Of a DNA stretch of 64,000 nt, positions 1 through 64,000 are shown in pieces (position 1 is the first letter of the stretch; every line of letters starts with the position of its first letter). Origin of the DNA: Haloarchaeobius iranensis (GTDB lineage Archaea > Halobacteriota > Halobacteria > Halobacteriales > Natrialbaceae); contig NZ_FNIA01000016.1 of assembly GCF_900103505.1 (NCBI RefSeq), forward strand, positions 1 to 64,000, read 5' to 3'. Both the position numbers and the translations under genes were made by a program. Under the pieces are notes generated by a model. The model saw only the letters and a program-made list of their open reading frames with translations. It was not told the DNA's origin and did no database searches.

Positions 1-245
1 TAGAGTGTGGTGAAGTCAGGCATATCGTCCGGATCTAGGCCAAGTGCGTCACAAATCTCGGTCATGTACTGTAGCCGATTCGGTGTTTCACGGTAGCTGT
101 GGCCGTCTTCGAGCCGGAAACAATGGAGAACGACGTGCTTCCAGCGGGCGAACCCGCCGCTGGCGGGCTCGCCCGCGTGCTTTCCCAACGCTTGTTTGAC
201 TAGCTGCCGACACTGCTCAACGAAGTCGAGGAGATCAACTTCCAT
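1..245 (-). mobile_element. IS5-type transposase, N-terminal fragment (runs off the window)
   Basis: Reading leftwards from an ATG at 245 there is an open frame of 81 codons that reaches the window edge without a stop. The product begins MEVDLLDFVEQC and contains a segment around SGGFARWKHVV followed by HSYRETPNRL, which I recognise as the N-terminus of a widespread haloarchaeal IS5/IS4-like transposase. The catalytic DDE part lies outside the window, so it is unknown whether the element is intact. The moderately AT-rich stretch 246-320 probably holds the end of the element, but its terminal inverted repeat cannot be defined without the other end. Confidence 0.8.
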
Positions 246-411
246 AGCCAGAATCGATTTCCTCGGCTTCGCCCTTCTAACCCGTGACAACCGTCGATTA
301 GATCGCTATTCAACACGGCAGATTAATCCATATTGGGCTGTGTTTCACGCTTGTAGTTCAGTCTGAATCTGTCGGGAGCGGAGCAACCGACGCCTCGCCA
401 CGGGGTGGCTG

Positions 412-1017
412 TCACGCGGTGTAGCGCTCGTCGGCCGACAACGGTATCCAGTCGTGGTCCCAGACGTGGACGAGAATGTCCAGTAGCGTCTTCAGGGTGA
501 CGAGCGTCCATATCATCCAGTACGCTCCGCCGTAGAACGCGATACCGACTGCCCCGGCGATGATGGCGAAGTTGAGCGGCGCGAGATGCAAGAACAGTTT
601 GACCAGCAGACTGTTCGTCGTGGCCTGGCGGAACTCGCCGCTTTCGAGGAAGTCCTGACGATAGGAGACGACGTGATTTGCTGCCAGGCTGCCGGCCGAC
701 AACAAGAGCATCGCTAGCGAGAGTAGACCCAGACTGGTGAGTTCGATGCCACTGAAGAAGGCGACGAACTTGCTGTATATCCACCAGCACCAGGCGTAGC
801 CGCCCAGAAAGAACGCGGTCTTGACGAAGCCCCTGACGCTCCCGGCGTGCCGTATCTTCGCCACGGACACGACCGCGACGATTGCACATTCGACCCAGTA
901 GAGGAAGAGAACGACGCCAGCGTCCCACCCCACCAGGACGACTCCGACGAGCGTGAGCGCGTTCGCGAACACTAATCTGGCCACAGCGGTCCAGGTCCCC
1001 GACCGTGAACGCCACAT
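412..1017 (-). CDS. Membrane protein, probably DUF6498 family
   Basis: A 201-residue protein with about six hydrophobic segments (roughly residues 13-31, 35-52, 64-88, 97-116, 137-162 and 164-184), separated by short Arg/Asp-bearing loops, so it is an integral membrane protein. A Trp/Tyr-rich stretch (YAWCWWIYSKF) and a late HVWDHDW motif resemble haloarchaeal proteins of the DUF6498 type; this assignment is from memory and the function is unknown. It stands alone between the transposase fragment and the recombinase, transcribed leftwards. The ATG at 1017 is used because only short Arg-rich sequence precedes the first membrane segment. Confidence 0.7.
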   Translation of the reverse strand: MWRSRSGTWTAVARLVFANALTLVGVVLVGWDAGVVLFLYWVECAIVAVVSVAKIRHAGSVRGFVKTAFFLGGYAWCWWIYSKFVAFFSGIELTSLGLLSLAMLLLSAGSLAANHVVSYRQDFLESGEFRQATTNSLLVKLFLHLAPLNFAIIAGAVGIAFYGGAYWMIWTLVTLKTLLDILVHVWDHDWIPLSADERYTA

Positions 1018-1151
1018 GATACATATGTGAGCTTATGTTACCAAAGGCCTTGCTGATTCATACTACGACTGTAGGGTTACCGCTGTTTCGTGCTTGTGTG
1101 GAAGCGTGCAACGCCAGCCACCGGCCTGAACTGATTCGGTCGAAATCCGGC

Positions 1152-1176
1152 GTCTCACGAGACACCCCTGCCAGCG
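1152..1176. other. Two adjacent small inverted repeats before the recombinase
   Basis: GTCTC-AC-GAGAC (1152-1163) is a perfect five-base inverted repeat with a two-base centre, followed within a few bases by CCCC-TGCCAGC-GGGG. They lie 40-65 bases before the recombinase ATG and could be an operator or hairpin. No function is demonstrated. Confidence 0.3.
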
Positions 1177-1217
1177 GGGGAAGACTCTAGGTGCACAACT
1201 TTCTAGAGAGGCGTGCA

Positions 1218-1823
1218 ATGCGGAGTGAGAGAAACAAGGATGGGTCCTTCTCGGTATGGATGACCCGCGACGAGTATCACGAGCTGCCCCGCGCCGCAGA
1301 CACCTTCCAGCGAGAGATCGCCATCCGCCTGATGGGCGACTGCGGGCTCCGCGTCGCCGAGGTCCTCGACGTCGAGCCGAGACACATCTCGCGGAAGTCC
1401 GACGGCACGCACTACGACCTGGAGGTCGTCTCGGGCAAGGACACCACGGGCGAGTACGAGGGCGGGAAGCACCGCGAGACCTGGCTCCCCCGCGAGCTCG
1501 AGGCGCTCATCAATCGGTACTGCCAGCAGCACGACGTCGACGACGATCAGGTGCTCATCGACAGGGGCAAGCGCACGGTGCAGTACTGGGTCGAACAGGC
1601 CGCCGAGCGCGCGGTCGAGGAGACCGGCGACGAGGATTATCGACGTGTGTCGACGCACGATCTCCGGCGTTGCTGGGCGAACCACCTGCTCGTCGAGGAG
1701 AACGTGAGCCCGCGTATCGTGATGGCGCTCGGTGGGTGGAGCAGCTACGACGCGATAGAGCCGTATCTGGCTGCTCCGACCGAAGAGAACATAATTGGCA
1801 GTATGAGCGAAGTCTCGTTATGA
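1218..1823 (+). CDS. Small tyrosine recombinase / integrase
   Basis: A 201-residue catalytic-domain-only member of the tyrosine recombinase (phage integrase) family. The conserved residues are visible: Arg45 in CGLRVAEV, His147-x-x-Arg150 in STHDLRRCW, the GGW motif near 172-174 and the nucleophile candidate Tyr183 in EPYLAAP. The N-terminal core-binding (SAM-like) domain of full integrases is missing, as in many small haloarchaeal recombinases. A GTG at 1191 would add nine residues; the ATG at 1218 is preferred because the protein then begins just before the DNA-binding-like MTRDEYHELP segment. Close to a transposase fragment, it suggests a mobile or decayed-element region; no att sites were found. 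Confidence 0.85.
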   Translation: MRSERNKDGSFSVWMTRDEYHELPRAADTFQREIAIRLMGDCGLRVAEVLDVEPRHISRKSDGTHYDLEVVSGKDTTGEYEGGKHRETWLPRELEALINRYCQQHDVDDDQVLIDRGKRTVQYWVEQAAERAVEETGDEDYRRVSTHDLRRCWANHLLVEENVSPRIVMALGGWSSYDAIEPYLAAPTEENIIGSMSEVSL

Positions 1824-1863
1824 AGCCGAATATGCGAAGCCCCCCGGTTGTCTTCGTGGCCGG

Positions 1864-2181
1864 TCAGCCGGATCCGGGCATCGGACACAGGCTCGCGGTG
1901 AACACGGCCCGTTCCTCGGTATCGTTGCGTGCGCCGTGGACGACGCCGCGGTCGTGCTGGACGACGCCCGGCGCTTCGACGACGGTCTCCTCGTCGCCGC
2001 GAATCACGGTGACCGTGCCCGCCACCACGTGGAAGACGTTCGTGGAGTCGGCGTGCTCGTGCGGCGTCAACGCCGCGCCCGGGCCGAGCGCGAACGCCTT
2101 CACGAGCACGTCGTCCGTCACGACGACCTCCGCGTCGAGGACCTCGCCGTCGTCGGGGTCGAGCTGTGGATAGCTGTCCAT
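1864..2181 (-). CDS. Single-domain cupin protein
   Basis: A 105-residue cupin. The metal-site region is PHEHADSTNVFH, with His41, His43 and His51, and a second cupin box is seen around GVVHGARN. The usual Glu of the first cupin motif is not obvious, so metal binding may be altered. The frame stays open to 2325, but the upstream part is Ser/Thr-rich shadow sequence; the ATG at 2181 (MDSYPQLDPDDG) matches the short acidic N-terminus typical of haloarchaeal cupins. Substrate unknown. It sits alone, tail-to-tail with the recombinase gene. Confidence 0.8.
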   Translation of the reverse strand: MDSYPQLDPDDGEVLDAEVVVTDDVLVKAFALGPGAALTPHEHADSTNVFHVVAGTVTVIRGDEETVVEAPGVVQHDRGVVHGARNDTEERAVFTASLCPMPGSG

Positions 2182-2354
2182 GGCGGACGCGTCGACAGGT
2201 GACTGCAAAACGTTTCCCCCGTTGTCGCCCTTCGAGGTCGTCGGCGAGTTCGAGGTACTCTGTGTCGAGCAGACGGTGACTGCCGTCGAGACGGTCGTTG
2301 GCAGTCTCGGAGCCAACCCGGACACCGCGACCGACGAGGTGGGGGCGGCGAGAA

Positions 2355-3098
2355 TCAGGCCGACTCGCCGTCCTCGGCGGGCGGGTCGGTGCGGATGGGC
2401 GGCAGGCTCGGGTCGCGGTAGGGCGAGCGGCCGAACACCGCGCCATCGAGCGCTTGTTCCTCGAGCTGGTCACGCAGGGTTCGGGTGAGCCGGTTCACGG
2501 CGGTCACGTCGAGGCCGTGCTCGTCCATCAACAGCCGGAACTGCCCGTCGTCGGTGAGGGACTCGAACCGTTCCGAGAGCGCGGCGAGCTCCTCGGGCGA
2601 CCGTTCGCTCACCCACTCGTCGTCGTGGAGGCCGAGCCGACGTTTGCGTTCCTCGTCGACGACGTGGCGGATGACCACGAGCGCGACGCGCTGGATCGCG
2701 CGTTGGCTGCCGAACGCGGTGAGGTCGAGGTCGGCCATGATGCCCAGCGCGCGGTCGCGCTCCCAGGGCGTCAGTGCGAGGTTGTTGCAGAAGGCGTGGG
2801 TGATGCGGACCTTCTCGAGCCGGTGCATCCGCTCGCTGTGGCCGGCCATCGCGGGGTGTTGCTCGTCGTGGAGGCGGCGGAGGCTCTCGCTCACGTCCTC
2901 GTGTTCGTGGCGGGGGCGGCCGATGAGCGTCGCGCTCGGCGTGACGACGTCCCACCGCCGCACCCGCTCGTCTTTCACCGCGTCGATGCGGCCGAGCGAG
3001 CCGTCACCCGGGCCCGCGTGGACGTCGCGCGGGTCGCGCCGCTCCGGTGGCTCGCTGGAACGAGGATCGGCCGCTGGCGGCACTGCGGAGTCGGTCAT
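2355..3098 (-). CDS. rpoeps: Haloarchaeal RNA polymerase subunit epsilon
   Basis: A 247-residue protein matching the haloarchaea-specific subunit that copurifies with RNA polymerase. Recognisable segments are RRWDVVTPSATLIGRPR after a disordered acidic N-terminus, the EQHPAMAGHSERMHRLEKVR core, LTPWERDRALGIM, LDLTAFGSQRAI and the C-terminal GAVFGRSPYRDP. The protein is soluble and has no enzyme motif. It is monocistronic; a TATA-like GGGTATAGAAA lies about 30 bases before the ATG. The family is well recognised, but what it does in transcription is poorly known. Confidence 0.88.
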   Translation of the reverse strand: MTDSAVPPAADPRSSEPPERRDPRDVHAGPGDGSLGRIDAVKDERVRRWDVVTPSATLIGRPRHEHEDVSESLRRLHDEQHPAMAGHSERMHRLEKVRITHAFCNNLALTPWERDRALGIMADLDLTAFGSQRAIQRVALVVIRHVVDEERKRRLGLHDDEWVSERSPEELAALSERFESLTDDGQFRLLMDEHGLDVTAVNRLTRTLRDQLEEQALDGAVFGRSPYRDPSLPPIRTDPPAEDGESA

Positions 3099-3262
3099 TC
3101 GACTCGCCGTTGCGGCTCCAGGGTATAGAAAGGCAGGGCTCCACGTCGCGCTCGTTTTCCTCCGGAGAATCGCTCACTATGAGCCGTTATCGCGAGAAGC
3201 ACTTAAACGAATCCGGGCGGCCGCCCGGGACGGACCCGCGGTGTCACGAAGGGCTCGAACCG

Positions 3263-3580
3263 CTACCGCGAGTACAGCGAGTAGAGGATGCAGCTCAGGC
3301 CGGCGAGCTGGGTCACGCGCACGAGGACGGTGTGGGCGTCCCGGTACGCGAGGGGGATGATGCCCTCTCGGAGGAGGATGCTCCCGCCGAAGGAGATGCT
3401 GTAGGTCACGGCCGTCAGCAGCAGCAGGCCGATGGAGAGCAGCTGCATCGGGCGGCTGTCGTGCCGGCGAAAGCCCCGGTAGGCCTGATAGCCGATGAGC
3501 AGGCCGATGGCCGTCGAGAGCGTTGCGAGCGCCACGACCAGCGCCTGCACGGGGTCGCCGATGAGTGTGAGCCCGAGCAT
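3263..3580 (-). CDS. Small membrane protein, DUF7521-like, paired with an HTH regulator
   Basis: A 105-residue protein with three hydrophobic stretches: DPVQALVVALATLSTAIGLLIG, then MQLLSIGLLLLTAVTYSIS, then a third near the C-terminus. Between the first two is a basic YRGFRRHDSRPM loop, a pattern I associate with haloarchaeal DUF7521. The ATG at 3580 lies two bases after the stop of the upstream HTH gene, so the pair is co-transcribed; such pairs are common in haloarchaea. The longer in-frame extension runs through the HTH gene in another frame and is rejected. Function unknown; a regulator-membrane partner pair is inferred. Confidence 0.7.
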   Translation of the reverse strand: MLGLTLIGDPVQALVVALATLSTAIGLLIGYQAYRGFRRHDSRPMQLLSIGLLLLTAVTYSISFGGSILLREGIIPLAYRDAHTVLVRVTQLAGLSCILYSLYSR

Positions 3581-3582
3581 GG

Positions 3583-3933
3583 TCAGAGTCTGTGCCACAT
3601 GTCGGTGAACGTGTCCGCGACGTCCTGTTCGGTTCGCTGTAGTTCCATGTCGAATTCGCCCTCCGTGAGTTCGACCGAGAGCCGCTCCAGCGTGGCGAGG
3701 TAGACGCTGTAGTGGTTGCCGTCGTCCTGGAGACGGGTCTCCTCGCGCAACAGGCCACACTCCTGCAGGGACTCGGTCCGTCGGTACACCGTCGGCAGCG
3801 AAGCGTCGCACTCCTCGCTCAGCGCCTTGGCCGACTTCGGCCCCTCGCTGGTGGCTTCGAGGATCGCGCGGGCGTACTCGTCGTCGAGCAGCGCGACGAC
3901 GTCCGAGAGCGCCGGGTCCTCGGTCACTGCCAC
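3583..3933 (-). CDS. Winged-helix transcriptional regulator (ArsR/HTH_20-like)
   Basis: A 116-residue protein with a winged helix spanning about residues 14-75: a DEYARAILEATSEGPKSAKALSE helix pair, a recognition helix around ASLPTVYRRTESLQECGLL, and a wing with EETRLQDDGNHYSVY. The C-terminal helix (ELTEGEFDMELQRTEQDVAD) may dimerise. No metal-binding cysteines of ArsR sensors are present. It is the first gene of a two-gene unit with the membrane protein that follows two bases later. Confidence 0.8.
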   Translation of the reverse strand: MAVTEDPALSDVVALLDDEYARAILEATSEGPKSAKALSEECDASLPTVYRRTESLQECGLLREETRLQDDGNHYSVYLATLERLSVELTEGEFDMELQRTEQDVADTFTDMWHRL

Positions 3934-3977
3934 CGGGTTCTCGTCCGTTCACGTAAAAACTGTCCGTCGTGTTCCGG

Positions 3978-4001
3978 GTCGGAAAAACCGACTGCGGTCG
4001 G
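3978..4001 (+). other. Alternating GTCGG / CCGAC / GTCGG hairpin elements
   Basis: GTCGG (3978-3982), CCGAC (3988-3992) and GTCGG (3997-4001) follow one another, so the middle element can pair with either neighbour. They lie between the divergent HTH gene and the gene at 4078, whose TATA-like TGTTTATC is at about 4046-4053, so they lie upstream of its likely transcript. Confidence 0.3.
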
Positions 4002-4077
4002 GGTTCGGCCGGGGACCCGCCGAGGCCAGGTCCCGGGGACCGGGGTGTTTATCGGGGGCGGGGACTGGATTCACAGT

Positions 4078-4608
4078 ATGACGCTCGCGGCACGGACACG
4101 AGAGGCAGCGGCTGCACATCCGTTCCTCGTCGACGCGCTTCGCGCCGGCGTCGTCAACTACGCCGCGGCGGCGCGGTTCGTCGACGTCGAGGGGGAGCCG
4201 GAGGCAGTCGCGACTGCGCTTCGCCGATACGCGGAATCGCTCCCCGACTACGCGCCGTCGTCCCCCTCGGTCCGGGTGACGATGCAGCGCGGACTGGGTC
4301 GCGTCGGTGACGGCGACGGGGCAGCGGACGACGGGTCGGACGAGGCAGTCCTTCGCGTGAACGGCGCGGGGTACGGCCCGACCGACGACGGGGACCGGAC
4401 GGCGGTGCTCGCGACCGGCGCGGTCGATGCCGCCTTCGCCGCGGCCGCCCTCGACCGCCTCGCGCTCGCGGACGTGACCGTGCACGCGATGGGCTTCGAC
4501 GGCGAGGCGCTCGTCGCACTCGTCGGCCGGCGAGCGGGAGCCGACGCCATCCGGGCCGTCGAAGCCGCTGCGGGGTCCGTCCCAGACCGGCCGTCTGCCG
4601 ACGACTGA
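4078..4608 (+). CDS. Conserved haloarchaeal protein, probably DUF7523
   Basis: A 176-residue Ala-rich acidic protein. The N-terminal half (AARTREAAAAHPFLVDALRA, then GVVNYAAAARFVD) looks like a helix-turn-helix-like or regulatory domain; the C-terminal half (TAVLATGAVDAAFAAAALDRL then VTVHAMGFDGEALVALV) has a beta-alpha-beta pattern reminiscent of ACT domains. I associate this with haloarchaeal DUF7523; no function is established. The ATG at 4078 sits about 26 bases after a TATA-like GTGTTTATC. Confidence 0.7.
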   Translation: MTLAARTREAAAAHPFLVDALRAGVVNYAAAARFVDVEGEPEAVATALRRYAESLPDYAPSSPSVRVTMQRGLGRVGDGDGAADDGSDEAVLRVNGAGYGPTDDGDRTAVLATGAVDAAFAAAALDRLALADVTVHAMGFDGEALVALVGRRAGADAIRAVEAAAGSVPDRPSADD

Positions 4609-4695
4609 GGTGTTCGCCCGCGGCTGTCGAGACTCCCCGGACGACTGGGGCGAACCAGAATCCTCAAACGAGTCGCGGGAGTTCGCTCGATAGAT

Positions 4696-5412
4696 ATGGC
4701 TGACCCGATTCGGAAGGGCGACGCAGCGGACGTCGGACAGATCGCACTCGTGGGGCTGTTCATCACGGCGCTGGCGACGGCACAGGTCACGGCGAGCAAA
4801 CTCCTCGCGTTCGGGATTCCGCTCTCGCTCCCGCATACCGGTGACACGCTGATACTGCCCGGTGCGGCGCTGGCGTACGCGCTGACGTTCTTCGCGAGCG
4901 ACTGCTACTCGGAGGTGTACGGTCGTCGCGCGGCGACGGCGATGGTGAACGTCGGCTTCGCGATGAACTTCGTCGTCCTCGTGCTGGTCTGGAGCACCAT
5001 CGCCTCGCCCGTGGCCGGCAACAGCCCGGTCGCGGCGTCGACGTTCGAGACGGTGCTCGGCGCGAGCACGAACATCGTCGTCGGCTCGTTGCTGGCGTAC
5101 GTCGTCAGCCAGAACTGGGACGTCTTCGTGTTCCACCGACTCCGTGCGGCGACCGACGGCGAGTCGCTGTGGCTGCGCAACATCCTCTCGACGGCGACGA
5201 GCCAGGCCATCGACACGGTCATCTTCGTCACGGTCGCGTTCTACGTCGCCCCCAGGGTGTTCGGTGTTGGTGGTGGCCTTCCTGTCTCGGTCATCTTCGC
5301 CCTGATGGTCGGGCAGTACGTGTTCAAGCTGCTCGTCGCGGTAGCCGACACGCCGTTCGTCTACGGCGTCGTGTCGCTCGTCGAACGGTACGAGGCGAAC
5401 CAACTGGAGTAG
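4696..5412 (+). CDS. Queuosine-precursor transporter family (VUT/YhhQ) permease
   Basis: A 238-residue membrane protein with about six hydrophobic segments. Diagnostic YhhQ/DUF165 features are the TASKL motif after the first helix (AQVTASKLLAFG), FFASDCYSEVYGRR between helices 2 and 3, the middle ATSQAIDTVIFV segment, and GQYVFKLLVAVADTPFVYG near the end. In bacteria the family imports queuosine precursors such as preQ0; in archaea preQ0 would feed archaeosine in tRNA. No other archaeosine gene is adjacent. ATG at 4696; single gene. Confidence 0.85.
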   Translation: MADPIRKGDAADVGQIALVGLFITALATAQVTASKLLAFGIPLSLPHTGDTLILPGAALAYALTFFASDCYSEVYGRRAATAMVNVGFAMNFVVLVLVWSTIASPVAGNSPVAASTFETVLGASTNIVVGSLLAYVVSQNWDVFVFHRLRAATDGESLWLRNILSTATSQAIDTVIFVTVAFYVAPRVFGVGGGLPVSVIFALMVGQYVFKLLVAVADTPFVYGVVSLVERYEANQLE

Positions 5413-5732
5413 CAGAGCCCTACTGACGGCCTTCGGGCCGCTACCGCTGGCCGGAAACCGCAAGCCGGCGATGGAACTCTCTCTGGGGTGGTAGTTCCAG
5501 GAAGGGGGGTTGGGGGGAGTATGGGGGTGGCGACAGCACTTCACTGCGTTTCGCCGTCTGCACCTTGGGTGGGCAGGTAGGTAATCTTTAACTCTAATCA
5601 CTTAGTGTCCAATCGAACCGGCATCTAAACAGTTAGAGTCGCGATTCGGGCTCGGTGGGGAACACGATGCGAAGAGTGGTTCGGACGTGGGGTTCCTGAA
5701 GGGTTAAGAGGATGCACCGAGCAGGGCGGAAC
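5413..5732. other. 320-base gene-free region with hairpins and G-runs
   Basis: No convincing gene is seen here. CGGCC-TTCG-GGCCG (5427-5440) is a perfect tetraloop hairpin just after the transporter stop. TGGAACT (5472-5478) pairs with AGTTCCA (5493-5499) around a 14-base loop. Four runs of G follow on the + strand (5485-5488, 5504-5509, 5512-5517, 5523-5527), enough in principle for a G-quadruplex. From about 5580 the sequence turns AT-rich, which may hold the promoter of the thioesterase gene. Confidence 0.4.
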
Positions 5733-6119
5733 ATGGACATCGAGTCTTTCTTCGAGGAGATGCCGTTCGCCGACCTCCTTGGCGTCGAGGTGACCGAAGC
5801 GACCGACGGCCACGCGGAGGGTCGCCTGGAGATGCGCGAGGAGCTCTCCTGGAACGCCGACCAGCTGATGGCCCACGGCGGGGTGACGTTCACGCTCGCG
5901 GACACCGTCGGCGGGGCGGCACTCGTCTCGCTCGTCGACCAGCCGGTCCCGACGATAGACATGCGTATCGACTACCTGGACGCCGGCACGGGCGACCTGT
6001 ACGCGGAGGCGGACGTGGTCCGTTGCGGCGGCGACGTCGGCACCGTCGACGTGGACGTGTACGCCGCGTCCGACGACACCCTGATCGCGGACGCCAGGGG
6101 CGTCTACAAGACCGGGTAG
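5733..6119 (+). CDS. paaI: PaaI-type hotdog-fold acyl-CoA thioesterase
   Basis: A 128-residue hotdog-fold protein. It shows the PaaI pattern: an N-terminal helix (FFEEMPFADLLGVEV), the central LMAHGGVTFTLADTVGGAAL helix region that carries the family's catalytic/CoA-binding HGG segment, and the TIDMRIDYLDAG strand. PaaI enzymes hydrolyse hydroxyphenylacetyl-CoA or related aryl-CoA esters to free trapped CoA. The ATG at 5733 is chosen over one at 5712 because the family begins with the FF/L helix. It lies next to the phenylacetyl-CoA epoxidase genes, which supports the name; generic medium-chain thioesterase activity is the alternative. Confidence 0.8.
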   Translation: MDIESFFEEMPFADLLGVEVTEATDGHAEGRLEMREELSWNADQLMAHGGVTFTLADTVGGAALVSLVDQPVPTIDMRIDYLDAGTGDLYAEADVVRCGGDVGTVDVDVYAASDDTLIADARGVYKTG

Positions 6120-6320
6120 TCGAGCGGCCCGCGGACGGCGGCTGACGGTGTCCGAGGCGTCACCCGGTGCTCGCCGACGCGGGCCGAACGAACACCCGTA
6201 AGGGGCCACAGATTTGGACGCGTTCTCGGACTGACCTGCCGCGTGGACTGGCGACCGACCACCGAGTACCGTTCGCGGTGACCGGTTCGGTGGCCCGGGA
6301 CGAGTCGCGGGTCGCCTCGA

Positions 6321-6953
6321 CTAGTCGAACACCTGCGCCATGAGCGCGGCCTGTCCCCGGCGGAGCCGTTCGAGGAACGCCGACTTGCCGATGCCGAGCT
6401 CCGCCGCGACGTCGCCGGCGTCGGCCCGGCGCGGCACCTCGAAGTAGCCCATCTCGTTGGCCAGCCGGAGTGCCTCCTCCTGTGCGGGCGTGAACCCCCA
6501 TCGCCGAGCGACCGCCTCGTCGTCCTCGCTCCCGAGTGGGTAGATGCGTTCGAGGGTGACGCCGACGGCCTCCCCCGCGGCCTCGAGGACACCTTCGAGC
6601 ACATCGTAGCCGACGACGGCACCGGTGTAGGTCTCGACGCCGTCGGCGTAGCTCAGTGCCTCCGCCATGAACCCCGCGTCCGTCAGCTGGTGGACGACGC
6701 AGGGATGCTTGGAGAGACAGCGGTAGTTGACCCGCTCGTCTGTCGAGGAGGCGTGGAGGTACCGGATGCGTTCGTCGGCGTCGAGCACCGGCGCGATGGC
6801 GGGGTCGCCGGTGAACTGGAGGAGCGCGTTGCCGTCGGCCCGACGCTGTGGCGGCTTCGCCTCGACGGTGGTGTCCGTCTCACGCGTCGCGGTCGCGAGC
6901 GGACAGTCGTCACCCGTCACCGCGAACTCGACGACGAGGCACTCCTCTATCAT
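6321..6953 (-). CDS. Bat-like HTH regulator, divergent from the paa genes
   Basis: A 210-residue regulator. The C-terminal 55 residues are an HTH_10 (Bat-type) domain: GFTPAQEEALRLANEMGYFEVPRR followed by AAELGIGKSAFLERLRRGQ. The N-terminal 150 residues resemble the sensory region of haloarchaeal HTH_10 proteins, with YRCLSKHPCVVHQLTDAG, and may bind a ligand. ATG at 6953 (MIEECLVVEF) is the family-typical start; longer upstream sequence overlaps the promoter. It is transcribed away from paaA with a 133-base shared promoter region, so control of the paa operon is inferred. Confidence 0.8.
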   Translation of the reverse strand: MIEECLVVEFAVTGDDCPLATATRETDTTVEAKPPQRRADGNALLQFTGDPAIAPVLDADERIRYLHASSTDERVNYRCLSKHPCVVHQLTDAGFMAEALSYADGVETYTGAVVGYDVLEGVLEAAGEAVGVTLERIYPLGSEDDEAVARRWGFTPAQEEALRLANEMGYFEVPRRADAGDVAAELGIGKSAFLERLRRGQAALMAQVFD

Positions 6954-7017
6954 GGAACGGGGTTCGCAGTGTGGACCTATGGTGTTGTCGTCGAGCCGAA
7001 CATCTTGCCGCGGGTGG

Positions 7018-7048
7018 TATATAAACCCCACACATAGACGGGTTAACC
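7018..7048. promoter_or_regulatory. paaA promoter with TATA box and GGTTAACC palindrome
   Basis: TATATAAA at 7018-7025 lies about 60 bases before the paaA ATG, giving a leader of roughly 35-40 bases. The eight-base palindrome GGTTAACC follows at 7041-7048, close to the expected transcription start, a position where a bound repressor would block initiation. The HTH_10 gene starts on the other side of this region. Confidence 0.55.
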
Positions 7049-7086
7049 TGTTAGTCGTTGGGCTCCGAAAATTGGGATGAACTATC

Positions 7087-8031
7087 ATGGATATCGAGGA
7101 GGTCAAACAGCGGGCAGGACCGCGGGAGTTCAGTCCGAAGGACGAGATGCCGGAGGAGTACCGGAAGGCGGCGACCCGGATGATCCAGTTCCACGCGAAC
7201 TCCGAGATCATGGGTGCGTACCTGGAGAAGCCGTTCATCCGCCAGGCACCGAGCCTGGACCGCAAGCTCGCGTTCAGCGCGAAGGTGCAGGACGAAATCG
7301 GGCACGGACAGCTGCTCTACCGGGCGGCCGAGAGCCTGGGCATCAAGACCCGCGACGAGATGCTCGACGAGCTCGCCGAGGGGAAGGGGAAGTTCCTCAA
7401 CTGCTTCCACTACCCGATGGAGAGCTACGTCGAGACCCCGATGATCGCGTTCTTCGTCGACGGGGCGGCGATGCGCCGGCAGGCCACACTCAAGTCCACC
7501 TCGTGGGAGCCGTACGCCCACGCCATGGACAAGGTCTGTTTCGAGGAGGGCTTCCACGTCAAGCACGGTGAAGCCATCCTCTACGAGCTGATGACCGGCT
7601 CGAAGAAGGAACAGGAGATGACCCAGGAGGCGTTCGAGAAGTGGTGGCCGCGTATCATCCAGTTCTTCGGCCCCACCAACGAGAAGTCGACCCACCACGG
7701 CTTCGCCAGCGAGGTCGGGCTCAAGCAGATGAGCAACGACGACCTCCGGACCGCGTTCCTCAACGCCTACATCCCGAAGGCCGAGAAGTACGGCCTGGAG
7801 ATTCCGGACGAGCCGCGCATCTCGAAGAACGACGACGGCACCTACGAGGTCGTCGAGGAGGACCTCGACTGGGACGAGTTCTTCACCATCGCGAAGAACG
7901 ACTACGAGCCCGGCGTCGGCCAGATCAACGGCCGGAAGGCCGCTCAGGACGCCGTCGAGTGGGTCCGCGAATCGCTCGACAGCCACGAGAACCGGCTCTA
8001 CGGTTCCAGCCAGCCGCAGGCGGCAGACTGA
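7087..8031 (+). CDS. paaA: Phenylacetyl-CoA 1,2-epoxidase subunit PaaA (catalytic, di-iron)
   Basis: A 314-residue ferritin-like protein matching PaaA. It would insert one oxygen atom into the ring of phenylacetyl-CoA, making the 1,2-epoxide. Di-iron ligands are visible: Glu40 (HANSEIMG), Glu70-x-x-His73 (QDEIGHGQ) and Glu154-x-x-His157 (EEGFHVKHGE); spacing agrees with the bacterial enzyme. Length is normal (about 310-330). It heads a run paaA-paaB-paaC-paaD-zinc ribbon with gaps of 4 bases or overlaps, so the five are one operon. A PaaE-type reductase is needed for electrons in bacteria and is not seen here. Confidence 0.95.
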   Translation: MDIEEVKQRAGPREFSPKDEMPEEYRKAATRMIQFHANSEIMGAYLEKPFIRQAPSLDRKLAFSAKVQDEIGHGQLLYRAAESLGIKTRDEMLDELAEGKGKFLNCFHYPMESYVETPMIAFFVDGAAMRRQATLKSTSWEPYAHAMDKVCFEEGFHVKHGEAILYELMTGSKKEQEMTQEAFEKWWPRIIQFFGPTNEKSTHHGFASEVGLKQMSNDDLRTAFLNAYIPKAEKYGLEIPDEPRISKNDDGTYEVVEEDLDWDEFFTIAKNDYEPGVGQINGRKAAQDAVEWVRESLDSHENRLYGSSQPQAAD

Positions 8032-8035
8032 GACC

Positions 8036-8365
8036 ATGATCTGGGAAGTATTCAGACAGGAGAAGTCGGGCGACTACCACAAGCACTGTGGGAACGTCCA
8101 CGCACCGGACCGGGAGATGGCACTGCTGTTCGCCGAGGTCCAGCACGGGCGCCGCAAGCCCACGAACAGCCTGTGGGTCACCCCGCAGAAGGAGATCGGC
8201 GAGGTCGACACCGAGGACACGGCCTTCGGCGGGACGACCGACAAGTCCTACCGGTGGGCCATGACCTACAACTTCGAGGCCGCCGCGTCCGAGGTCGAGG
8301 AGTCCGAGAGCGAGCAGGCGACGGCCGACCGCGAGCGCAAGGCCCAGATCGAGGGTGGTAGCTGA
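8036..8365 (+). CDS. paaB: Phenylacetyl-CoA epoxidase subunit PaaB
   Basis: A 109-residue protein with the PaaB signature: WEVFRQEKSGDYHKHCGNVHAPDREMALLFAEV, then a LWVTPQKEI strand. PaaB is a small structural subunit that bridges PaaAC heterodimers in the epoxidase complex. The C-terminal 30 residues are a charged, haloarchaea-style tail. The ATG lies 4 bases after the paaA stop, and the stop overlaps the paaC start (TGATG at 8363-8367). Confidence 0.92.
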   Translation: MIWEVFRQEKSGDYHKHCGNVHAPDREMALLFAEVQHGRRKPTNSLWVTPQKEIGEVDTEDTAFGGTTDKSYRWAMTYNFEAAASEVEESESEQATADRERKAQIEGGS

Positions 8366-9237
8366 TGGCGGCCGTCGAGGAGCTCTCCGAGCCCGGTGAG
8401 CTGACCGCCGAGGAGCGCGAGGCCGTGCAGCACCAGCTGTTCCGGCTGGCGGACGACGAGTTCGTCGTCGCCGAACGCTACACGGAGTGGCAGGTCAAGG
8501 CTCCGACCCTCGAGTCGGACCTCGCGTTCTCGAACATCGCACAGGACGAGCTGGGTCACGCCCGGCTCTGGTACGACCTGCTCCAGGACTGGGGGGCCGA
8601 GGAGTCCGAGCTCATCTGGGAGCGCGACCCGTCGGAGTGGCGTCACTCCACGCTGGTCGAGCTGCCGTTCGACGAGGGCGACTGGGCGGACCCGGTCCTC
8701 CGCTCGTACCTCTACGACGTGGCCGAGGACATCCAGCTCCGCGCGCTGCAGGACTCGTCGTACCCGCGCATCCGCGACCGCGTCGGGAAGATACTCGGCG
8801 AGGAGGACTACCACCGCGAGCACGCGGCGAACTGGCTCGAACGGCTCTGCGAGGAGGACGAGAGCCGCGAGCGCGTCCAGGCGGCCCTCGACCGGCTGTT
8901 CCCGTACGCACTGACGCTGTTCGCGCCGACCGACGAGGAGGTCGAGGACCGCATCGACGACCTCGGCATCCGCACCGAGCCGCTCGTCACCATGCGCGAG
9001 GAGTGGCTCGACGAGGTCGTCCCGTACCTCGAGTCGCTGGGCCTCAGTATCGACGACGCCGAACTGCCCGAGCAGTACGACGTCCACCACAACCAGTTCG
9101 ACCTCCCCGATGCCGTCGGCCGCGACCAGTCCCACACCGACGACTGGTACGACCTGCAGGAGGATTTCACGCACTCGTACCGGGAGCTCGGCCGCACCAG
9201 CGCCGAACGCATCATGAAGGACCCCGACGATGAGTAA
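8365..9237 (+). CDS. paaC: Phenylacetyl-CoA epoxidase subunit PaaC (structural)
   Basis: A 290-residue ferritin-like protein matching PaaC, the structural partner of PaaA. Di-iron-like motifs are retained: Glu62-x-x-His65 (AQDELGHARLWY) and EEDYHREHAANW near residue 150; PaaC in bacteria keeps the fold but is not thought to be the catalytic subunit. Later conserved segments include LFPYALTLFAPTDEE. The gene overlaps paaB by one base and paaD by 8 bases, showing tight translational coupling. Confidence 0.93.
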   Translation: MAAVEELSEPGELTAEEREAVQHQLFRLADDEFVVAERYTEWQVKAPTLESDLAFSNIAQDELGHARLWYDLLQDWGAEESELIWERDPSEWRHSTLVELPFDEGDWADPVLRSYLYDVAEDIQLRALQDSSYPRIRDRVGKILGEEDYHREHAANWLERLCEEDESRERVQAALDRLFPYALTLFAPTDEEVEDRIDDLGIRTEPLVTMREEWLDEVVPYLESLGLSIDDAELPEQYDVHHNQFDLPDAVGRDQSHTDDWYDLQEDFTHSYRELGRTSAERIMKDPDDE

Positions 9238-9700
9238 CGCCTACGACACCGACATCCCGGACTCGGTCGACCCAGTCGACGACGACTGCGTAGAGCCCGC
9301 CGGGGAGGCCTGTGCGTACACCGAGTACGTCGAGGGTGAGGCGTACGACGACGTGCCCGCGACCGGCGAGGGTGCCGAGGGCATCGAACGCGACGTCTGG
9401 GACACCCTATACGAGATCGAGGACCCGGAGATGCCGATCTCCATCGTCGACCTCGGGCTCATCTACGGCGTCAGCGTCGACGACACCGACGACGGCACCG
9501 TCGCCACGGTCGACATGACGCTGACGTACTCGGGCTGTCCCGCACGGGACATGCTCCAGGACCAGATGCAGGAGGCCGTGGAGGCCGTCGAGGGCGTCGA
9601 CCGCGCCGACCTCCGCCTGGTCTGGTCGCCGGAGTGGAACCTCGAGCTGGTGACCGAACAGGGCGAACAGGACCTCCGCGAGTTCGGACTCAGCATATGA
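9230..9700 (+). CDS. paaD: PaaD-like MIP18/DUF59 protein (Fe-S maturation), lacks its zinc ribbon
   Basis: A 156-residue protein. After a 45-residue acidic extension comes a MIP18/DUF59 domain: DPEMPISIVDLGLIYGV, then MTLTYSGCPARDMLQDQM with the family's conserved cysteine, then WSPEWNLELVTEQG. PaaD proteins help mature the iron-sulfur or di-iron centres of the epoxidase system. Bacterial PaaD continues into a C-terminal zinc ribbon; here the protein stops at FGLSI and the ribbon is encoded by the next gene, whose ATG overlaps this stop (ATGA at 9697-9700). Confidence 0.9.
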   Translation: MSNAYDTDIPDSVDPVDDDCVEPAGEACAYTEYVEGEAYDDVPATGEGAEGIERDVWDTLYEIEDPEMPISIVDLGLIYGVSVDDTDDGTVATVDMTLTYSGCPARDMLQDQMQEAVEAVEGVDRADLRLVWSPEWNLELVTEQGEQDLREFGLSI

Positions 9701-9864
9701 GACGCGCGGACCCATCCGTCACGACCAGCGGCGACATGGAGGGAGCCGAGTGTCCGTACTGCGGCTCCGAGAACACCGTCCGCGACCACCCGAAGGGCCC
9801 GTCGCTCTGCCGGTCGATGCACTACTGCAACGACTGCGAACAGCCCTTCGAGAAGTTCGAATAA
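9697..9864 (+). CDS. Free-standing PaaD zinc-ribbon domain protein
   Basis: A 55-residue protein with Cys19-x-x-Cys22 (CPYCGS) and Cys44-x-x-Cys47 (CNDC), an additional Cys38, and the ending CEQPFEKFE. This closely resembles the C-terminal zinc ribbon of bacterial PaaD (CPRCGS ... ALYRC..C.EPF.-F). It starts inside the stop codon of the paaD gene. I read it as the second half of PaaD carried as a separate polypeptide; it presumably reassociates with the DUF59 half. The ATG at 9697 is chosen for the overlap; an in-frame start upstream would lie inside paaD. Confidence 0.85.
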   Translation: MRRADPSVTTSGDMEGAECPYCGSENTVRDHPKGPSLCRSMHYCNDCEQPFEKFE

Positions 9865-10069
9865 CCGGCCTGTTTCCTCCGCTTTCGGCAGTTTGGGCGG
9901 CCGCTCACGCTGATGATTCGGTCGCACCGACCACGCGCCGGTGCGCTGCCGACACCGTCCACCCGGGCGTTCCGGGGGTTCCGGTACCGGCGAGTCACTC
10001 CCGAACCACAGCCGCAGCTCCGGGTTCACGTTGCGGTACGTGCTGTCGCAGAGAGAATCGTGCGGGCGC

Positions 10070-10231
10070 TCAGTTCGGTCCCGCTACCTCGAGTGTGTAG
10101 TCAGAACGGATCCACGCGTCCTCGTTCTCCGAGTCGAAGATCTCGACTCGGCCGTCGTCGGATTCGCGTGCTCTGAATCTCGTGTCGATAGCTTGGGGGC
10201 CGTCTGCGGTCGTGTCGTTCGCGCTGTTCAT
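10070..10231 (-). CDS. Small conserved haloarchaeal protein (possibly DUF7331)
   Basis: A 53-residue acidic protein. The C-terminal part, with RFRARESDDGRVEIFDSEN then EDAWIRSDYTLEV, matches a pattern I know from short haloarchaeal proteins labelled DUF7331. The ATG at 10231 starts at MNSANDTTADG; an upstream ATG at 10270 only adds shadow sequence. Function unknown. Confidence 0.6.
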   Translation of the reverse strand: MNSANDTTADGPQAIDTRFRARESDDGRVEIFDSENEDAWIRSDYTLEVAGPN

Positions 10232-10396
10232 AGTCTCTGTCGGGCGTTGTGGCCCGAATCGCGGTATCAAATGGAGACGGGTCCGCAGGCATAAGCTTTC
10301 CGCCGTGACTGGTTCCGGCCTCCAAACCCTTTAATCACGTTCTAGGACTGGAGCGAGTCGGTGGCCTTTACTCGTCTGGCAGGCGAAGACGCGTCC

Positions 10397-11251
10397 ATGA
10401 CAGGAGATGGGTGGTTCGCTGGCTGCGATGCCGGCGACACCGCCACGGGGGCAGAGCACGTCCGCGAGGGCCGTGCCGACGCGCCGGCGGACTGGCCCGC
10501 ACGGGCCGTCGAGTCCGGCTTCGCACCCGACGAGGAGACGTACTACACGGCGCTGCACGAGGCCTGCGTGGCCGCCACACGGGACGAGGCCACCGAGGCC
10601 GAGCGCGCCGGGGACCAGCAGCTCGTCCACGCCGTCCGCGCGATGGACGACTGCATGCGGACGGCCAACGAACTCGCTGAGCGGCTGAGCGAGTGGGCGG
10701 GTGCGCTGTTCGACGCGGACGGCGGCGGCGTCGAGTTCGCGAGGGCGGTCGCGGACCGCGAGCCGACGACGCCCGACGAGGAGCGCGCGGTGTCGCTCGC
10801 CGGGCGCGTGGTCGACCTCGCCGACGAGGCTGCGGACCTGGAGGCGTACGTCGAGACCCGCGCACCGACGGTCGCGCCGAACCTCGCCGCGATGGCCGGG
10901 CCGGTGCTCGCCGCGCGGCTCGTCGCGCTCGCTGGCGGGCTGGAGTCCCTCGCGAAGAAACCCAGCGGGACGGTACAGGTGCTCGGCGCTGAGGACGCGC
11001 TCTTTGCACACCTCCGTGGTCACGCGTCGTCGCCGAAACACGGCGTCATCTACACCCACGAGTACGTTCGAGGGACGCGGCCGGCGGACCGCGGGTCCGC
11101 TGCCCGTGCGGTCGCCGGGAAGCTGGCCATCGCCGCCCGCGTCGACCACTACTCGGGCGAGCGCAAGCCGGAACTCGACGCCGAGCTGGACGAGCGCATG
11201 GCGACCATCCGGGCGCGGGCCGAGGACGACGAGGAGGGCGACGACGGATGA
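10397..11251 (+). CDS. nop5: NOP5/NOP56 family box C/D RNP core protein
   Basis: A 284-residue protein of the archaeal Nop5 family. The N-terminal and middle helices (coiled-coil region about residues 70-155) are followed by the Nop domain, with PNLAAMAGPVLAARLVALAGG, KKPSGTVQVLGAEDALF and SSPKHGVIYTHEYVRG, which binds the L7Ae-kink-turn complex. It forms the box C/D methylation RNP with fibrillarin. The ATG at 10397 (MTGDGWFAG) is preferred; the upstream ATG at 10361 overlaps the promoter. Its stop overlaps the start of the fibrillarin gene by 4 bases, so the two are co-transcribed. Confidence 0.92.
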   Translation: MTGDGWFAGCDAGDTATGAEHVREGRADAPADWPARAVESGFAPDEETYYTALHEACVAATRDEATEAERAGDQQLVHAVRAMDDCMRTANELAERLSEWAGALFDADGGGVEFARAVADREPTTPDEERAVSLAGRVVDLADEAADLEAYVETRAPTVAPNLAAMAGPVLAARLVALAGGLESLAKKPSGTVQVLGAEDALFAHLRGHASSPKHGVIYTHEYVRGTRPADRGSAARAVAGKLAIAARVDHYSGERKPELDAELDERMATIRARAEDDEEGDDG

Positions 11252-11910
11252 CCGCGACGCCACTCGCCGACGGCGGCGACGGTCACCTCCCCGACGGTGT
11301 CGAACCCAGGACGTTCGACGGCGACCAGCGCCTGGCCACCCGCGGCGAACCGGTGTACGGCGAGCCCGTGCAGGACGGCTGGCGAGCGTGGGACCCCGGT
11401 CGCTCGAAGCTCGGGGCGATGCTGGGCCGCGGGGTCGAGACCGGGTTCGCGGGCGGCGACACCGTCCTCTACCTCGGTGCGGCCAGCGGGACCACCGTGA
11501 GCCACGTCGCGGACTTCGCCGGTCCGACGTACGCCGTCGAGTTCGCGCCCCGCCCGGCACGGGACCTCGTGCGGGCCGCCGAGAGCCGGCCGAACCTGTT
11601 CCCCCTGCTGAAGGACGCCCGCAAGCCGGCGACGTACGCCCACGTCGTCGAGTCGGGTGTCGACGTGTTGTTCCAGGACGTGGCGACGCGGGGGCAGGGC
11701 GAGGTCGCCTGTCGGAACCGCCAGTTCCTCGCGGACGACGGCTGGCTCGTCGCCACCATCAAGGCCCGGAGCGAGGACGTGACGGGCCCCACCGAAGTCA
11801 CGTTCGGCCACGTCGTCGAGACAATCGAGTCCGAGTACGAGGTCGTCACCACGGAGCGGATGGACCCGCTCCACGAGGACCACCTCGCCGTCGTCGCGCG
11901 TCCGCGGTGA
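11248..11910 (+). CDS. flpA: Fibrillarin-like rRNA/tRNA 2'-O-methyltransferase
   Basis: A 220-residue SAM-dependent methyltransferase of the fibrillarin family, the catalytic part of the box C/D guide RNP that 2'-O-methylates rRNA and tRNA. Visible motifs are YGEPVQDGWRAWDPGRSKLGAML before the Rossmann domain, LYLGAASGTTVSHVAD (SAM loop), YAVEFAPRPARDL, the DVLFQDVATRGQ strand with its Asp, and LVATIKARSED. Its start codon overlaps the nop5 stop. Confidence 0.95.
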   Translation: MTATPLADGGDGHLPDGVEPRTFDGDQRLATRGEPVYGEPVQDGWRAWDPGRSKLGAMLGRGVETGFAGGDTVLYLGAASGTTVSHVADFAGPTYAVEFAPRPARDLVRAAESRPNLFPLLKDARKPATYAHVVESGVDVLFQDVATRGQGEVACRNRQFLADDGWLVATIKARSEDVTGPTEVTFGHVVETIESEYEVVTTERMDPLHEDHLAVVARPR

Positions 11911-11961
11911 AGCTGCCCGACTCCGCACGCCTTTTGAGGCATCCCCTCGAAGGGTTGTCCG

Positions 11962-13047
11962 ATGGAGCGAGGGTCACCCGACGCGTTCGCCGAGCAGGGA
12001 ACGCTCGGGGTCGAAGAGGAGTTCTTCGTGGTCGACGAGGCCGGCTACCCCGTCTCGGGCAGTGACGAGCTGGTCTACGAGGGCGAGCGACCGGCGCGAC
12101 TGGCGGACCGCCTCGACCACGAGCTGTTCAAGACCGTCATCGAGACACAGACACCGAAGTCCGAGAGCCTCGCGGCGGCGCGGGAGAACGTCCACGCCGT
12201 CCGGGAGGCACTCGTCGAGTACGCCGCCGAACACGGCTTCCGGGTCGCGGCCGCAGGGCTGCACCCGGCCGCCCGGTGGCGCGAACTCGAACACGCAGAG
12301 AAGGACCGCTACCGGGCCCAGCTCGAACGCATCCAGTACCCACAGCACCGGAACACGACCGCCGGGCTGCACGTCCACGTCGGCGTGGACGACCCCGACA
12401 AGGCGGTCTGGGTGTCGAACCGGCTGCGCTGGCACCTCCCGGTGATGCTCGCGCTCTCGGCGAACTCGCCGTACTGGAACGGCTACGACACCGGGCTCGC
12501 CTCCGCCCGCGCGAAGATCTTCGAGGGACTGCCCAACACGGGGATGCCCACCGCGTTCGCGGACTACGAGGCGTACCAGCGCTTCGAGAACCGGATGATA
12601 GACAGCGGGTCGATCAACGACCGCGGCGAGCTCTGGCACGACGTGCGGCCCCACTCCGGCCACGGGACCGTCGAGGTGCGGACACCGGACGCGCAGGCCG
12701 ACCCCGCTGTCGTCCTCGCGTTCGTCGAGTACACCGAGGCGCTCGTGACCGACCTCTCGGAGCGGTACGAGGACCTGGCGGCCCCCGACGGCACGGACGG
12801 CTGCATGCGCCGCGAGGTGCTCGACGAGAACAAGTGGCGGGCGCTCCGCTACGGCCACGCCGCCTCGTTCGTCGAGCGCGAGGGAACTGGCACGGTCGAC
12901 CTCGGCGAGGTCGTCGACCGCGAGTGCGACCGACTCGGCGTCTCGGGCATCCGCGACGTGTACGACGCCGACAGCGGGGCCACCCGGCAGCGACGCGTCC
13001 TCGAATCGGAGGGTCTCGACGCGCTCTGTCGGGAGCTCCTGGTGTGA
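11962..13047 (+). CDS. gshA: Glutamate-cysteine ligase (gamma-glutamylcysteine synthesis)
   Basis: A 361-residue GCS2/YbdK-family enzyme. It joins glutamate and cysteine with ATP. Landmarks are [11 protein letters not shown] (ATP/metal Glu residues), [26 protein letters not shown] with the HVHV motif, [25 protein letters not shown] and [11 protein letters not shown]. Halobacteria use gamma-glutamylcysteine as their main low-molecular-weight thiol and lack the second glutathione enzyme, so this is likely the end step for that thiol here. It is preceded by a TATA-like CCTTTTGA about 27 bases before the ATG. Confidence 0.92.
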
Positions 13048-13094
13048 GCAATGGGTTTTTACCACTCCGAGGCTTGTGTCCTCCTGTAGAGGAC

Positions 13095-13643
13095 ATGTCT
13101 TCTGACGACACAGACCACGACGAGCACGTGACCGACGACGAGTTCGAGGACTTCGACGACCGATCGAGACGAGACAGGGCCGTCGAAGGGTTCGACCAGG
13201 GCCTCGTCGACCTCCTCTCGTGGGTACTCGACACCGAGACCCGCGCGAAGATCTACGTCTACCTCCAGAAGCGCCCCGGCAGTACGAGCGAGGAGATCGC
13301 CCAGGGGACGGGCCTGTACCCCTCCACCGTCCGGGAGGCGCTCGCCGAACTGCACGACGAGGAGAAGGTCCACCGCGAGAAGCGCGAGAGCGCCGGCGCG
13401 GGGAACAATCCCTACGAGTACACGGCCATCCCGCCGAGTGAACTCGTGGGCGGTGTCGTCGGGCAGGTACAGGAGGAGCTGAACACCGTCTTCAACCTCG
13501 ACAAGGTGCTCGACGAGGAGCGCCGCAGCGAGGACAGCACGGCCGAACCGGTCACGATAACCGTCGAGGAGGTCTCCGACGCGGACGCGGACGACGGCGA
13601 CGGGGACTCGACGGCAGAGGACGGCCAGCCCACGTCGGAGTAG
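13095..13643 (+). CDS. Winged-helix transcriptional regulator (TrmB/MarR-like)
   Basis: A 182-residue regulator. A 35-residue acidic N-terminus is followed by a winged helix: DTETRAKIYVYLQKRPGS, a recognition helix at GTGLYPSTVREALAELHDEEK, and a wing with GAGNNPYEYTAIPPSEL. The C-terminal third is a helix (GQVQEELNTVFNLDKVL) and a highly acidic tail. Target genes unknown; it lies downstream of gshA and upstream of coaD but has its own TATA-like TTTTTACCA near 13066. Confidence 0.82.
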   Translation: MSSDDTDHDEHVTDDEFEDFDDRSRRDRAVEGFDQGLVDLLSWVLDTETRAKIYVYLQKRPGSTSEEIAQGTGLYPSTVREALAELHDEEKVHREKRESAGAGNNPYEYTAIPPSELVGGVVGQVQEELNTVFNLDKVLDEERRSEDSTAEPVTITVEEVSDADADDGDGDSTAEDGQPTSE

Positions 13644-13682
13644 TGCTCGCCGACGGCCGACCCACGCTTTCGACTCTTTTAT

Positions 13683-13708
13683 TGCACGGGCAGGCTTTGG
13701 CCCGTGCA
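13683..13708. promoter_or_regulatory. Perfect 9-base inverted repeat at the coaD start
   Basis: TGCACGGGC (13683-13691) and GCCCGTGCA (13700-13708) form a perfect inverted repeat with an eight-base centre. It begins right after a TATA-like CTTTTATT and ends on the A of the coaD ATG, so it covers the probable transcription start of a leaderless mRNA. It can be an operator on DNA; on RNA little of it would be transcribed if the mRNA is leaderless. Confidence 0.6.
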
Positions 13709-14196
13709 TGAAAGTCGCGCTGGGCGGGACGTTCGACCCGGTGCACGACGGGCACCGTGCACTGTTCGAGCGAGCGTTCGAACTCGGCGACGTGACGGTC
13801 GGCCTGACGAGCGACGAGCTCGCTCCGAAGACCCGTAACGTCGACCGATACGTCAGGCCCTACGACGAACGAGCCGCGGCCCTCGAACGGGAGTTGACAG
13901 AACTCGCCGCGGAGCACGACCGCGAGTTCGAGGTGCGCGAGCTGACCGAGCCCACCGGTATCGCGACGGAACCACAGTTCGACTATCTGGTGGTCTCGCC
14001 CGAGACCCGCGACGGCGGCGAGCTGGTCAACGAGGTCAGGCGCGACCGCGGCCACGAGCCGCTCACCGTGGAGGTCGTCGACCACGTCTACGCCGAGGAC
14101 GGCGAGGTCATCTCGAGCACCCGAATCGTCGAGGGCGAGATCGACGAGCACGGCAACCGCACGCCAGAGCGCGACGGCCGCGACGCCACTCGGTAG
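13708..14196 (+). CDS. coaD: Phosphopantetheine adenylyltransferase
   Basis: A 162-residue nucleotidyltransferase of the archaeal CoaD type, which makes dephospho-CoA from phosphopantetheine and ATP. The N-terminal VALGGTFDPVHDGHRALFERA carries the nucleotide-binding T/HxGH motif (HDGH), and the C-terminal ISSTRIVEGEID has the ISSTxIR-type phosphate loop. Length is normal for the archaeal type. A perfect inverted repeat ends at its start codon. Its 3' end faces the TFB-like gene (convergent, 1 base apart). Confidence 0.93.
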   Translation: MKVALGGTFDPVHDGHRALFERAFELGDVTVGLTSDELAPKTRNVDRYVRPYDERAAALERELTELAAEHDREFEVRELTEPTGIATEPQFDYLVVSPETRDGGELVNEVRRDRGHEPLTVEVVDHVYAEDGEVISSTRIVEGEIDEHGNRTPERDGRDATR

Positions 14197-14197
14197 C

Positions 14198-14533
14198 TCA
14201 CCAACTGGGCGGCTGCAACCCGGCCGACTCGAGGACATCCTTCCACCGTTGCTGAATCGACAGCCGTGAGACGCCCGCAGCCTCGGCCACCTCGGTCTGG
14301 CTGCGGCCCTCGCTCGCCACCAGCGCGCCGGCGTAGAGACTCGCCGCCATCGCCGGCCCTTTCGAGCGGTCGGACTCCGGCACCGAGGAGAGGAACATGT
14401 CCACTGCGTACGAGCGTGCGTCGGCGCTCAGGTCGAGTCGGTCGGCGGCGGCCTCTATCTCGGCCAGCCACTCCTCGTTCTCGACCTGGTCCCGTGCGCT
14501 GTACATGCCCGGTCGTAGCGCGTTCTCGTACAT
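14198..14533 (-). CDS. Short TFIIB/cyclin-fold protein
   Basis: A 111-residue, mostly helical protein matching a single cyclin fold of archaeal TFB: LSADARSYAVDMFLSSVPESDRSKGPAMAASLYAGALVAS followed by the helix-turn-helix QTEVAEAAGVSRLSIQQRWKDVL. The zinc ribbon, B-reader and first cyclin repeat of a full TFB (about 320 residues) are missing, so it cannot serve as a normal initiation factor. Haloarchaea carry such short TFIIB-family proteins; a regulator role is inferred. ATG at 14533 (MYENALRPGMYS). Confidence 0.75.
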   Translation of the reverse strand: MYENALRPGMYSARDQVENEEWLAEIEAAADRLDLSADARSYAVDMFLSSVPESDRSKGPAMAASLYAGALVASEGRSQTEVAEAAGVSRLSIQQRWKDVLESAGLQPPSW

Positions 14534-14593
14534 AAATCGCCTGCCGTTGGAACCCGACAGGTTCTTACAGCCCTCGGGTGAAATTTGGGCCGA

Positions 14594-14677
14594 GCGCGGG
14601 TAGCCAAGCCAGGAAACGGCGCAGCGCTTAGGACGCTGTCCCGAAGGGGTCCGCCGGTTCAAATCCGGTCCCGCGCA
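14594..14677 (+). tRNA. tRNA-Leu (anticodon UAG)
   Basis: The sequence folds into a class II cloverleaf. Acceptor arms are GCGCGGG (14594-14600) and CCCGCGC (14670-14676) with discriminator A. The D-arm is closed by GCC/GGC, the anticodon stem is CAGCG/CGCTG, and the loop CTTAGGA carries TAG, which reads CUA. The long variable arm (CCC-GAA-GGG) is typical of tRNA-Leu. The T-arm has GGTTCAAATCC. No intron is present and CCA is not encoded. The sequence after the 3' end is a purine/GC tract that pairs with nothing obvious. Confidence 0.95.
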
Positions 14678-14910
14678 CTGAGCGAGGGAGCGCAGCGACC
14701 GAGCGAAGGAGCAGGACCGGATTGTGAACCAGGGAGAGACAGTGCTGCAAACCCGGCTCGGAGGGCGTCCCGAATCACCACGAGCTATTCGACGAGTTCT
14801 CAGTTTCAGAAAAGGAATTCGCCGGACGTATCTTAATATTCGAAACTGAATCTGGATAAAATACGCACTCGGCCAGCAGGTATTAATACTCGAATGGCCA
14901 TGTCCCGCGT
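14678..14910. promoter_or_regulatory. Pilin promoter region with repeats
   Basis: TTAATATTCGAA (14833-14844) and TTAATACTCGAA (14883-14894) form an 11-of-12 direct repeat 50 bases apart. The second overlaps GTATTAATAC (14880-14889), a 10-base palindrome that is also the likely TATA box 22-31 bases before the pilin ATG. TCAGTTTC (14800-14807) and GAAACTGA (14842-14849) form an inverted repeat around the first copy. No other gene was seen between the tRNA and the pilin. Confidence 0.5.
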
Positions 14911-15414
14911 ATGAGAGGGCAACGAGGTGTATCGTCCGTGGTGGCGACGGTGCTCCTCATCGCGGTGGTGCTGGTGGTCGCGGTCGCCGCGGGGAACTTC
15001 GCGCTGCAGTTCGCGGACAGCACGCAGGAGCCGGCACCGCAGGTCCACGCGTCGATGACGCCCATCGAGGCGTCGGACGGCTACCTGAACATCACGAAGA
15101 ACGGCGGGGACGAGCTGCGGGTGGCGGAGCTCGAGATCCAGATCCGGAACGCGAGCGGCGGCGGGACGGTCCGCCTGGTGAACCTCCCGGCGACCGGCGG
15201 CTCGCTGAACGGCACGACCCTGGAGGGCGATGCGGGCATGGTCACCAACGCGAGCGGTGTCATCGTGAGCACCGACGCGAACGTCGAGTGGACTGCTGGC
15301 GACGAAATCGGCGTCGAGCTGCCGAACGTCGACGCCGGCGACAGGCTCGTCGTCCGTATCATCCACCCCGAGACGGACAGCATCGTCTGGGAGGAGACCG
15401 TGACGGTGTCGTAG
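14911..15414 (+). CDS. Type IV pilin-like protein with class III signal peptide
   Basis: A 167-residue secreted protein. The N-terminus MRGQRGVSSVVATVLLIAVVLVVAVAAG is a prepilin leader: a short basic head, cleavage expected after RGQRG by the archaeal prepilin peptidase PibD, then the hydrophobic stem. The rest is a beta-rich globular domain with Asn-x-Thr/Ser sites (NITKNGG, NASGG, NGTT) that may be N-glycosylated. It matches haloarchaeal archaeal-type pilins. The gene is alone, with a TATA box and repeats just upstream. Confidence 0.87.
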   Translation: MRGQRGVSSVVATVLLIAVVLVVAVAAGNFALQFADSTQEPAPQVHASMTPIEASDGYLNITKNGGDELRVAELEIQIRNASGGGTVRLVNLPATGGSLNGTTLEGDAGMVTNASGVIVSTDANVEWTAGDEIGVELPNVDAGDRLVVRIIHPETDSIVWEETVTVS

Positions 15415-15478
15415 GCGTTCTCTCGGCGTCGTGCCGGCCCCGCAAACCTTTTTCATACCCGCTTTGTTGGTTTTCCCA

Positions 15479-16291
15479 ATGGCGAACATGGCAGCGTTGT
15501 TCGGCGAGATCTTGTCGGACGTCGATACGGTAGTGCTCTTCTCCCCGAGTGGGTCTTACTACGAGCGGTTCTCGGAGGCGGAGGACCTCGACGTCCTCGT
15601 GGTGGGGACCGAGAACGCCGTCGGTGCGGAGACGTTCGTCGAACTACCGCTCGAGTTCGAGGAGATCGCCCAGCGAGTGCGCTTCGGCCTGGAGGGCGCG
15701 CTCGAAGCGGGCTACATCGACGACGGCGACGTGTTGCTCTGTGCGACGAGTGTGTTCGATGGGAGCATCGACACCGTGTCGCGGGTCCGTGCCGACGGGT
15801 CGAGCCAGTCGGGCGTGTACGACCTGTTCTCGAGTTCGCGTGCGGAGCCGGCCGTCATCAAGGACGTATTGGAGCTGGCGGTCGAGCTGGGGAAGAAAGG
15901 CCAGAAAGGAAAGCCCGTCGGCGCCCTGTTCGTCGTCGGCGACGCCGGGAAGGTCATGAACAAGTCCCGTCCGCTGTCGTACAACCCGTTCGAGAAGTCC
16001 CACGTCCACGTCGGCGACCCCATCGTGAACGTGATGCTGAAGGAGTTCTCCCGGCTGGACGGCGCGTTCGTCATCTCCGACTCGGGGAAGATCGTCTCGG
16101 CGTACCGCTACCTGGAGCCGTCGGCCGAGGGCGTGGACATCCCGAAGGGCCTGGGCGCGCGCCATATGGCGGCCGGTGCCATCACCCGGGACACGAACGC
16201 GACGGCCATCGTGCTCTCCGAGAGCGACGGGCTGGTACGGGCGTTCAAGAACGGCGAACTGTTGCTGGAGATCGACCCGGAGGACTACTAG
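15479..16291 (+). CDS. dacZ: Diadenylate cyclase DacZ (c-di-AMP synthase)
   Basis: A 270-residue protein matching archaeal DacZ. The DisA_N cyclase domain is in the C-terminal half, with LDGAFVISDSG (the DGA motif) and GLGARHMAAGAITRDTNAT; the usual RHR is RHM here, as I recall for other archaeal members. It makes cyclic di-AMP from two ATP, a messenger that is essential and tightly controlled in Haloferax. The ATG at 15479 is followed by MANMAALFGEIL; a second ATG is three codons later. The stop lies two bases before the start of an MscS-type channel gene. Confidence 0.9.
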   Translation: MANMAALFGEILSDVDTVVLFSPSGSYYERFSEAEDLDVLVVGTENAVGAETFVELPLEFEEIAQRVRFGLEGALEAGYIDDGDVLLCATSVFDGSIDTVSRVRADGSSQSGVYDLFSSSRAEPAVIKDVLELAVELGKKGQKGKPVGALFVVGDAGKVMNKSRPLSYNPFEKSHVHVGDPIVNVMLKEFSRLDGAFVISDSGKIVSAYRYLEPSAEGVDIPKGLGARHMAAGAITRDTNATAIVLSESDGLVRAFKNGELLLEIDPEDY

Positions 16292-16293
16292 GG

Positions 16294-17133
16294 ATGTCCG
16301 TGCTCGGTGGCTTGCTGTGGCTCTCACAGCAGACGACGGCGACGGCGAACCAACCCGGAGCGGATGTGCCGACGTGGGAGGCACTGGTCAACGAACCCCT
16401 CGTCAGAGCGGCGGTCGTCCTCTTTCTCGGTATCGCGCTCGGCATCGTCGTCGGGAAGCTGAACCGCCGGCTGCTGACGGCCGCTGGCGTGCCGGAGATG
16501 GTGGAGGGGACGCCGTTCGAGAGCAGTGCGCGCAGCCTCGGCAGCTCGACGGTCGACATCGTCGCGCGACTGAGTGCGTGGTTCATCTACGGTATCGCGG
16601 CGCTGGCGGCGGTCCACGTGGCAGAGATCGTCCGGACGGGCCAGTTCTGGCTCGGCGTCGTCCGCTTCGTCCCGGACGTGTTCGTGGCCGTGCTCGTGCT
16701 CATCGTGGGCTTCGTCGTCGCCGACAAGGCCGAACTCGTCGTCTCCGAGCGCCTGCGCGGCATCAAGCTCCCCGAGGTGAACCTGCTCCCGCGCGTGGTG
16801 AAGTACAGCGTCATCTACGTCGCCTTCCTCGTCGCGCTCGCCCAGGTCGGCGTGCACATGCTCGCGCTGCTCGTGCTGTTCGCGGGCTACCTGTTCGGGC
16901 TCATCTTCCTCGGTGGGCTGGCGTTCCGCGACCTGCTCCGCTCGAGCGCGGCGGGTGTCTACCTGCTGCTCAATCAGCCGTACGGTATCGGCGACCAGAT
17001 AGAGATCGACGGCCACGAGGGCGTCGTTCAGGAGGTGGACCTGTTCATCACGCAGATCGAGTCCGAGGGCCGGGAGTACATCGTCCCGAACCACCGCGTG
17101 TTCAAGACCGGCGTCGTCCGCGTGCGCCAGTAG
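16294..17133 (+). CDS. Mechanosensitive channel, MscS family
   Basis: A 279-residue membrane protein with about five hydrophobic segments followed by an MscS beta domain: LFAGYLFGLIFLGGLAFRDLLRSSAAGVYLLL (pore-lining helix), then QPYGIGDQIEIDGHEGVVQEVDLFITQIESEGREYIVPNHRVFKTGVV. The C-terminal cytoplasmic vestibule is short. It would release solutes on hypo-osmotic shock. It begins two bases after dacZ and is surely co-transcribed, linking c-di-AMP and turgor in one operon. Confidence 0.9.
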   Translation: MSVLGGLLWLSQQTTATANQPGADVPTWEALVNEPLVRAAVVLFLGIALGIVVGKLNRRLLTAAGVPEMVEGTPFESSARSLGSSTVDIVARLSAWFIYGIAALAAVHVAEIVRTGQFWLGVVRFVPDVFVAVLVLIVGFVVADKAELVVSERLRGIKLPEVNLLPRVVKYSVIYVAFLVALAQVGVHMLALLVLFAGYLFGLIFLGGLAFRDLLRSSAAGVYLLLNQPYGIGDQIEIDGHEGVVQEVDLFITQIESEGREYIVPNHRVFKTGVVRVRQ

Positions 17134-17162
17134 GTGTTCGTCGTCGCTTCTTCGGTGACGTC

Positions 17163-17678
17163 TCAGTCGTCGGCCAGCTCCTCGCTGGACATCGGCCGAG
17201 CGGGGACCCCGGCGACGGTCTCCCCCGGTGGGACGTCCTCGGTGACGAGCGAGTTCGCCGCCACCTGCGCACCCTCGCCGATTTCGACGCCCGGGAGGAC
17301 GATGGCACCGGCGCCGATCATCGCTCGGTCGCCGAGGACGACATCGCCGACCCGGTACTCCTCCTGCAGGAACTCGTGGCACAGCAGCGTCGCGTCGTAG
17401 CCCACGATGACGTGGTCGCCGAGCGTGATGTGCTCCGGCCAGAACACGTCCGGCGTCGCCTCCAGACCCCAGGAGACGCCCTCGCCGACGGTCATCCCGA
17501 GCCGGCGCATCAGCCAGTTCTTCACCCGGAGACTGGGGGAGACGCGGACGATCCAGATGAGGACGTAGTTGAACGCGACCCTGAGCGGCGACTTCGCGTC
17601 GGGCCAGTGCTGGAGGGAGTTCCGCGGGCCGGTCGTCGGGTGTCGCGTGACGCGGTCGCGCCGTGGTTCGTCGCTCAC
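17163..17678 (-). CDS. Hexapeptide-repeat acyltransferase (left-handed beta-helix)
   Basis: A 171-residue acyltransferase of the LbetaH type. Repeats of the form [LIV]-G-x4 are seen in ITLGDHVIVGYDATLLCH, VVLGDRAMIGAGAIVLPGVEIGEGAQVAANSLVT and the closing VPPGETVAGVPARPM, the usual lid of maltose/galactoside acetyltransferases. A hydrophobic stretch near residues 26-40 (RVAFNYVLIWIVRVSPSL) hints at membrane association. Start is set at GTG 17678 (VSDEPRRDR); earlier sequence overlaps purD. Donor and acceptor are unknown. Confidence 0.8.
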   Translation of the reverse strand: MSDEPRRDRVTRHPTTGPRNSLQHWPDAKSPLRVAFNYVLIWIVRVSPSLRVKNWLMRRLGMTVGEGVSWGLEATPDVFWPEHITLGDHVIVGYDATLLCHEFLQEEYRVGDVVLGDRAMIGAGAIVLPGVEIGEGAQVAANSLVTEDVPPGETVAGVPARPMSSEELADD

Positions 17679-17727
17679 GAACTGCGGTTGGATGGCACAG
17701 TTCTTGAAACCGACCGGTTCGGCGGCC

Positions 17728-19056
17728 TCAGTCGGTGAGCTGTTCGACGTGGTCGATGCGGCTCTGGACGAGTTCCTCGGTACCGATGTCGTGGCGGACG
17801 TGGAACCCCTCCTCGCCGGCGACGGCGATGGCGTCCTCGGCGATGGCCTCGGCCTCGCCGATAGTGTCCGCGACGCCGACGACCGCGAACGAGCGCGACG
17901 TCGTGGTGTAGAGGCCGTCGTCACCCTCGTCGACGGAGGCGTAGAACAGGAACGCGTCGCCGTCGTGGTCGGCCGCCGCGGCGGCCGCGCTCTCCGCGTC
18001 GACCTCGATGCGAGTGCCGTCCCGTGGGTCTGTCGGGTAGCCCTCCGGGACGGCGTACTTGCAGACCGTGGCGCGCGACTGGAAGTCGAGTTCGGGGATG
18101 CGCGACCCGCCGTCGCGGGCCCCGACCAGCACCTCGTAGAAGTCGGTGTTCAGGATGGGGAGGACGTTCATGGCCTCGGGGTCGCCGAAGCGGGCGTTGA
18201 ACTCGACGACCTTCACGCCGTCCTCGGTGAGCATGAACTGGCCGTAGAGGACACCGCGGTAGTCGTCGAGGGCCTCGACGGTCGCTTCCAGCACCTGCAG
18301 CGCCTCGAAGCTGTGCAGTTCGGTCATGAACGGGAGCTGGAAGTCGGCCTCGGTGTAGCTCCCCATGCCGCCCGTGTTCGGTCCCTCGTCGCCCTCGTAT
18401 GCGCGCTTGTGGTCCTGCACGGCGGGCGTGATGAGCACGTCGTCGCCGGCCACGAGCGCCTGCACGGTGAACTCCTCGCCGACGAGCCGCTCCTCGAGGA
18501 CGACCTTCTCGTAGTCGGACTCGCGGAGGTACTCTTTCGCCTCCGCTTTCGTTATCTGGTCGCCGGTGACGCGGACGCCCTTCCCGCCGGTCAGCCCCGC
18601 GGGCTTGACAGCGAGGTCCCCGTCGTACTCGTCGATGTAGTCGCAGGCCAGCTCCATGTCGGTGAAGATGGCGTAGTCCGGACAGCCGGGGATATCGTTC
18701 GCCTCCATGAACTCCCGCTGGAACGACTTGTCAGTCTCGATGCGCGCGTCGGCCTGTCGCGGGCCGAACGCGTAGATACCCGCCTCCTCCAGCGCGTCGA
18801 CGACGCCCTCCGCGAGGGGCTTCTCCGGGCCGATGACCGAGAGGGTCGCACCGATGGACTCGGCGTAGTCGACGACGGCGTCGGTGTCGCTGGTGTCGAG
18901 CGTCTCGAAGCCGTCGGTGAGCGCGGCGATACCGGGGTTCCGGTTGCCGGCGCAGGCGTAGAACTCGAACTCGTCGCGTTCCTCGGAGCGGTCGAGCGCG
19001 TGCGCGATGGCGTGTTCGCGGCCGCCACCGCCGACCAGGAGCACGGTCTCTGTCAT
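17728..19056 (-). CDS. purD: Phosphoribosylamine-glycine ligase (purine synthesis)
   Basis: A 442-residue GARS enzyme. It joins 5-phosphoribosylamine and glycine with ATP in purine biosynthesis. Motifs: VLLVGGGGREHAIAHAL, AGNRNPGIAAL, VIGPEKPLAEGVVDAL, KPAGLTGGKGVRVT (ATP-grasp), EGPNTGGMGSYTE, and FNARFGDPEAMNVLP with metal-binding Glu/Asn. Length is normal. ATG at 19056 (MTETVLLVGGG); longer upstream sequence is an unspecific extension. The gene stands alone. Confidence 0.95.
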   Translation of the reverse strand: MTETVLLVGGGGREHAIAHALDRSEERDEFEFYACAGNRNPGIAALTDGFETLDTSDTDAVVDYAESIGATLSVIGPEKPLAEGVVDALEEAGIYAFGPRQADARIETDKSFQREFMEANDIPGCPDYAIFTDMELACDYIDEYDGDLAVKPAGLTGGKGVRVTGDQITKAEAKEYLRESDYEKVVLEERLVGEEFTVQALVAGDDVLITPAVQDHKRAYEGDEGPNTGGMGSYTEADFQLPFMTELHSFEALQVLEATVEALDDYRGVLYGQFMLTEDGVKVVEFNARFGDPEAMNVLPILNTDFYEVLVGARDGGSRIPELDFQSRATVCKYAVPEGYPTDPRDGTRIEVDAESAAAAAADHDGDAFLFYASVDEGDDGLYTTTSRSFAVVGVADTIGEAEAIAEDAIAVAGEEGFHVRHDIGTEELVQSRIDHVEQLTD

Positions 19057-19164
19057 ACCCGAAGTCGGTACGCAAGGGAGTGTAATGGTTTCGGTTCTTC
19101 CGGTCGTAAGTATACACGTGGGTGGATACAAAAAGCTCTCCAATCGTCGCGGAGCCGCTGGCAA

Positions 19165-19251
19165 CTACTGCGCGGACAGCCCCGCACCGAGTGCGATGCC
19201 GACGCCCACCATCTGCCCGTCCAGCCCTCCATCGTCGACCTCGTCCAGCAT
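19165..19251 (-). CDS. Possible tiny ORF or gene remnant, 28 residues
   Basis: An open frame on the minus strand from ATG 19251 encodes MLDEVDDGG-LDGQMVGVGIALGAGLSAQ and stops at TAG. The acidic head followed by a Gly/Ala/Val hydrophobic segment is reminiscent of small haloarchaeal membrane proteins but stops before a full helix. The region has no other gene, but a 28-residue frame in such GC-rich DNA can be chance. It could be a remnant of a longer gene. Confidence 0.25.
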   Translation of the reverse strand: MLDEVDDGGLDGQMVGVGIALGAGLSAQ

Positions 19252-19335
19252 CTCCCTCCGCACACCGGCGACCGGCAAATATGCTCCGCTCCCGGAGTCG
19301 GACGGTTTTACCCGTCACCGGCCCAAGGAGGTTGC

Positions 19336-21456
19336 ATGAGCGACCCCACAGCCCGGAACCGGCTCGACGAGGAGGCGTCGCCGTACCTGCGCCAGCACGC
19401 GGACAACCCCGTCAACTGGCAGCCATGGGACGAGGCCGCGCTCGAAGCGGCGAAGGAGCGCGACGTGCCCATCTTCCTCTCGGTCGGCTACTCGGCGTGC
19501 CACTGGTGCCACGTCATGGAGGAGGAGAGCTTCGAGGACAGCGAGGTCGCCGAGGTGCTGAACCAGGACTTCGTCCCCATCAAGGTCGACCGCGAGGAGC
19601 GCCCTGACCTCGACTCCATCTACCAGACCGTCTCGCAGCTGGTCTCCGGCCGGGGCGGCTGGCCGCTCTCCGTCTGGCTCACACCCGAGGGCAAGCCGTT
19701 CTACGTCGGCACGTACTTCCCGCGAGAGCCCCGTCGGAACGCGCCCGGTTTCCTCGACCTGCTCGGGAACATCGCGAACTCGTGGAGCAAGGCCGAGGAC
19801 CGCCGGGAGATGGAGAACAGGGCCGAGCAGTGGACCCGCGCCGCGAAGGACCAGCTGGAGGACGTCCCTTCGGCCGGCGAGGACGCCCCGGACGAGGACG
19901 TCCTGACCGACGCCGCCGACGCCGTTCTCAGAGCCGTCGACGGCGAACACGGTGGCTTCGGCACCGGCCAGAAGTTCCCGCAGGAGGCACGCCTGCACCT
20001 GCTGCTCCGGGCGTACGACGGCACGGGTCGGGACGCCTACCGCGACGCGGCGGTCCAGACCCTCGACGCGATGGCCGACGGCGGACTGTACGACCACCTC
20101 GGTGGCGGCTTCCACCGCTACTGCACCGACCGCGACTGGACCGTGCCGCACTTCGAGAAGATGCTGTACGACAACGCCGAGCTGCCCCGGGTGTTCCTCG
20201 CTGGCTACCAGCTCACCGGGACGGAGCGCTACCGGACCGTCACGGAGGAGACCCTCGCGTTCGTCGAGCGGGAGCTCACGCACCCGGACGGTGGCTTCTT
20301 CTCGACGCTCGATGCCCGGTCGCCCGACGAGGACGGGGAGCACGTCGAAGGTGCGTTCTACGTCTGGACGCCCGGGGCGGTCCACGAGGTGCTCGACGAC
20401 GAGCACGCCGACCTGTTCTGTGACCGCTACGGCGTCACCGACTCGGGCAACTTCGAGCACGGGCAGACCGTGCTGACCATCGACCGGGAGATAGCGGACC
20501 TGGCCGACGAGTACGACCTCGACGCAGCGACCGTCGAGGAACGACTCGACGAGGCTCGTGCGGCGCTGTTCGAGGCCCGTGGTGACCGGCCACGCCCCCG
20601 ACGCGACGAGAAGGTGCTCGCGGGCTGGAACGGGCTGATGGCGTCCGCGTTCGCCGAGGCCGCCATCGTGCTCGACCCGGAGTACGCCGACGCGGCCGCG
20701 GAGGCGCTCGGGTTCGTCAGGGAGCACCTGTGGGACGGGGAATCGAAGACCCTCTCGCGGCGCTTCAAGGACGGCGACGTGAACGGCGACGCGTTCCTCG
20801 AGGACTACGCGTTCCTCGCCCGCGGCGCGTTCGACACCTACCAGGCGACGGGCGAGCCAGCGCACCTCGGCTTCGCGCTCGACCTCGCCCGGGTCGTCGT
20901 TCGGGACTTCTGGGACCCCGACGAGGGGACGGTGTTCTTCACGCCGCAGGACGGCGAGGAGCTGGTCGCTCGCCCGCAGGAGCTCCGCGACCAGTCCACG
21001 CCGTCGAGTCTCGGCGTCGCGCTCGACGTGCTGTTGTCGCTCGACGGCTTCGCACCCGACGAGGCGTTCGCCGACGTGGTGGAGGCCACGCTCGCGACCC
21101 ACGGCACGCGCGTCGAGACCAGCCCGCTGGAGTACCCCACCCTCGCGCTCGTCGCGGACCGCTGGAGCGCCGGCGACGCGGAGCTGACGGTCGCCACGGA
21201 CGACCGCCCACTGCCCGAGCGCTGGCGCGAGACGCTGGCCGGAACGTACCTGCCCCGGCGACTGCTGGCTCCCCGCCCCGCGACCGACGACGACCTGGCG
21301 ATGTGGCTCGACGACCTCGAGCTCGACGAGGCACCGGCCGTCTGGGCCGAGCGGACGGCCCGCGACGGCGAGCCGACGGTGTACGCCTGCCGTGGCTTCG
21401 CCTGCTCGCAGCCGACACACGACATCGAAGAAGCCCTCGACTGGTTCGAGACGTAG
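19336..21456 (+). CDS. DUF255 / YyaL-type thioredoxin-domain protein
   Basis: A 706-residue protein of the YyaL/SPATA20 family. The N-terminal thioredoxin-like DUF255 domain has NRLDEEASPYLRQHADNPVNW, then GYSACHWCHVMEEESF with Cys55 and Cys58, and KVDREERPDLD. The rest is an alpha/alpha-toroid resembling glycoside hydrolase families, with GGFGTGQKFPQEARL and DLLYDNAEL-like motifs (FEKMLYDNAEL). Cellular role is unknown. ATG at 19336; the frame is open far upstream across purD, which is a shadow. It is one of several thioredoxin-fold genes in this part. Confidence 0.9.
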   Translation: MSDPTARNRLDEEASPYLRQHADNPVNWQPWDEAALEAAKERDVPIFLSVGYSACHWCHVMEEESFEDSEVAEVLNQDFVPIKVDREERPDLDSIYQTVSQLVSGRGGWPLSVWLTPEGKPFYVGTYFPREPRRNAPGFLDLLGNIANSWSKAEDRREMENRAEQWTRAAKDQLEDVPSAGEDAPDEDVLTDAADAVLRAVDGEHGGFGTGQKFPQEARLHLLLRAYDGTGRDAYRDAAVQTLDAMADGGLYDHLGGGFHRYCTDRDWTVPHFEKMLYDNAELPRVFLAGYQLTGTERYRTVTEETLAFVERELTHPDGGFFSTLDARSPDEDGEHVEGAFYVWTPGAVHEVLDDEHADLFCDRYGVTDSGNFEHGQTVLTIDREIADLADEYDLDAATVEERLDEARAALFEARGDRPRPRRDEKVLAGWNGLMASAFAEAAIVLDPEYADAAAEALGFVREHLWDGESKTLSRRFKDGDVNGDAFLEDYAFLARGAFDTYQATGEPAHLGFALDLARVVVRDFWDPDEGTVFFTPQDGEELVARPQELRDQSTPSSLGVALDVLLSLDGFAPDEAFADVVEATLATHGTRVETSPLEYPTLALVADRWSAGDAELTVATDDRPLPERWRETLAGTYLPRRLLAPRPATDDDLAMWLDDLELDEAPAVWAERTARDGEPTVYACRGFACSQPTHDIEEALDWFET

Positions 21457-21458
21457 GG

Positions 21459-21845
21459 CTACGTCTCGGCGTCGAGCTGTTCGGCCAGCCAGACCGCGAT
21501 GGGACGGTCCGCCTCCTCGACGAAACGGGCCAGCTCGGCGCCCGTCTCGCCGTCCTCGACGACGACCGTCGGGATGTACTCGATGCCGTACTCGGAGACG
21601 CCGGGACCGACCTTCTCACCGTCCTCACGTTCGACCGGGTAGTGCTCGACGTCCTGGACCTCGGCCGCATCGAGCGCCGCCCCGAAGTCCGGCAGCTGGC
21701 TGCGACAGTCCTTGCACCAGTCCCCGCCCCAGACCTTGACGACGATGCGGTCCGCGAGCGCCTCCCAGACCGCGAGGGTTTCCTCGTAGGCGTCGGGTGC
21801 CCACGCGGGGTTCGGCCGCATCGTCTCGAGTTCTGCCTCGCTCAT
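21459..21845 (-). CDS. Thioredoxin-family protein
   Basis: A 128-residue thioredoxin-like protein: VVKVWGGDWCKDCRSQLPDFG contains Cys44-x-x-Cys47 (WCKDC, not the usual WCGPC), followed by an EHYPVERED strand and GIEYIPTVVVEDGETG with the cis-proline. It ends with the AEQLDAET helix. The WCxDC active site suggests a disulfide isomerase or a specialised reductant, not a general thioredoxin. ATG at 21845. It is convergent with the DUF255 gene and divergent from cysteine synthase. Confidence 0.85.
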   Translation of the reverse strand: MSEAELETMRPNPAWAPDAYEETLAVWEALADRIVVKVWGGDWCKDCRSQLPDFGAALDAAEVQDVEHYPVEREDGEKVGPGVSEYGIEYIPTVVVEDGETGAELARFVEEADRPIAVWLAEQLDAET

Positions 21846-21972
21846 ACCCCGGCCTACCCCGCCGACGGGGAAAACGCTCCCGCTCCTCGCAGGGGTTGCC
21901 GATGGTCCGCAGTCCCCGGCCACATCTGCCGCCGCCGGCCGCCCCTTAGTCGTCCAGCCCGTACCGGTCGGC

Positions 21973-22947
21973 GTGAAACGGAGCATACTGGACGCAGTCG
22001 GCTCGCCGCTGGTGCAGGTGACCTCGCCGCCGGGCGCGACGGTCGCCGCCAAGGTCGAGTCGTTCAACCCCGGCGGCTCCGCCAAGGACCGACCGGCCCG
22101 GGAGATGGTCCTCGACGCCGAGCGACGCGGGGAGATCGAACCCGGCGACAGGCTCGTGGAGCCGACGAGCGGGAACACCGGTATCGGCATCGCGATGGTC
22201 GGCGCGGCGCGCGGCTACGACGTGACCATCGTCATGCCCGCGGGGATGTCCGAGGAGCGGAAGGGCATCCTCCGGGCGTACGGGGCCGACATCGAACTCG
22301 TCGAGGGGGGCATGGTCGACGCCCGGGACCGTGCGGACCAGATAGAGGCGGAGACCGGCGCGTTCCAGCTCCGGCAGTTCGAGAACCCCGCCAACCCCCG
22401 GGCGCACTACCGGACGACCGCCGAGGAGATACTGGAGCAGGTCGACGGCCGCGAGATAGACGCCCTCGTCGCGGGTGTCGGCACGGGCGGCACCATCTCG
22501 GGCAACGCCCGCCGGCTGACGGAGGAGTTCCCCGACATGCGCGTCGTCGGCGTCGAACCAGAGGACAACGCGGTCCTGACGACGGGCGAGGCCGGCGAGG
22601 ACGAGTTCCAGGGTATGGGACCCGGCTTCGTCAGCGACAACCTCGACCGCGACCTCATCGACGAGGTCCGCACCGTGAACTTCGAGGCGGCCGAGGCGGA
22701 GTGCCGCCGCCTGGCCCGCGAGGAGGGCATCTTCGTCGGCCAGTCCTCCGGCGCGTCCTGTCTGAAGGCCCGCGAAGTCGCCGCCGAGATAGCGGAGCCG
22801 AGCGCGGACTGCCCGGCGTCCGGACGCGACGCCGTCGAGCCGGGCGGCGTCGAGACCGACGGCGGCGACTACACGGACTGCCCGCTCGTCGTGACGGTGT
22901 TCTGGGACTCCGGCGAGCGGTACATGTCGGCGGGGACGTTCGACTGA
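21973..22947 (+). CDS. PLP-dependent cysteine synthase family protein
   Basis: A 324-residue fold-type II PLP enzyme. It has ESFNPGGSAKDRPAREM with the Schiff-base Lys38, VEPTSGNTGIGIAM for substrate binding, VAGVGTGGTISGNARRL, and GIFVGQSSGASCLKA. Most likely it makes cysteine from O-acetylserine (or O-phosphoserine) and sulfide; cystathionine beta-synthase-type reactions are possible. A Cys/acidic insertion (residues about 275-305, with ADCPASGRDAVEP) is unusual. Start GTG 21973; divergent from the thioredoxin gene by 127 bases. Confidence 0.85.
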   Translation: MKRSILDAVGSPLVQVTSPPGATVAAKVESFNPGGSAKDRPAREMVLDAERRGEIEPGDRLVEPTSGNTGIGIAMVGAARGYDVTIVMPAGMSEERKGILRAYGADIELVEGGMVDARDRADQIEAETGAFQLRQFENPANPRAHYRTTAEEILEQVDGREIDALVAGVGTGGTISGNARRLTEEFPDMRVVGVEPEDNAVLTTGEAGEDEFQGMGPGFVSDNLDRDLIDEVRTVNFEAAEAECRRLAREEGIFVGQSSGASCLKAREVAAEIAEPSADCPASGRDAVEPGGVETDGGDYTDCPLVVTVFWDSGERYMSAGTFD

Positions 22948-22956
22948 CCTGCCCCC

Positions 22957-23841
22957 TCAGGATTCGTCGGTACTCTCGCGGTCGACGGGGGACGGCACCC
23001 GCTCCCGCAGGAACTCCAACAGCGTCTCATCGAACTTCTCCGGGTGTTCGCGCGTCGGCCAGTGGCCGCAGTTCTCGAAGACGACAAGCTCCGAGTCCGG
23101 AATCCGTTCGTGGGCACGTCGCGCCCACGCCGCCGGGAACAGCGGGTCGGACTCGCCGTGGACGAGCAGCGTCGGCACCCCGACCTCTTCGAGCCGGTCC
23201 GCGAAGTTCGTCCGGGCGCGGCCGTCGGGGGTTATCTCGTTCCGCTGGAAGGCGGTGAACGCCCGGCCGGCACCGCGCTGGCTGGCGCGCTCGTTGACCG
23301 ACTCGACGAACGCCTCGTCGAGCGTCGACGGGTCGTGGACGACGTTCGCGAGACCGGTGACGGTCGCGGTCCTGGAACTGCCGAGCATCGACCAGCCGGT
23401 CGCGTTCGCGCCGGGGACGTTGGCCAGCGCGTACAGCATCGGGCCGCCGGGGACCCGCGCGCCGAGCCCGTAGCTGTCGACGAGGCCCAGCGCCCGGACG
23501 CGGTCCGGGTGGTCGAGGGTGTAGCCGAGCGCGACGGCACCGCCCATCGAGATGCCGACGAGGGCGAACTCGTCGAGCCCGACCGACTCGACGAACCCCT
23601 CGAACACGTCGCGGTAGGTGTCGATGGAGTGGTCGTCGACGGGGTCGCTGTCGCCGTACTCCGGCCAGTCCGGGGCGTACACCTGGTACGACTCGGCGAG
23701 CGTCTCGACGGTGTGTCGCCAGGAGAGGTCGGCGTCGTCGACGCCCGCACCGTGGAGGAGGACGACCTGGGGCCCCTCAATGCCCGCGCGCCGGTAGTGG
23801 ATGCGCAGGCCGTCGACGCGGGCGATTCCGTGGCCAGTCAT
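22957..23841 (-). CDS. Alpha/beta-fold hydrolase
   Basis: A 294-residue alpha/beta hydrolase. HGAGVDDADLSW gives the oxyanion region, LVGISMGGAVALGY carries the nucleophile Ser98, HGESDPLFPAAWARR the acid Asp, and FENCGHWPTREHPEKF the His. It resembles MhpC-like C-C or ester hydrolases of aromatic degradation, but the substrate cannot be read from sequence. The ATG at 23841 overlaps the stop of the upstream DUF5804 gene, so the two are co-transcribed. Confidence 0.85.
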   Translation of the reverse strand: MTGHGIARVDGLRIHYRRAGIEGPQVVLLHGAGVDDADLSWRHTVETLAESYQVYAPDWPEYGDSDPVDDHSIDTYRDVFEGFVESVGLDEFALVGISMGGAVALGYTLDHPDRVRALGLVDSYGLGARVPGGPMLYALANVPGANATGWSMLGSSRTATVTGLANVVHDPSTLDEAFVESVNERASQRGAGRAFTAFQRNEITPDGRARTNFADRLEEVGVPTLLVHGESDPLFPAAWARRAHERIPDSELVVFENCGHWPTREHPEKFDETLLEFLRERVPSPVDRESTDES

Positions 23842-24308
23842 CCGGCGAACTCCTCCTCGCTGACGCGGACGACCATCGTCTCCTCGACCTCGGGCCGGAG
23901 GTCGTACGCCGGGAGCTCGCCGTCGACCCGCTGGGCGAACAGGGGCTCGACGGGCTCCGGTGGGCCGTCCTCTGGATCGAGCAGGCCGTACAGCTTGCAG
24001 AACTGGTCGGTCTCGGCGGGCGCGACGGCGTCGTTGCGGACCGCCGTGGCGAGTCCGCGGGAGAGCCACTCCTCGTCGTCGACGCTCGGCTCGCGGACGA
24101 GCACCTCGTCGACGAACCGGACGATGTACCAGTCGAGGTCGTTCAACAGGGAGACGGCCGCCCCGAGGCTCACCGTGCGGAGCGCGATCGCGTTCTCGTA
24201 GGGCTCCCAGAGGTCGTAGGTCGACAGGGCCTCGCGCGAGGTCTCGCGCGAGAGGAGCTCGTACCGGAGGACCACGTCGGACGAGCCGATGAGACAGACG
24301 TCAGTCAC
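23838..24308 (-). CDS. DUF5804-like haloarchaeal protein
   Basis: A 156-residue soluble protein: MTDVCLIGSSDVVLRYELLSRETSREALSTYDLWEPYENA, then RTVSLGAAVSLLNDLDWYIVRFVDEVLVREPS, a pattern I associate with haloarchaeal DUF5804. The C-terminal acidic tail is lineage-specific. First gene of a two-gene unit with the alpha/beta hydrolase (ATGA overlap). Function unknown. Confidence 0.75.
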   Translation of the reverse strand: MTDVCLIGSSDVVLRYELLSRETSREALSTYDLWEPYENAIALRTVSLGAAVSLLNDLDWYIVRFVDEVLVREPSVDDEEWLSRGLATAVRNDAVAPAETDQFCKLYGLLDPEDGPPEPVEPLFAQRVDGELPAYDLRPEVEETMVVRVSEEEFAG

Positions 24309-24358
24309 TGCAGTCCCGTTCGTACCCAGAGGGTATGTGGATTTCGCTCGGCCGGGTC

Positions 24359-25537
24359 TCAGAACGACAGTCGCTCGGCCCGCTCGACGGCCGCCCGGGC
24401 TCGCTCGCGAAGGTCGGCGGGCTCCTCGCGGGCGATTGTCTCGGCCGACCCGTGTGTCTCGGGCTGGTCGGGGACGACACGGTTACAGCCCGCCGGCACG
24501 GTCGAGTCGACGAACGTGTCGATGGCGCGGGCCTGCGAGACGATGTCGTGTTTGTCCCACGAGAACAGCGGTCGGTGGACCGGCAAGTCGATGGCCTGCG
24601 AGGTGACGGCCATGTTCCGGGCCGTCTGACTCGACTTCTGGCCGAGCGCCTCGCCCGTGACGACGCCGACCGCACCCGTCTCCTCGGCGACGGCCTCGCC
24701 CGCCATGAGCAGGAACCGGCGGAACGCGAGCATCCGGCCGGTCTCCATCGTGTCGACGAGGTCGGCGACGACATCGCCGGCCGGGACCCGCCAGAGGTCG
24801 AACGACTCGTCCGGGACCCTGGCGGAGAGCGTCCGGACGGTCTCGACGGCGCGAGCCTCGTGGTCCGCCCCGCCGTACTCGCCGAGGTCGACGTAGACCG
24901 GCACGACGGGGCTCCCCCGACGCATCGCCTCGTACGCCGCGACGGGCGAGTCGATGCCGCCGCTGACGAGCGCGACGAGTGGCTCCTGCGTGCCGTAGGG
25001 CAGCCCACCGGGGCCGTCGTACCGGTCGCAGAAGACGAACGCCTCGTCCTCGCGGAGGTCGACCTCGAAGACGACGTCGGGGTCGTCGAGGTCGACCGCG
25101 GGGTCGAACTCGCCCTCGACGGCCTCCCAGATGGCCTGTCCACCCGAGCGCTCGAGGTCCTCGCTGGTGTAGGGCAACGTCTTGTCCGCCCGGTTGACGC
25201 TGACCGCGAACGTCCCGTCGTCGTAGACGGCGCGGCCAGCCGCCGCGAGGGCGTCCTCGACGGCGTCACGGTCCGACGGCACCGTCACCGCGGGACTCGT
25301 CGAGACGACACCGAATGCACGGGCGGTGGTCTCCGCGGCCCGCCCGGCTTCGCCACCCACGTCCCGCACGATCGGTCGGGACCAGTGCCGGTCCACCTCG
25401 GCCGCGATGCCGTCGGCCGCGAGCAGCGACTCGACGTGGTCCAGCAGCCGGTGCTCCATGCGCCGCTTGACCCGGGTGCTCTTGACGTTCAGGTCGCCGT
25501 GTCTGACGAGGACGGCGTCGGCACCGGGCGGTTGCAT
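24359..25537 (-). CDS. thiI: tRNA 4-thiouridine(8) synthase ThiI, without rhodanese domain
   Basis: A 392-residue protein with N-terminal ferredoxin-like and THUMP domains (RHGDLNVKSTRVKRRM, FAVSVNRADKTLPYTSEDLER) followed by a PP-loop ATPase with VALVSGGIDSPVAAY (residues 190-201). Conserved FSWDKHDIV follows. It adenylates U8 in tRNA and supplies sulfur for s4U; it is also linked to thiamin. Bacterial ThiI has a C-terminal rhodanese domain; this one, like most archaeal forms, ends at residue 392 without it. ATG at 25537. Confidence 0.9.
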   Translation of the reverse strand: MQPPGADAVLVRHGDLNVKSTRVKRRMEHRLLDHVESLLAADGIAAEVDRHWSRPIVRDVGGEAGRAAETTARAFGVVSTSPAVTVPSDRDAVEDALAAAGRAVYDDGTFAVSVNRADKTLPYTSEDLERSGGQAIWEAVEGEFDPAVDLDDPDVVFEVDLREDEAFVFCDRYDGPGGLPYGTQEPLVALVSGGIDSPVAAYEAMRRGSPVVPVYVDLGEYGGADHEARAVETVRTLSARVPDESFDLWRVPAGDVVADLVDTMETGRMLAFRRFLLMAGEAVAEETGAVGVVTGEALGQKSSQTARNMAVTSQAIDLPVHRPLFSWDKHDIVSQARAIDTFVDSTVPAGCNRVVPDQPETHGSAETIAREEPADLRERARAAVERAERLSF

Positions 25538-25603
25538 GGTCGGCGATAGCCAGTCGACGTATAAACCGCCGTCGGAGCGCGACGGCCGGGACAGCGCCCG
25601 GAT

Positions 25604-26824
25604 TCAGAAGGTCGTCAGCTCGCCGTCGATGACGCGACGGGTGATCTCGGTCACGTCGGCCAGCTCGCGGTCGACGATGGCGGACACGTCGTCCTCGATG
25701 TCGGCGACGTCGACGCCGTCGGCGGTGACGACGTGTGCGTCGGCGACGTGGGGTTCGTCGATGGGACGGCCGATCTGGGAGAGCAGGCGGATGCGCAGGT
25801 CGCGGATACCGTCAACCTCGCTCACGACGGACTCGGCGATCTCCGTCGACAGCAGGTTGTAGATCTTCCCGATGTGGTTGACGGGGTTCTTGCCGGAGGT
25901 CGCCTCCATCGACATCGACCGGTTGGGCGTGATGAGGCCGTTCGCGCGGTTGCCGCGGCCGACCGAGCCGTCGTCACCCTGCTCGGCGGACGTGCCGGTC
26001 GTGGTGAGGTAGATGGCACCCTCGTCGTAGTCGTCGGCCGTGTTGACGTGGACGTCGACGGTCCGGTCGGTTATCCCGTTGGCGACGTCGGTGACGAACT
26101 CGCGGACGCCCTCGACCTCGTCGATGTAGTCCGCCATCCCCTCGACGTAGCTGTCGACGATGGCGACGGCGACCGTGATATCGACGTGGTCACCCTCGCG
26201 CTTGCCCATGATCTTGATGTCCTGGCCGACAGCCGGGTTGTCCGCGGCGTACGGGCCGTTGAGCCGCCGTTCGGCCTCGAGGACGATGCGCTCGGTCTCG
26301 GTCAACGGCGCGTGGCCGACGCCGAAGGACGTGTCGTTGGCCATCGGGACCGTCGCACCCTCCTCCGAGAAGACCTCCTGCAGGTCGCCCGACCCTTCGC
26401 CGAGCTTCACGTCGACGACGATGTCGGTGCCGAACTCCAGTTCGGGGAAGTACTCGCCGAGGTAGTCGCGGGCGGCACGCAGCGCGACCGTCTCGGTCGG
26501 GATGTTGTACTCGGTGCCGTCCTCGTCGACGTAGTGCTTCGTGGCCCGGCCGACGATGAGGAGATAGATCGGCTCGATGACCTCGCCGCCGCCGAAGGCA
26601 GGGGCCGCAGAACCGGCGACGAGCTGGGTCTCGTCGGTGTTGTAGTGGAGGACCTTGCCCACGCGGTCGAGGTAGGTGCGGGCGAGCGCCTGCGAGACGC
26701 TCTCGGCGATACCGTCGCAGATGGAGTCGGGGTGTCCGAGCCCCTTTCGCTCCACGATCTCGACCTCCTGGTCCTCGACCGCGTACCGGTCGATGGGTTC
26801 GACGCGAATATTGCGCTCTGTCAT
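25604..26824 (-). CDS. mat: Methionine adenosyltransferase, archaeal type
   Basis: A 406-residue archaeal-type MAT. It makes S-adenosylmethionine from methionine and [17 protein letters not shown] near the start, [38 protein letters not shown]-like [12 protein letters not shown], and [32 protein letters not shown] are typical. It differs from bacterial MetK. ATG at 26824 with a TATA-like TTATAGAA about 27 bases upstream. Single gene. Confidence 0.95.
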
Positions 26825-26904
26825 TGTTCCGAGTTGAACAGGCCCGGTTCTATAACTTGCGAAACGAATCACCGCCGGAGAAATGCGCTGCAGTAATTCC
26901 CTCG

Positions 26905-27483
26905 TCAGGAGTCGAGCAACAGCCCGAGGTACGAGGTCCGGATACCGTCGGCGGAATCGAGGCCGAGAGACTCCAGGACCGCGACCGCCCCGTCACGTGC
27001 GTCCTCGATGTCGTCGCTCTCGACTTCGGTCTCAACCTCGACGAACTCGCCGAGCCCGGCGACCTCGTCGAGCGTGACGGTGTAGCCCGAGAGCGCGAAC
27101 CGACGACGGCGCTTCCGGACCGTCGCCGCCGGCTCGAACCCCAGTCCGTCGAGGAGACCCTCCATCGCGTCACGGTCGGCGACGGCGGTCTCGAACTCCT
27201 CGCGGGTCTTCGAGCGGTCGTCCACGAGCGGCCCCTTGTACGTCACCATCGTCGTGCCTTCGCCGGCGGGCCAGTCGAAGCCGGCGTCGTCGCCCTCGAC
27301 CTCGTCCAGCGGCACCTCCTGTCTGATGCGCAGCGCCTCGTCCGTCGCCGCGAAGTCCCGGTGCGGTGCGTCGTAGTACACGTCGGTCTGGCCGACGGCG
27401 TCGACCGGTTCGGCGTCCTGCTCGTCGAGACGCCGCCGCACTGCGTCGTGACCGGCGCGGACCTTCAGTTCGACCTCGTACAT
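26905..27483 (-). CDS. CYTH domain protein (class IV adenylate cyclase-like)
   Basis: A 192-residue CYTH protein: MYEVELKV gives the E-x-E-x-K motif at residues 3-7, followed by YYDAPHRDFAATDEALRIRQE, VTYKGP, TREEFETAV, RKRRRRFALSGYTVTLDEVAGLGEFVEVETEV and the C-terminal TSYLGLLL. Fold and acidic tunnel residues match CyaB/thiamin triphosphatase-like proteins; the true substrate (ATP, thiamin triphosphate, tripolyphosphate) is not decided by sequence. ATG at 27483; divergent from the FKBP gene. Confidence 0.88.
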   Translation of the reverse strand: MYEVELKVRAGHDAVRRRLDEQDAEPVDAVGQTDVYYDAPHRDFAATDEALRIRQEVPLDEVEGDDAGFDWPAGEGTTMVTYKGPLVDDRSKTREEFETAVADRDAMEGLLDGLGFEPAATVRKRRRRFALSGYTVTLDEVAGLGEFVEVETEVESDDIEDARDGAVAVLESLGLDSADGIRTSYLGLLLDS

Positions 27484-27588
27484 GTCCGGCACCTCGCTCA
27501 CGAGGGACAAAAGCCCTCCCGACTCCACACCAGCGACTCGCGGGTCCAAAACGTGGTTCTTAAATGCCGCGTGGGAGACGTTCATTGT

Positions 27589-28575
27589 ATGACCGATGAC
27601 CAAGAGGCCGAGATGGCCGACAACGAGGAGACCGAGGAGACACCGGACGTCGAGGACGAGGCCGAGACGACCGAAGAGGAAGTGACCGGACTGCAGGACG
27701 GCGACTTCGTCGAGCTCGACTACACCGCCCGAACCGTCGAGAGCGAGCGCCTCGTCGACACGACCGACCCCGAGGTCGCCGAGGAAGAGGGCATCGAGGA
27801 GGAGGACCGCGAGTTCGAACCGCGCGTCATCGTCCTCGGCGAGGGCCACATGTTCGACCAGGTCGAGGAGGAGCTCCGGGGCAAGGAGGTCGGCGACGCC
27901 GGCAGCGTCGTCATCCCCGCGGTCGACGCCTTCGGCGAGTACGACGACGAGCAGGTCCGCACGGTCAGCGTCGAGAAGCTCCCCGAGGACTCCCGACGCC
28001 CCGGCTCGCAGGTCCAGGTCGACGGCGAGCAGGGCTTCGTCAACGCCGTCATCGGCGGCCGCGCCCGCGTCGACTTCAACCACCCGCTCGCGGGTGACGA
28101 CATCGAGTACGACTACGAGGTCGCCGGCGTCGTCGAGGACCGCGTCGAGAAGGCACAGGGCCTGATGGAGATGATGTTCGACGCCGAACTCGACATGTGG
28201 TTCGAGACGGACGAGGTCGAGGAGGAGGTCCAGGTCGAGTCCGACGACGAGGACGAGGACGCCGAGCCCGAGTTCGAGACCCAGACCGTCGAGAAGGAGA
28301 CGCTGTACATCGAGTCCACGCCGCAGCTGCAGATGAACCAGCAGTGGATGATGGGCAAGCAGCAGGTCGCCCAGCAGCTCATGCAGCACCTCGACATCGA
28401 CCGCGTCATCGCCCAGGAGACCATCTCCGGCGGCATGGGCGGCATGATGGGTGGCATGGGCGGCATGATGGGCGGTATGGGCGGCGGTGGCGGTGCCGAC
28501 GCGGCCGACATCGAGGAGGCGCTCGAGGAGGCCGACATCGACGCCGACGACATCGAAGCCGACCTCGACGAGTAA
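27589..28575 (+). CDS. slyD: FKBP-type peptidyl-prolyl isomerase (SlyD-like) with GGM tail
   Basis: A 328-residue protein, about twice the length of typical SlyD. After a 35-residue acidic start comes an FKBP domain (GDFVELDYTARTVES, VIVLGEGHMFDQVEEEL, VVIPAVDAFGEYDDE) with an insert-in-flap chaperone domain (FVNAVIGGRARVDFNHPLAGDD). A C-terminal alpha/beta region leads to a tail rich in Met and Gly (GGMGGMMGGMGGMMGGMGGGGG) and a final acidic helix (EEALEEADIDADDIEADLDE). It isomerises prolyl bonds and may chaperone folding; the GGM tail is like that of chaperonins. Confidence 0.88.
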   Translation: MTDDQEAEMADNEETEETPDVEDEAETTEEEVTGLQDGDFVELDYTARTVESERLVDTTDPEVAEEEGIEEEDREFEPRVIVLGEGHMFDQVEEELRGKEVGDAGSVVIPAVDAFGEYDDEQVRTVSVEKLPEDSRRPGSQVQVDGEQGFVNAVIGGRARVDFNHPLAGDDIEYDYEVAGVVEDRVEKAQGLMEMMFDAELDMWFETDEVEEEVQVESDDEDEDAEPEFETQTVEKETLYIESTPQLQMNQQWMMGKQQVAQQLMQHLDIDRVIAQETISGGMGGMMGGMGGMMGGMGGGGGADAADIEEALEEADIDADDIEADLDE

Positions 28576-28627
28576 GTCGCGACCGCGAGACTGAACCACT
28601 TTTGCGGTGCCGGTTCTCCGCCGACGC

Positions 28628-28924
28628 ATGGACAACAGCGACGCGCTGGTCGCGCTGCTTGCCCTGGCGGAGGACCGCGATGTCGACGCGGGCTCGGCGC
28701 TCGAAATGTCGCGCGCGAAGTACGAGGAGAGAATCGCGGAGACGGGCGACGCCGGCGCCGGAGGGTGGCGGAGCTACCGGGTGTACCAGTCCTTCAGCGT
28801 GTCGAACACCAGTTTCGCGTCGCCCACCCGGAGCATCTTCGCCAGCTCGAGCTTGTTGCCCTGGTTCGCCTCGGTGAGGTCGTCGGCCGACATCCGGGAG
28901 AGGTCGTCCATCAGGTCGTCGTAG
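28628..28924 (+). CDS. Possible small ORF overlapping the lipid-reductase 3' end
   Basis: A 98-residue frame. The first 50 residues (MDNSDALVALLALAEDRDVDAGSALEMSRAKYEERIAETG) look like a real helical haloarchaeal protein; the rest is antisense to the last 150 bases of the reductase gene and reads as Ser-rich shadow. Either the gene really overlaps the opposite gene, or its original stop has been lost. ATG at 28628 has an upstream TATA-like CACTTTTGC about 30 bases before. Confidence 0.35.
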   Translation: MDNSDALVALLALAEDRDVDAGSALEMSRAKYEERIAETGDAGAGGWRSYRVYQSFSVSNTSFASPTRSIFASSSLLPWFASVRSSADIRERSSIRSS

Positions 28925-30006
28925 CGCTCGTTGGAGGCCCGGTAGAGCAGTTCGGTCATGAACAGCCGGGTCTTGACCTTCGGCGCGACGCGCTCGTGCC
29001 AGAGCTGGTCGTAGATGGCCATCTCCGAGGCGCTGGTGTCGCGGCCGCTGTGGGTCAGCACGCGGTCCGCGACCGCCGCGGCCGCCCGGCCAGAGCGCAT
29101 GCACTTGTCGATGCCCTCGCCCCAGAGCGGGTCGACCGTCGGGACGGTGTCGCCGATGGCCATGAAGCTGTCCGTGCTCATCTGACCGGGGAGCTGGATG
29201 TGCGCGGAGCCCCGATGCTGCTCGCCCTCGATGCGGGTCGCGTCCTGGAGGCGTGGGTCCTTCTCCTCCCAGTACGACAGGTAGTCGTCGATGCTGAAGC
29301 CGTCCTTCGCGTTCTCGTGGTGTGCCTCGCTCTGGATGTAGCAGACGCCGACCTTCGCGGTGTCGCCGCCGGTGTGGAAGATCCACGAGTAGCCACCGGG
29401 CGCGAGGTCGTGGTCGAGCCGGAGCATCATCGCGTCGGTGAGGTCGGCGTAGCCACCCGCGTCGATGTCGACGCCCTCCATCTCGAACTCGATGCCGATT
29501 GCCTGCCGCTCGCGCTTGAGTTCCACGACGTCGAGCGCCTTCGCGAGTGGCGCGCTCGGGCCCGTGGCGTCGATGATGACCTCGCCGTACACCTCCTCGT
29601 CACCGTTGTAGCGGACGCCCACCGGCTCGCCGCCCTCGACGATGGGCTTCGAGACGCGGGCGTCGAAGATGTACTCCGCCCCGTCGTCGCGCGAGTCCTC
29701 GACCAGCCAGCGCTTGTAGTCGGCGAACTCGAGGACCGCCCCGGGCTGATGCCGCGCGTAGTAGTGGTTCGGCGACTCCAGCACCACCTCGTCGGTGAAG
29801 TTCATCACGACCTCGTCCGGGATGTTGAAGTCGGACATCGTCGACGGGAACGTCCCCGCGGTCGACTTGTTGCTCCGGCTCGGGAACTCCTCCTCTCCCT
29901 CCGTTTCGAGTACGACAACGTCGTACCCCCGTGCGGCGAGGTCCCGTGCGGCCTGCCCACCAGCAGGGCCGGCACCGGCGATGACCGCGTCGTATGTTTC
30001 AGTCAT
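28774..30006 (-). CDS. Digeranylgeranylglycerophospholipid reductase (geranylgeranyl reductase family)
   Basis: A 410-residue FAD-dependent reductase. It saturates the isoprenoid chains of archaeal membrane lipids. DAVIAGAGPAGGQAARDLA binds FAD, and the conserved PGGYSWIFHTGGDTAKVGV (family P-x2-Y-x-W-x-F motif) and MAIGDTVPTVDPLWGEGIDKCM (second FAD/GD segment) are present. Length is normal. The gene is alone with a promoter in the AT-rich stretch after 30006. Confidence 0.9.
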   Translation of the reverse strand: MTETYDAVIAGAGPAGGQAARDLAARGYDVVVLETEGEEEFPSRSNKSTAGTFPSTMSDFNIPDEVVMNFTDEVVLESPNHYYARHQPGAVLEFADYKRWLVEDSRDDGAEYIFDARVSKPIVEGGEPVGVRYNGDEEVYGEVIIDATGPSAPLAKALDVVELKRERQAIGIEFEMEGVDIDAGGYADLTDAMMLRLDHDLAPGGYSWIFHTGGDTAKVGVCYIQSEAHHENAKDGFSIDDYLSYWEEKDPRLQDATRIEGEQHRGSAHIQLPGQMSTDSFMAIGDTVPTVDPLWGEGIDKCMRSGRAAAAVADRVLTHSGRDTSASEMAIYDQLWHERVAPKVKTRLFMTELLYRASNERYDDLMDDLSRMSADDLTEANQGNKLELAKMLRVGDAKLVFDTLKDWYTR

Positions 30007-30129
30007 TGTAGAGTAGACAGCGTCGCAGTGTTCGGTGAACGCCGTTACCCCTACATTCGAATCCGGAGTGTAATTCTTTCTGATTCGTGTCCGTCCCGAT
30101 GAACAGTTCGAGGGGCGGAGAAGAGCACC

Positions 30130-30756
30130 CTACGCGATGTCGCGGCTGGTGTCGATGGCGACCTCGTCCGCGAGCTCCAGTTTGACCGTCTCGACGAGTG
30201 CGGTCCCGCCGCGGAACTTCGGCACGGAGAGCCGGTTCTCGAGCTCCGCGCCGCGGACCTGTGTCTCCAGCGCGAACACCACGTCGGCCATGTGCTTCGT
30301 CGTGTCCCGGTTCGTGGGGATGTGGTGGCCGTCGAGACAGTGCATGAACGCGATGGAGCCGGTGTTGACCATGTGCGTCTGCAGCTCGGTCATGAAGCTC
30401 CGGTAGCGGTTCCGGTCCCCCCGCTCCAGCACGTCCGCGGTATCGATGACGAGGTTCGCACCCTCGGGGAGCGCGCGGATGAGCCGGTTGGCCTGGTCGA
30501 GCGGCTCGGAGCCCGAGATGTCACGCACCGTGGGTGAACCCACCGGCGCGTTGGTGTTCTCGATGGCGTCGCGGACGGCCTGGTCGGACCGCTCGGTAGT
30601 GAGGTAGAGCGTCCCGCGTGCGGCGGTCAGTTCGTAGAGCAGTAGCTCGGACTGGCTTGCCGGAGACGCGGTGAACGCGACGATAGACCCCGGGGGGAGT
30701 CCACCGTTCAGCTTCCGGTCCAGAACGTCGATTCCCGTCTCTAACCGACCGGCCAT
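30130..30756 (-). CDS. RAD55-type RecA-fold protein with degenerate Walker A
   Basis: A 208-residue RecA-superfamily protein of the RAD55/KaiC type: GIDVLDRKLNGGLPPGSIVAFTA, DTADVLERGDRNRYRSFMTELQTHMVNTGSIAFMHC (Walker B with the Asp), and RLSVPKFRGG. The P-loop is degenerate (FTASPASQSE where GxxxxGKT/S is expected), so ATP binding is doubtful. Similar degenerate forms are common in haloarchaea. It starts 26 bases after a MinD-like gene ends, in the same direction; co-transcription is likely. Confidence 0.85.
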   Translation of the reverse strand: MAGRLETGIDVLDRKLNGGLPPGSIVAFTASPASQSELLLYELTAARGTLYLTTERSDQAVRDAIENTNAPVGSPTVRDISGSEPLDQANRLIRALPEGANLVIDTADVLERGDRNRYRSFMTELQTHMVNTGSIAFMHCLDGHHIPTNRDTTKHMADVVFALETQVRGAELENRLSVPKFRGGTALVETVKLELADEVAIDTSRDIA

Positions 30757-30782
30757 GTACGTACCTCGTTAGCCGGCCGCTC

Positions 30783-31406
30783 CTAAATAACTGTTTGCCT
30801 CCGGAGACGTCCCGCGACGCCGTCGTAGGCGCGCCAGACGGCCGGGTCAGAGAGCGGGTCGGTCGCGGCCGGGACCGTCCCGAGCACCGGCGTTTCCAGG
30901 AGTCGTTCGACGCCCTCGGGGCGCTCGCGGGTGCCGACGAGGACGACCCCGGCGACGGCCACGCCGAGTTGCCGCGCGATGGCGGCGGTCTTGGCGGCGT
31001 CACGGAGCGCCTGCGGCGTTCCGTCCGCCACGAGGAGCACGTGGTCGACCACGCGGAGCGGGGCGACTGCGTCCGGCCCTGCACCGGCGGGCGTGTCGAC
31101 GAAGGTGGGTCGGTCCCGCAGGCGGGCGAGCGCCGACGAGACACTGGCACCGTCGGTCACACGGGGGGCCGCGACGACTCGCACGCCGGGGATCGTCGCG
31201 ACGGACTGTTCGGGGACGCCGTCGCCGTCGAGCACCGCGTCGAGCGACGGCTCCCGGTCGCAGCCGGCGAGCGCGTGGAGGTCCGGCATCTCGCTATCGG
31301 TGTCCACCGCCCGGACCGGGCGGCCGTCGCGAGCGAGTGCCCCCGCCAGCCCGAGCGTCGTCGTCGTCTTCCCTACGCCACCCTTGCCGCCGGCGACTGC
31401 GAGCAT
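30783..31406 (-). CDS. MinD/ParA-family P-loop ATPase
   Basis: A 207-residue deviant Walker A ATPase: MLAVAGGKGGVGKTTTTLGLAGAL carries the KGGxGKT motif, followed by AVDTDSEMPDLHAL, TFVDTPAGAGPDAVAPL and HVLLVADGTPQALRDA. Shorter than typical MinD (about 250-270), so the C-terminal amphipathic membrane helix may be absent. Start ATG 31406. It precedes the RAD55-like gene. A partitioning or spatial-regulation role is inferred, as for other MinD homologues. Confidence 0.85.
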   Translation of the reverse strand: MLAVAGGKGGVGKTTTTLGLAGALARDGRPVRAVDTDSEMPDLHALAGCDREPSLDAVLDGDGVPEQSVATIPGVRVVAAPRVTDGASVSSALARLRDRPTFVDTPAGAGPDAVAPLRVVDHVLLVADGTPQALRDAAKTAAIARQLGVAVAGVVLVGTRERPEGVERLLETPVLGTVPAATDPLSDPAVWRAYDGVAGRLRRQTVI

Positions 31407-31482
31407 GACCACTCTGGTCCCGGCATCGCACTTGAACCACGGGACCGAAACCAGTTTGCCGCCGCCCGCCGTGGCTCCGGGC

Positions 31483-32163
31483 GTGTACGTCCACGTCAAC
31501 GCCGCGACGAGCGCGGACGGCAAGCTCGCCTCCCGCGACCGCAGTCAGCTCCGCATCAGCGGCCCCGAGGACTTCGACCGCGTCGACGCCATCCGGGCCG
31601 ACAGCGACGCCGTCGCTGTCGGGGTCGGCACCGTCCTCGCCGACGACCCGTCGCTGACGGTCACGGACGAGGAACGAGTCGCCGACCGCCGGGCCGACGG
31701 CGGGTCGCCGCAGCCGGCCCGCGTCGTCTTCGACTCCCGCGCACGGACACCGACCGACGCAGTGGTGCTCGACGACGCCGCGACGACCTACGTGCTCGTC
31801 GCCGAGGCAGCACCCGAACCGCGACGGGAGGCGCTCGCGGCCGCCGGCGCGGCGGTCCTCGTCGCCGGGACCGAGCGCGTGGCCCCCGCCACCGGGCTGG
31901 CCGCACTCGCGGACCGGGGCGTCGACCGGCTGATGGTGGAGGGCGGCGGCGAGCTCATCTTCTCCCTGTTCGAGGCGGGCCTGGTCGACGAACTCACCGT
32001 CTACGTCGGTGCGATGGTCGTCGGCGGCCGGGGGGCGCCGACCCTCGCCGACGGCGAAGGGTTCGTCGAGGCCTTCCCCGAGCTGTCGCTCGACGGCGTC
32101 GAACGCCTCGACGACGGCGTGCTGCTGCGGTGGACGGTCGAGGGGCAGCCCGACGGCGCGTAG
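31483..32163 (+). CDS. arfC: 2,5-diamino-6-ribosylamino-pyrimidinone phosphate reductase (riboflavin/F420 pathway)
   Basis: A 226-residue RibD_C/DHFR-fold reductase. VHVNAATSADGKLASRDRSQLRISGPEDF, RADSDAVAVGVGTVLADDPSLTV, and RLMVEGGGELIFSLFEAGLVDEL are archaeal ArfC motifs. It reduces the ribosylamino-pyrimidine phosphate using NADPH in riboflavin (and F420 deazaflavin) synthesis. Start is set at GTG 31483 by family N-termini (M-h-V-x-VNAA); an in-frame GTG at 31471 would add four residues. Divergent from the MinD gene. Confidence 0.85.
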   Translation: MYVHVNAATSADGKLASRDRSQLRISGPEDFDRVDAIRADSDAVAVGVGTVLADDPSLTVTDEERVADRRADGGSPQPARVVFDSRARTPTDAVVLDDAATTYVLVAEAAPEPRREALAAAGAAVLVAGTERVAPATGLAALADRGVDRLMVEGGGELIFSLFEAGLVDELTVYVGAMVVGGRGAPTLADGEGFVEAFPELSLDGVERLDDGVLLRWTVEGQPDGA

Positions 32164-32165
32164 CG

Positions 32166-33104
32166 TCAGTCCGCCGCGAACACCGCCTCGACGAACTCGT
32201 TCACCCGGGCCGTGTCGATGCCGCGGACGGCGTGGCGCTCGGGCGGAATCTCCGCCGGCAGCGAGAGCGAGCCGTCCGTGAACAGCCCCGGGACCGGCTC
32301 CGAGCCCCGGCCGGCGCGTTTCCGCTCGACGAGGAGCCGCGCCCGGTCGAGCACGTCGTCGCCGAGCCAGCCGGCCGCCTCACACTCGTCGAGGAACGAG
32401 GGGAAGTGCAGCGTCGGGAACTCGTGGGTGTCGCGGACGTACCTCGCGTACAGCGCGGCCCTGACGAGGTACGTCGTCCGGTCGACGGTCGGGTCCCACT
32501 CGCCCAGCTCGTAGGATTCGTCGGCTTTCGGGACGCGGGTGCGCCCGCCCGTCGCCGGCGCGGCCAACCCCTCGCCGTCGTCCGGGACGCAGACCCACTC
32601 GTCGTCGGCCTCGTCCACGACGACGAACGCCGGCTCGCCGTCCCGGAGGAGCCGCCGCTGGCAGTACTTCCGGAACTGGCGGTCGGCGAACGACCGGTAG
32701 TGGTGGTAGAGCCGTATCGGCTCGAACTCGTGTCCCACGTCGGCCCCCAGCGCGGCGAGTGGCTCGCAGGACCGGTACCGGAGCGGCGAGTGCAGGAACT
32801 CCAGCGTGGCCGGGTTCGAGTCGACCAGCAGCTCGGCGAACCGGCGGACGTTCCAGGCCGTCAGCTCCACGTCACCGCGTTCGTCGTGGACCGTCGGCAC
32901 GTACTCCGCTATCGTGGCGTAGCGCACGGGCGGCTGCCGGAACAGGACGGTCACGTCGTAGTCGCTGCCGGGGTGGTCGAGCCCCCAGGCGCGGCTCCCC
33001 ACGTCGCGGGCGGCGACGACCGTGCAGTCGTGGTCGGCCTCGAGCGCCGCGATGGCGTCGGCGAGGGCTGGCGGGGGGTCCCGGTTGCCGGTGGCTTCGG
33101 TCAC
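32166..33104 (-). CDS. Predicted nucleotidyltransferase (YcgL/COG3541-like)
   Basis: A 312-residue protein with a polymerase-beta-type nucleotidyltransferase core: VAARDVGSRAWGLDHPGSDYDVTVLF has the GS motif (36-37) and metal Asp48 and Asp50. The next segment (YVPTVHDERGDVELTAWNVRRFAELLV) and C-terminal HHYRSFADRQFRKY and a Tyr-rich region resemble COG3541. What it modifies is unknown. ATG at 33104; converges with arfC. Confidence 0.82.
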   Translation of the reverse strand: MTEATGNRDPPPALADAIAALEADHDCTVVAARDVGSRAWGLDHPGSDYDVTVLFRQPPVRYATIAEYVPTVHDERGDVELTAWNVRRFAELLVDSNPATLEFLHSPLRYRSCEPLAALGADVGHEFEPIRLYHHYRSFADRQFRKYCQRRLLRDGEPAFVVVDEADDEWVCVPDDGEGLAAPATGGRTRVPKADESYELGEWDPTVDRTTYLVRAALYARYVRDTHEFPTLHFPSFLDECEAAGWLGDDVLDRARLLVERKRAGRGSEPVPGLFTDGSLSLPAEIPPERHAVRGIDTARVNEFVEAVFAAD

Positions 33105-33167
33105 GACTGGTGGTGGTCGCGCCGGCGTAAAAAGCGTGTGTCGCGTGTGGTACGTCGCCGCAGGGGG

Positions 33168-33455
33168 TCAGTGCTGGTGGCCGGTCGCCTCGCCGAAGGT
33201 GACGCCGAAGCGCTCCTCGAAGAGCGCCATCGTCTCCGACTCGACGTCGTCTATCTCCGGGGCGTCACCCTCGCCGTGGTGTGCGAGGTGGTGCGCTCGG
33301 GAGGCGAACGAGAGCAGTGTGATGTCCGCGACGACCTCGGCGGGCGACTGGCCCTGCTCGGCGAGCATGTCGATGAGGTCTGCGGGTAGCTCGACCTCGT
33401 CCTCGTCGTCGTCGGATTCGATGGCGAACGTGATTGTCTCGACGTCGTCTGACAT
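33168..33455 (-). CDS. DUF7545-like haloarchaeal protein
   Basis: A 95-residue acidic protein: MSDDVETITFAIESDDDEDEVELPADLIDMLAEQG, then SPAEVVADITLLSFASRAHHLAHHG and ETMALFEERFGVTFGEATGHQH. It matches a small haloarchaeal family I recall as DUF7545. ATG at 33455; longer upstream reading is rejected. Function unknown. It lies between the nucleotidyltransferase and the sensor kinase, all leftward. Confidence 0.78.
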   Translation of the reverse strand: MSDDVETITFAIESDDDEDEVELPADLIDMLAEQGQSPAEVVADITLLSFASRAHHLAHHGEGDAPEIDDVESETMALFEERFGVTFGEATGHQH

Positions 33456-33493
33456 AGTTCCGGATTCGTTGGCAGGCATAAACCTCTGTGGGT

Positions 33494-34975
33494 TCAATGC
33501 TCCGAGACGGTCCGACGAGGGCCGTGGCGCACGTCCGCACCGTCGAAGACGAACCGCGCGCCGCCCGCGTCGCTCTCCGCCACCGACACCGCCCACCCGT
33601 GGCCCTCGGCGACCGTCTCGACGATGGCCAGCCCGAAGCCGGTGCCGTCCTCGCTGGTCGTGAACCCCCGGTCGAACACCGACTCACGTTCCGCCTCGGG
33701 AATCCCGGGGCCGTCGTCGGAGACGACGAACCCGTCGCCGGTCGATTCGACGGTCACCGTGACGTCCCCGTGGCCGTGTTCGATGCTGTTGCGGAACAGG
33801 TTCTCGAACACCGTCTGGAGCCGCTCGGGGTCTGCGGTGACGATGGCGTCCTCGTCGACGACCAGCGTGGCGTCCGCCGTCGGCAGCGAGTGCCAGGCCC
33901 GCGTGGCCGTCTCGACCAGCGACACCTGCTCCGGGTCGCCGACCGCCTCGCCCTCGCGCGCCAGCGTCAGGACCTCGCTGATGAGCCGGTCCATCCGTTC
34001 GACGGCCTGGTCGACTTCGTCGAGATACGCCGTCTCACCGGTCTCGCGGGCGATTTCGACGTTGCCGGAGATGACCGACAGCGGCCCCCGGAGGTCGTGA
34101 CTGACGACGCCCGTGAACTGGTCGAGCCGTTCGTTGCGTCGCTCCAGCTCGCGGTGCTTGCTCGCGCGGTCCAGCGCGACGCCGACGTTCCGGGCGAGCA
34201 GCGTGAGGAGTTCCACGGTCTCCTCGCCGAGCTCCCCGGCGTGTGGGACCGCCGTACACAGGAGTCCGTACTCGCCGACGGGGGCGAGGAGCACCGACGA
34301 GAGCGGCAGGTCCGGGAACGCACGACCCGGGTGTGACGAGTAGTCCTGCACGACCGTCCGCTCGCCGGACTCGAACGTCTCCATCTCGAGTGTGCCCGGT
34401 GGGACTGGCGGGAGTTCGAGGTCCTCGTACCCGGCGAGGACGCGTGACGCGTCGCTACCGGCGACCGGGAGCAGGTGGTCGCTGTCGTCGGTCTCGAGCC
34501 AGAGCGTGACGAACGGCTGGTCGAAGACGCACTGGGCCACGTCGATAGCGGCCTTCGCGATGACGCTCGTCCGTTCGGTCGCGAACAGGTACTGGGTGGC
34601 CTCGTTCAACGCCGCGAGGCGGTCCTCGTGGGAGCACAGCCGGTCCCCCTCGCGGACGATGACGACCGTCTCACCCGACGTGGAGCGAACGAAGGTCAGG
34701 TCGTACTCCCGCTCCGCACCGCCGTCGGCGTCGAACTCGCGGACGGTCCCGAACCAGCGGCCGCTGCGTTCGACCGCGGTCAGCCCGTCGGTGACGCAGT
34801 CGTCGTGACTCGACGGGAGACACGCGTCCCAGTGCTCGTCGAGCAGCTCGGCCGGTTCGTCGTAGCCGTAGAGAGCCGCGTACTCGCCGTTCGCGAAGAC
34901 GTGCCGTCCGGCCTCGTCGAACACCGCGACGCCGACCCTGGTCGACGACCGAACCCCGGCCCCACAGGCGTCCAT
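33494..34975 (-). CDS. PAS-GAF sensor histidine kinase
   Basis: A 493-residue cytoplasmic kinase. Residues 1-115 form a PAS domain (VGVAVFDEAGRHVFANGEY), 125-265 a GAF domain, then HisKA with FTGVVSHDLRGPLSVISGN (His293) and an HATPase_c with ENLFRNSIEHGHGD, DDGPGIPEAERESVFDRGFTTSEDGTGFGLAIV. No transmembrane helix, so it senses an internal signal. No response regulator is adjacent. TATA-like TAATAAAA lies about 26-33 bases before the ATG (35001-35008). Confidence 0.92.
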   Translation of the reverse strand: MDACGAGVRSSTRVGVAVFDEAGRHVFANGEYAALYGYDEPAELLDEHWDACLPSSHDDCVTDGLTAVERSGRWFGTVREFDADGGAEREYDLTFVRSTSGETVVIVREGDRLCSHEDRLAALNEATQYLFATERTSVIAKAAIDVAQCVFDQPFVTLWLETDDSDHLLPVAGSDASRVLAGYEDLELPPVPPGTLEMETFESGERTVVQDYSSHPGRAFPDLPLSSVLLAPVGEYGLLCTAVPHAGELGEETVELLTLLARNVGVALDRASKHRELERRNERLDQFTGVVSHDLRGPLSVISGNVEIARETGETAYLDEVDQAVERMDRLISEVLTLAREGEAVGDPEQVSLVETATRAWHSLPTADATLVVDEDAIVTADPERLQTVFENLFRNSIEHGHGDVTVTVESTGDGFVVSDDGPGIPEAERESVFDRGFTTSEDGTGFGLAIVETVAEGHGWAVSVAESDAGGARFVFDGADVRHGPRRTVSEH

Positions 34976-35031
34976 TCTGGTATATGGATTCGACGAAGCA
35001 TAATAAAACCGCTAGGGGACCATTCAGGGTT

Positions 35032-36390
35032 TCAGTCGTCGGCCTCGGCGGCCGCCTCCGCCGTCGCGTCCATCGCCGTCGCGTGCTCCTCCAGGTAGTC
35101 GTCCGCGTCCAGCGCAGCCTTGCAGCCCATGCCGGCCGCGGTGACGGCCTGCTGGTAGTGGTAGTCGACGACGTCGCCGGCACCGAAGATGCCCTCGACG
35201 GCGGTCGCGGTCTGGCCGCCGCCGAAGCCGCCGGCGGTCTTGAGGTAGCCCTCCTCGTCCATCTCGACGCCGGTGCCCTCGAGGTACTCCGTGTTCGGCG
35301 TGTGGCCGATGGCGTAGAACACCGCGCCCACGTCCTTCGCGTACTCCGTCGTGTCCGCGTCGTCGAGCTTGTCCGTCGGGTGCCCCCCGGGGTTCTCGAC
35401 GAGCGTCACGTGGTCCACACCGTCCGCCTGGGAGCCGTGGATCTCGGTGAGCTCGGTGTTCCAGAGGACCTCGATGTCGCCCTGCTCGGCCTTGTCCATC
35501 ACGCGGTCGATCCAGACGTCCTCGGCGCGGAACTCGTCGCGGCGGTGGGCGATGTAGACCGTGTCGGCGAACTTGGTGAGGAAGTTCGCCTCCTCCATGG
35601 CAGCGTCGCCGCCGCCGACGACGAGCATGTCCTCGCCGCGGAAGAACGCGCCGTCACAGGTCGCACAGGTGGAGAGCCCGTAGCCCATCAGCTCGTCCTC
35701 GCCGGGGACACCGAGGGTGCGGGCGCTCGCGCCGGACGCCGCGATGACCGCGTCGGCGGTGTAGACGTCGCCGTCGGTGAGCTCGACGCGGAACGGGCGC
35801 GAGGAGGCGTCGATATCCGCGATGATGCCGTTCCGGGTGTCGGCACCGAACTTCTTGGCCTGCTCCTTCATGTTGTTGATGAGGTCGGGACCGGAGATCC
35901 CCTCCGGGAAGCCGGGGTAGTTCTCCACGTCCGTGGTCAGCGTGAGCTGGCCACCCGGCTCGTCGCCCTCGACGAGGAGCGGCTCGTTGTTCGAGCGCGC
36001 CGCGTAGATGGCCGCCGAGAGGCCGGCGATGCCGGTGCCCGCGATGAGCAGTGTGCGGTGTTCGACGGTCTCCTCGGCGTCGTCACAGACGTCCGAGGTC
36101 GGTTCGCCGCCGTCGGTGGCCTCCGCGAGCCCGAGCAGCTCGTCGAGTTCGCCCTGCTCCTCCAGTTCGCAGGTGTCGTCCCAGCCGCCGACGAGCTGGT
36201 CGTCGATGAACACCTCGGGCGCGGTCTTGCGACCGTCCGCACGGTCGACCATCTCGTCGAACAACGCCTCGTCGCCGGTCACGTTGTACTCCACGTAGTC
36301 GACGCCTTTCTCGTCGAAGAGGTCCTTCGCCTTCTCGCAGTACGGGCAGTTCTCCTTCGTGTATATCTCCACGTGCGGCGTCTCTGTCAT
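35032..36390 (-). CDS. trxB: Glutaredoxin-thioredoxin reductase fusion
   Basis: A 452-residue fusion. Residues 1-90 are a glutaredoxin: YTKENCPYCEKAKDLF with Cys15 and Cys18 and TAPEVFIDDQLVGGWDD (cis-Pro). Residues 110-450 are a thioredoxin reductase: LLIAGTGIAGLSAAIYA (FAD), STCATCDGAFF with redox Cys242 and Cys245, VVGGGDAAMEEA (NADPH), HRRDEFRAEDVW, and GIFGAGDVVDYHYQQAVTAAG (FAD). Electrons would pass from NADPH through the reductase to the attached glutaredoxin. Normal TrxB is about 310-330 residues. The promoter TTTTATAT at 36415-36422 is 25-32 bases upstream. Confidence 0.92.
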   Translation of the reverse strand: MTETPHVEIYTKENCPYCEKAKDLFDEKGVDYVEYNVTGDEALFDEMVDRADGRKTAPEVFIDDQLVGGWDDTCELEEQGELDELLGLAEATDGGEPTSDVCDDAEETVEHRTLLIAGTGIAGLSAAIYAARSNNEPLLVEGDEPGGQLTLTTDVENYPGFPEGISGPDLINNMKEQAKKFGADTRNGIIADIDASSRPFRVELTDGDVYTADAVIAASGASARTLGVPGEDELMGYGLSTCATCDGAFFRGEDMLVVGGGDAAMEEANFLTKFADTVYIAHRRDEFRAEDVWIDRVMDKAEQGDIEVLWNTELTEIHGSQADGVDHVTLVENPGGHPTDKLDDADTTEYAKDVGAVFYAIGHTPNTEYLEGTGVEMDEEGYLKTAGGFGGGQTATAVEGIFGAGDVVDYHYQQAVTAAGMGCKAALDADDYLEEHATAMDATAEAAAEADD

Positions 36391-36414
36391 GCCCAGAAGT
36401 AGCCCTCGTAGGTG

Positions 36415-36422
36415 TTTTATAT
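36415..36422 (-). promoter_or_regulatory. TATA box of the Grx-TrxR fusion gene
   Basis: ATATAAAA on the minus strand, 25-32 bases before the ATG at 36390, the usual spacing for a leaderless archaeal transcript. It confirms the chosen start, with the glutaredoxin domain included. Confidence 0.75.
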
Positions 36423-36521
36423 TTGCGTTGTTCGACGTGCTTGCCGCACTCCCGGCACGTGATGACGAACCACATCGGGGCACCAATCGTTTTAACCGCT
36501 CCCGCCGGAAACCACGGGGTA

Positions 36522-38009
36522 ATGACCCTGCACGTGACGAACACGTTGACGGGCGAGAAGGAGCCGTTCGAGCCGAACGACCCCGACGACGTCCTCCTCT
36601 ACTACTGCGGGCTGACGGTCTCGGACCCGGCGCACCTCGGGCACGCACGTGGCTGGGTCCACGTCGACGTGATGCACCGCTGGCTGGCACAGTTGGGCTA
36701 CGACGTGCGACACGTCGAGAACTTCACCGACGTGAACGAGAAGATCGTCGCCCGGGCGGGCGACCCCGAACTCGGTGGGGACGAGGCCGCAGTTGCAGAG
36801 CACTACATCGCGGACGTCCTCGACGACATGCGCGGCCTGAACCTGAAGCGGGCAGAGGTGTACCCCCGCGTCTCGGAGCACGTCCCGAAGATCGTCGACC
36901 TCGTGGAGACGCTGGTCGAGAAGGGCTACGCCTACGAGGCCGACGGTTCGGTGTACTTCGACGTGACCGCGTTCGATGACTACGGGAAGCTCTCGAACCA
37001 GCGCGTCGAGGAGATCGAGGAGCAGGGTGACCCGGACGAACTGAGCGAGAAGCGCCACCCGGCCGACTTCGCGCTCTGGAAGGCCGACGGCGTCTCCCCG
37101 GACGCGGTCCACGAGCACCGGAAGGCAGACCACCCCGGCGACGACGGGGCGACGCCGTCGGGTCAGACCTGGCCGTCGCCGTGGGGCGAAGGGCGACCCG
37201 GCTGGCACATCGAGTGCTCCGCGATGGCGATGACGCATCTCGACTCGACAATCGACATCCACGTCGGCGGGCAGGACCTGGTCTTCCCCCACCACGAGAA
37301 CGAGATCGCCCAGTCCGAGGCGGCGACCGGCCAGCAGTTCGCGAAGTACTGGCTCCACGTCCGCCTGCTGCAGACGAAGGCCGAGAAGATGTCCTCAAGC
37401 CTGGGCAACTTCACGACCGTCGGCGACGCGCTCGAAGCCGAGGGCGCGAACGTCGTCCGGATGTTCCTGCTCTCGACGGCGTACCACAACGAGGCCGTCT
37501 ACAGCGACGAGACGCTGGCGGAGGCCCGCGAGCGCTGGGAGCGCCTCGAGCGGGGCTACCGGACCGCCGTCGGGGCCTGCGACTCCGTCGACGCCCGGAC
37601 GAACGAGGACGACCGCGACCTCCGCAACACCGTCGACCGCGCCCGTCGGGAGTTCACCGAGGGGATGAACGACGACTTCAACACCCGCGAGGCGACGACG
37701 GCGCTGCTCGAACTCGTCGGTGCGGTGAACCGCCACGTGGACGACCGCGAGACGTACGACTACCGCGGGCTCCGGCTGGCGGTCGAGACGTTCGCGGAGC
37801 TCGGCGGCGACGTTCTCGGGTTCCAGTTCCGCGCGGAGACCGACGGGAGCGCCGAGGTCGCGGGCGAGCTCGTCGAACTGGTCCTCTCGGTCCGCGAGAC
37901 CGAGCGAGAGGCCGGCAACTACGACCGCGCCGACGAGCTCCGCGACGAGCTGGAGGCCATCGGCGTCACGGTGGAAGATACGGACGACGGCGCGACGTTC
38001 CGGCTCTGA
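36522..38009 (+). CDS. cysS: Cysteinyl-tRNA synthetase
   Basis: A 495-residue class I synthetase that charges tRNA-Cys. YYCGLTVSDPAHLGHARGWVHVDV has the zinc Cys29 and HLGH motif (the HIGH equivalent), GWHIECSAMAMTHL and DIHVGGQDLVFPHHENEIAQSEA have further zinc ligands, and AEKMSSSLGNFTT is KMSKS. Length is normal. ATG at 36522 (MTLHVTNTLTGEKEPF); in-frame upstream ATGs give implausible N-termini. Divergent from the Grx-TrxR gene. Confidence 0.96.
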   Translation: MTLHVTNTLTGEKEPFEPNDPDDVLLYYCGLTVSDPAHLGHARGWVHVDVMHRWLAQLGYDVRHVENFTDVNEKIVARAGDPELGGDEAAVAEHYIADVLDDMRGLNLKRAEVYPRVSEHVPKIVDLVETLVEKGYAYEADGSVYFDVTAFDDYGKLSNQRVEEIEEQGDPDELSEKRHPADFALWKADGVSPDAVHEHRKADHPGDDGATPSGQTWPSPWGEGRPGWHIECSAMAMTHLDSTIDIHVGGQDLVFPHHENEIAQSEAATGQQFAKYWLHVRLLQTKAEKMSSSLGNFTTVGDALEAEGANVVRMFLLSTAYHNEAVYSDETLAEARERWERLERGYRTAVGACDSVDARTNEDDRDLRNTVDRARREFTEGMNDDFNTREATTALLELVGAVNRHVDDRETYDYRGLRLAVETFAELGGDVLGFQFRAETDGSAEVAGELVELVLSVRETEREAGNYDRADELRDELEAIGVTVEDTDDGATFRL

Positions 38010-38064
38010 CGCCCCTCGATGCGTTGCCACTCGTTTTAAGCTCCCGTACCGACTGGTGTCGCCC

Positions 38065-38718
38065 ATGAACGCCAATCGACGACAGTTCCTCGCGGCGACG
38101 GCGGGTGCTTCGCTGGCCGCGACAGCCGGCTGTCTGGGCTTGCTGTCCGACGCGACGACGTTCGAGGCACAGCAGGCGGCGACGGCCGAGGCGGTCGCCA
38201 GCGACGGGAACTACGTCAAACAGGAGCCGCGCGAGCTCCGCGCCGAGCGGACGTTCTCCGTCGGGGACCAGGAGCAGACAGTGACGGTCGTCAACTGGGT
38301 GACCGAGTACTACAAGACGATAGACGTGGGGCCGCTCAGCGGCCAGCGCGCGGGGGTCTTCGCCGCGGTCTCGACACCGCAGGTCGAGATTCTCGGGGAG
38401 TCGTTCAACCCGCTCGCCGATGCCAGTCCCCGCAATATCATCAGTCGCTTCCAGCAGCAGTACGGGGGGATGACCGTCGGCGACCGCGTCGGGCAGACGA
38501 CACTCGGTGCACTGGGTGCGAGCGCACTGGTGTCGACGTTCGAGGGGTCGGCGACCATGGCGGGCCAGCAGGTCGACACCAACTTCGTCGTAAGTGGCTC
38601 GGTGGAGAACGCGGGCGACCACGTCGTCTCGCTGGGCGTCTTCCCACGGGAGCTCGACGAGCAGGGGACCGTCCACGCGATGATAGAGAACCTCGAACAC
38701 CCGGTCTCGAGCGAGTAG
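38065..38718 (+). CDS. Tat lipoprotein, DUF6517-like
   Basis: A 217-residue secreted lipoprotein. The N-terminus MNANRRQFLAATAGASLAATAGC combines a twin-arginine motif (RRQFL) and a lipobox (TAGC at residues 20-23), so the mature protein is anchored outside the membrane by the lipidated cysteine. The rest is acidic and beta-rich, with QEPRELRAERTFSVGDQ, ISRFQQQYGGM and LGVFPRELDEQG resembling haloarchaeal DUF6517. ATG 38065 is chosen over 38056 (MSPMNAN). Function unknown. Confidence 0.83.
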   Translation: MNANRRQFLAATAGASLAATAGCLGLLSDATTFEAQQAATAEAVASDGNYVKQEPRELRAERTFSVGDQEQTVTVVNWVTEYYKTIDVGPLSGQRAGVFAAVSTPQVEILGESFNPLADASPRNIISRFQQQYGGMTVGDRVGQTTLGALGASALVSTFEGSATMAGQQVDTNFVVSGSVENAGDHVVSLGVFPRELDEQGTVHAMIENLEHPVSSE

Positions 38719-38765
38719 CCCGACGGCCGGTTCGGCGACGTGTCGGAGACGGAGTGGTCGAGCGC

Positions 38766-40457
38766 TCAGGCGGCTCTCGCCAGCGGTTCCGCGGCTACCG
38801 GGGACACGGCGGCAGGCGGTGCGGCGATGGAGCTGTTCGAGCCCGCCTGTGACACCGTGATATCGTACACTGAGAGGTGCAGGTACGTGATCGGCGGCGG
38901 GTAGAGGCCGTGGTCGAGCTGGAGCGACGGCTGGATGTCCACGAGGTCCTGGTCGTACTCGATATCGGTGCTCTGCCCGACGATGGTCGGGCCGGCGATG
39001 ATGGCACCCGACACCTCGCTGTTGCCCGCGACGACGCAGGTGTCCCAGCCCTCGCACTTGCTCCCGGTCCCGAACGGTTCTGCCGCCGCGTTGGGTTCGC
39101 TGTCCTCGAGGACAGCCTCGTTCCGGGGGGCGTAGATGGTCCCGTACAGGTCGGCCTTGCTCCCGCCGGTGATGGCGATCTGCATCTCCGAGGTGCCGTA
39201 CACCTGGAAGTACTGGGACTCGCCGTCGACGCCGGCCTCGCTGTTCCCCATCCCGAAGTTCCCGGTCGAGTAGATGCGGAAGGCCCGGCTGCCGCCCCCG
39301 TTGACGACCTCGATGTCGCCGCCCTGGAGCGAGATGTTCCCGTCGACGATCATCGTGACGTTCCCCGCGCTCAGGTCCACCGTGAGGTCCTCACCGCTCT
39401 CGAGGACGAAGCCGTCGTCGTCGTAGTACGTCGCCCCACCGCTGAGGAACGCACCGCCGTACTCGGGATGCATGATCGGCGTCGTCGAGTCGTTCTCCGC
39501 GTCACGGACCTTCTTCTCGATGACGTCGTCGATGATGCGGAGGTCGTTCGTCGCGCCCTCGGTGACGTTGCCGGTGACCCTGCTGTGGTCGGAGACGTTC
39601 CCGGCCGCGGAGACGTTCCCGTCGATCTCCGAGTTGCCGCCGTCGAACTGGATGTCGCCGCTGGTCGCGAACACGCCCTGCGAGAACGTGCTGTCGATGG
39701 CCGGCTCACCGAGGCGCATGACGACCGTCTCGTTCGCGTGGTCGACCGTGATGCTGGCGTCGCTGGTCTGCTGGCGGAGGTAGTCGGCCCAGCCGCCGTA
39801 GTACTTGCTCTGGATCTCGACGGTGACGAGCTGGCCCTGGACGACCGACTGGCGGTCCAGTGCCACGCCCGAGCCGTTCCGCCGAAGGTCGATGGCGCTG
39901 CTGGTGAGCGTCCGCTCACCCGTCACGATCGGAATCCAGGCGTTCAACGACCCGTCGTCGTAGTCGAACGGCGGTGGCGACACCATGGTGGCGTCCGCCC
40001 CGGTCCCACGCCACACGCCACCGGCCTGGTAGGCGAGTGTGTCGTCCTCCCGGGTGTACTCGACGGACCCGATGGTGCGGTTCGCGATCAGCGCCTCGTC
40101 CGTGTAGACCCGGATGCTCCCGGTCTCGTCGTGACGGACGGCCGCGTCGTTCGCGCGGATGTCGAACGCGACCCGCTCCGTCGTCCCCTGGCCGAAGGCG
40201 ACAGACGTGACCGACTGGCTGAACTCGACGAACGCGAGTTCGACGCGCTGGTTCTGCGCGTTGTCCTCCGCTCGGTCGAGCGTGACGCTGCCCACGAGCG
40301 CGACCGATAACATACCCAGGACCACGAATCCGATGAGCAGTGCGACGGCCAGCACCGACGACTGTCCACGCCCGGTCGCTTCGCTCGTTCGGTCGCCCGA
40401 TACATCTTGCCTTTCCCTGTGTTTCGACGCTCCCCCTTCCCAAGGGGCTCGTCTCAT
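38766..40457 (-). CDS. Surface protein with prepilin-like N-terminus (DUF7289-like)
   Basis: A 563-residue protein. A basic start (residues 1-30) precedes ATGRGQSSVLAVALLIGFVVLGMLSVALVG, a class III prepilin-like signal/membrane anchor. The remainder is a long extracellular beta-rich domain with many Asn-x-Ser/Thr sites, and a parallel-beta-like stretch (FDGGNSEIDGNVSAAGNVSDHSRVTGNVTEG) that resembles polymer-forming or adhesin repeats. Similar to haloarchaeal DUF7289. A TATA-like TTTATTTACG (40481-40490) is 24-33 bases before the ATG. Role in pili or cell surface is inferred. Confidence 0.75.
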   Translation of the reverse strand: MRRAPWEGGASKHRERQDVSGDRTSEATGRGQSSVLAVALLIGFVVLGMLSVALVGSVTLDRAEDNAQNQRVELAFVEFSQSVTSVAFGQGTTERVAFDIRANDAAVRHDETGSIRVYTDEALIANRTIGSVEYTREDDTLAYQAGGVWRGTGADATMVSPPPFDYDDGSLNAWIPIVTGERTLTSSAIDLRRNGSGVALDRQSVVQGQLVTVEIQSKYYGGWADYLRQQTSDASITVDHANETVVMRLGEPAIDSTFSQGVFATSGDIQFDGGNSEIDGNVSAAGNVSDHSRVTGNVTEGATNDLRIIDDVIEKKVRDAENDSTTPIMHPEYGGAFLSGGATYYDDDGFVLESGEDLTVDLSAGNVTMIVDGNISLQGGDIEVVNGGGSRAFRIYSTGNFGMGNSEAGVDGESQYFQVYGTSEMQIAITGGSKADLYGTIYAPRNEAVLEDSEPNAAAEPFGTGSKCEGWDTCVVAGNSEVSGAIIAGPTIVGQSTDIEYDQDLVDIQPSLQLDHGLYPPPITYLHLSVYDITVSQAGSNSSIAAPPAAVSPVAAEPLARAA

Positions 40458-40699
40458 CAGTACGCCGGACGCAGGGCAACCGTAAATAAAGAATGTAATA
40501 TAAAAATCACGAACGTGGATGGTAACAACGCGAAAAGGATAGGTTCAACGTGAATTTGACAGAACATATCCCTCAGAACTCTGTATGGATGCTTTCGGGG
40601 CAGCTATACCGACACCATCTCCAACGGAAACTGCGGCCACAACCCTATTGTGTCGGTACTCGTCAATCGGTTGAACGGAAAACCCGGGGACGACACCGC
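40458..40699. other. AT-rich intergenic region
   Basis: Between the surface protein start and the crotonase stop. It holds the minus-strand TATA region at 40480-40510, with a second AT-rich block (AATGTAATATAAAAATC) a few bases further, and nothing else recognised. Confidence 0.4.
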
Positions 40700-41548
40700 C
40701 TACCCGGACCACTCAGGCTCGCGGTCCTCGAAGAAGGCGTCGATGCCCTCGTTCTTGTCCTCCCCCGCGAACAGCAGCGCGAACAGTTCCGCCTCGTACT
40801 CGATGCCAGCCTCGAGTTCCATCCGCGACGCCGCCTTCACCGCCTTCTTGGCGTGTTCGAGCGCCACCGGCGACTTGGACGCCATCTTTCCCGCGAGGTC
40901 GTAGACGCGCTCGTCGAGGTCTTCCGGCTCGTACACTTCGTCGACGAGGCCGATGTCGTCGGCCTCCTCGGCGTCGATGAGCTCGCCCGAGAGCACCAGC
41001 CGCATCGCCTGCCCCTCGCCGACGAGCCGGGGGAGTCGCTGTGTCGCGCCCCCGCCGGGCATGATACCGAGGTTGATCTCGGGCTGGCCGAACTTGGCCC
41101 CGTACTGCGCGATGCGCACGTCACAGCCGAGTGCGAGTTCGGAGCCGCCGCCGAGGCAGTGGCCGTTGATGCGGGCGACGACGGGCTTCTCCAGGTCGTC
41201 GACGTACTCGTAGACGCGGGGTCGCTTCGACGCCTCGCGCTGTTCGAGGGCGTCGCGCTCGCGCAGCTCCGTCACGTCCGCGCCGGCGACGAACGCGCTG
41301 GACTCGTCCGAGCCGGTGAGGACGACCACGCGCACGTCGTCGTCGGCCTCGACCGCGTCGAGAACGTCCTTCAGCTCGCGGCGGAGCTGCGCGTTCAGCG
41401 CGTTGCGGGCGTCCGGCCGGTCGAGCGTGACCGTCGCCACACCCTCGGCCGCGTCGCCGACCGCGACACGAACCAGTTCGCAGTCGGCTGCCGCCGCCTC
41501 CGCGTCCACGGTCCCGCCGTCGTCGTCCGCCGCTTCGTCACCGCTCAT
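40700..41548 (-). CDS. Enoyl-CoA hydratase/isomerase (crotonase) family
   Basis: A 282-residue crotonase. FVAGADVTELRERD forms the first oxyanion/CoA-binding segment; GHCLGGGSELALGCDVRIA and FGQPEINLGIMPGGGATQRLPRL hold the two catalytic Glu positions of hydratases, so hydratase activity is likely. The N-terminal 25 residues are a haloarchaea-style acidic extension. It would hydrate enoyl-CoA in fatty or phenylacetate-derived acyl-CoA breakdown. Its ATG (41548) overlaps the stop of the 3-hydroxyacyl-CoA dehydrogenase gene, so the two form an operon. Confidence 0.9.
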   Translation of the reverse strand: MSGDEAADDDGGTVDAEAAAADCELVRVAVGDAAEGVATVTLDRPDARNALNAQLRRELKDVLDAVEADDDVRVVVLTGSDESSAFVAGADVTELRERDALEQREASKRPRVYEYVDDLEKPVVARINGHCLGGGSELALGCDVRIAQYGAKFGQPEINLGIMPGGGATQRLPRLVGEGQAMRLVLSGELIDAEEADDIGLVDEVYEPEDLDERVYDLAGKMASKSPVALEHAKKAVKAASRMELEAGIEYEAELFALLFAGEDKNEGIDAFFEDREPEWSG

Positions 41549-42432
41549 TCACCGTCACCCCAGTCGCCGGAGGTGCCGACGATCTCGCCGTCCTCCCAGA
41601 CGTAGAAGCCCTCGCCGGTCTTCTTGCCGAGCTTGCCCGCCCGGACCTTCTGCTTGAGCAGCTGCGGCGGCTTGAACCGTTCGCCGAGCTCCTCGCGCAG
41701 GTACTCGAGGATGTCCAGCCGGACGTCCAGCCCGACGATGTCCCCCAGCTCGATGGGTCCCATCGGGTGGTTGTAGCCCAGCTCCATCGCGGCGTCGATG
41801 TCCCGCGGCGAGGCGACGCCCTCCTCGAGCATCCGGACGGCCTCGACACCGAGCGTGACGCCCAGCCGCGACGAGGCGAACCCCGCCGAATCACGGACCG
41901 TGACGGCCGTCCGGTCGATTCCCTCGACGAACTCCTCGGCGAAGGCGACCGTCTCCTCGCTCGACTGCTCGGGGACGACGACCTCGACCAGCTGCATCAG
42001 GTGGACCGGGTTGAAGAAGTGCAGTCCGACCGCGCGGTCGTCGTGGTCGAGCGCACTGGCGATCTCCGTGATGGACAGCGAGGAGGTGTTCGTCGCGATG
42101 ACGGTGTCCTCGTCGACGGCCGCCTCGACGCCCGCGAACGTGTCCTTCTTCAGGTCCATCTGCTCGGGGACCGCCTCGACGACGAGGTCGGCACCCGCGA
42201 CGGCCGGTTCGAGCTCGACCGCGGTGTCGATGCGCGCCAGTGTGGCCTCCATCTCCTCCGGGGTGACCTTGTCACGGTCGACGCCGCCCTGGAGGTTCGA
42301 CTCGATGGTCGCCAGACCGTCCTCGACGAACTCCTGTTCGATGTCGCGCATCGTCACGTCGTGGCCGGCCATCGCCGTGACCTGCGCGATTCCGTTCCCC
42401 ATGGTCCCCGCACCGAGTACACAGACCTTCAT
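41545..42432 (-). CDS. 3-Hydroxyacyl-CoA dehydrogenase
   Basis: A 295-residue NAD-dependent dehydrogenase: VCVLGAGTMGNGIAQV (Rossmann), EAVPEQMDLKKDTFAG, ATNTSSLSITEIAS, LHFFNPVHLMQLVEVV with the catalytic His, and GYNHPMGPIELGDIVGLD. It oxidises 3-hydroxyacyl-CoA to 3-ketoacyl-CoA. Bacterial PaaH and HbdA are homologues. The stop overlaps the crotonase start (ATGA at 41545-41548). ATG at 42432. Confidence 0.93.
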   Translation of the reverse strand: MKVCVLGAGTMGNGIAQVTAMAGHDVTMRDIEQEFVEDGLATIESNLQGGVDRDKVTPEEMEATLARIDTAVELEPAVAGADLVVEAVPEQMDLKKDTFAGVEAAVDEDTVIATNTSSLSITEIASALDHDDRAVGLHFFNPVHLMQLVEVVVPEQSSEETVAFAEEFVEGIDRTAVTVRDSAGFASSRLGVTLGVEAVRMLEEGVASPRDIDAAMELGYNHPMGPIELGDIVGLDVRLDILEYLREELGERFKPPQLLKQKVRAGKLGKKTGEGFYVWEDGEIVGTSGDWGDGE

Positions 42433-42532
42433 ATCTGGGACCGTGATTGCCCGGCAAGTAAGCGTTGTCCGTTCCGGCGGGGTGTGCCACTTCAGTCCTA
42501 GCTTGAAGGTCGTGGGCGTCGTCTGCACCGGT

Positions 42533-42955
42533 ATGAGCCAACGCACGACGACGCTCGAACGCCTGCGCCAGCCCGTCGCTGGCTACGGCCTGCCCGCACG
42601 GGCGGTGGTCGCCATCGTGACGGCCCTCCTCGGAAACCTCGCCATCGTGAACCTGGCTATCTCCGCCGACCTCGCGCCCGACCTCATGGCGCTCTCGTAC
42701 CCCCCGGTCGTACTCCTGACCGTGGTCGGTGTCCTCGGAGCAACCGTCGTCTACCGGCTGCTCGAATCACGCGTCGACGCGCCGACCCGGACGTTCACCC
42801 GGCTCGCGTGGGCCGTGCTCGTCCTGTCGTTCCTCCCCGACATCGGCATCCTGCTGGCCGACGACACCGCGACGGCCGCTGGTGTCGGCGCGCTCGCGTT
42901 CATGCACCTCACGACCGCAGTCGCCTGCATCGCGTTCGTCCCGTCGGGCGAGTAA
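42533..42955 (+). CDS. Small membrane protein, DUF6069-like
   Basis: A 140-residue protein with four hydrophobic stretches, starting GLPARAVVAIVTALLGNLAIVNLAI and ending VGALAFMHLTTAVACIAFVP. The FLPDIGILLADDT loop and overall order match haloarchaeal/actinobacterial DUF6069. Divergent from the dehydrogenase gene. Function unknown. Confidence 0.75.
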   Translation: MSQRTTTLERLRQPVAGYGLPARAVVAIVTALLGNLAIVNLAISADLAPDLMALSYPPVVLLTVVGVLGATVVYRLLESRVDAPTRTFTRLAWAVLVLSFLPDIGILLADDTATAAGVGALAFMHLTTAVACIAFVPSGE

Positions 42956-42969
42956 GGGGCCGCCGCCGG

Positions 42970-44400
42970 TCACTCCGCGGGCGTGACCTTGCAGCCGTAT
43001 CGCGTGACGCCCTCCTGCGTGTAGATGCGGCGGAACTCGGCTGTCACGGCGTCGCCGACACCCACCGAGCCCGGGTCCGCGTCGGTCACCTGCACAGGGA
43101 CACTCACGCTGCCGCCGTCCGGACCGTCGAGCGCGACGACCGCGACGGCGAAGTCACCGGACTTGGACTGCTGCTCCGCGAACTCCGGCGGTGCGCCCCC
43201 CTGCGAGATGGTCGTCACCGCCTCGACAGTGCCGGTCCCCGGGAGCTCGACCGGCTCCGTGCCCTCGCGCCCGTTGCAGGACTCGCAGGCACCGGCCGGC
43301 GGGAAGTTCAGCGCGTCACAGGACAGACAGCGGCCGGCCTCGAGCCGGTAGCGCTGCGGAATCGAGCGCTTCCAGGACGGGACGGAGACGTACGCGCCGC
43401 CGCCGTCCGGGGGGCCGGAGGTGACCTCGCCGCGCTGGCGGAGGTACTCGGCGTAGGAGAGGTTCGCACCGCCGTCGAGGGCGAGGTCCGCCGCGACGCC
43501 CTCCTCGTCGTCGTGCACGACGACGAGCGCGTCCGCACCGGCACCCGAACCGACGCCGACGACGAGCGTGGTCTCCACGCCCGCCGCGAGCGCTCGGGCG
43601 AGCGAGAGCGGCGCGCTGGCCGCCCCGGTGTCGCCGAGCTCCTGCACCGTCGCGACCTCGTAGATGGCCGCGTTGTCGACGCCGAGCGCGCCGGCGACGC
43701 GGTACGGGCGCTTGCCGTCGGCGGCCTGGATGGCGACCGCGTCCGGCTCCGGGTCGGCGTCGAGCGCGTCGACAGCGCCCGTGACGACCTCGCGGAACGC
43801 CGTCCGGTCGTACGTCGTCACGTCGAGGCCCTCGGTGCGGTCGGTCCCCGCTTGCCGGAACCGGGTACCGGGGTACGGCGTCGCGTACTCGGCGCTGTCG
43901 GCCACCGTCGCCGCCCCGTCGCCGCCGAGGACGAACGCCACCGCCCCGGCCCCGGCCGCGTGGTCGACCGCGTCGTCGAGGTGCCCCTTCGGACAGTCCG
44001 CGGCGACCACGAGGGCGAGCCCGTCGTCGAGGTCGGCCGCCACGGCGTCGGCGAGTGCCGAGGTACCGGCCCGAGTACTCCCACCGTGGAACCGGCGGGT
44101 CGCCGTCTCCGGCACGCCGAGTGCCGCGCCGAGCCGACTCGTCAGGTCCGCCTCGGCGAGCGGCGGGGTGGTCGAGGCGAAGGCGAGGTGCGAGACCTCG
44201 TCACCGTCGCTCCCGTCGGTGGCGAGCGCGCGCTTCGCGGCCGCGGCCGCCATCGTGAGGGCGTCCTCGTCGGCTCCCGGGACCGCCTTCTCTTCGATGC
44301 CCGACGCGTGGAACTGGCCCCACGCCTCCTCGAACGCCTCGGCGGTGATGCGGAAGCGCGGTGCGTACGCCCCGACGGCGCGGATGGAGTTCCCGGTCAT
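42970..44400 (-). CDS. HMG-CoA-synthase-like protein fused to a DUF35 zinc-ribbon/OB domain
   Basis: A 476-residue protein. Residues 1-345 have the HMG-CoA synthase fold: AVGAYAPRFRITAEAF, a FHGGSTRAGTSALADAV helix (family Cys site), and AADGKRPYRVAGALG. The catalytic residues seem lost: where archaeal enzymes have Cys in F-A-C-K-A-G-T this has Thr109 (GGSTRAGTSA), the GSES Glu region reads ASTT, and the family HQPNGK His is replaced (QAADGK). Residues 356-476 are a DUF35 domain: zinc ribbon Cys358, Cys361, Cys372, Cys375 and an OB fold. Its ATG overlaps the stop of the thiolase gene. Confidence 0.85.
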   Translation of the reverse strand: MTGNSIRAVGAYAPRFRITAEAFEEAWGQFHASGIEEKAVPGADEDALTMAAAAAKRALATDGSDGDEVSHLAFASTTPPLAEADLTSRLGAALGVPETATRRFHGGSTRAGTSALADAVAADLDDGLALVVAADCPKGHLDDAVDHAAGAGAVAFVLGGDGAATVADSAEYATPYPGTRFRQAGTDRTEGLDVTTYDRTAFREVVTGAVDALDADPEPDAVAIQAADGKRPYRVAGALGVDNAAIYEVATVQELGDTGAASAPLSLARALAAGVETTLVVGVGSGAGADALVVVHDDEEGVAADLALDGGANLSYAEYLRQRGEVTSGPPDGGGAYVSVPSWKRSIPQRYRLEAGRCLSCDALNFPPAGACESCNGREGTEPVELPGTGTVEAVTTISQGGAPPEFAEQQSKSGDFAVAVVALDGPDGGSVSVPVQVTDADPGSVGVGDAVTAEFRRIYTQEGVTRYGCKVTPAE

Positions 44401-45572
44401 GCTCCGACCTCCTCGCGCTCGAACGCGTGAACGACGGCCGCCCCGCCGCTCCCGCCGACATTGTGTGTTAGTCCGCGAGTTGCGCCCTCGACCTGTCGCT
44501 CGCCAGCCTGCCCGGTGAGCTGCTTGAACGCCTCGACGACCTGCCCCGCACCGGTCGCGCCGATGGGGTGTCCCTTGGACTTGAGGCCGCCGGAGGTGTT
44601 GACGACGACCTCGCCGCCGTAGTCGCTCCGGCCGTCGGTGACGAACGCGCCGGACTCGCCCGGTTCGCAGAGGCCGAGGTCCTCGTAGGCCATCAGCTCC
44701 GCGATGGCGAAGCAGTCGTGGACCTCCGCGAAGTCCAGCGACTCCGGACCGAAGCCGGCCATCTCGTAGGCTGTGGCGGCCGCTTCGGCGGATGCGGGGA
44801 CGTTCACGTAGGAGTCGCGCTGGAACAGCCCGACGCGGTCCGACGCCGCGCCCACGCCGGCCACGCGCAGGGCCTCGTCGGCGTACTGGTCGACGACATC
44901 CTCGCTGACGACGATGGCCGCCGCCGCGCCGTCGGTCGTCGGGCAGCAGTGATAGAGGTTCAGCGGGTCCGCGACGACCGGCGCGTCCATCGCGTCCTCC
45001 AGCGAGCAGGTGAACCCGAGATGGGCGTGGGGGTTGTCCGCACCGTGGGCGTGGTTCTTCACGGCGACGTGGGAGAGCTGCTCGCGCGTGGTGCCGTACT
45101 CGGCCATGTGCGCGCTTGCCATCTGGGCGTAGACCCCGGCGAACGTCGTGCCGGAGAGTCGCTCCCACTCCGTCTCGCCGCTGACGCCGAGCCAGTACTT
45201 CGTCGCGTCACCGGAGGCGTCGGTCATCACCTCGACGCCGCCCGCGAGCACCACGTCGGCCATCCCGGACTTGACCGCCTGGACGGCCTGCCGGACCGCG
45301 TAGCCCGACGCGGCACAGGCGTTCTCCACTCGCGTCGTCGGCACGCCGTGGAGCCCGACGTGCTCGGTGACCGCCGGCCCGGAGAGCCCGAGCTGACGGC
45401 CGCCGACGCCGAGCGTTCCCACCACGGCCTCGTCGAAGTTGTCGGTGTCGATACTCCCCGCGACGCTGTCGACGGCCGCGTCGAAGGCCGTCTCGAACAG
45501 CGACCGGTAGCTCTCGTCGGGGAACGAGCCGAAGTCCGACTGCCCGGCCCCGACGACGTACGCATCTCGCAT
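44397..45572 (-). CDS. SCP-x-type thiolase, partner of the DUF35 fusion
   Basis: A 391-residue thiolase of the sterol-carrier/archaeal type. VENACAASGYAVRQAV has the nucleophile Cys86; the active-site His lies in GGLKSKGHPIGATGAGQ; the C-terminal loop is LTHNVGGSGGAAVVHAFE. In archaea such thiolases form a complex with an HMG-CoA synthase joined by DUF35 that channels the intermediate. Here the next gene (ATGA overlap) fuses a non-catalytic-looking HMGS and DUF35. TATA-like CTATATGC lies about 25 bases before the ATG. Confidence 0.9.
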   Translation of the reverse strand: MRDAYVVGAGQSDFGSFPDESYRSLFETAFDAAVDSVAGSIDTDNFDEAVVGTLGVGGRQLGLSGPAVTEHVGLHGVPTTRVENACAASGYAVRQAVQAVKSGMADVVLAGGVEVMTDASGDATKYWLGVSGETEWERLSGTTFAGVYAQMASAHMAEYGTTREQLSHVAVKNHAHGADNPHAHLGFTCSLEDAMDAPVVADPLNLYHCCPTTDGAAAAIVVSEDVVDQYADEALRVAGVGAASDRVGLFQRDSYVNVPASAEAAATAYEMAGFGPESLDFAEVHDCFAIAELMAYEDLGLCEPGESGAFVTDGRSDYGGEVVVNTSGGLKSKGHPIGATGAGQVVEAFKQLTGQAGERQVEGATRGLTHNVGGSGGAAVVHAFEREEVGA

Positions 45573-45662
45573 AGCGGGAGTCGGACGGCGGAGCGCATAT
45601 AGGTCGGGGAAAGCGGCGGTTCCAACGGGAACTCTCTTGTACCGTGGCTGATAGCACCGGGT

Positions 45663-45995
45663 ATGTTCGAGGGACCGGAGCAGTACGCGAAGGGCATCCT
45701 CATCGGCATCCCACTCCTCGCGTTCGTGTTCCTCGTGGCTCTCAGTTCGAGGGTGCAGTTGGTGGGGACCGTCCTCCTGCTCTCGCTCGGGCCGGCGCTG
45801 GTCGGCCTCGCCTTCCTCGGGCACCTGAGCGGGCTACACGCGGTCTCGTCCTGGCGTGTCTTCCTGTTCGGTGGCGCCGCAGGGGTCGTGACGCTGCTGT
45901 TCGCCGGGGCAGCACTGGTCACCGGAACTGGCGCTCTCGCCGTCCCCGGGTTCGGGGCGTCGCTGTTCGCCGGCGCCGCCGCCGTCCTCGCCTGA
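45663..45995 (+). CDS. Small hydrophobic membrane protein
   Basis: A 110-residue protein of about four hydrophobic segments (IGIPLLAFVFLVAL, LVGTVLLLSLGPALVGLAFLG, VFLFGGAAGVVTLLFAGAAL, and a Gly/Ala-rich end). Unrecognised. Divergent from the thiolase gene across a 90-base gap. Coding status is supported by length and consistent hydrophobicity. Confidence 0.6.
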   Translation: MFEGPEQYAKGILIGIPLLAFVFLVALSSRVQLVGTVLLLSLGPALVGLAFLGHLSGLHAVSSWRVFLFGGAAGVVTLLFAGAALVTGTGALAVPGFGASLFAGAAAVLA

Positions 45996-46079
45996 GGCTT
46001 GGGGAGTGACCGGCGGCGTCTCGTCCGCGGGGCGGGTGAACGCCGTGAGATACAAGCCCGTTCCCCCTCTCTACGGACC

Positions 46080-46637
46080 ATGAGCAACTCGCGGATCACT
46101 GTCTCGCTCGACGAGGACGCTCAGGAGGCGCTCGCGGACGTCACCAAGCGCACCGGCCAGGGCCAGAGCGAACTCGTCCGGCGGGCGCTGACGTTCTACG
46201 CGGCGAACTTCCAGGCGGCGACGACAGACGCGAGCGAGAAACTGGAGGACTACCACAAGATGCTCTCGGGCGGGGAGCACGTGCTGCTGGACGTCGACTT
46301 CCTGCACTGCTTCCTCGACTTTGTCTCCGACGAGGAGGGGAACCGGGCCGAGGAGTTCCTCGAGGCGGCCGACGAGGTGTCGGCGTACCACGCACGGGAG
46401 TACGAGGACGAGTTCGACAGCCTCGACGAGATGCTGGAGTGGCTCTCGCTCTGTGGCTTCCTCTCGGTCCGTCGCAGCGACGAGAACCGCTACCACGTGG
46501 TGTTCCCCTCGGAGGAGATCCGCTGGTTCATGACCCGGTTCATCGAGCGCAGCGCGGTCCGCCTCCCGTTCGACATCGAGATCGAGGAGGGGTACACGAA
46601 GGTCATGATGACCGAGCACCCACTCGACGACGGCTGA
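46080..46637 (+). CDS. Ribbon-helix-helix regulator with haloarchaeal C-terminal domain
   Basis: A 185-residue protein. Residues 1-45 are a ribbon-helix-helix: SRITVSLDEDAQEALADVTKRTGQGQSELVRRALTFYAANF. Residues 55-185 form an unrecognised domain (LDVDFLHCFLDFVSDEEGN, AREYEDEFDSLDEMLEWLSLCGF, VVFPSEEIRWFMTRFIERSA, EGYTKVMMTEHP) that might bind a ligand. It stands directly upstream of the Liv-hyu operon, in the same direction, separated by a 145-base region full of palindromes. Regulation of that operon is inferred. Confidence 0.78.
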   Translation: MSNSRITVSLDEDAQEALADVTKRTGQGQSELVRRALTFYAANFQAATTDASEKLEDYHKMLSGGEHVLLDVDFLHCFLDFVSDEEGNRAEEFLEAADEVSAYHAREYEDEFDSLDEMLEWLSLCGFLSVRRSDENRYHVVFPSEEIRWFMTRFIERSAVRLPFDIEIEEGYTKVMMTEHPLDDG

Positions 46638-46676
46638 CAGCAGGCTCTGGGTCGCCCGGGTCCTGTCACCCGGCGA

Positions 46677-46754
46677 GTATGAACGCTTCATACGTCTTCA
46701 TACGTCCGCGTATCGGGGGGAAGAGACGTGTTACTCGGTAACAACAGGCTATAA
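46677..46754. promoter_or_regulatory. Operator/promoter region of the Liv-hyu operon
   Basis: GTATGAA-CGC-TTCATAC (46677-46693) is a perfect seven-base inverted repeat. A third copy of the half site, TTCATAC, follows at 46697-46703. GTTAC-TCG-GTAAC (46730-46742) is a second palindrome. The TATA box CTATAA is at 46749-46754, about 29-34 bases before the ATG at 46783. Both palindromes are upstream of TATA, an arrangement compatible with activator or repressor binding. Confidence 0.65.
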
Positions 46755-46782
46755 GCGGGTTCATCGACTGGTACCTTTCGTC

Positions 46783-48108
46783 ATGGCACAGGATGACACG
46801 TTCGCGGACAGGCTGCGGCGGCGGCGGTTCCTGCGCCTGGGTGGGGCGGTCGGTGCGGCGGGCCTCGCCGGGTGTCTGAACCAGGGCGAACTGCAAGGTG
46901 AGACCGACGACGGTGGCGACCAGACCGACGGTGACGACGATGGCGGCGGGGGCGGCGGTGGTGGCTCGTCCGACCCCATCCAGGTGGGGACGGCGATCCC
47001 GTTCTCGGGCGACCTCAGCGACTTCGGTGAGCCGATGCTCAACGCCATGCAGATGGCCGTCGAGGACATCAACGCGGCCGGTGGCCCCCTCGGGCGCGAG
47101 GTCGAGATCGTCGACGAGGACACCGGCACCGACCCCACACAGGGCGTCAACGCGGCGAACAAGCTCGTGGAGACCGACGGCGTCTCCGGCGTCATCGGTG
47201 CGGTCTCCTCGGGCGTCACCATCAGCATCGCGCAGTCGGTGACCATCCCGAACGAGGTGCTGCACATCACGTCGGCGTCGTCGTCGCCGAGCATCTCGAC
47301 GCTGGACGACGACGACTACGTGTTCCGCACCCGGACGAACGACCGGTTCGTCGCGAAGGTGATGGCCCGCATCATCCAGGAGCAGGCGGACAGCGCGGCC
47401 GTCATCTACGTGAACAACGACTTCGGGCAGGCGCTCGCCGACACGTTCGAGGCGACCTTCGAGGGCACGACGACGGCGACGGTCGGTTACTCTTCAGGAC
47501 AGTCCAGCTACGACCAGATCCTCTCGGAGGCGTTCAGCGACGACCCCGAGTTCGTCGCGTTCGCGGGCTACCCCGAGTCCGGGACGACGATGCTCAGCCA
47601 GTGGAACGAGGGCGGCTACGGCGGCAACTGGGTGCTACACACCAGCATGCTGTCGGAGGACGTCATCAGCAACGTCGGTGCCGACATCATCGACGGGATG
47701 TACGGCGTCCGGACGCAACCGCCGACTGGGGGCGCCACGGACTCGTTCGTCAGCGACTACGAGAGCGCCTACCCCGACACCGACGTGTTCTCGCCGTACT
47801 CGTGGAACTCCTACGACGCGCTCGTGTCGTACTGCCTCGCCGTCCACGCGGCGGGCACGACCGACTCCGCGGCCGTCAAGGAGGAGATGCGGACGGTGTC
47901 GAACCCGCCGGGTGACACGTACAGCTACGCCGAGTTCGGCGACGCGGTCGCCGCGCTCGACGACGGGTCCGAGATCGACTACAGCGGGCCGAGCGGCAAC
48001 GTGAACTACGACGACAACGGCGACGTGGCAAGCGACATGGTCGTCGTCGAGGTCGTCGACGGCGAGTTCCAGGACCAGGAGGTCATCCCGGCCGACGAGC
48101 TGGTCTGA
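46783..48108 (+). CDS. Substrate-binding lipoprotein, branched-chain amino acid ABC type
   Basis: A 441-residue Tat lipoprotein: LRRRRFLRLGGAVGAAGLAGC has the twin-Arg motif and lipobox, then a Gly/Asp-rich linker (GGGGGGGG) and a Peripla_BP_6 domain beginning PIQVGTAIPFSGDLSDFGEPMLNAMQMAVEDINAAGG. The family binds branched-chain amino acids, amides, urea or aromatic acids outside the cell. First gene of an eight-gene operon with hyuA, hyuB, an MFS gene and livH-livM-livG-livF. Confidence 0.9.
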   Translation: MAQDDTFADRLRRRRFLRLGGAVGAAGLAGCLNQGELQGETDDGGDQTDGDDDGGGGGGGGSSDPIQVGTAIPFSGDLSDFGEPMLNAMQMAVEDINAAGGPLGREVEIVDEDTGTDPTQGVNAANKLVETDGVSGVIGAVSSGVTISIAQSVTIPNEVLHITSASSSPSISTLDDDDYVFRTRTNDRFVAKVMARIIQEQADSAAVIYVNNDFGQALADTFEATFEGTTTATVGYSSGQSSYDQILSEAFSDDPEFVAFAGYPESGTTMLSQWNEGGYGGNWVLHTSMLSEDVISNVGADIIDGMYGVRTQPPTGGATDSFVSDYESAYPDTDVFSPYSWNSYDALVSYCLAVHAAGTTDSAAVKEEMRTVSNPPGDTYSYAEFGDAVAALDDGSEIDYSGPSGNVNYDDNGDVASDMVVVEVVDGEFQDQEVIPADELV

Positions 48109-48192
48109 GCAGACAGGCTGTCATCCCCCATTTTCGATACACATGCACGCTGTAACAGCACGACGGAAACGCAGGCGAGGAGCAGAGGTGAG

Positions 48193-50235
48193 GTGCACGT
48201 GAACGAGGACGCCCGCATCGGCGTCGACATCGGCGGCACGTTCACGGACCTCGTGACCATCGCGGACGGTGCAGTCCGCGTCCACAAGACGCCGTCGACG
48301 CCCTCGGACTCCGAACGGGGCGTCATGGACGGGCTCGAGGGAGTCGCTGCCCGGTACGGCATCGACCCGGAGGACATCGGCTTCTTCGGCCACGGGACGA
48401 CCGTGGCGACGAACGCCGTCCTCGAGGGCGAGTGGGCCGACACCGCGCTCGTGACGACCGCGGGGTTCCGCGACGTGCTCGAGATCGGCCGGCAGGCCCG
48501 ACCGGACATCTACGACTTCGACGCGGAGAAGCCGACCCCGGTGGTCGAGCGCGACCGCCGCTACGAGGTCGTGGAGCGCCTCGACGAGCGCGGCGAGGTC
48601 GTCGAGCCGCTCGACGAGGCGTCTGTCGAGGCGCTCGCGAGCGAGCTCGCCGACGTCGACAGCGTCGCCGTCAGTTTGCTCTACTCGTTCGAGAACGACG
48701 CGCACGAGCAGCGCGTGAAGGAGCTGCTTCGGGCCCAGGGCGTCGACGCCTCGTTCTCGCTCTCCTCGCGCGTACTCCCCGAGATCCGGGAGTACGAGCG
48801 CACGCTGACAACGGGGCTGAACGCCGCGCTCAAGCCGGTGATGGACAGCTACATCGGCCGGCTGGAGACGCGCGTCGCCGAGGAGGGCGTCGGGACTGAC
48901 GTGAAGATAATGCAGTCGAACGGCGGCATCATCACCGCCGACGCGGCGCGCGACCGGCCGGTGAACACGCTGCTCTCGGGCCCCGCCGCGGGCGTCCAGG
49001 GCGCGACGTACGTCGCCGGGCTCGCGGGCATCGAGGACTGCATCACGATGGACATGGGCGGCACCTCCTGCGACGTGTCGCTCGTCGAGGGCGGCGATCC
49101 GCTCGTCACGACCGACGTCGAGGTCGGCGACTACCCCGTCTCGGTTCCGATGATCGACATCCACACCGTCGGGGCGGGCGGCGGCTCCATCGCCTGGACC
49201 GATGCCGGGGACGCGCTCCGCGTGGGCCCGCGATCCGCGGGCGCCGAGCCTGGCCCGGTCTGTTACGGCCGGGGCGGCGAACGGCCCACCATCACCGACG
49301 CGCACGCCATGCTCGGCCGCATCGACCCCTCGCGGTTCCTCGATGGGCCATCGCCGGACGACGCCGTCCGGCAGGCGGTCCGCGACCACGTCGCCGACGA
49401 GCTCGACATGGGCGTCGCCGAGGCGGCACAGGGCATCCTCGACGTGGCGAACGCGAACATGGCCCGGGCGCTCCGGGTCGTCTCCGTCGAGCGGGGCTAC
49501 GACCCGCGCGACTTCGGCCTCGTCGCCTTCGGCGGCGCGGGCCCGCTGCACGCCTGCAAGCTGGCGCGCGAGCTGGAGGTGCCGCGCGTCGTCATCCCCC
49601 GGACTGCGGGGGTCCTCTCGGCGCTCGGCCTGCTCATCAGCGACGTGCTGTACGACTACTCCACCTCGAAGGTCCGCCCGTGGACCGACGTGGAGCCCCG
49701 CACCCTCGCCGAGAGCTTCACGACGTTCCGCGAGCGTGGCAGCGACCGGCTCGACACGGAGGGCGGGACCGCAGACAGCCTGCAGTTCGAGCGCTCGGTC
49801 GACCTGCGCTACGCCGGGCAGTCGTTCGAGCTCACGGTGCCGGTTCCGGGCGGCGAGGTCGACGAGGACACCCTCGAGACCGTCGTCGAGCGGTTCCACG
49901 ACCGGCACCGCCAGCGCTACGGCCACGCCTACGAGGACGAGCCGGTCGAGCTCGTCACCGTACGCCTCCGGGCACGCGGGGTCGTCGACACGCCCGACCT
50001 GCACCCCGAACCCGTCGAGGGCACCGTCGACGACGCGGTCCGCGAGACGCGGGACGTGGTGTACGACGGCCGGACCCACGAGACGCGCATCTACGACCGG
50101 CGGCTGCTGCCGACCGGCACGGGCTTCGACGGCCCGGCCATCGTCGAGGGCACGGAGAGCACGGTCGTCGTCCACCCCGACCAGGCCGCCAGCGTGGACG
50201 AGTACGGCACGCTGCTCGTGGAGGTGAACGCATGA
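48193..50235 (+). CDS. hyuA: Hydantoinase A / 5-oxoprolinase-type subunit
   Basis: A 680-residue protein with the HyuA fold: RIGVDIGGTFTDLVTI (ATPase phosphate-binding), GHGTTVATNAVLEG, CITMDMGGTSCDVSLVEG, and IDIHTVGAGGGSIAW. This subunit binds ATP and, with HyuB, drives ATP-dependent opening of cyclic amides (5-oxoproline, hydantoin) or carboxylation of ketones (acetone, acetophenone). Start is the GTG at 48193; a second GTG follows two codons later. Its stop overlaps the hyuB start (ATGA at 50232-50235). Confidence 0.9.
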   Translation: MHVNEDARIGVDIGGTFTDLVTIADGAVRVHKTPSTPSDSERGVMDGLEGVAARYGIDPEDIGFFGHGTTVATNAVLEGEWADTALVTTAGFRDVLEIGRQARPDIYDFDAEKPTPVVERDRRYEVVERLDERGEVVEPLDEASVEALASELADVDSVAVSLLYSFENDAHEQRVKELLRAQGVDASFSLSSRVLPEIREYERTLTTGLNAALKPVMDSYIGRLETRVAEEGVGTDVKIMQSNGGIITADAARDRPVNTLLSGPAAGVQGATYVAGLAGIEDCITMDMGGTSCDVSLVEGGDPLVTTDVEVGDYPVSVPMIDIHTVGAGGGSIAWTDAGDALRVGPRSAGAEPGPVCYGRGGERPTITDAHAMLGRIDPSRFLDGPSPDDAVRQAVRDHVADELDMGVAEAAQGILDVANANMARALRVVSVERGYDPRDFGLVAFGGAGPLHACKLARELEVPRVVIPRTAGVLSALGLLISDVLYDYSTSKVRPWTDVEPRTLAESFTTFRERGSDRLDTEGGTADSLQFERSVDLRYAGQSFELTVPVPGGEVDEDTLETVVERFHDRHRQRYGHAYEDEPVELVTVRLRARGVVDTPDLHPEPVEGTVDDAVRETRDVVYDGRTHETRIYDRRLLPTGTGFDGPAIVEGTESTVVVHPDQAASVDEYGTLLVEVNA

Positions 50236-51992
50236 CAGATTCGGTCACACTCGAGGTCATCAGGAACGCCTGTATCGCCGTCTGCGAGGAGATGAACGCG
50301 AACCTCATCCGGACGGGCTACTCGCCGAACATCAAGGAGCGCCGTGACTGCTCCTGCGCGCTGTTCGACGCCGAGGGCGAGATGATAAGCCAGGCCGAGA
50401 ACATGCCGGTCCACCTCGGCGCGATGCCGTTCTCCGTCGCGGCGGCCATCGACCGGTTCCCGCCGGAGACGCTCTCGCCGGGGGACGCCATCCTGCTCAA
50501 CGACCCGTTCTACGGCGGGGCGCACCTGCCCGACCTCACGCTCGTGACGCCGGTGTTTCACGAGACAGCCGACGGCGACACCGAGCTCGTCGCGTTCGCG
50601 GCGAACCGCGCCCACCACGCCGACGTCGGCGGGGCGCGGGCGGGCAGTGTCGCAGCCGACTCCACCGAAATATACCAGGAAGGGCTGCGCATCCCGCCCG
50701 TGAAGCTGTTCGAGGGCGGCGAGCCGAACGAGTCGGTGTTCGACATGGTGCTCTCGAACGTCCGGACGCCGGACGAGCGCCGCGGCGACCTCCGCGCGCA
50801 GGAGGCCGCGAACCAGACCGGCAAGCGTCGGTTCCTCGAACTCGTCGAGAAGTACGGGCTCGAGACCCTGACCGAGGCGCTCGACGAGATCCAGGAGTAC
50901 TCCGAGGCCCGGATGCGCGCCGAGATCGACGAACTGGCGGACGGCACCTACGAGTTCAGCGACGTGCTCGACGACGACGGCCTCGGCAACGAGGACCTGC
51001 GCATCCAGGCGGCCGTCACCGTCGACGGCGACAGCGTCACCGTCGACTTCGAGGGCACCGCCGACCAGACCGAGGGCCCGGTCAACGCCGTGCTCGCGGT
51101 CACCGCGTCGGCGACGTACTACTCGGTGCGCTGCGTGACCGACCCCGACATCCCGCCGAACCACGGCTGCTACCGGCCCATCGAGGTGAAAGCGCCCGAA
51201 GGCAGCATCGTCAACCCGGAGCCGCCGGCGGCGGTCGTCGGCGGGAATCTGGAGACCTCCCAGCGCGTCACCGACGTCGTGCTGGGGGCGTTCGCCCAAC
51301 AGGCACCCGAACGCGTCACCGCGGCCGGCCAGGGCACGATGAACAACATCACCTTCGGCGGCACCGACCCCCGGACGGACACGCCGTATGCGTTCTACGA
51401 GACGCAGGGCGGTGGTTTCGGCGGCCGGGTCGGCACGGACGGGATGGACGGCGTCCACGTCCACATGTCGAACACGATGAACACGCCCGTCGAGGTGCTG
51501 GAGACGGCGTACCCGCTGCGCGTACGTCGGTACGAGCTCCGGCAGGACTCCGGCGGTCCCGGCGAGTTCCGGGGCGGGCTGGGCATCCGGCGGGACATCC
51601 AGGTCCGGGACCACGAGGCACACTTCAGCCTGCTCGCGGACCGCCACACCCACCAGCCGTACGGGCTGGAGGGTGGCGAGCCGGGCGAGTCGGGCGCGGC
51701 CGAGTTGGAGACCGCCGACGGCGAGACGCGCCGTCTCCCGCAGAAATCGACGCACGAGCTCCCCCCGGGTTCGACGGTGCGCATCCGGACGCCTGGGGCC
51801 GGCGGCTACGGCGACCCTGCCGACCGTGACCCCGAGGCCGTCCGGCGCGACGTGCGCCACGGGAAGGTGTCGCGGGCCGCTGCCCGGGCGGCGTACGGTG
51901 TCGACGTGGCTGCCGGTGCGGCTGCAGGCGTCGAGGCGGCCGCCGGCGAACCGTACGAGCCGACCGACGACGCGGAGGGAGACGATGACTGA
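50232..51992 (+). CDS. hyuB: Hydantoinase B / 5-oxoprolinase-type subunit
   Basis: A 586-residue HyuB subunit: [93 protein letters not shown] with metal-site His/Asp, and NMTFGGT-like [11 protein letters not shown] then [13 protein letters not shown]. It catalyses the ring-opening or carboxylation step with HyuA. Length is normal. Overlaps hyuA by 4 bases and the MFS gene by one base (TGATG). Confidence 0.9.
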
Positions 51993-53125
51993 TGCACCGC
52001 GACCCGCTCCGGTACGTCCCGCACGTGCTGGTCACGAGCGTGGGCTACGTCGTCTTCGCCTACGCGGCGCTCCCGTCGCTGCTGACGGCGCGCCTCGACA
52101 TCGGCCTCTCGTCGTTCGGGCTGCTGATGAGCGCGCCGCTGCTGGCGTTCGTCGTCGTCCAGCGCCCGGCCTCGCGGTGGGTCGGTCGGTACACGACGAC
52201 CCGGGTGCTGTTCGCAGGCGGCCTCGCACACCTCGCGCTGGGGCTGTCGCTGGACCTCAGAGCGTCGTTCCCCGTCGTGCTCGCGCTGCGCGGCCTGTGG
52301 GGGCTGACGGGCGGGCTGTTGCTCACCGTCGGCGCGACGCACATCTCGCGGCTCTCCGAGGGTGCGGACGCGACCAGACAGCAGGGCGTCTACGGCGGCC
52401 TGCTCACGCTGGGCGGGATGCTCGGCTTCCTGCTCGCCCCGACCCTTGTGCGGGAGTACGGGTGGCTGTCGCTGCACGCGCCGGGTGCGCTGCTGTCACT
52501 CCCGGCTATCGCGGTCGCCGGCGCGAACCTCTCGGACCGGCGGACGGCACCCACGGCGACGACGACGGAGCGGGGTGGCGTCGTGCTGCACCCGGTCGTC
52601 GTGCTTGCAGCGACCTGCTACGTCGCCATCATCGGCTCGTACATCACGCTCTCGACGTTCGTGACGGCGTACTTCGCGGACCTCGGCGTGGTGGCGCGGC
52701 TGAACGTGGTCGTGCTCGGGTCGGCGACGGCAGGGCGCATCGTCGGCGGGGAGACCTCGTGGCGACTCGCGCTCTCGGACCGGCGGCTCATCGCCGGGAG
52801 CACCGCCGCCGCCGGGCTGGGTTTCGGCGCGATGGCCGCGACCGGGAGCACGGCCGCGCTCGTCGTCCTCCCCTTCGTCGTCATGCTCGCCGTCTCGGTG
52901 CCGTTCGGGGCGGTGTACAACCTCGCGGCCGGCGCGACGGACGCGGAGGGGACCGCCATCGCGACCATCGTCGCGGCGGGCAACGTCGCCGCGCTCGTCC
53001 TCCCGCCGGTCACGGGCACAATCCGGGAGACGACGGGGAGCTACGGCGGCGCGTTCCTGGTCCTCGGCGGACTGAACGCCGTCGCCGCGGTCGCGACGTA
53101 CTACACGATACGGAGGCAGTCATGA
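51992..53125 (+). CDS. Major facilitator superfamily transporter
   Basis: A 377-residue membrane protein with about 11-12 hydrophobic segments in two halves. The loop after helices 2-3 (RPASRWVGRYTTTRVLFAGG) is the G-x3-D/R-R-x-G-R-R-type motif of MFS proteins, and LRGLWGLTGGLLLTVGATHISRL is helix 4-5. The substrate is unknown. The gene is the middle of the operon and could export the product or import a second substrate; having an MFS next to a LIV ABC transporter is unusual. Confidence 0.85.
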   Translation: MHRDPLRYVPHVLVTSVGYVVFAYAALPSLLTARLDIGLSSFGLLMSAPLLAFVVVQRPASRWVGRYTTTRVLFAGGLAHLALGLSLDLRASFPVVLALRGLWGLTGGLLLTVGATHISRLSEGADATRQQGVYGGLLTLGGMLGFLLAPTLVREYGWLSLHAPGALLSLPAIAVAGANLSDRRTAPTATTTERGGVVLHPVVVLAATCYVAIIGSYITLSTFVTAYFADLGVVARLNVVVLGSATAGRIVGGETSWRLALSDRRLIAGSTAAAGLGFGAMAATGSTAALVVLPFVVMLAVSVPFGAVYNLAAGATDAEGTAIATIVAAGNVAALVLPPVTGTIRETTGSYGGAFLVLGGLNAVAAVATYYTIRRQS

Positions 53126-53186
53126 GACGGAACGGACGGTCCCGCGGGTCGCGACAGGTCCGTGGGACGCAGGGGGTGAGCATCGC

Positions 53187-54392
53187 GTGGTAGACACCGG
53201 GCTCCTCGACGCGCTGGCCCAGGGGCTGGTCACCGGGAGCATCATCGCTGCCGGTGCCATCGGCCTCTCGCTGGTGTACTCCATCGCGGAGGTGCCGAAC
53301 TTCGCCCACGGCGACATGATAACTATCGGGGCGTACTTCGCACTCGTCGTGAACCGGCCGGACGAGATCTCGCTCCTGCCGGGGTTGCCGGGCGGCGCGG
53401 TCTCGCTCGTCGTGGCGGGTGCGTTCGCGCTCGTCGCGGCGGCCGCGTTCGGCGCGCTGTACGAACTGGCCATCTTCCGGCGGTTCCGGTCCAAGGAGGC
53501 GGACCTCATCACGATGGTCATCGTCTCGCTCGGGCTCGCGCTCGTCCTGCGCAACCTGGTGCTGTTCGTCGCCGGCTCGCGCAACATCAGCTACGAGACG
53601 GCGGTGGTGCGCGACGTGAACTGGGACCTCTACCTCACCGGCTCCGGCCTCACCGTCCAGCGCACCCAGCGGCAGGCCGGCGACATCGCCCTGCTCGGGG
53701 AGTGGGGCTACCCGGTTTGGCTCCTGCTCGGCATCCTCGCTGCGGCAGCGGCCGTGGGATACGGCGTCTACCGCTGGCGGTCCACGGACGCGGACTTCCG
53801 AACCGTCCACCTCGTCTCTCCCCGCGTGCTCGGGGTGCTCGGCGGGGTCGCGACGCTGCTCGCACTCGCCTACGCGCTCCGGTTCGACCCGCAGGGCACC
53901 GACGCGCTCTGGTCGACCCGCATCGGGACGAGCTACAAGGACATCGCCATCGTGGTCGTCGTGGCCGTCGCGATGTTCCTGCTCAACCTCGTGCTGAAGG
54001 CGACCAGACTCGGCAAGGGGATGCGCGCGACCGCCGACAACATGGACCTCGCGGAGGTGCGTGGCGTCGACGTCGACCGCATCCAGCTCGTCGTCTGGGT
54101 CATCGCGGGCCTGCTGACCGCGCTCGCGGGCGTCCTCGCCGGCTGGAGCGCCTCGAACGTCAACCCGAACATGGGCTTCACGCTGCTGTTGCCCGTCTTC
54201 GCGGCGGTCATCCTCGGGGGCATCCGGTCGCCCTACGGGGCCGCCGCCGGGGCGATACTCATCGGCATCAGCATGGACGTCGGGGTGTACCTTCTCCCGT
54301 CGGGACTGGCGACGTATCGGACGGCGATCGCCTTCATCGTGCTCATCGGGGTCCTGCTCGTCAAGCCCGATGGCCTGTGGGGTGATGTCTGA
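53187..54392 (+). CDS. livH: Branched-chain-type ABC transporter permease LivH, with insertion
   Basis: A 401-residue permease: QGLVTGSIIAAGAIGLSLVYSIAEVPNFAHGDMITIGAYFAL opens the typical LivH fold, and GKGMRATADNMDLAEVRGVDVDRIQLVVWVIAGLLTALAGVLAG is the EAA-like cytoplasmic segment. Typical LivH is about 290-310 residues; here an extra 100 residues (about 133-235, with two more hydrophobic stretches) is inserted. Start GTG 53187. Its stop overlaps livM by one base (TGATG at 54390-54394). Confidence 0.9.
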   Translation: MVDTGLLDALAQGLVTGSIIAAGAIGLSLVYSIAEVPNFAHGDMITIGAYFALVVNRPDEISLLPGLPGGAVSLVVAGAFALVAAAAFGALYELAIFRRFRSKEADLITMVIVSLGLALVLRNLVLFVAGSRNISYETAVVRDVNWDLYLTGSGLTVQRTQRQAGDIALLGEWGYPVWLLLGILAAAAAVGYGVYRWRSTDADFRTVHLVSPRVLGVLGGVATLLALAYALRFDPQGTDALWSTRIGTSYKDIAIVVVVAVAMFLLNLVLKATRLGKGMRATADNMDLAEVRGVDVDRIQLVVWVIAGLLTALAGVLAGWSASNVNPNMGFTLLLPVFAAVILGGIRSPYGAAAGAILIGISMDVGVYLLPSGLATYRTAIAFIVLIGVLLVKPDGLWGDV

Positions 54393-55840
54393 TGGCGTTA
54401 GCGGACTTCGCCGTCTCGCTCCTCACGTTCGTCGCCATCTACGGGCTGTTCGCGCTCGGGCTGAACCTCAAGTTCGGCTTCACGGGGCTGATCGACTTCG
54501 GCCACGTGGCCTACTTCATGATCGGCGGCTACGTCACCGCCGTCCTCACGATGCCAGCGCAGGTGACCGGCTACGACGGCCTCGGTGGGTACGCGCTCCC
54601 CGAACTGCTCGCCGTCGTGCCCGGCGGCGATGTCCTCGGCTGGCTGCTCGGCGTGGCCGGCGGCATGGTCGCCGCAGCGCTCGTCTCGCTGCTGGTCGGC
54701 GTGCCCACCCTGCGCCTTCGCGAGGACTACCTCGCCATCACGGCGCTCGGCATCGCGACCATCCTGAACGAGGTCGTCCGGAACGAGACGTGGCTGTTCA
54801 ACGGCCCGTTCGGCATCCGGACCGTCCATCAGCCCGCGTCGGCCGCGTTCCCGCTCGGACTCGGCTCGTTCATCCTGAACCTCGTCGTGTTCGGCGGCCT
54901 GAGCGTGCTCGTCATCGCGTACGCCGGCTACCGCGTCGGCAGCTACGTGAAGGACGTGGACACCACGGGCGCAGCGCTCGGTCTCGCCAGCGTCCTCGTC
55001 CTCGGTGGTTCTATCGGCGCGCTCACCCAGGGCGGCCCGCTGCTGTTCGTCGGCGTCGGCCTCGCCGTCGCCGGCGTGGCCGTCCTCCGCGAGGCGGTCC
55101 GGCGTTCGATCGAGCCGGAGCGCACGCTCGCGCTCGTGGTCGCGCTGGCAGCGGCGGCCTGGTACTTCCTCCAGCCGCTGCTGGCCGCGTCGAACCCGAC
55201 CGTCACGCTCCAGACGAACGTGATGTTCCTGTTCGACCCCGTCGCGGGGCCGAACGGCGGACTCGACTACGACCGGTTCTTCATGCTGCTCTCGCTCGCG
55301 TTCCTCGCCGGCGGCTACTGGTGGTGCCAGCGCACCATCAACAGCCCGTACGGTCGCGTGCTGCGCGCGGTCCGCGACGACGAGGACGTGCCGCGGGCGC
55401 TCGGCAAGGAGACGTTCCGCTACAAGATACAGGCGCTCCTGTTCGGCTCCGCGCTCGCGGGCGCGGCCGGCTCGCTCTACACCATCCACCTCGGCTTCAT
55501 CAGCCCCGACCAGTTCGGCGCGATGATCACGTTCTTCGCGTTCGCGTCGGTCATCATCGGCGGGACCGCGAACAACGCCGGGGTCGTGCTCGGGACCGCG
55601 GTGTTCTGGGCCATCAACAGCGGGACGCAGTTCCTCAACGACTACTTCCCGTCGGAGTACGCCGTGAAACTGGCCGCCGCGCGGCTCATCTTCATCGGCG
55701 TGCTCCTCATCGTCATCCTCTACTACCGGCCGGAGGGGATCCTCGGCGAGCAGGACTACGACATCCGGCTGCCGGGGGACGAACCCGCGCCGAGCCGTGA
55801 CGACACCGCGGCCGCGCCCGGAGGTGACGCCGATGACTGA
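54392..55840 (+). CDS. livM: Branched-chain-type ABC transporter permease LivM, with insertion
   Basis: A 482-residue permease: FVAIYGLFALGLNLKFGFTGLIDFGHVAYFMIGGYVTAVL, LREDYLAITALGIATILNEVVRNE (EAA-like region), and GRVLRAVRDDEDVPRALGKETFRYKIQALLFGSALAGAAGS are LivM landmarks. Typical LivM is about 320-430 residues; a hydrophobic stretch of about 120 residues between the halves is extra. The C-terminus is a charged, haloarchaeal tail. Overlaps livG by 8 bases. Confidence 0.9.
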   Translation: MALADFAVSLLTFVAIYGLFALGLNLKFGFTGLIDFGHVAYFMIGGYVTAVLTMPAQVTGYDGLGGYALPELLAVVPGGDVLGWLLGVAGGMVAAALVSLLVGVPTLRLREDYLAITALGIATILNEVVRNETWLFNGPFGIRTVHQPASAAFPLGLGSFILNLVVFGGLSVLVIAYAGYRVGSYVKDVDTTGAALGLASVLVLGGSIGALTQGGPLLFVGVGLAVAGVAVLREAVRRSIEPERTLALVVALAAAAWYFLQPLLAASNPTVTLQTNVMFLFDPVAGPNGGLDYDRFFMLLSLAFLAGGYWWCQRTINSPYGRVLRAVRDDEDVPRALGKETFRYKIQALLFGSALAGAAGSLYTIHLGFISPDQFGAMITFFAFASVIIGGTANNAGVVLGTAVFWAINSGTQFLNDYFPSEYAVKLAAARLIFIGVLLIVILYYRPEGILGEQDYDIRLPGDEPAPSRDDTAAAPGGDADD

Positions 55841-56600
55841 CGACCCGATCCTCTCGGTGTCGGGACTGGAGAAGACCTTCGGGGGCATCACCGCCCTCGA
55901 CGGTGTCGACCTCACCGTCGACCAGGGCATCACCGGCCTCATCGGACCGAACGGTGCCGGGAAGACGACGTTCTTCAACTGCATCACCGGCTACCTGGCA
56001 CCCGACGGCGGCACCGTCGAGTTCCAGGGGGACGACGTGACCGGCAACCGGACCCCGAGCATCGTCCGCGAGGGACTCGTCCGCACGTTCCAGATTCCCC
56101 GGGAGCTGGAGAACATGACCGTCCGCGAGAACCTGCTGCTCGCGCCGGGCGGCCAGTCCGGCGAGAAGCTCGGCCGGGCCTGGCTCCGCGGCGGCCAGTT
56201 CGCCGAGGACGAGCGCCGGAGCCGCCGCGAAGCCGCCGAGATGGCGGCGTTCTTCGAGCTGGACCACCTGCTCGACGAGCCCGCCGGCTCCCTGTCGGGC
56301 GGCCAGCGCAAGCTGCTCGAGCTCGCCCGCGTGCTGCTGACCGAGCCCGAGATGGTGCTGCTCGACGAGCCGCTGGCCGGCGTCAACCCGACGCTCGAGC
56401 GGAAGATCCTGGAGCGCATCCACGAGCTCGAATCGCAGGGACAGACGTTCCTGTTCGTCGAACACGACATCGAACTCATCATGGAGCACTGCGACCACGT
56501 CGTCGTCATGCATCAGGGGCAGAAGCTCACCGAGGGGCCACCCTCGGCTGTCAGGAGCGACCAGCGCGTCATCGACGCCTACCTGGGTGAGGAGATATGA
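55833..56600 (+). CDS. livG: LivG-type ABC ATP-binding protein
   Basis: A 255-residue ATPase: LSVSGLEKTFGGITALDGVDLTVDQGITGLIGPNGAGKTTFFNCITGYL (Walker A), FQIPRELENMTVRENLLLAPG (LivG signature region), GSLSGGQRKLLELARVL (ABC signature), MVLLDEPLAGVNP (Walker B) and FLFVEHDIELIMEHCDHVVVM (His switch). ATG 55833 is chosen by the family start (MTDDPILSVSG). Its stop overlaps the livF start by 4 bases. Confidence 0.94.
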   Translation: MTDDPILSVSGLEKTFGGITALDGVDLTVDQGITGLIGPNGAGKTTFFNCITGYLAPDGGTVEFQGDDVTGNRTPSIVREGLVRTFQIPRELENMTVRENLLLAPGGQSGEKLGRAWLRGGQFAEDERRSRREAAEMAAFFELDHLLDEPAGSLSGGQRKLLELARVLLTEPEMVLLDEPLAGVNPTLERKILERIHELESQGQTFLFVEHDIELIMEHCDHVVVMHQGQKLTEGPPSAVRSDQRVIDAYLGEEI

Positions 56601-57301
56601 GCCTGCTCGAACTCGAGACCGTCGACGCGGGCTACGGGGACCTCCAGATCCTGACCGACGTGGACATGCAGATCGCCGACGGCGAGTACGTCACCATCGT
56701 CGGGCCGAACGGTGCCGGCAAGTCGACCGCGATGAAGACGGTCTTCGGCCTGACGACGCACATGGGTGGCACCGTCCACTTCGAAGGGACGCCCATCCAC
56801 GAGCTGGGCACCCAGGAGATAATCCGCGAGGGCATCGCCTACGTCCCGCAGACGGAGAACCTGTTCCCCCGGATGACCGTCCGCGAGAACCTGGAGATGG
56901 GCGCGTACATCTTCGACGACGTACCACAGGACCGCCTCGCGGACGTGTTCGACCGGTTCCCCATCCTCGAGGAGCGCCAGCGCCAGCGCGCCGGCACGAT
57001 GTCCGGCGGGCAACAGCAGATGCTCGCGATGGGGGCGGCGCTCATGCTCGACCCCGAACTGCTGCTGCTGGACGAGCCATCGGCCGGGCTCGCGCCCGAC
57101 CTCGTCGACGAGATGTTCGACCGCATCGACGAGATCAACGACGCCGGGACGGCCGTGCTCATGGTCGAGCAGAACGCCACGGAGGCGCTCCGGCGCTGCG
57201 ACCGCGGCTACGTCCTCGTCAACGGGGAGAACAGCTTCGAAGGCCCCGGCGACGAACTGCTCGCCGACGAGGAGGTCCGCCAGCGGTTCCTCGGGGGGTG
57301 A
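56597..57301 (+). CDS. livF: LivF-type ABC ATP-binding protein
   Basis: A 234-residue ATPase: LETVDAGYGDLQILTDVDMQIADGEYVTIVGPNGAGKSTAMKTVFGL (Walker A), YVPQTENLFPRMTVRENLEMGAY (LivF signature region), GTMSGGQQQMLAMGAALML, LLLLDEPSAGLAPDLVDEMF and VLMVEQNATEALRRCDRGYVL. Normal length. Last gene of the operon. It pairs with LivG to power import by LivH-LivM. Confidence 0.94.
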   Translation: MSLLELETVDAGYGDLQILTDVDMQIADGEYVTIVGPNGAGKSTAMKTVFGLTTHMGGTVHFEGTPIHELGTQEIIREGIAYVPQTENLFPRMTVRENLEMGAYIFDDVPQDRLADVFDRFPILEERQRQRAGTMSGGQQQMLAMGAALMLDPELLLLDEPSAGLAPDLVDEMFDRIDEINDAGTAVLMVEQNATEALRRCDRGYVLVNGENSFEGPGDELLADEEVRQRFLGG

Positions 57302-57432
57302 CTACGCAGAGTAGTTGTCATTTTGATATAATTCTCCTCGCCGATCCTCTAAATCTCCGAAATTGGCTCCCTCAGGCATTCAGAACCCATCTAGAGCGTA
57401 AGTTTATATGTCCATCTGATGATTTAGTTCGT
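57302..57432. promoter_or_regulatory. AT-rich spacer with promoter of the DUF5518 gene
   Basis: After the livF stop the sequence is clearly AT-richer than the neighbourhood (CATTTTGATATAATTCTCC near 57320-57340), a likely termination zone. TTTATAT (57403-57409) is the TATA box 24-30 bases before the ATG of the next gene. Confidence 0.5.
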
Positions 57433-57876
57433 ATGGCACTCAACTTCGACGACAGCAGTCACGAGAACGGCTTCTGGATCAACGCGCTCATCGGCGCCAT
57501 CGCTGCGTTCGTGCTCGGGTTCATCCCGTTCTCGACAGTCCTCGGCGGGGTGGTCGCTGCGTACCTACAGAAGGGGGAGACGCAGATGGAGAACGTGAAG
57601 GTCGGGGCGGCCGCCGGGGGAATCCTCTTTCTCCCCTCCTTGCTGGCTCTGTTCGCTTTCGGCTTCCTCGGGCTTCTATCCGGGAGCGCCGAGGGGTTCA
57701 TCTTCATCATGTTTATCGGAGTCATCGGCCTGATACTCGCCGGCCTCTACACCATTGGTGCGTGTGCCCTCGGCGGCCTCATCGCCCACGCGGTCTGGGA
57801 GGACGACTTCCGCAAGGCACGGACCACCGCGACCACCGGCTCCAGCACCGAGACGTACGAGGAAGCGCAGTACTGA
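57433..57876 (+). CDS. DUF5518-like membrane protein
   Basis: A 147-residue protein with three to four hydrophobic segments (FWINALIGAIAAFVLGFIPFSTVLGGVVAAYLQKGE, AAAGGILFLPSLLALFAFGFLGLL, GFIFIMFIGVIGLILAGLYTIGACALGGLIAHAV). It matches the haloarchaeal DUF5518 pattern with the FSTVLGGVVAGYL-like motif. ATG at 57433; the long upstream frame is antisense/shadow of livF. Function unknown. Confidence 0.78.
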   Translation: MALNFDDSSHENGFWINALIGAIAAFVLGFIPFSTVLGGVVAAYLQKGETQMENVKVGAAAGGILFLPSLLALFAFGFLGLLSGSAEGFIFIMFIGVIGLILAGLYTIGACALGGLIAHAVWEDDFRKARTTATTGSSTETYEEAQY

Positions 57877-57966
57877 GCGGTCGTCGAGGGACCCGTCCCG
57901 CGGACCGACGACAGTGACCGCAGTCGGAGGGCAATCATTACTTACACCCCCTCCGAACCCACCGGC

Positions 57967-58467
57967 ATGGCCTACAGTTACGAGCCACACTACTTCGAGG
58001 ACATGGAGGTCGGGAAGACCTTCGAGAGCGCGGGACGCACGGTCACCGAGTCGGACTTCGTGTTCCACTCGATGTTCGCCGACGACTGGACCGAGCTACA
58101 CACGAACGCCGAGTACAGCGAGGACGGCCCGTTCGGCGAGCGCATCGGTCACGGCCCGATGACGTTCATCCTCACGACGGGGATGGTCCAGCGCTGTGGC
58201 TTCGTCGAACGCACCGTCATCGCCTTCCTCGGCATGAACTACATGGACGTACCGAACCCGCTGACCATCGGCGACACCATCTCCGCCGAGTTCGAGGTCA
58301 CGGAGAAGAAGGAGTTCGGGTCGCGCGAGGACGCCGGCCTCGTGGTCATCGACGCCGACACGCGCAACCAGGACGACGAGATACTCCTGCAGGGAGACAT
58401 GAAGTTCATGTGGCGGAAGCGTGATTACTACACCGAGGACGAACGGGAGGAGATGGGGCTTCCCTGA
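57967..58467 (+). CDS. MaoC-like dehydratase (hotdog fold)
   Basis: A 166-residue MaoC-domain protein: YFEDMEVGKTFESAGRTVTESDFVFHSMFADDWTELHTNAEYSEDGPFGERIGHGPMTFILTTGM has the hydratase-2 pattern, with the Asp/His dyad around ADDWTELH and the GERIGHGP segment. It would hydrate or dehydrate 3-hydroxyacyl-CoA-type substrates. Single gene, immediately before the second recombinase. Confidence 0.85.
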   Translation: MAYSYEPHYFEDMEVGKTFESAGRTVTESDFVFHSMFADDWTELHTNAEYSEDGPFGERIGHGPMTFILTTGMVQRCGFVERTVIAFLGMNYMDVPNPLTIGDTISAEFEVTEKKEFGSREDAGLVVIDADTRNQDDEILLQGDMKFMWRKRDYYTEDEREEMGLP

Positions 58468-58490
58468 AATCGGTCTGTGAAGCGCCCGAG

Positions 58491-59750
58491 TTACAGTTTC
58501 TCGGCTAGTTCCGACCGGATACTTGGCGGGACGCTTTCGAGCAGCTCGTCGTCGAGAAGTTGCCGTGCAAACGCCACCAGGGCGCTTCGATTCTCGTCCG
58601 CCGCCGAGCGAAACCACGCACCACCACCTGGGCTGTACACTGTCCCACAGTCGGGACAGAGCTCCTGCCGAGGGCAGAGGCCCGCACCACATTCGAAACA
58701 CTCCTTCGGCGTGAATCCCCGTTGACCGGCCGATCCGCCGCTCGCAGTCGTCAGATACTCCTTCGGCGAAATGTGCTGGTACGTCCGTTCCATAACCGTC
58801 GAATCCCGTCGATGGCCGATGAGATACTTGATGACGTCGTCCTCGACACGATGATCCCGCTTGGCCCTCGTCACGAAGTTGTGTCGGAGTGCGTGAGGGT
58901 GGAGTGGCTTCGCGATTCCGGCACGGTCCCTGAGTCCGGAAAGTAACTTACCCAGTTTCGTGTGTGACAGCGGTTTGTCGGGGGTCGCGTAGCCCGACCC
59001 GGGCCTGTTCGTGAACAGGTACGCGTCCGGGTCGTCAGCGGCAGGATGGACAGTGAGCCACTCCCTCACTATCGGCTCCGCCCCTAGCAGCGGCCGGGTC
59101 TCGCCCCGCTCTTGGGCTCCCTTGAGACCATCGGAATCGACGTTGAGTTCGAACGTCCCCGACCGAAGGTCGACACCTCCCACGGTCAGCATCCGGGTCG
59201 CTGTGTTCCGCATCCCAGTGTGGAGCAAGAACTCGAATACGACCCGCTCGAGTGGGTTGGTGACGGCATCTCTGACCCGTCTGATCTCCGAATCGGTGAG
59301 CATCTCCCCGGGGTCGAGTGTCGCTGCCGACGGCGTCTCGATTTCGATGTCCTCGGGTGTGACACCGAGGTGGTCGTGGTATCGAAAGAAGATACGCAAG
59401 GGCGACTGATAGTTGCTGACAGTGTTCACACTGAGCCCGTCGTCGTCCACGTCCGGGTGCGTGCCGTTCAGCCACGTCCGCATCTCGGTGTTCAGTTCTG
59501 CCGCCGTCGTGTCGAGGATATCGCCGGAGTACCGCTGGGCAATCAGCCTGAGACGGCGGGTGTACATATCCAACGTCTTCACGGACCGGTGCGGTTCCCC
59601 TTCGGGGCACGGAACATCGCCCACTGTCTCGTCGAGTGCGTCACATAGCTTCGCAATTGCCTCTGCAGTTGCGGGTTCGACGCTCCCACGGTCCACCGCG
59701 CGTTCCATTGTCCTACGCTGGGTCTCGTATTCGGCCCTGTGAGTAGACAC
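58491..59750 (-). CDS. Tyrosine recombinase with C-terminal zinc ribbon
   Basis: A 419-residue integrase. Residues 55-140 form a core-binding domain; the catalytic domain has Arg181 (HTGMRNTATRML), His286-x-x-Arg289 (HPHALRHNF), His313 (LIGHRRDS) and Tyr324 (ERTYQHISP). After that come Cys351, Cys354, Cys359, Cys365, Cys368 (CFECGAGLCP, CPDCGT), a zinc ribbon not found in ordinary XerC/D. Base use is visibly less GC-rich than in its neighbours. GTG at 59750; TATA TATAAAAAT at 59771-59780. It is not next to a tRNA. Confidence 0.9.
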   Translation of the reverse strand: MSTHRAEYETQRRTMERAVDRGSVEPATAEAIAKLCDALDETVGDVPCPEGEPHRSVKTLDMYTRRLRLIAQRYSGDILDTTAAELNTEMRTWLNGTHPDVDDDGLSVNTVSNYQSPLRIFFRYHDHLGVTPEDIEIETPSAATLDPGEMLTDSEIRRVRDAVTNPLERVVFEFLLHTGMRNTATRMLTVGGVDLRSGTFELNVDSDGLKGAQERGETRPLLGAEPIVREWLTVHPAADDPDAYLFTNRPGSGYATPDKPLSHTKLGKLLSGLRDRAGIAKPLHPHALRHNFVTRAKRDHRVEDDVIKYLIGHRRDSTVMERTYQHISPKEYLTTASGGSAGQRGFTPKECFECGAGLCPRQELCPDCGTVYSPGGGAWFRSAADENRSALVAFARQLLDDELLESVPPSIRSELAEKL

Positions 59751-59770
59751 GGTTATTTTTCTCCTTCAGC

Positions 59771-59780
59771 GTATAAAAAT
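59771..59780 (-). promoter_or_regulatory. TATA box of the zinc-ribbon recombinase gene
   Basis: ATTTTTATAC on the minus strand lies 22-30 bases before the GTG at 59750. The AT-rich tract TTTTTCTCC and AAATAATTG around it supports a real promoter and is unlike flanking sequence. Confidence 0.6.
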
Positions 59781-59883
59781 AATTGTGCCAGGTCGGTCTA
59801 CCCGCCGCGACCACTACGGCGACGAGCCGGGCCATCCCTGAGACGGGGGACAGCTATTGGGGACTGGGCCCGAACGGGGACGT

Positions 59884-60240
59884 ATGACCATGGACCACGC
59901 GGCGATCCGCGTCTCGAACCTCGACGAGTCCCTCGCGTTCTACACCGACGTGTTCGGCTACGAACCGCTCGAACGGTTCGAGGAGAGCGACCTCGTCTCG
60001 GACACGTTCGTCGGCATCGACGACGACGCCGCCATCCAGCTCGTCGAGGCCGACGGCCCGGTCGAGCCGACGGACGGCGGCCACCTCGGGCTCTCGGTGG
60101 ACGACGTCGACGCGGCGGTCGCCGGGCTCGCGGACGAGCGCATCCACCGCGGCCCGGAGACGCTCGACGAACTCGGCATCCGTATCGCGTTCGTGGAGGA
60201 CCCCGACGGCCACGTCCTGGAGCTGCTCGAACCGCTCTGA
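59884..60240 (+). CDS. Glyoxalase/VOC family protein, single domain
   Basis: A 118-residue VOC protein: MDHAAIRVSNLDESLAFYTDVFGYEPLERFE, GGHLGLSVDDVDAAVAGL, and IRIAFVEDPDGHVLELLE. The metal positions (His4, and Glu near the end) are consistent with glyoxalase or extradiol-type VOC folds. ATG at 59884 (MTMDH) or the second ATG at 59890. Function unknown. Confidence 0.82.
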   Translation: MTMDHAAIRVSNLDESLAFYTDVFGYEPLERFEESDLVSDTFVGIDDDAAIQLVEADGPVEPTDGGHLGLSVDDVDAAVAGLADERIHRGPETLDELGIRIAFVEDPDGHVLELLEPL

Positions 60241-60251
60241 GCCGGGGGAAA

Positions 60252-60264
60252 CACGAACGCTTTT
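60252..60264 (+). promoter_or_regulatory. Promoter motif shared with the VOC gene at 61211
   Basis: CACGAACGCTTTT lies 26-38 bases before the ATG at 60290. The identical 13-mer occurs at 61174-61186, 25-37 bases before the next ATG. In archaeal terms the T-run falls where the TATA box should be and CACGAACGC where the TFB-recognition element should be. Confidence 0.5.
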
Positions 60265-60289
60265 TCGCCTGCCCGTTGCAGGAGTGAGT

Positions 60290-61168
60290 ATGAGCCTGCC
60301 GAGCGTCGTGGACCCCGACGACCCCCGAATCATCGACACGCACGCACACCAGCCGACCGAGGAGTTCCTCTTCGACGCCGGCGGCGAGATGATGCAGGAC
60401 GCCGCGGAGCGCTTCGGCAAGGAGATGGTGCCGAACTCCTACGAGGAGATGGTCGAGGAGTACCGTGCGGTCGGCATCGACAGGGCGGTGCTGCTCGGCT
60501 GGGACGCCGAGACGAACACCGGCAACCCGCCGGTGCCGAACGAGTACGTCGCCGAGGTTCGCGACGATCACGACGACTTCTTCGTCGGCTTCGGGAGCGT
60601 CGACCCCCTGAAGGACGACTGTGTCGAGGAGGCGCGTCGCTGCGTCGAGGACCTCGACCTCGTCGGCTTCAAGTTCCAGCAGATAGCGCAGGGCTTCGAC
60701 CCGAGCGACCCCGCACACGACGAGCTGTGGGACACCATCGAGGACCTCGGCGTCCCCTGCGTCTTCCACGGCGGCAACTCGACGCTGGGTGCCTGCGCGC
60801 CCGGTGGCCGCGGCCTGAAGATCAAGTACGGCGACCCGATGCTGCTCGACGACGTGGCCGCCGAGCACCCCGACCTGCAGATACTCATCGCCCATCCGGC
60901 GTTCCCGTGGGAGAAGGAACAGCTCGCCATCTGCCAGCAGAAGGGCAACGTCTACATGGACCTCTCGGGCTGGATGCCGGCGTACATCGACGATCAGGTG
61001 CTGCACTACGCGAAGACGCTGCTGAAGGACAAGGTGATGTTCGGCACCGACTACCCGATGCTCGACCCCCAGAAGTGGCTCCACCAGTTCGCCGAGCTCG
61101 ACTTCCCCGAGGAGGTCCAGCGCAAGATCCTCTGGGAGAACGCCGAGGAGTTCCTCGGCCTGGACTGA
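60290..61168 (+). CDS. Amidohydrolase-family metal-dependent hydrolase or decarboxylase
   Basis: A 292-residue amidohydro-rel_2/ACMSD-like protein: PRIIDTHAHQPTEEFLF has metal His18 and His20; PCVFHGGN, LIAHPAFPWEKEQ and VMFGTDYPMLDPQKW carry the later metal His and Asp. This family includes aromatic-acid decarboxylases and lactone hydrolases. ATG at 60290 (MSLPSVVDPDD), supported by the promoter spacing; an earlier ATG at 60284 adds two residues. Neighbour of a VOC gene and an acyl-CoA ligase. Confidence 0.85.
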   Translation: MSLPSVVDPDDPRIIDTHAHQPTEEFLFDAGGEMMQDAAERFGKEMVPNSYEEMVEEYRAVGIDRAVLLGWDAETNTGNPPVPNEYVAEVRDDHDDFFVGFGSVDPLKDDCVEEARRCVEDLDLVGFKFQQIAQGFDPSDPAHDELWDTIEDLGVPCVFHGGNSTLGACAPGGRGLKIKYGDPMLLDDVAAEHPDLQILIAHPAFPWEKEQLAICQQKGNVYMDLSGWMPAYIDDQVLHYAKTLLKDKVMFGTDYPMLDPQKWLHQFAELDFPEEVQRKILWENAEEFLGLD

Positions 61169-61173
61169 CCCGC

Positions 61174-61186
61174 CACGAACGCTTTT
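61174..61186 (+). promoter_or_regulatory. Promoter motif shared with the amidohydrolase gene
   Basis: CACGAACGCTTTT, identical to the copy at 60252-60264, with the T-run 25-28 bases before ATG 61211. Two adjacent genes with the same basal promoter suggests duplication of the promoter or a common control. Confidence 0.5.
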
Positions 61187-61210
61187 CTCGCTTGCGGCCG
61201 CGGTGCCTGC

Positions 61211-62041
61211 ATGGATATCCGAATCGACCACGTCGCGAGCGCCTGGGCGGACCGCGAGGCTGGCGTGGCGGCGTGCGACGCCGTCGGCCTGCCGACCACC
61301 GACGGCGGTGAGCACGCCGACGGCACGACCGAGATGAGCATCGTCGGCTTCCCCGACGGCAGCTACCTGGAACTCATCACGAACACCGGCGACGCGACGC
61401 CCTCGCGCTGGCCGGCGTTCATCGCGGCCGACGCGGGCCCGGCGGCCTGGTGCGTCGAGGTCGACGACCTCCGGGCGGCGCTGTCCCGTGCGCTCGACGC
61501 TGGTCTGCGCGTCGCGGGACCGGACCGCGACGGGCGCGAGCGCCCCGACGGTGTGGCAGTCGAGTGGGAGACGGCGATGCTCGGGGGCTCACTCGGCGCG
61601 ACGCTCCCGTTCCTCATCGAGGACCGCACCCCGCGCCGGTACCGGGTCTCGCCGGACCCCGAACTCGTCGACTCGCCGCTGGATGGCATCGCCGAGGTCG
61701 TCGTGCTGACCGACGACGCGACCGGCCTGACCCGGTCCTTCGACCGGCTGTTCGGCGTGCCGCGGCCGGAGACCGTCAACTCGGACCGTCTCGGTGCGAG
61801 GATCCACCGATTCGCCGGGGGCGGTGTCGCGCTCGCCGAACCCGATGGTGACCGCCTCACCGACCGCCTCGCGGCGTTCGGGCCGGCTCCCTGTGGCGTC
61901 CTCGTGGAGACGAGCGACCTCGACGCGGCGACGGACGCGTTCTCCCTCACCGCTCCGGAACGGTGGCAGGACGACCGCGTCGCGTGGTTCGACCACCCGG
62001 CGCTGCGGGACTGGCTCGGCGTCCTGGAGTACGCGCACTGA
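61211..62041 (+). CDS. VOC family protein, glyoxalase-like domain
   Basis: A 276-residue two-module protein: IRIDHVASAWADREAGVAACDAVGLP and TEMSIVGFPDGSYLELIT in the first VOC-like half, then GIAEVVVLTDDATGLTRSFDRLFGVPRPE and GVALAEPDGDRLT in the second. The pattern matches glyoxalase-like PF13468 proteins. Function unknown. Confidence 0.82.
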   Translation: MDIRIDHVASAWADREAGVAACDAVGLPTTDGGEHADGTTEMSIVGFPDGSYLELITNTGDATPSRWPAFIAADAGPAAWCVEVDDLRAALSRALDAGLRVAGPDRDGRERPDGVAVEWETAMLGGSLGATLPFLIEDRTPRRYRVSPDPELVDSPLDGIAEVVVLTDDATGLTRSFDRLFGVPRPETVNSDRLGARIHRFAGGGVALAEPDGDRLTDRLAAFGPAPCGVLVETSDLDAATDAFSLTAPERWQDDRVAWFDHPALRDWLGVLEYAH

Positions 62042-62100
62042 CCGCAGGGTTCCTGACGGGGCGTCGCCGGGAACGGGCGCGCCTGGAAGTTCACTCGGTT

Positions 62101-62110
62101 CGGAATTCCG
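62101..62110. promoter_or_regulatory. CGGAATTCCG palindrome before the acyl-CoA ligase
   Basis: A perfect ten-base palindrome 55 bases before the ATG at 62165, just upstream of an AACTATTG that could be its TATA box. A simple operator candidate. Confidence 0.35.
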
Positions 62111-62164
62111 GTAACTATTGAACGAACAGCGGGGTTTGAACCGACGGGAATCCAATCATCGTTC

Positions 62165-63775
62165 ATGCACAAGCCGCTCCTGGTGACAGATTTCCTGGAC
62201 CGTGCACGACGCCACTACGCCGACGAGACCGCCATCGTGGCGACGACCGGCGAGCGATACACGTACGACGAGTTCGGCGAGCGCGCAGACCGGTTCTCGG
62301 CGTTCATCCAGTCCGTGGGCGTCGAACAGGGCGATCGCGTCGCAGTCCTCGACCCCAACACGCACTACCACCTCGAAGCCGCGTACGGGTCGATGCAGGT
62401 CGGCGCCGTCCACACGCCGCTGAACTACCGGCTGACCGCCGACGACTACGCCTACATCCTCGAAGACGCCGGGGTGACAGCCATCTACGCCGACCACGAG
62501 TACGCCCACCGTATCGAGCAGATCCGCGACGAGGTGCCGACCGAGACCTTCGTGACGAACGACGCCGACGCCGTCGACGGCGACTGGCGCTCGTTCGACG
62601 CGGAGCTCGAGGCGGCCGGCCCGGACTACGACCGCGCCGAGATGAGCGAGGACGACGTGGTGACCATCAACTACACCTCCGGCACCACGGGCGACCCGAA
62701 GGGCGTCTGTCGCACGCACCGCGCCGAGACCATCCACTCCTACCTCGTGACGGCCCACCAGGACATCTCGGACGACGACGTCTACCTCTGGACGCTGCCG
62801 ATGTTCCACGTCAACGGCTGGGGCCACATCTACTCCGTCACCGGCAACGGCGGGACCCACGTCTGCACGCGCGGCGTCGACGCCGAGTCGGTCTTCGACG
62901 CCATCCAGACCGAGGACGTGAGCTACCTCTGTGCCGCGCCGACGGTGCTCAACATGCTGATGAACTACTACGACGAGCACGACGGCGAGGTCCAGACGGC
63001 GGGCGCGAACCCGGTCCGGGCCGCGACCGCCGGTGCGGCACCCCCCGAGGCGACCCTCCGGACGGTCGAGGGCGAGTTCGGCTGGACGCTGATGCACGTC
63101 TACGGCGCGACCGAGACCGGCCCGCTTGTCACCACCTCGCACGCGCCGCGCCACCTCGCCGGCAGGAGCGACGACGAGCGGTTCGACCTGATGAAGCGGC
63201 AGGGCATCGGCTACCTCGGCACGGAGGTCCGCGTCGTCGACGAGGATGGCGACGACGTTCCCCGGGACGGCTCGACCATCGGCGAGATCGTCGTCCGCGG
63301 GAACCAGGTGATGGACCGCTACTGGAACAAGCCCGAGGAGACCGAGACGGCGTTCTCCGAGCGTCGCGAGGGCTACTACCACATGGGCGACCTCGCGACG
63401 TGGGACGAGGACGGCTTCGTCGCCATCCAGGACCGCAAGAAGGACATCATCATCTCCGGCGGCGAGAACATCTCGACCATCGAGCTCGAGGACGTGCTCT
63501 ACGACCACCCCGAGGTCGCGAAGGCGGCGGTCATCCCCGCGCCGAGCGAGCAGTGGGGCGAGACGCCGAAGGCGTTCGTCGTGCCGACCGCCGACGCCAG
63601 CATCGACCCCGAGGCGGTGAAGTCGTTCGTCGCGGACCGCGTCGCGAACTTCAAGCGCATCACCCGCGTCGAGTTCGTCGACCAGCTCCCCGAGACCGCG
63701 ACCGGGAAGGTCCAGAAGTACGAGCTCCGCGAGCGGGAGTGGGAGGACGAGGAGTCGATGGTCGGGCAGGGCTGA
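62165..63775 (+). CDS. Acyl-CoA ligase, AMP-forming (long-chain-type)
   Basis: A 536-residue ANL-family ligase: VVTINYTSGTTGDPKGVCRTH (AMP-binding P-loop), LPMFHVNGWGHIYSV, VYGATETGPLV, YYHMGDLATWDEDGFVAIQDRKKDIIISGGENIST and the catalytic Lys in ETATGKVQKYELRERE. It activates a carboxylic acid to acyl-CoA. Resembles medium/long-chain fatty-acid or aryl ligases; PaaK is a different branch. ATG at 62165. Confidence 0.9.
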   Translation: MHKPLLVTDFLDRARRHYADETAIVATTGERYTYDEFGERADRFSAFIQSVGVEQGDRVAVLDPNTHYHLEAAYGSMQVGAVHTPLNYRLTADDYAYILEDAGVTAIYADHEYAHRIEQIRDEVPTETFVTNDADAVDGDWRSFDAELEAAGPDYDRAEMSEDDVVTINYTSGTTGDPKGVCRTHRAETIHSYLVTAHQDISDDDVYLWTLPMFHVNGWGHIYSVTGNGGTHVCTRGVDAESVFDAIQTEDVSYLCAAPTVLNMLMNYYDEHDGEVQTAGANPVRAATAGAAPPEATLRTVEGEFGWTLMHVYGATETGPLVTTSHAPRHLAGRSDDERFDLMKRQGIGYLGTEVRVVDEDGDDVPRDGSTIGEIVVRGNQVMDRYWNKPEETETAFSERREGYYHMGDLATWDEDGFVAIQDRKKDIIISGGENISTIELEDVLYDHPEVAKAAVIPAPSEQWGETPKAFVVPTADASIDPEAVKSFVADRVANFKRITRVEFVDQLPETATGKVQKYELREREWEDEESMVGQG

Positions 63776-63834
63776 GGCGGGTGGCCACCCGGCGTCGAGG
63801 ACGGAGTTAAGGCGGTCCGGGACCGAGGTGGACC

Positions 63835-64000
63835 GTGCTCCCAGGGCTCGCCAGCACCGGCACGGCGGCCGGCCACCCGTTCGTCCGGGTCGGCGCTGGC
63901 CCACGGACCCTGCTCGTCGTCCCCGGCCTGAACGACCCCCTCCACACCGTCGGGGACTCGTGGTGGTACCCGCGGCTGATGGCGCTGTACCTCCGCCGCT
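63835..64000 (+). CDS. Alpha/beta hydrolase, N-terminal fragment (runs off the window)
   Basis: A frame from GTG 63835 to the window edge encodes 55 residues beginning MLPGLASTGTAAGHPFVRVG, with GPRTLLVVPGLNDP (the strand-loop before the oxyanion hole) and WWYPRLMALYLRR. It looks like the start of an alpha/beta hydrolase or DLH-type protein, but the catalytic part is outside the window. Confidence 0.6.
   Translation, partial: MLPGLASTGTAAGHPFVRVGAGPRTLLVVPGLNDPLHTVGDSWWYPRLMALYLRR

Follow-up and report, generated by a model that had tools for sequence, protein, structure and literature searches.

Which pathway is served by a protein that resembles HMG-CoA synthase (HMGS), appears to lack its active site, is fused to a DUF35 domain and is encoded beside a thiolase? 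To answer this question we analyzed a gene pair of this kind from Haloarchaeobius iranensis, located on contig NZ_FNIA01000016.1, of which positions 1 to 64,000 are referred to here as the window. A sequence-only reading of the locus had proposed that an inactive HMGS-like/DUF35 protein and an active thiolase act in acyl-CoA breakdown and not in mevalonate synthesis, a proposal that fits the comparative evidence described below.

Modules of the gene pair

Both genes were located where the sequence-only reading had placed them (Table 1), the thiolase gene first and then the fusion gene, with an overlap of 4 bp (ATGA). The HMGS-like and DUF35 parts do form one chain, since the HMGS alignment and two Pfam matches above cut-off, zf-ChsH2 (PF12172, residues 346-378) and OB_ChsH2_C (PF01796, residues 384-457), fall within a single 476-aa ORF. 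The Pfam domains and the four zinc-ribbon cysteines, all retained as had been claimed, identify the C-terminal part as DUF35 (ChsH2-type zinc ribbon plus OB fold). The DUF35 part matched 6ESQ_E with E=1.4e-10, and more weakly PhlB and ChsH2; the top sequence matches of the whole fusion included 6ESQ_I and 6ESQ_E, and its closest named relative was that of Haloarchaeobius sp. FL176 (93% identical).

The fold was assessed using a single-chain AlphaFold model of the fusion (pLDDT 80.9, pTM 0.84). The best PDB matches of the model were the HMGS of 6ESQ/6ET9, followed by PhlA, and the TM-score against 6ESQ_I was 0.82 (normalised to the target), in agreement with the suggestion that the HMGS/KAS III fold is retained.

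The adjoining thiolase is of the archaeal/SCP2-like type and carries an intact catalytic set, Cys86, His285 (HDCF motif) and His335 (GHPxGATG motif), invariant across 27 sequences. Its closest solved relative is the acetoacetyl-CoA thiolase of 6ESQ. The genome also encodes other SCP2-type thiolases and two conventional thiolases of the Thl7 kind. The dehydrogenase and crotonase that had been noticed near the pair lie downstream on the same strand as overlapping genes. An ORF for a DUF6069 membrane protein (about 42560-42955 of the window, + strand), read in the opposite direction, separates the fusion gene from the dehydrogenase gene.

Table 1. Positions in the window of the gene pair, its modules and the related genes
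Feature	Position	Strand	Evidence
HMGS-like/DUF35 fusion protein, 476 aa	42970..44400	-	ORF and translation
HMGS-like pseudoenzyme domain (putative), about residues 1-325	43426..44400	-	6ESQ_I alignment 6-326
DUF35 domain (zinc ribbon + OB fold), about residues 340-474	42979..43383	-	PF12172, PF01796
Zinc ribbon cysteines C358, C361, C372, C375	43276..43329	-	Invariant in 28 homologues
Thr109 codon, catalytic Cys column	44074..44076	-	Alignment
Thiolase, archaeal/SCP2-like type, 391 aa	44397..45572	-	6ESQ_A, E=8e-82
3-Hydroxyacyl-CoA dehydrogenase (HAD), downstream of the pair	41545..42432	-	NCBIfam 3-hydroxybutyryl/acyl-CoA dehydrogenase
Enoyl-CoA hydratase (crotonase)	40700..41548	-	Best NCBIfam match PaaF, below cut-off
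paaA, 1,2-phenylacetyl-CoA epoxidase subunit	7087..8031	+	TIGR02156, 294 bits, above cut-off
paaB (haloarchaeal type)	8036..8365	+	NF041867, 190 bits, above cut-off
paaC	8365..9237	+	TIGR02158, 163 bits, above cut-off
paaD (haloarchaeal type)	9230..9700	+	NF041868, 217 bits, above cut-off

Active site and descent of the HMGS-like domain

The catalytic columns were set by alignment to the HMGS of M. thermolithotrophicus (6ESQ chain I). Thr77, Thr109 and Gln225 of the fusion occupied the columns of the catalytic Glu, Cys and His, respectively, as the sequence-only reading had perceived, and a fourth loss that it had overlooked was found at the Asn of GNTYSG, replaced by Asp257. The same was seen in the haloarchaeal homologues: the Glu column was Thr or Ser in 47, the Cys column Thr in 46 of 47 (Ala in the other) and the Asn column Asp in all 47, while the His column was Gln in 85% and Thr in two, His being retained in a few divergent homologues (L040, L048, L051-L053). 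Since none of the 47 homologues has the Glu, Cys or Asn, and 15 of 15 canonical archaeal HMGSs retain all four residues, the loss is neither a local accident nor an alignment slip. The alignment with the canonical enzymes also ruled out that the residues persist at shifted positions: no stand-in Cys was found nearby across the homologues, the Cys136 position varying between Ala, Cys, Ser and Asn, and no other Glu/Cys/His set aligned. Against the archaeal HMGS equivalogs of NCBIfam (TIGR00748/PRK04262) the fusion scored far too low, with 84 bits for a cut-off of 353 and 139.5 bits for a cut-off of 244. Loss of Glu, Cys, His and Asn indicates that the domain should be unable to make HMG-CoA, and judging by these residues the fusion is almost certainly dead as an HMGS. 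A second, intact mvaS, which the sequence-only reading had proposed to look for, is present elsewhere in the same genome (G000, contig C48); it encodes a bacterial-type enzyme of 445 aa with all catalytic residues, suggesting that the fusion is dispensable for mevalonate synthesis.

The core of the earlier description, an apparently dead HMGS-like/DUF35 protein paired with a thiolase, was upheld, but the arrangement is not peculiar to this locus: it belongs to a large family that is conserved in haloarchaea and has relatives of the Archaeoglobi type. The fusion or close relatives were found in 189 of the 293 Halobacteriales genomes sampled (about two thirds), a count that leaves out weak matches and scores as negative any genome unlisted by the searches. 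The whole-genome loci inspected and the named-genome set (81 loci) all showed the two genes side by side, and in annotated records they overlap by 1-4 bp. Comparison with two close relatives gave dN/dS values of 0.16-0.18 for the HMGS domain, 0.12-0.13 for DUF35 and 0.05 for the thiolase, indicating that every part is under purifying selection, the thiolase most strongly and the other two less so. With values of 0.05-0.18 neither gene is a pseudogene, and these values together with the family-wide conservation rule out relaxed decay in one species.

When a tree was computed from an alignment stripped of the catalytic columns, the archaeal forms that lack the active site (dead forms) made up one clade (support 100/99) that grouped with PhlA (98/80), and the canonical archaeal HMGSs stood apart (95/90). 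The haloarchaeal fusions were one group (93/87). Fused forms were also found at the base (L174) and among the Archaeoglobi-type genomes, and unfused forms (L172, L173) branched between them; because of long branches this order is unsafe, and the fusion in the dead forms may have had one origin or several.

The unfused forms come from two haloarchaeal genomes (G088 and G049), in which separate genes for the dead HMGS and DUF35 lie directly 3' of the thiolase gene, likely representing the state before or after fusion. In one of these genomes, G049, another dead-HMGS/DUF35/thiolase set, which is very divergent, lies at a distance of about 5 kb. The loci L175 and L176, whose gene content points to Archaeoglobi-type genomes, have a fused dead HMGS-DUF35 (8265-9671 and 8215-9621, respectively) with a thiolase, and there the fused form coexists with a canonical HMGS (L190 and L189, respectively). 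On one metagenome contig (L028, 3-2402) thiolase and HMGS-DUF35 share one open frame; as the thiolase end is garbled, this apparent triple fusion is most likely a frameshift.

Genomic context and phenylacetate degradation

The neighbours of the pair were surveyed within 8 kb in 81 loci (80 named and the window). In 35 loci an HAD gene was found on the same strand, and 23 loci had paa genes of two or more kinds; about half of the loci lacked both HAD and any recognised paa gene. The sequence-only reading had expected a generic beta-oxidation context; full beta-oxidation operons do occur, as do acyl-CoA dehydrogenase/ligase operons, but the commonest recognisable context was phenylacetate degradation. 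In Haloarcula sinaiiensis and Halorubrum sp. PV6 complete paa islands enclose the pair, containing the paa epoxidase genes, aldehyde dehydrogenase, MaoC, paaI, paaK, a conventional thiolase, a dehydrogenase and a hydratase, and in Haloferax mediterranei the pair is surrounded by paaK, paaI-like thioesterases and MaoC. In Halostagnicola it is found with ACAD, HAD, ECH and an acyl-CoA ligase. Many paa islands also hold a conventional thiolase (Thl7); none of this cluster was found near the pair in 10 of the 23 paa-type loci.

In one Archaeoglobi-type locus of the L175/L176 set the neighbours of the fused dead form are an acyl-CoA ligase, an acyl-CoA dehydrogenase, a FadB-like protein and a subunit resembling benzoyl-CoA reductase/2-hydroxyacyl-CoA dehydratase. 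On Haladaptatus plasmids (L197, L200) a divergent copy of the pair adjoins a second PaaA/PaaB/PaaC-like oxygenase set and two UbiD decarboxylases, possibly another aromatic ring-opening pathway.

In H. iranensis about 35 kb separate the pair from the paaABCD genes of the same contig, and paaK belongs to a different contig. The paaE position is taken by a small CPxC zinc-finger ORF (9697-9864), and a divergent HTH-type regulator gene (6321-6956) and a hotdog thioesterase gene (5712-6119) adjoin the cluster.

Across the 293 Halobacteriales genomes, the pair and a strong match to PaaA were found together in 142, the pair only in 47, PaaA only in 10 and neither in 94. The pair was thus present in 142 of 152 PaaA-positive and 47 of 141 PaaA-negative genomes, with an odds ratio of 28 that ignores shared ancestry. 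The 47 genomes with the pair and no clear PaaA rule out an exclusive tie to phenylacetate and indicate that its breakdown is not the sole role of the pair.

Proposed complex and alternative readings

The closest precedent is PhlACB, the 2,4-diacetylphloroglucinol acyltransferase (5M3K, 5MG5, 9SKH), in which an HMGS-like subunit and a DUF35 protein accompany an SCP2-type thiolase that does all the chemistry. PhlA has neither the key Cys nor the key Glu, catalysis relies on PhlC residues only and all three genes are needed (PMC6392133); PhlA has been termed inactive (PMC2954200). The haloarchaeal pair likewise encodes together a dead HMGS-like part, DUF35 and a catalytic thiolase, and a similar division of labour is proposed here from sequence. 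PhlA, its sister in the tree, shares with it the replacement of GNTYSG by GDxGxAS and the Gln in the His column. However, identity between the HMGS domains is about a fifth (22-23%, fold comparison), PhlACB is encoded by three separate genes, and it performs a CoA-independent C-acylation in a bacterial antibiotic pathway, whereas the neighbours of the pair belong to CoA-thioester catabolism and no phloroglucinol genes were recognised among them.

The archaeal acetoacetyl-CoA thiolase/HMGCS/DUF35 complex (6ESQ, 6ET9) has the same three modules and gave the best sequence and fold matches, but its HMGS is active, unfused and used for mevalonate synthesis; in the loci seen, the canonical gene order was HMGS-thiolase-DUF35, compared to thiolase-HMGS-DUF35 in the pair. 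Ltp2-ChsH2 and the benzoylsuccinyl-CoA thiolase BbsAB also combine DUF35 with an enzyme of the SCP2-like thiolase superfamily in CoA-thioester catabolism; we know of no HMGS-like subunit in either. PaaJ, the 3-oxoadipyl-CoA/3-oxo-5,6-dehydrosuberyl-CoA thiolase of the phenylacetate pathway, resembles the pair in the proposed reaction and in operon position, but is a conventional single-gene thiolase, which the pair would either replace as a non-orthologous enzyme or accompany as a partner.

The intact separate mvaS, the constant linkage to the thiolase, the degradative neighbourhoods and the precedent of PhlA support a PhlACB-type complex of a pseudo-HMGS scaffold and a catabolic 3-oxoacyl-CoA thiolase, which we regard as the likely arrangement. 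That the fusion works as a complex with the thiolase is very probable. The thiolase would be the sole catalyst and the HMGS-like domain a pseudoenzyme that keeps its fold and may still bind CoA; the fusion would join the two non-catalytic parts in one chain that docks on the thiolase as scaffold and channel wall, probably shaping its acyl-CoA channel. There are good grounds to believe that the pair is catabolic: the dehydrogenase and hydratase neighbours suggest that the thiolase acts in the cleavage direction, most likely by thiolysis of the 3-oxoacyl-CoAs that these enzymes would supply, often from the phenylacetate pathway at the PaaJ step or steps. In lineages that bear paa genes the balance tilts slightly towards a role in phenylacetate breakdown, where the pair may carry out one or both thiolytic steps, replacing PaaJ or alongside a conventional thiolase.

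Other readings start from the same proteins. A persisting HMG-CoA synthase with unusual residues could be argued from the sequence searches, in which the genome yielded no archaeal-type HMGS homologue other than the fusion; the replacement of all four catalytic residues with no compensating Cys, and the bacterial-type mvaS elsewhere in the genome, make this hardly credible. Re-tooling of the HMGS-like pocket for other chemistry, through Thr109 and the newly fixed His147, Tyr197, Arg199 and Arg234, is a long shot: Thr109 is nearly constant in haloarchaea, and several positions that differ from canonical HMGS have become fixed for another residue, but more widely in the dead clade the Thr109 column is Pro, Ala, Phe, Met or Gly and most members no longer have the His, so that no catalytic set is visible.

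The complex might instead be synthetic, a beta-ketothiolase that makes acetoacetyl-CoA or 3-oxovaleryl-CoA for polyhydroxyalkanoate (PHA) or to feed mevalonate synthesis; the pseudo-HMGS would then be a relic. The kinship of the thiolase with the 6ESQ enzyme is in keeping with this, and an OB-fold beta subunit is likewise used by the PHA ketothiolases of haloarchaea. The neighbours are nevertheless catabolic, the conserved ones include no recognisable mvaS or PHA gene, and the genome has its other SCP2-type thiolases, making synthesis improbable. More speculative than the scaffold reading itself, and in our opinion rather doubtful, is an extension of it in which the PhlACB-like class with pseudo-HMGS-DUF35 would be the standard archaeal thiolase of aromatic and acyl-CoA degradation, its HMGS pocket holding or channelling acyl-CoA (possibly with chemistry of its own via Thr109) and widening the substrate range of the thiolase, for example to both thiolytic steps of phenylacetate breakdown.

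The combination of dead HMGS, DUF35 and thiolase is already known from PhlACB; no description of the fused archaeal, probably catabolic form was found in the open-licence literature searched. Members of the family are annotated as 'zinc ribbon domain-containing protein' or 'HMG-CoA synthase', names that hide the likely role and invite false mevalonate assignments; the label follows ancestry, whereas the pair is probably an enzyme of degradation. A recent survey described archaeal phenylacetate pathways as incomplete (PMC13186573), and a component of them that would be overlooked by PaaJ-based searches has a strong candidate in the pair. Haloferax mediterranei, one of the genetically tractable haloarchaea, has the pair in a paa cluster and would allow a direct test of what the dead subunit is for. 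The family would show that an HMGS paralogue, as in PhlA, lost catalysis and yet persisted as a conserved subunit, here in a catabolic setting.
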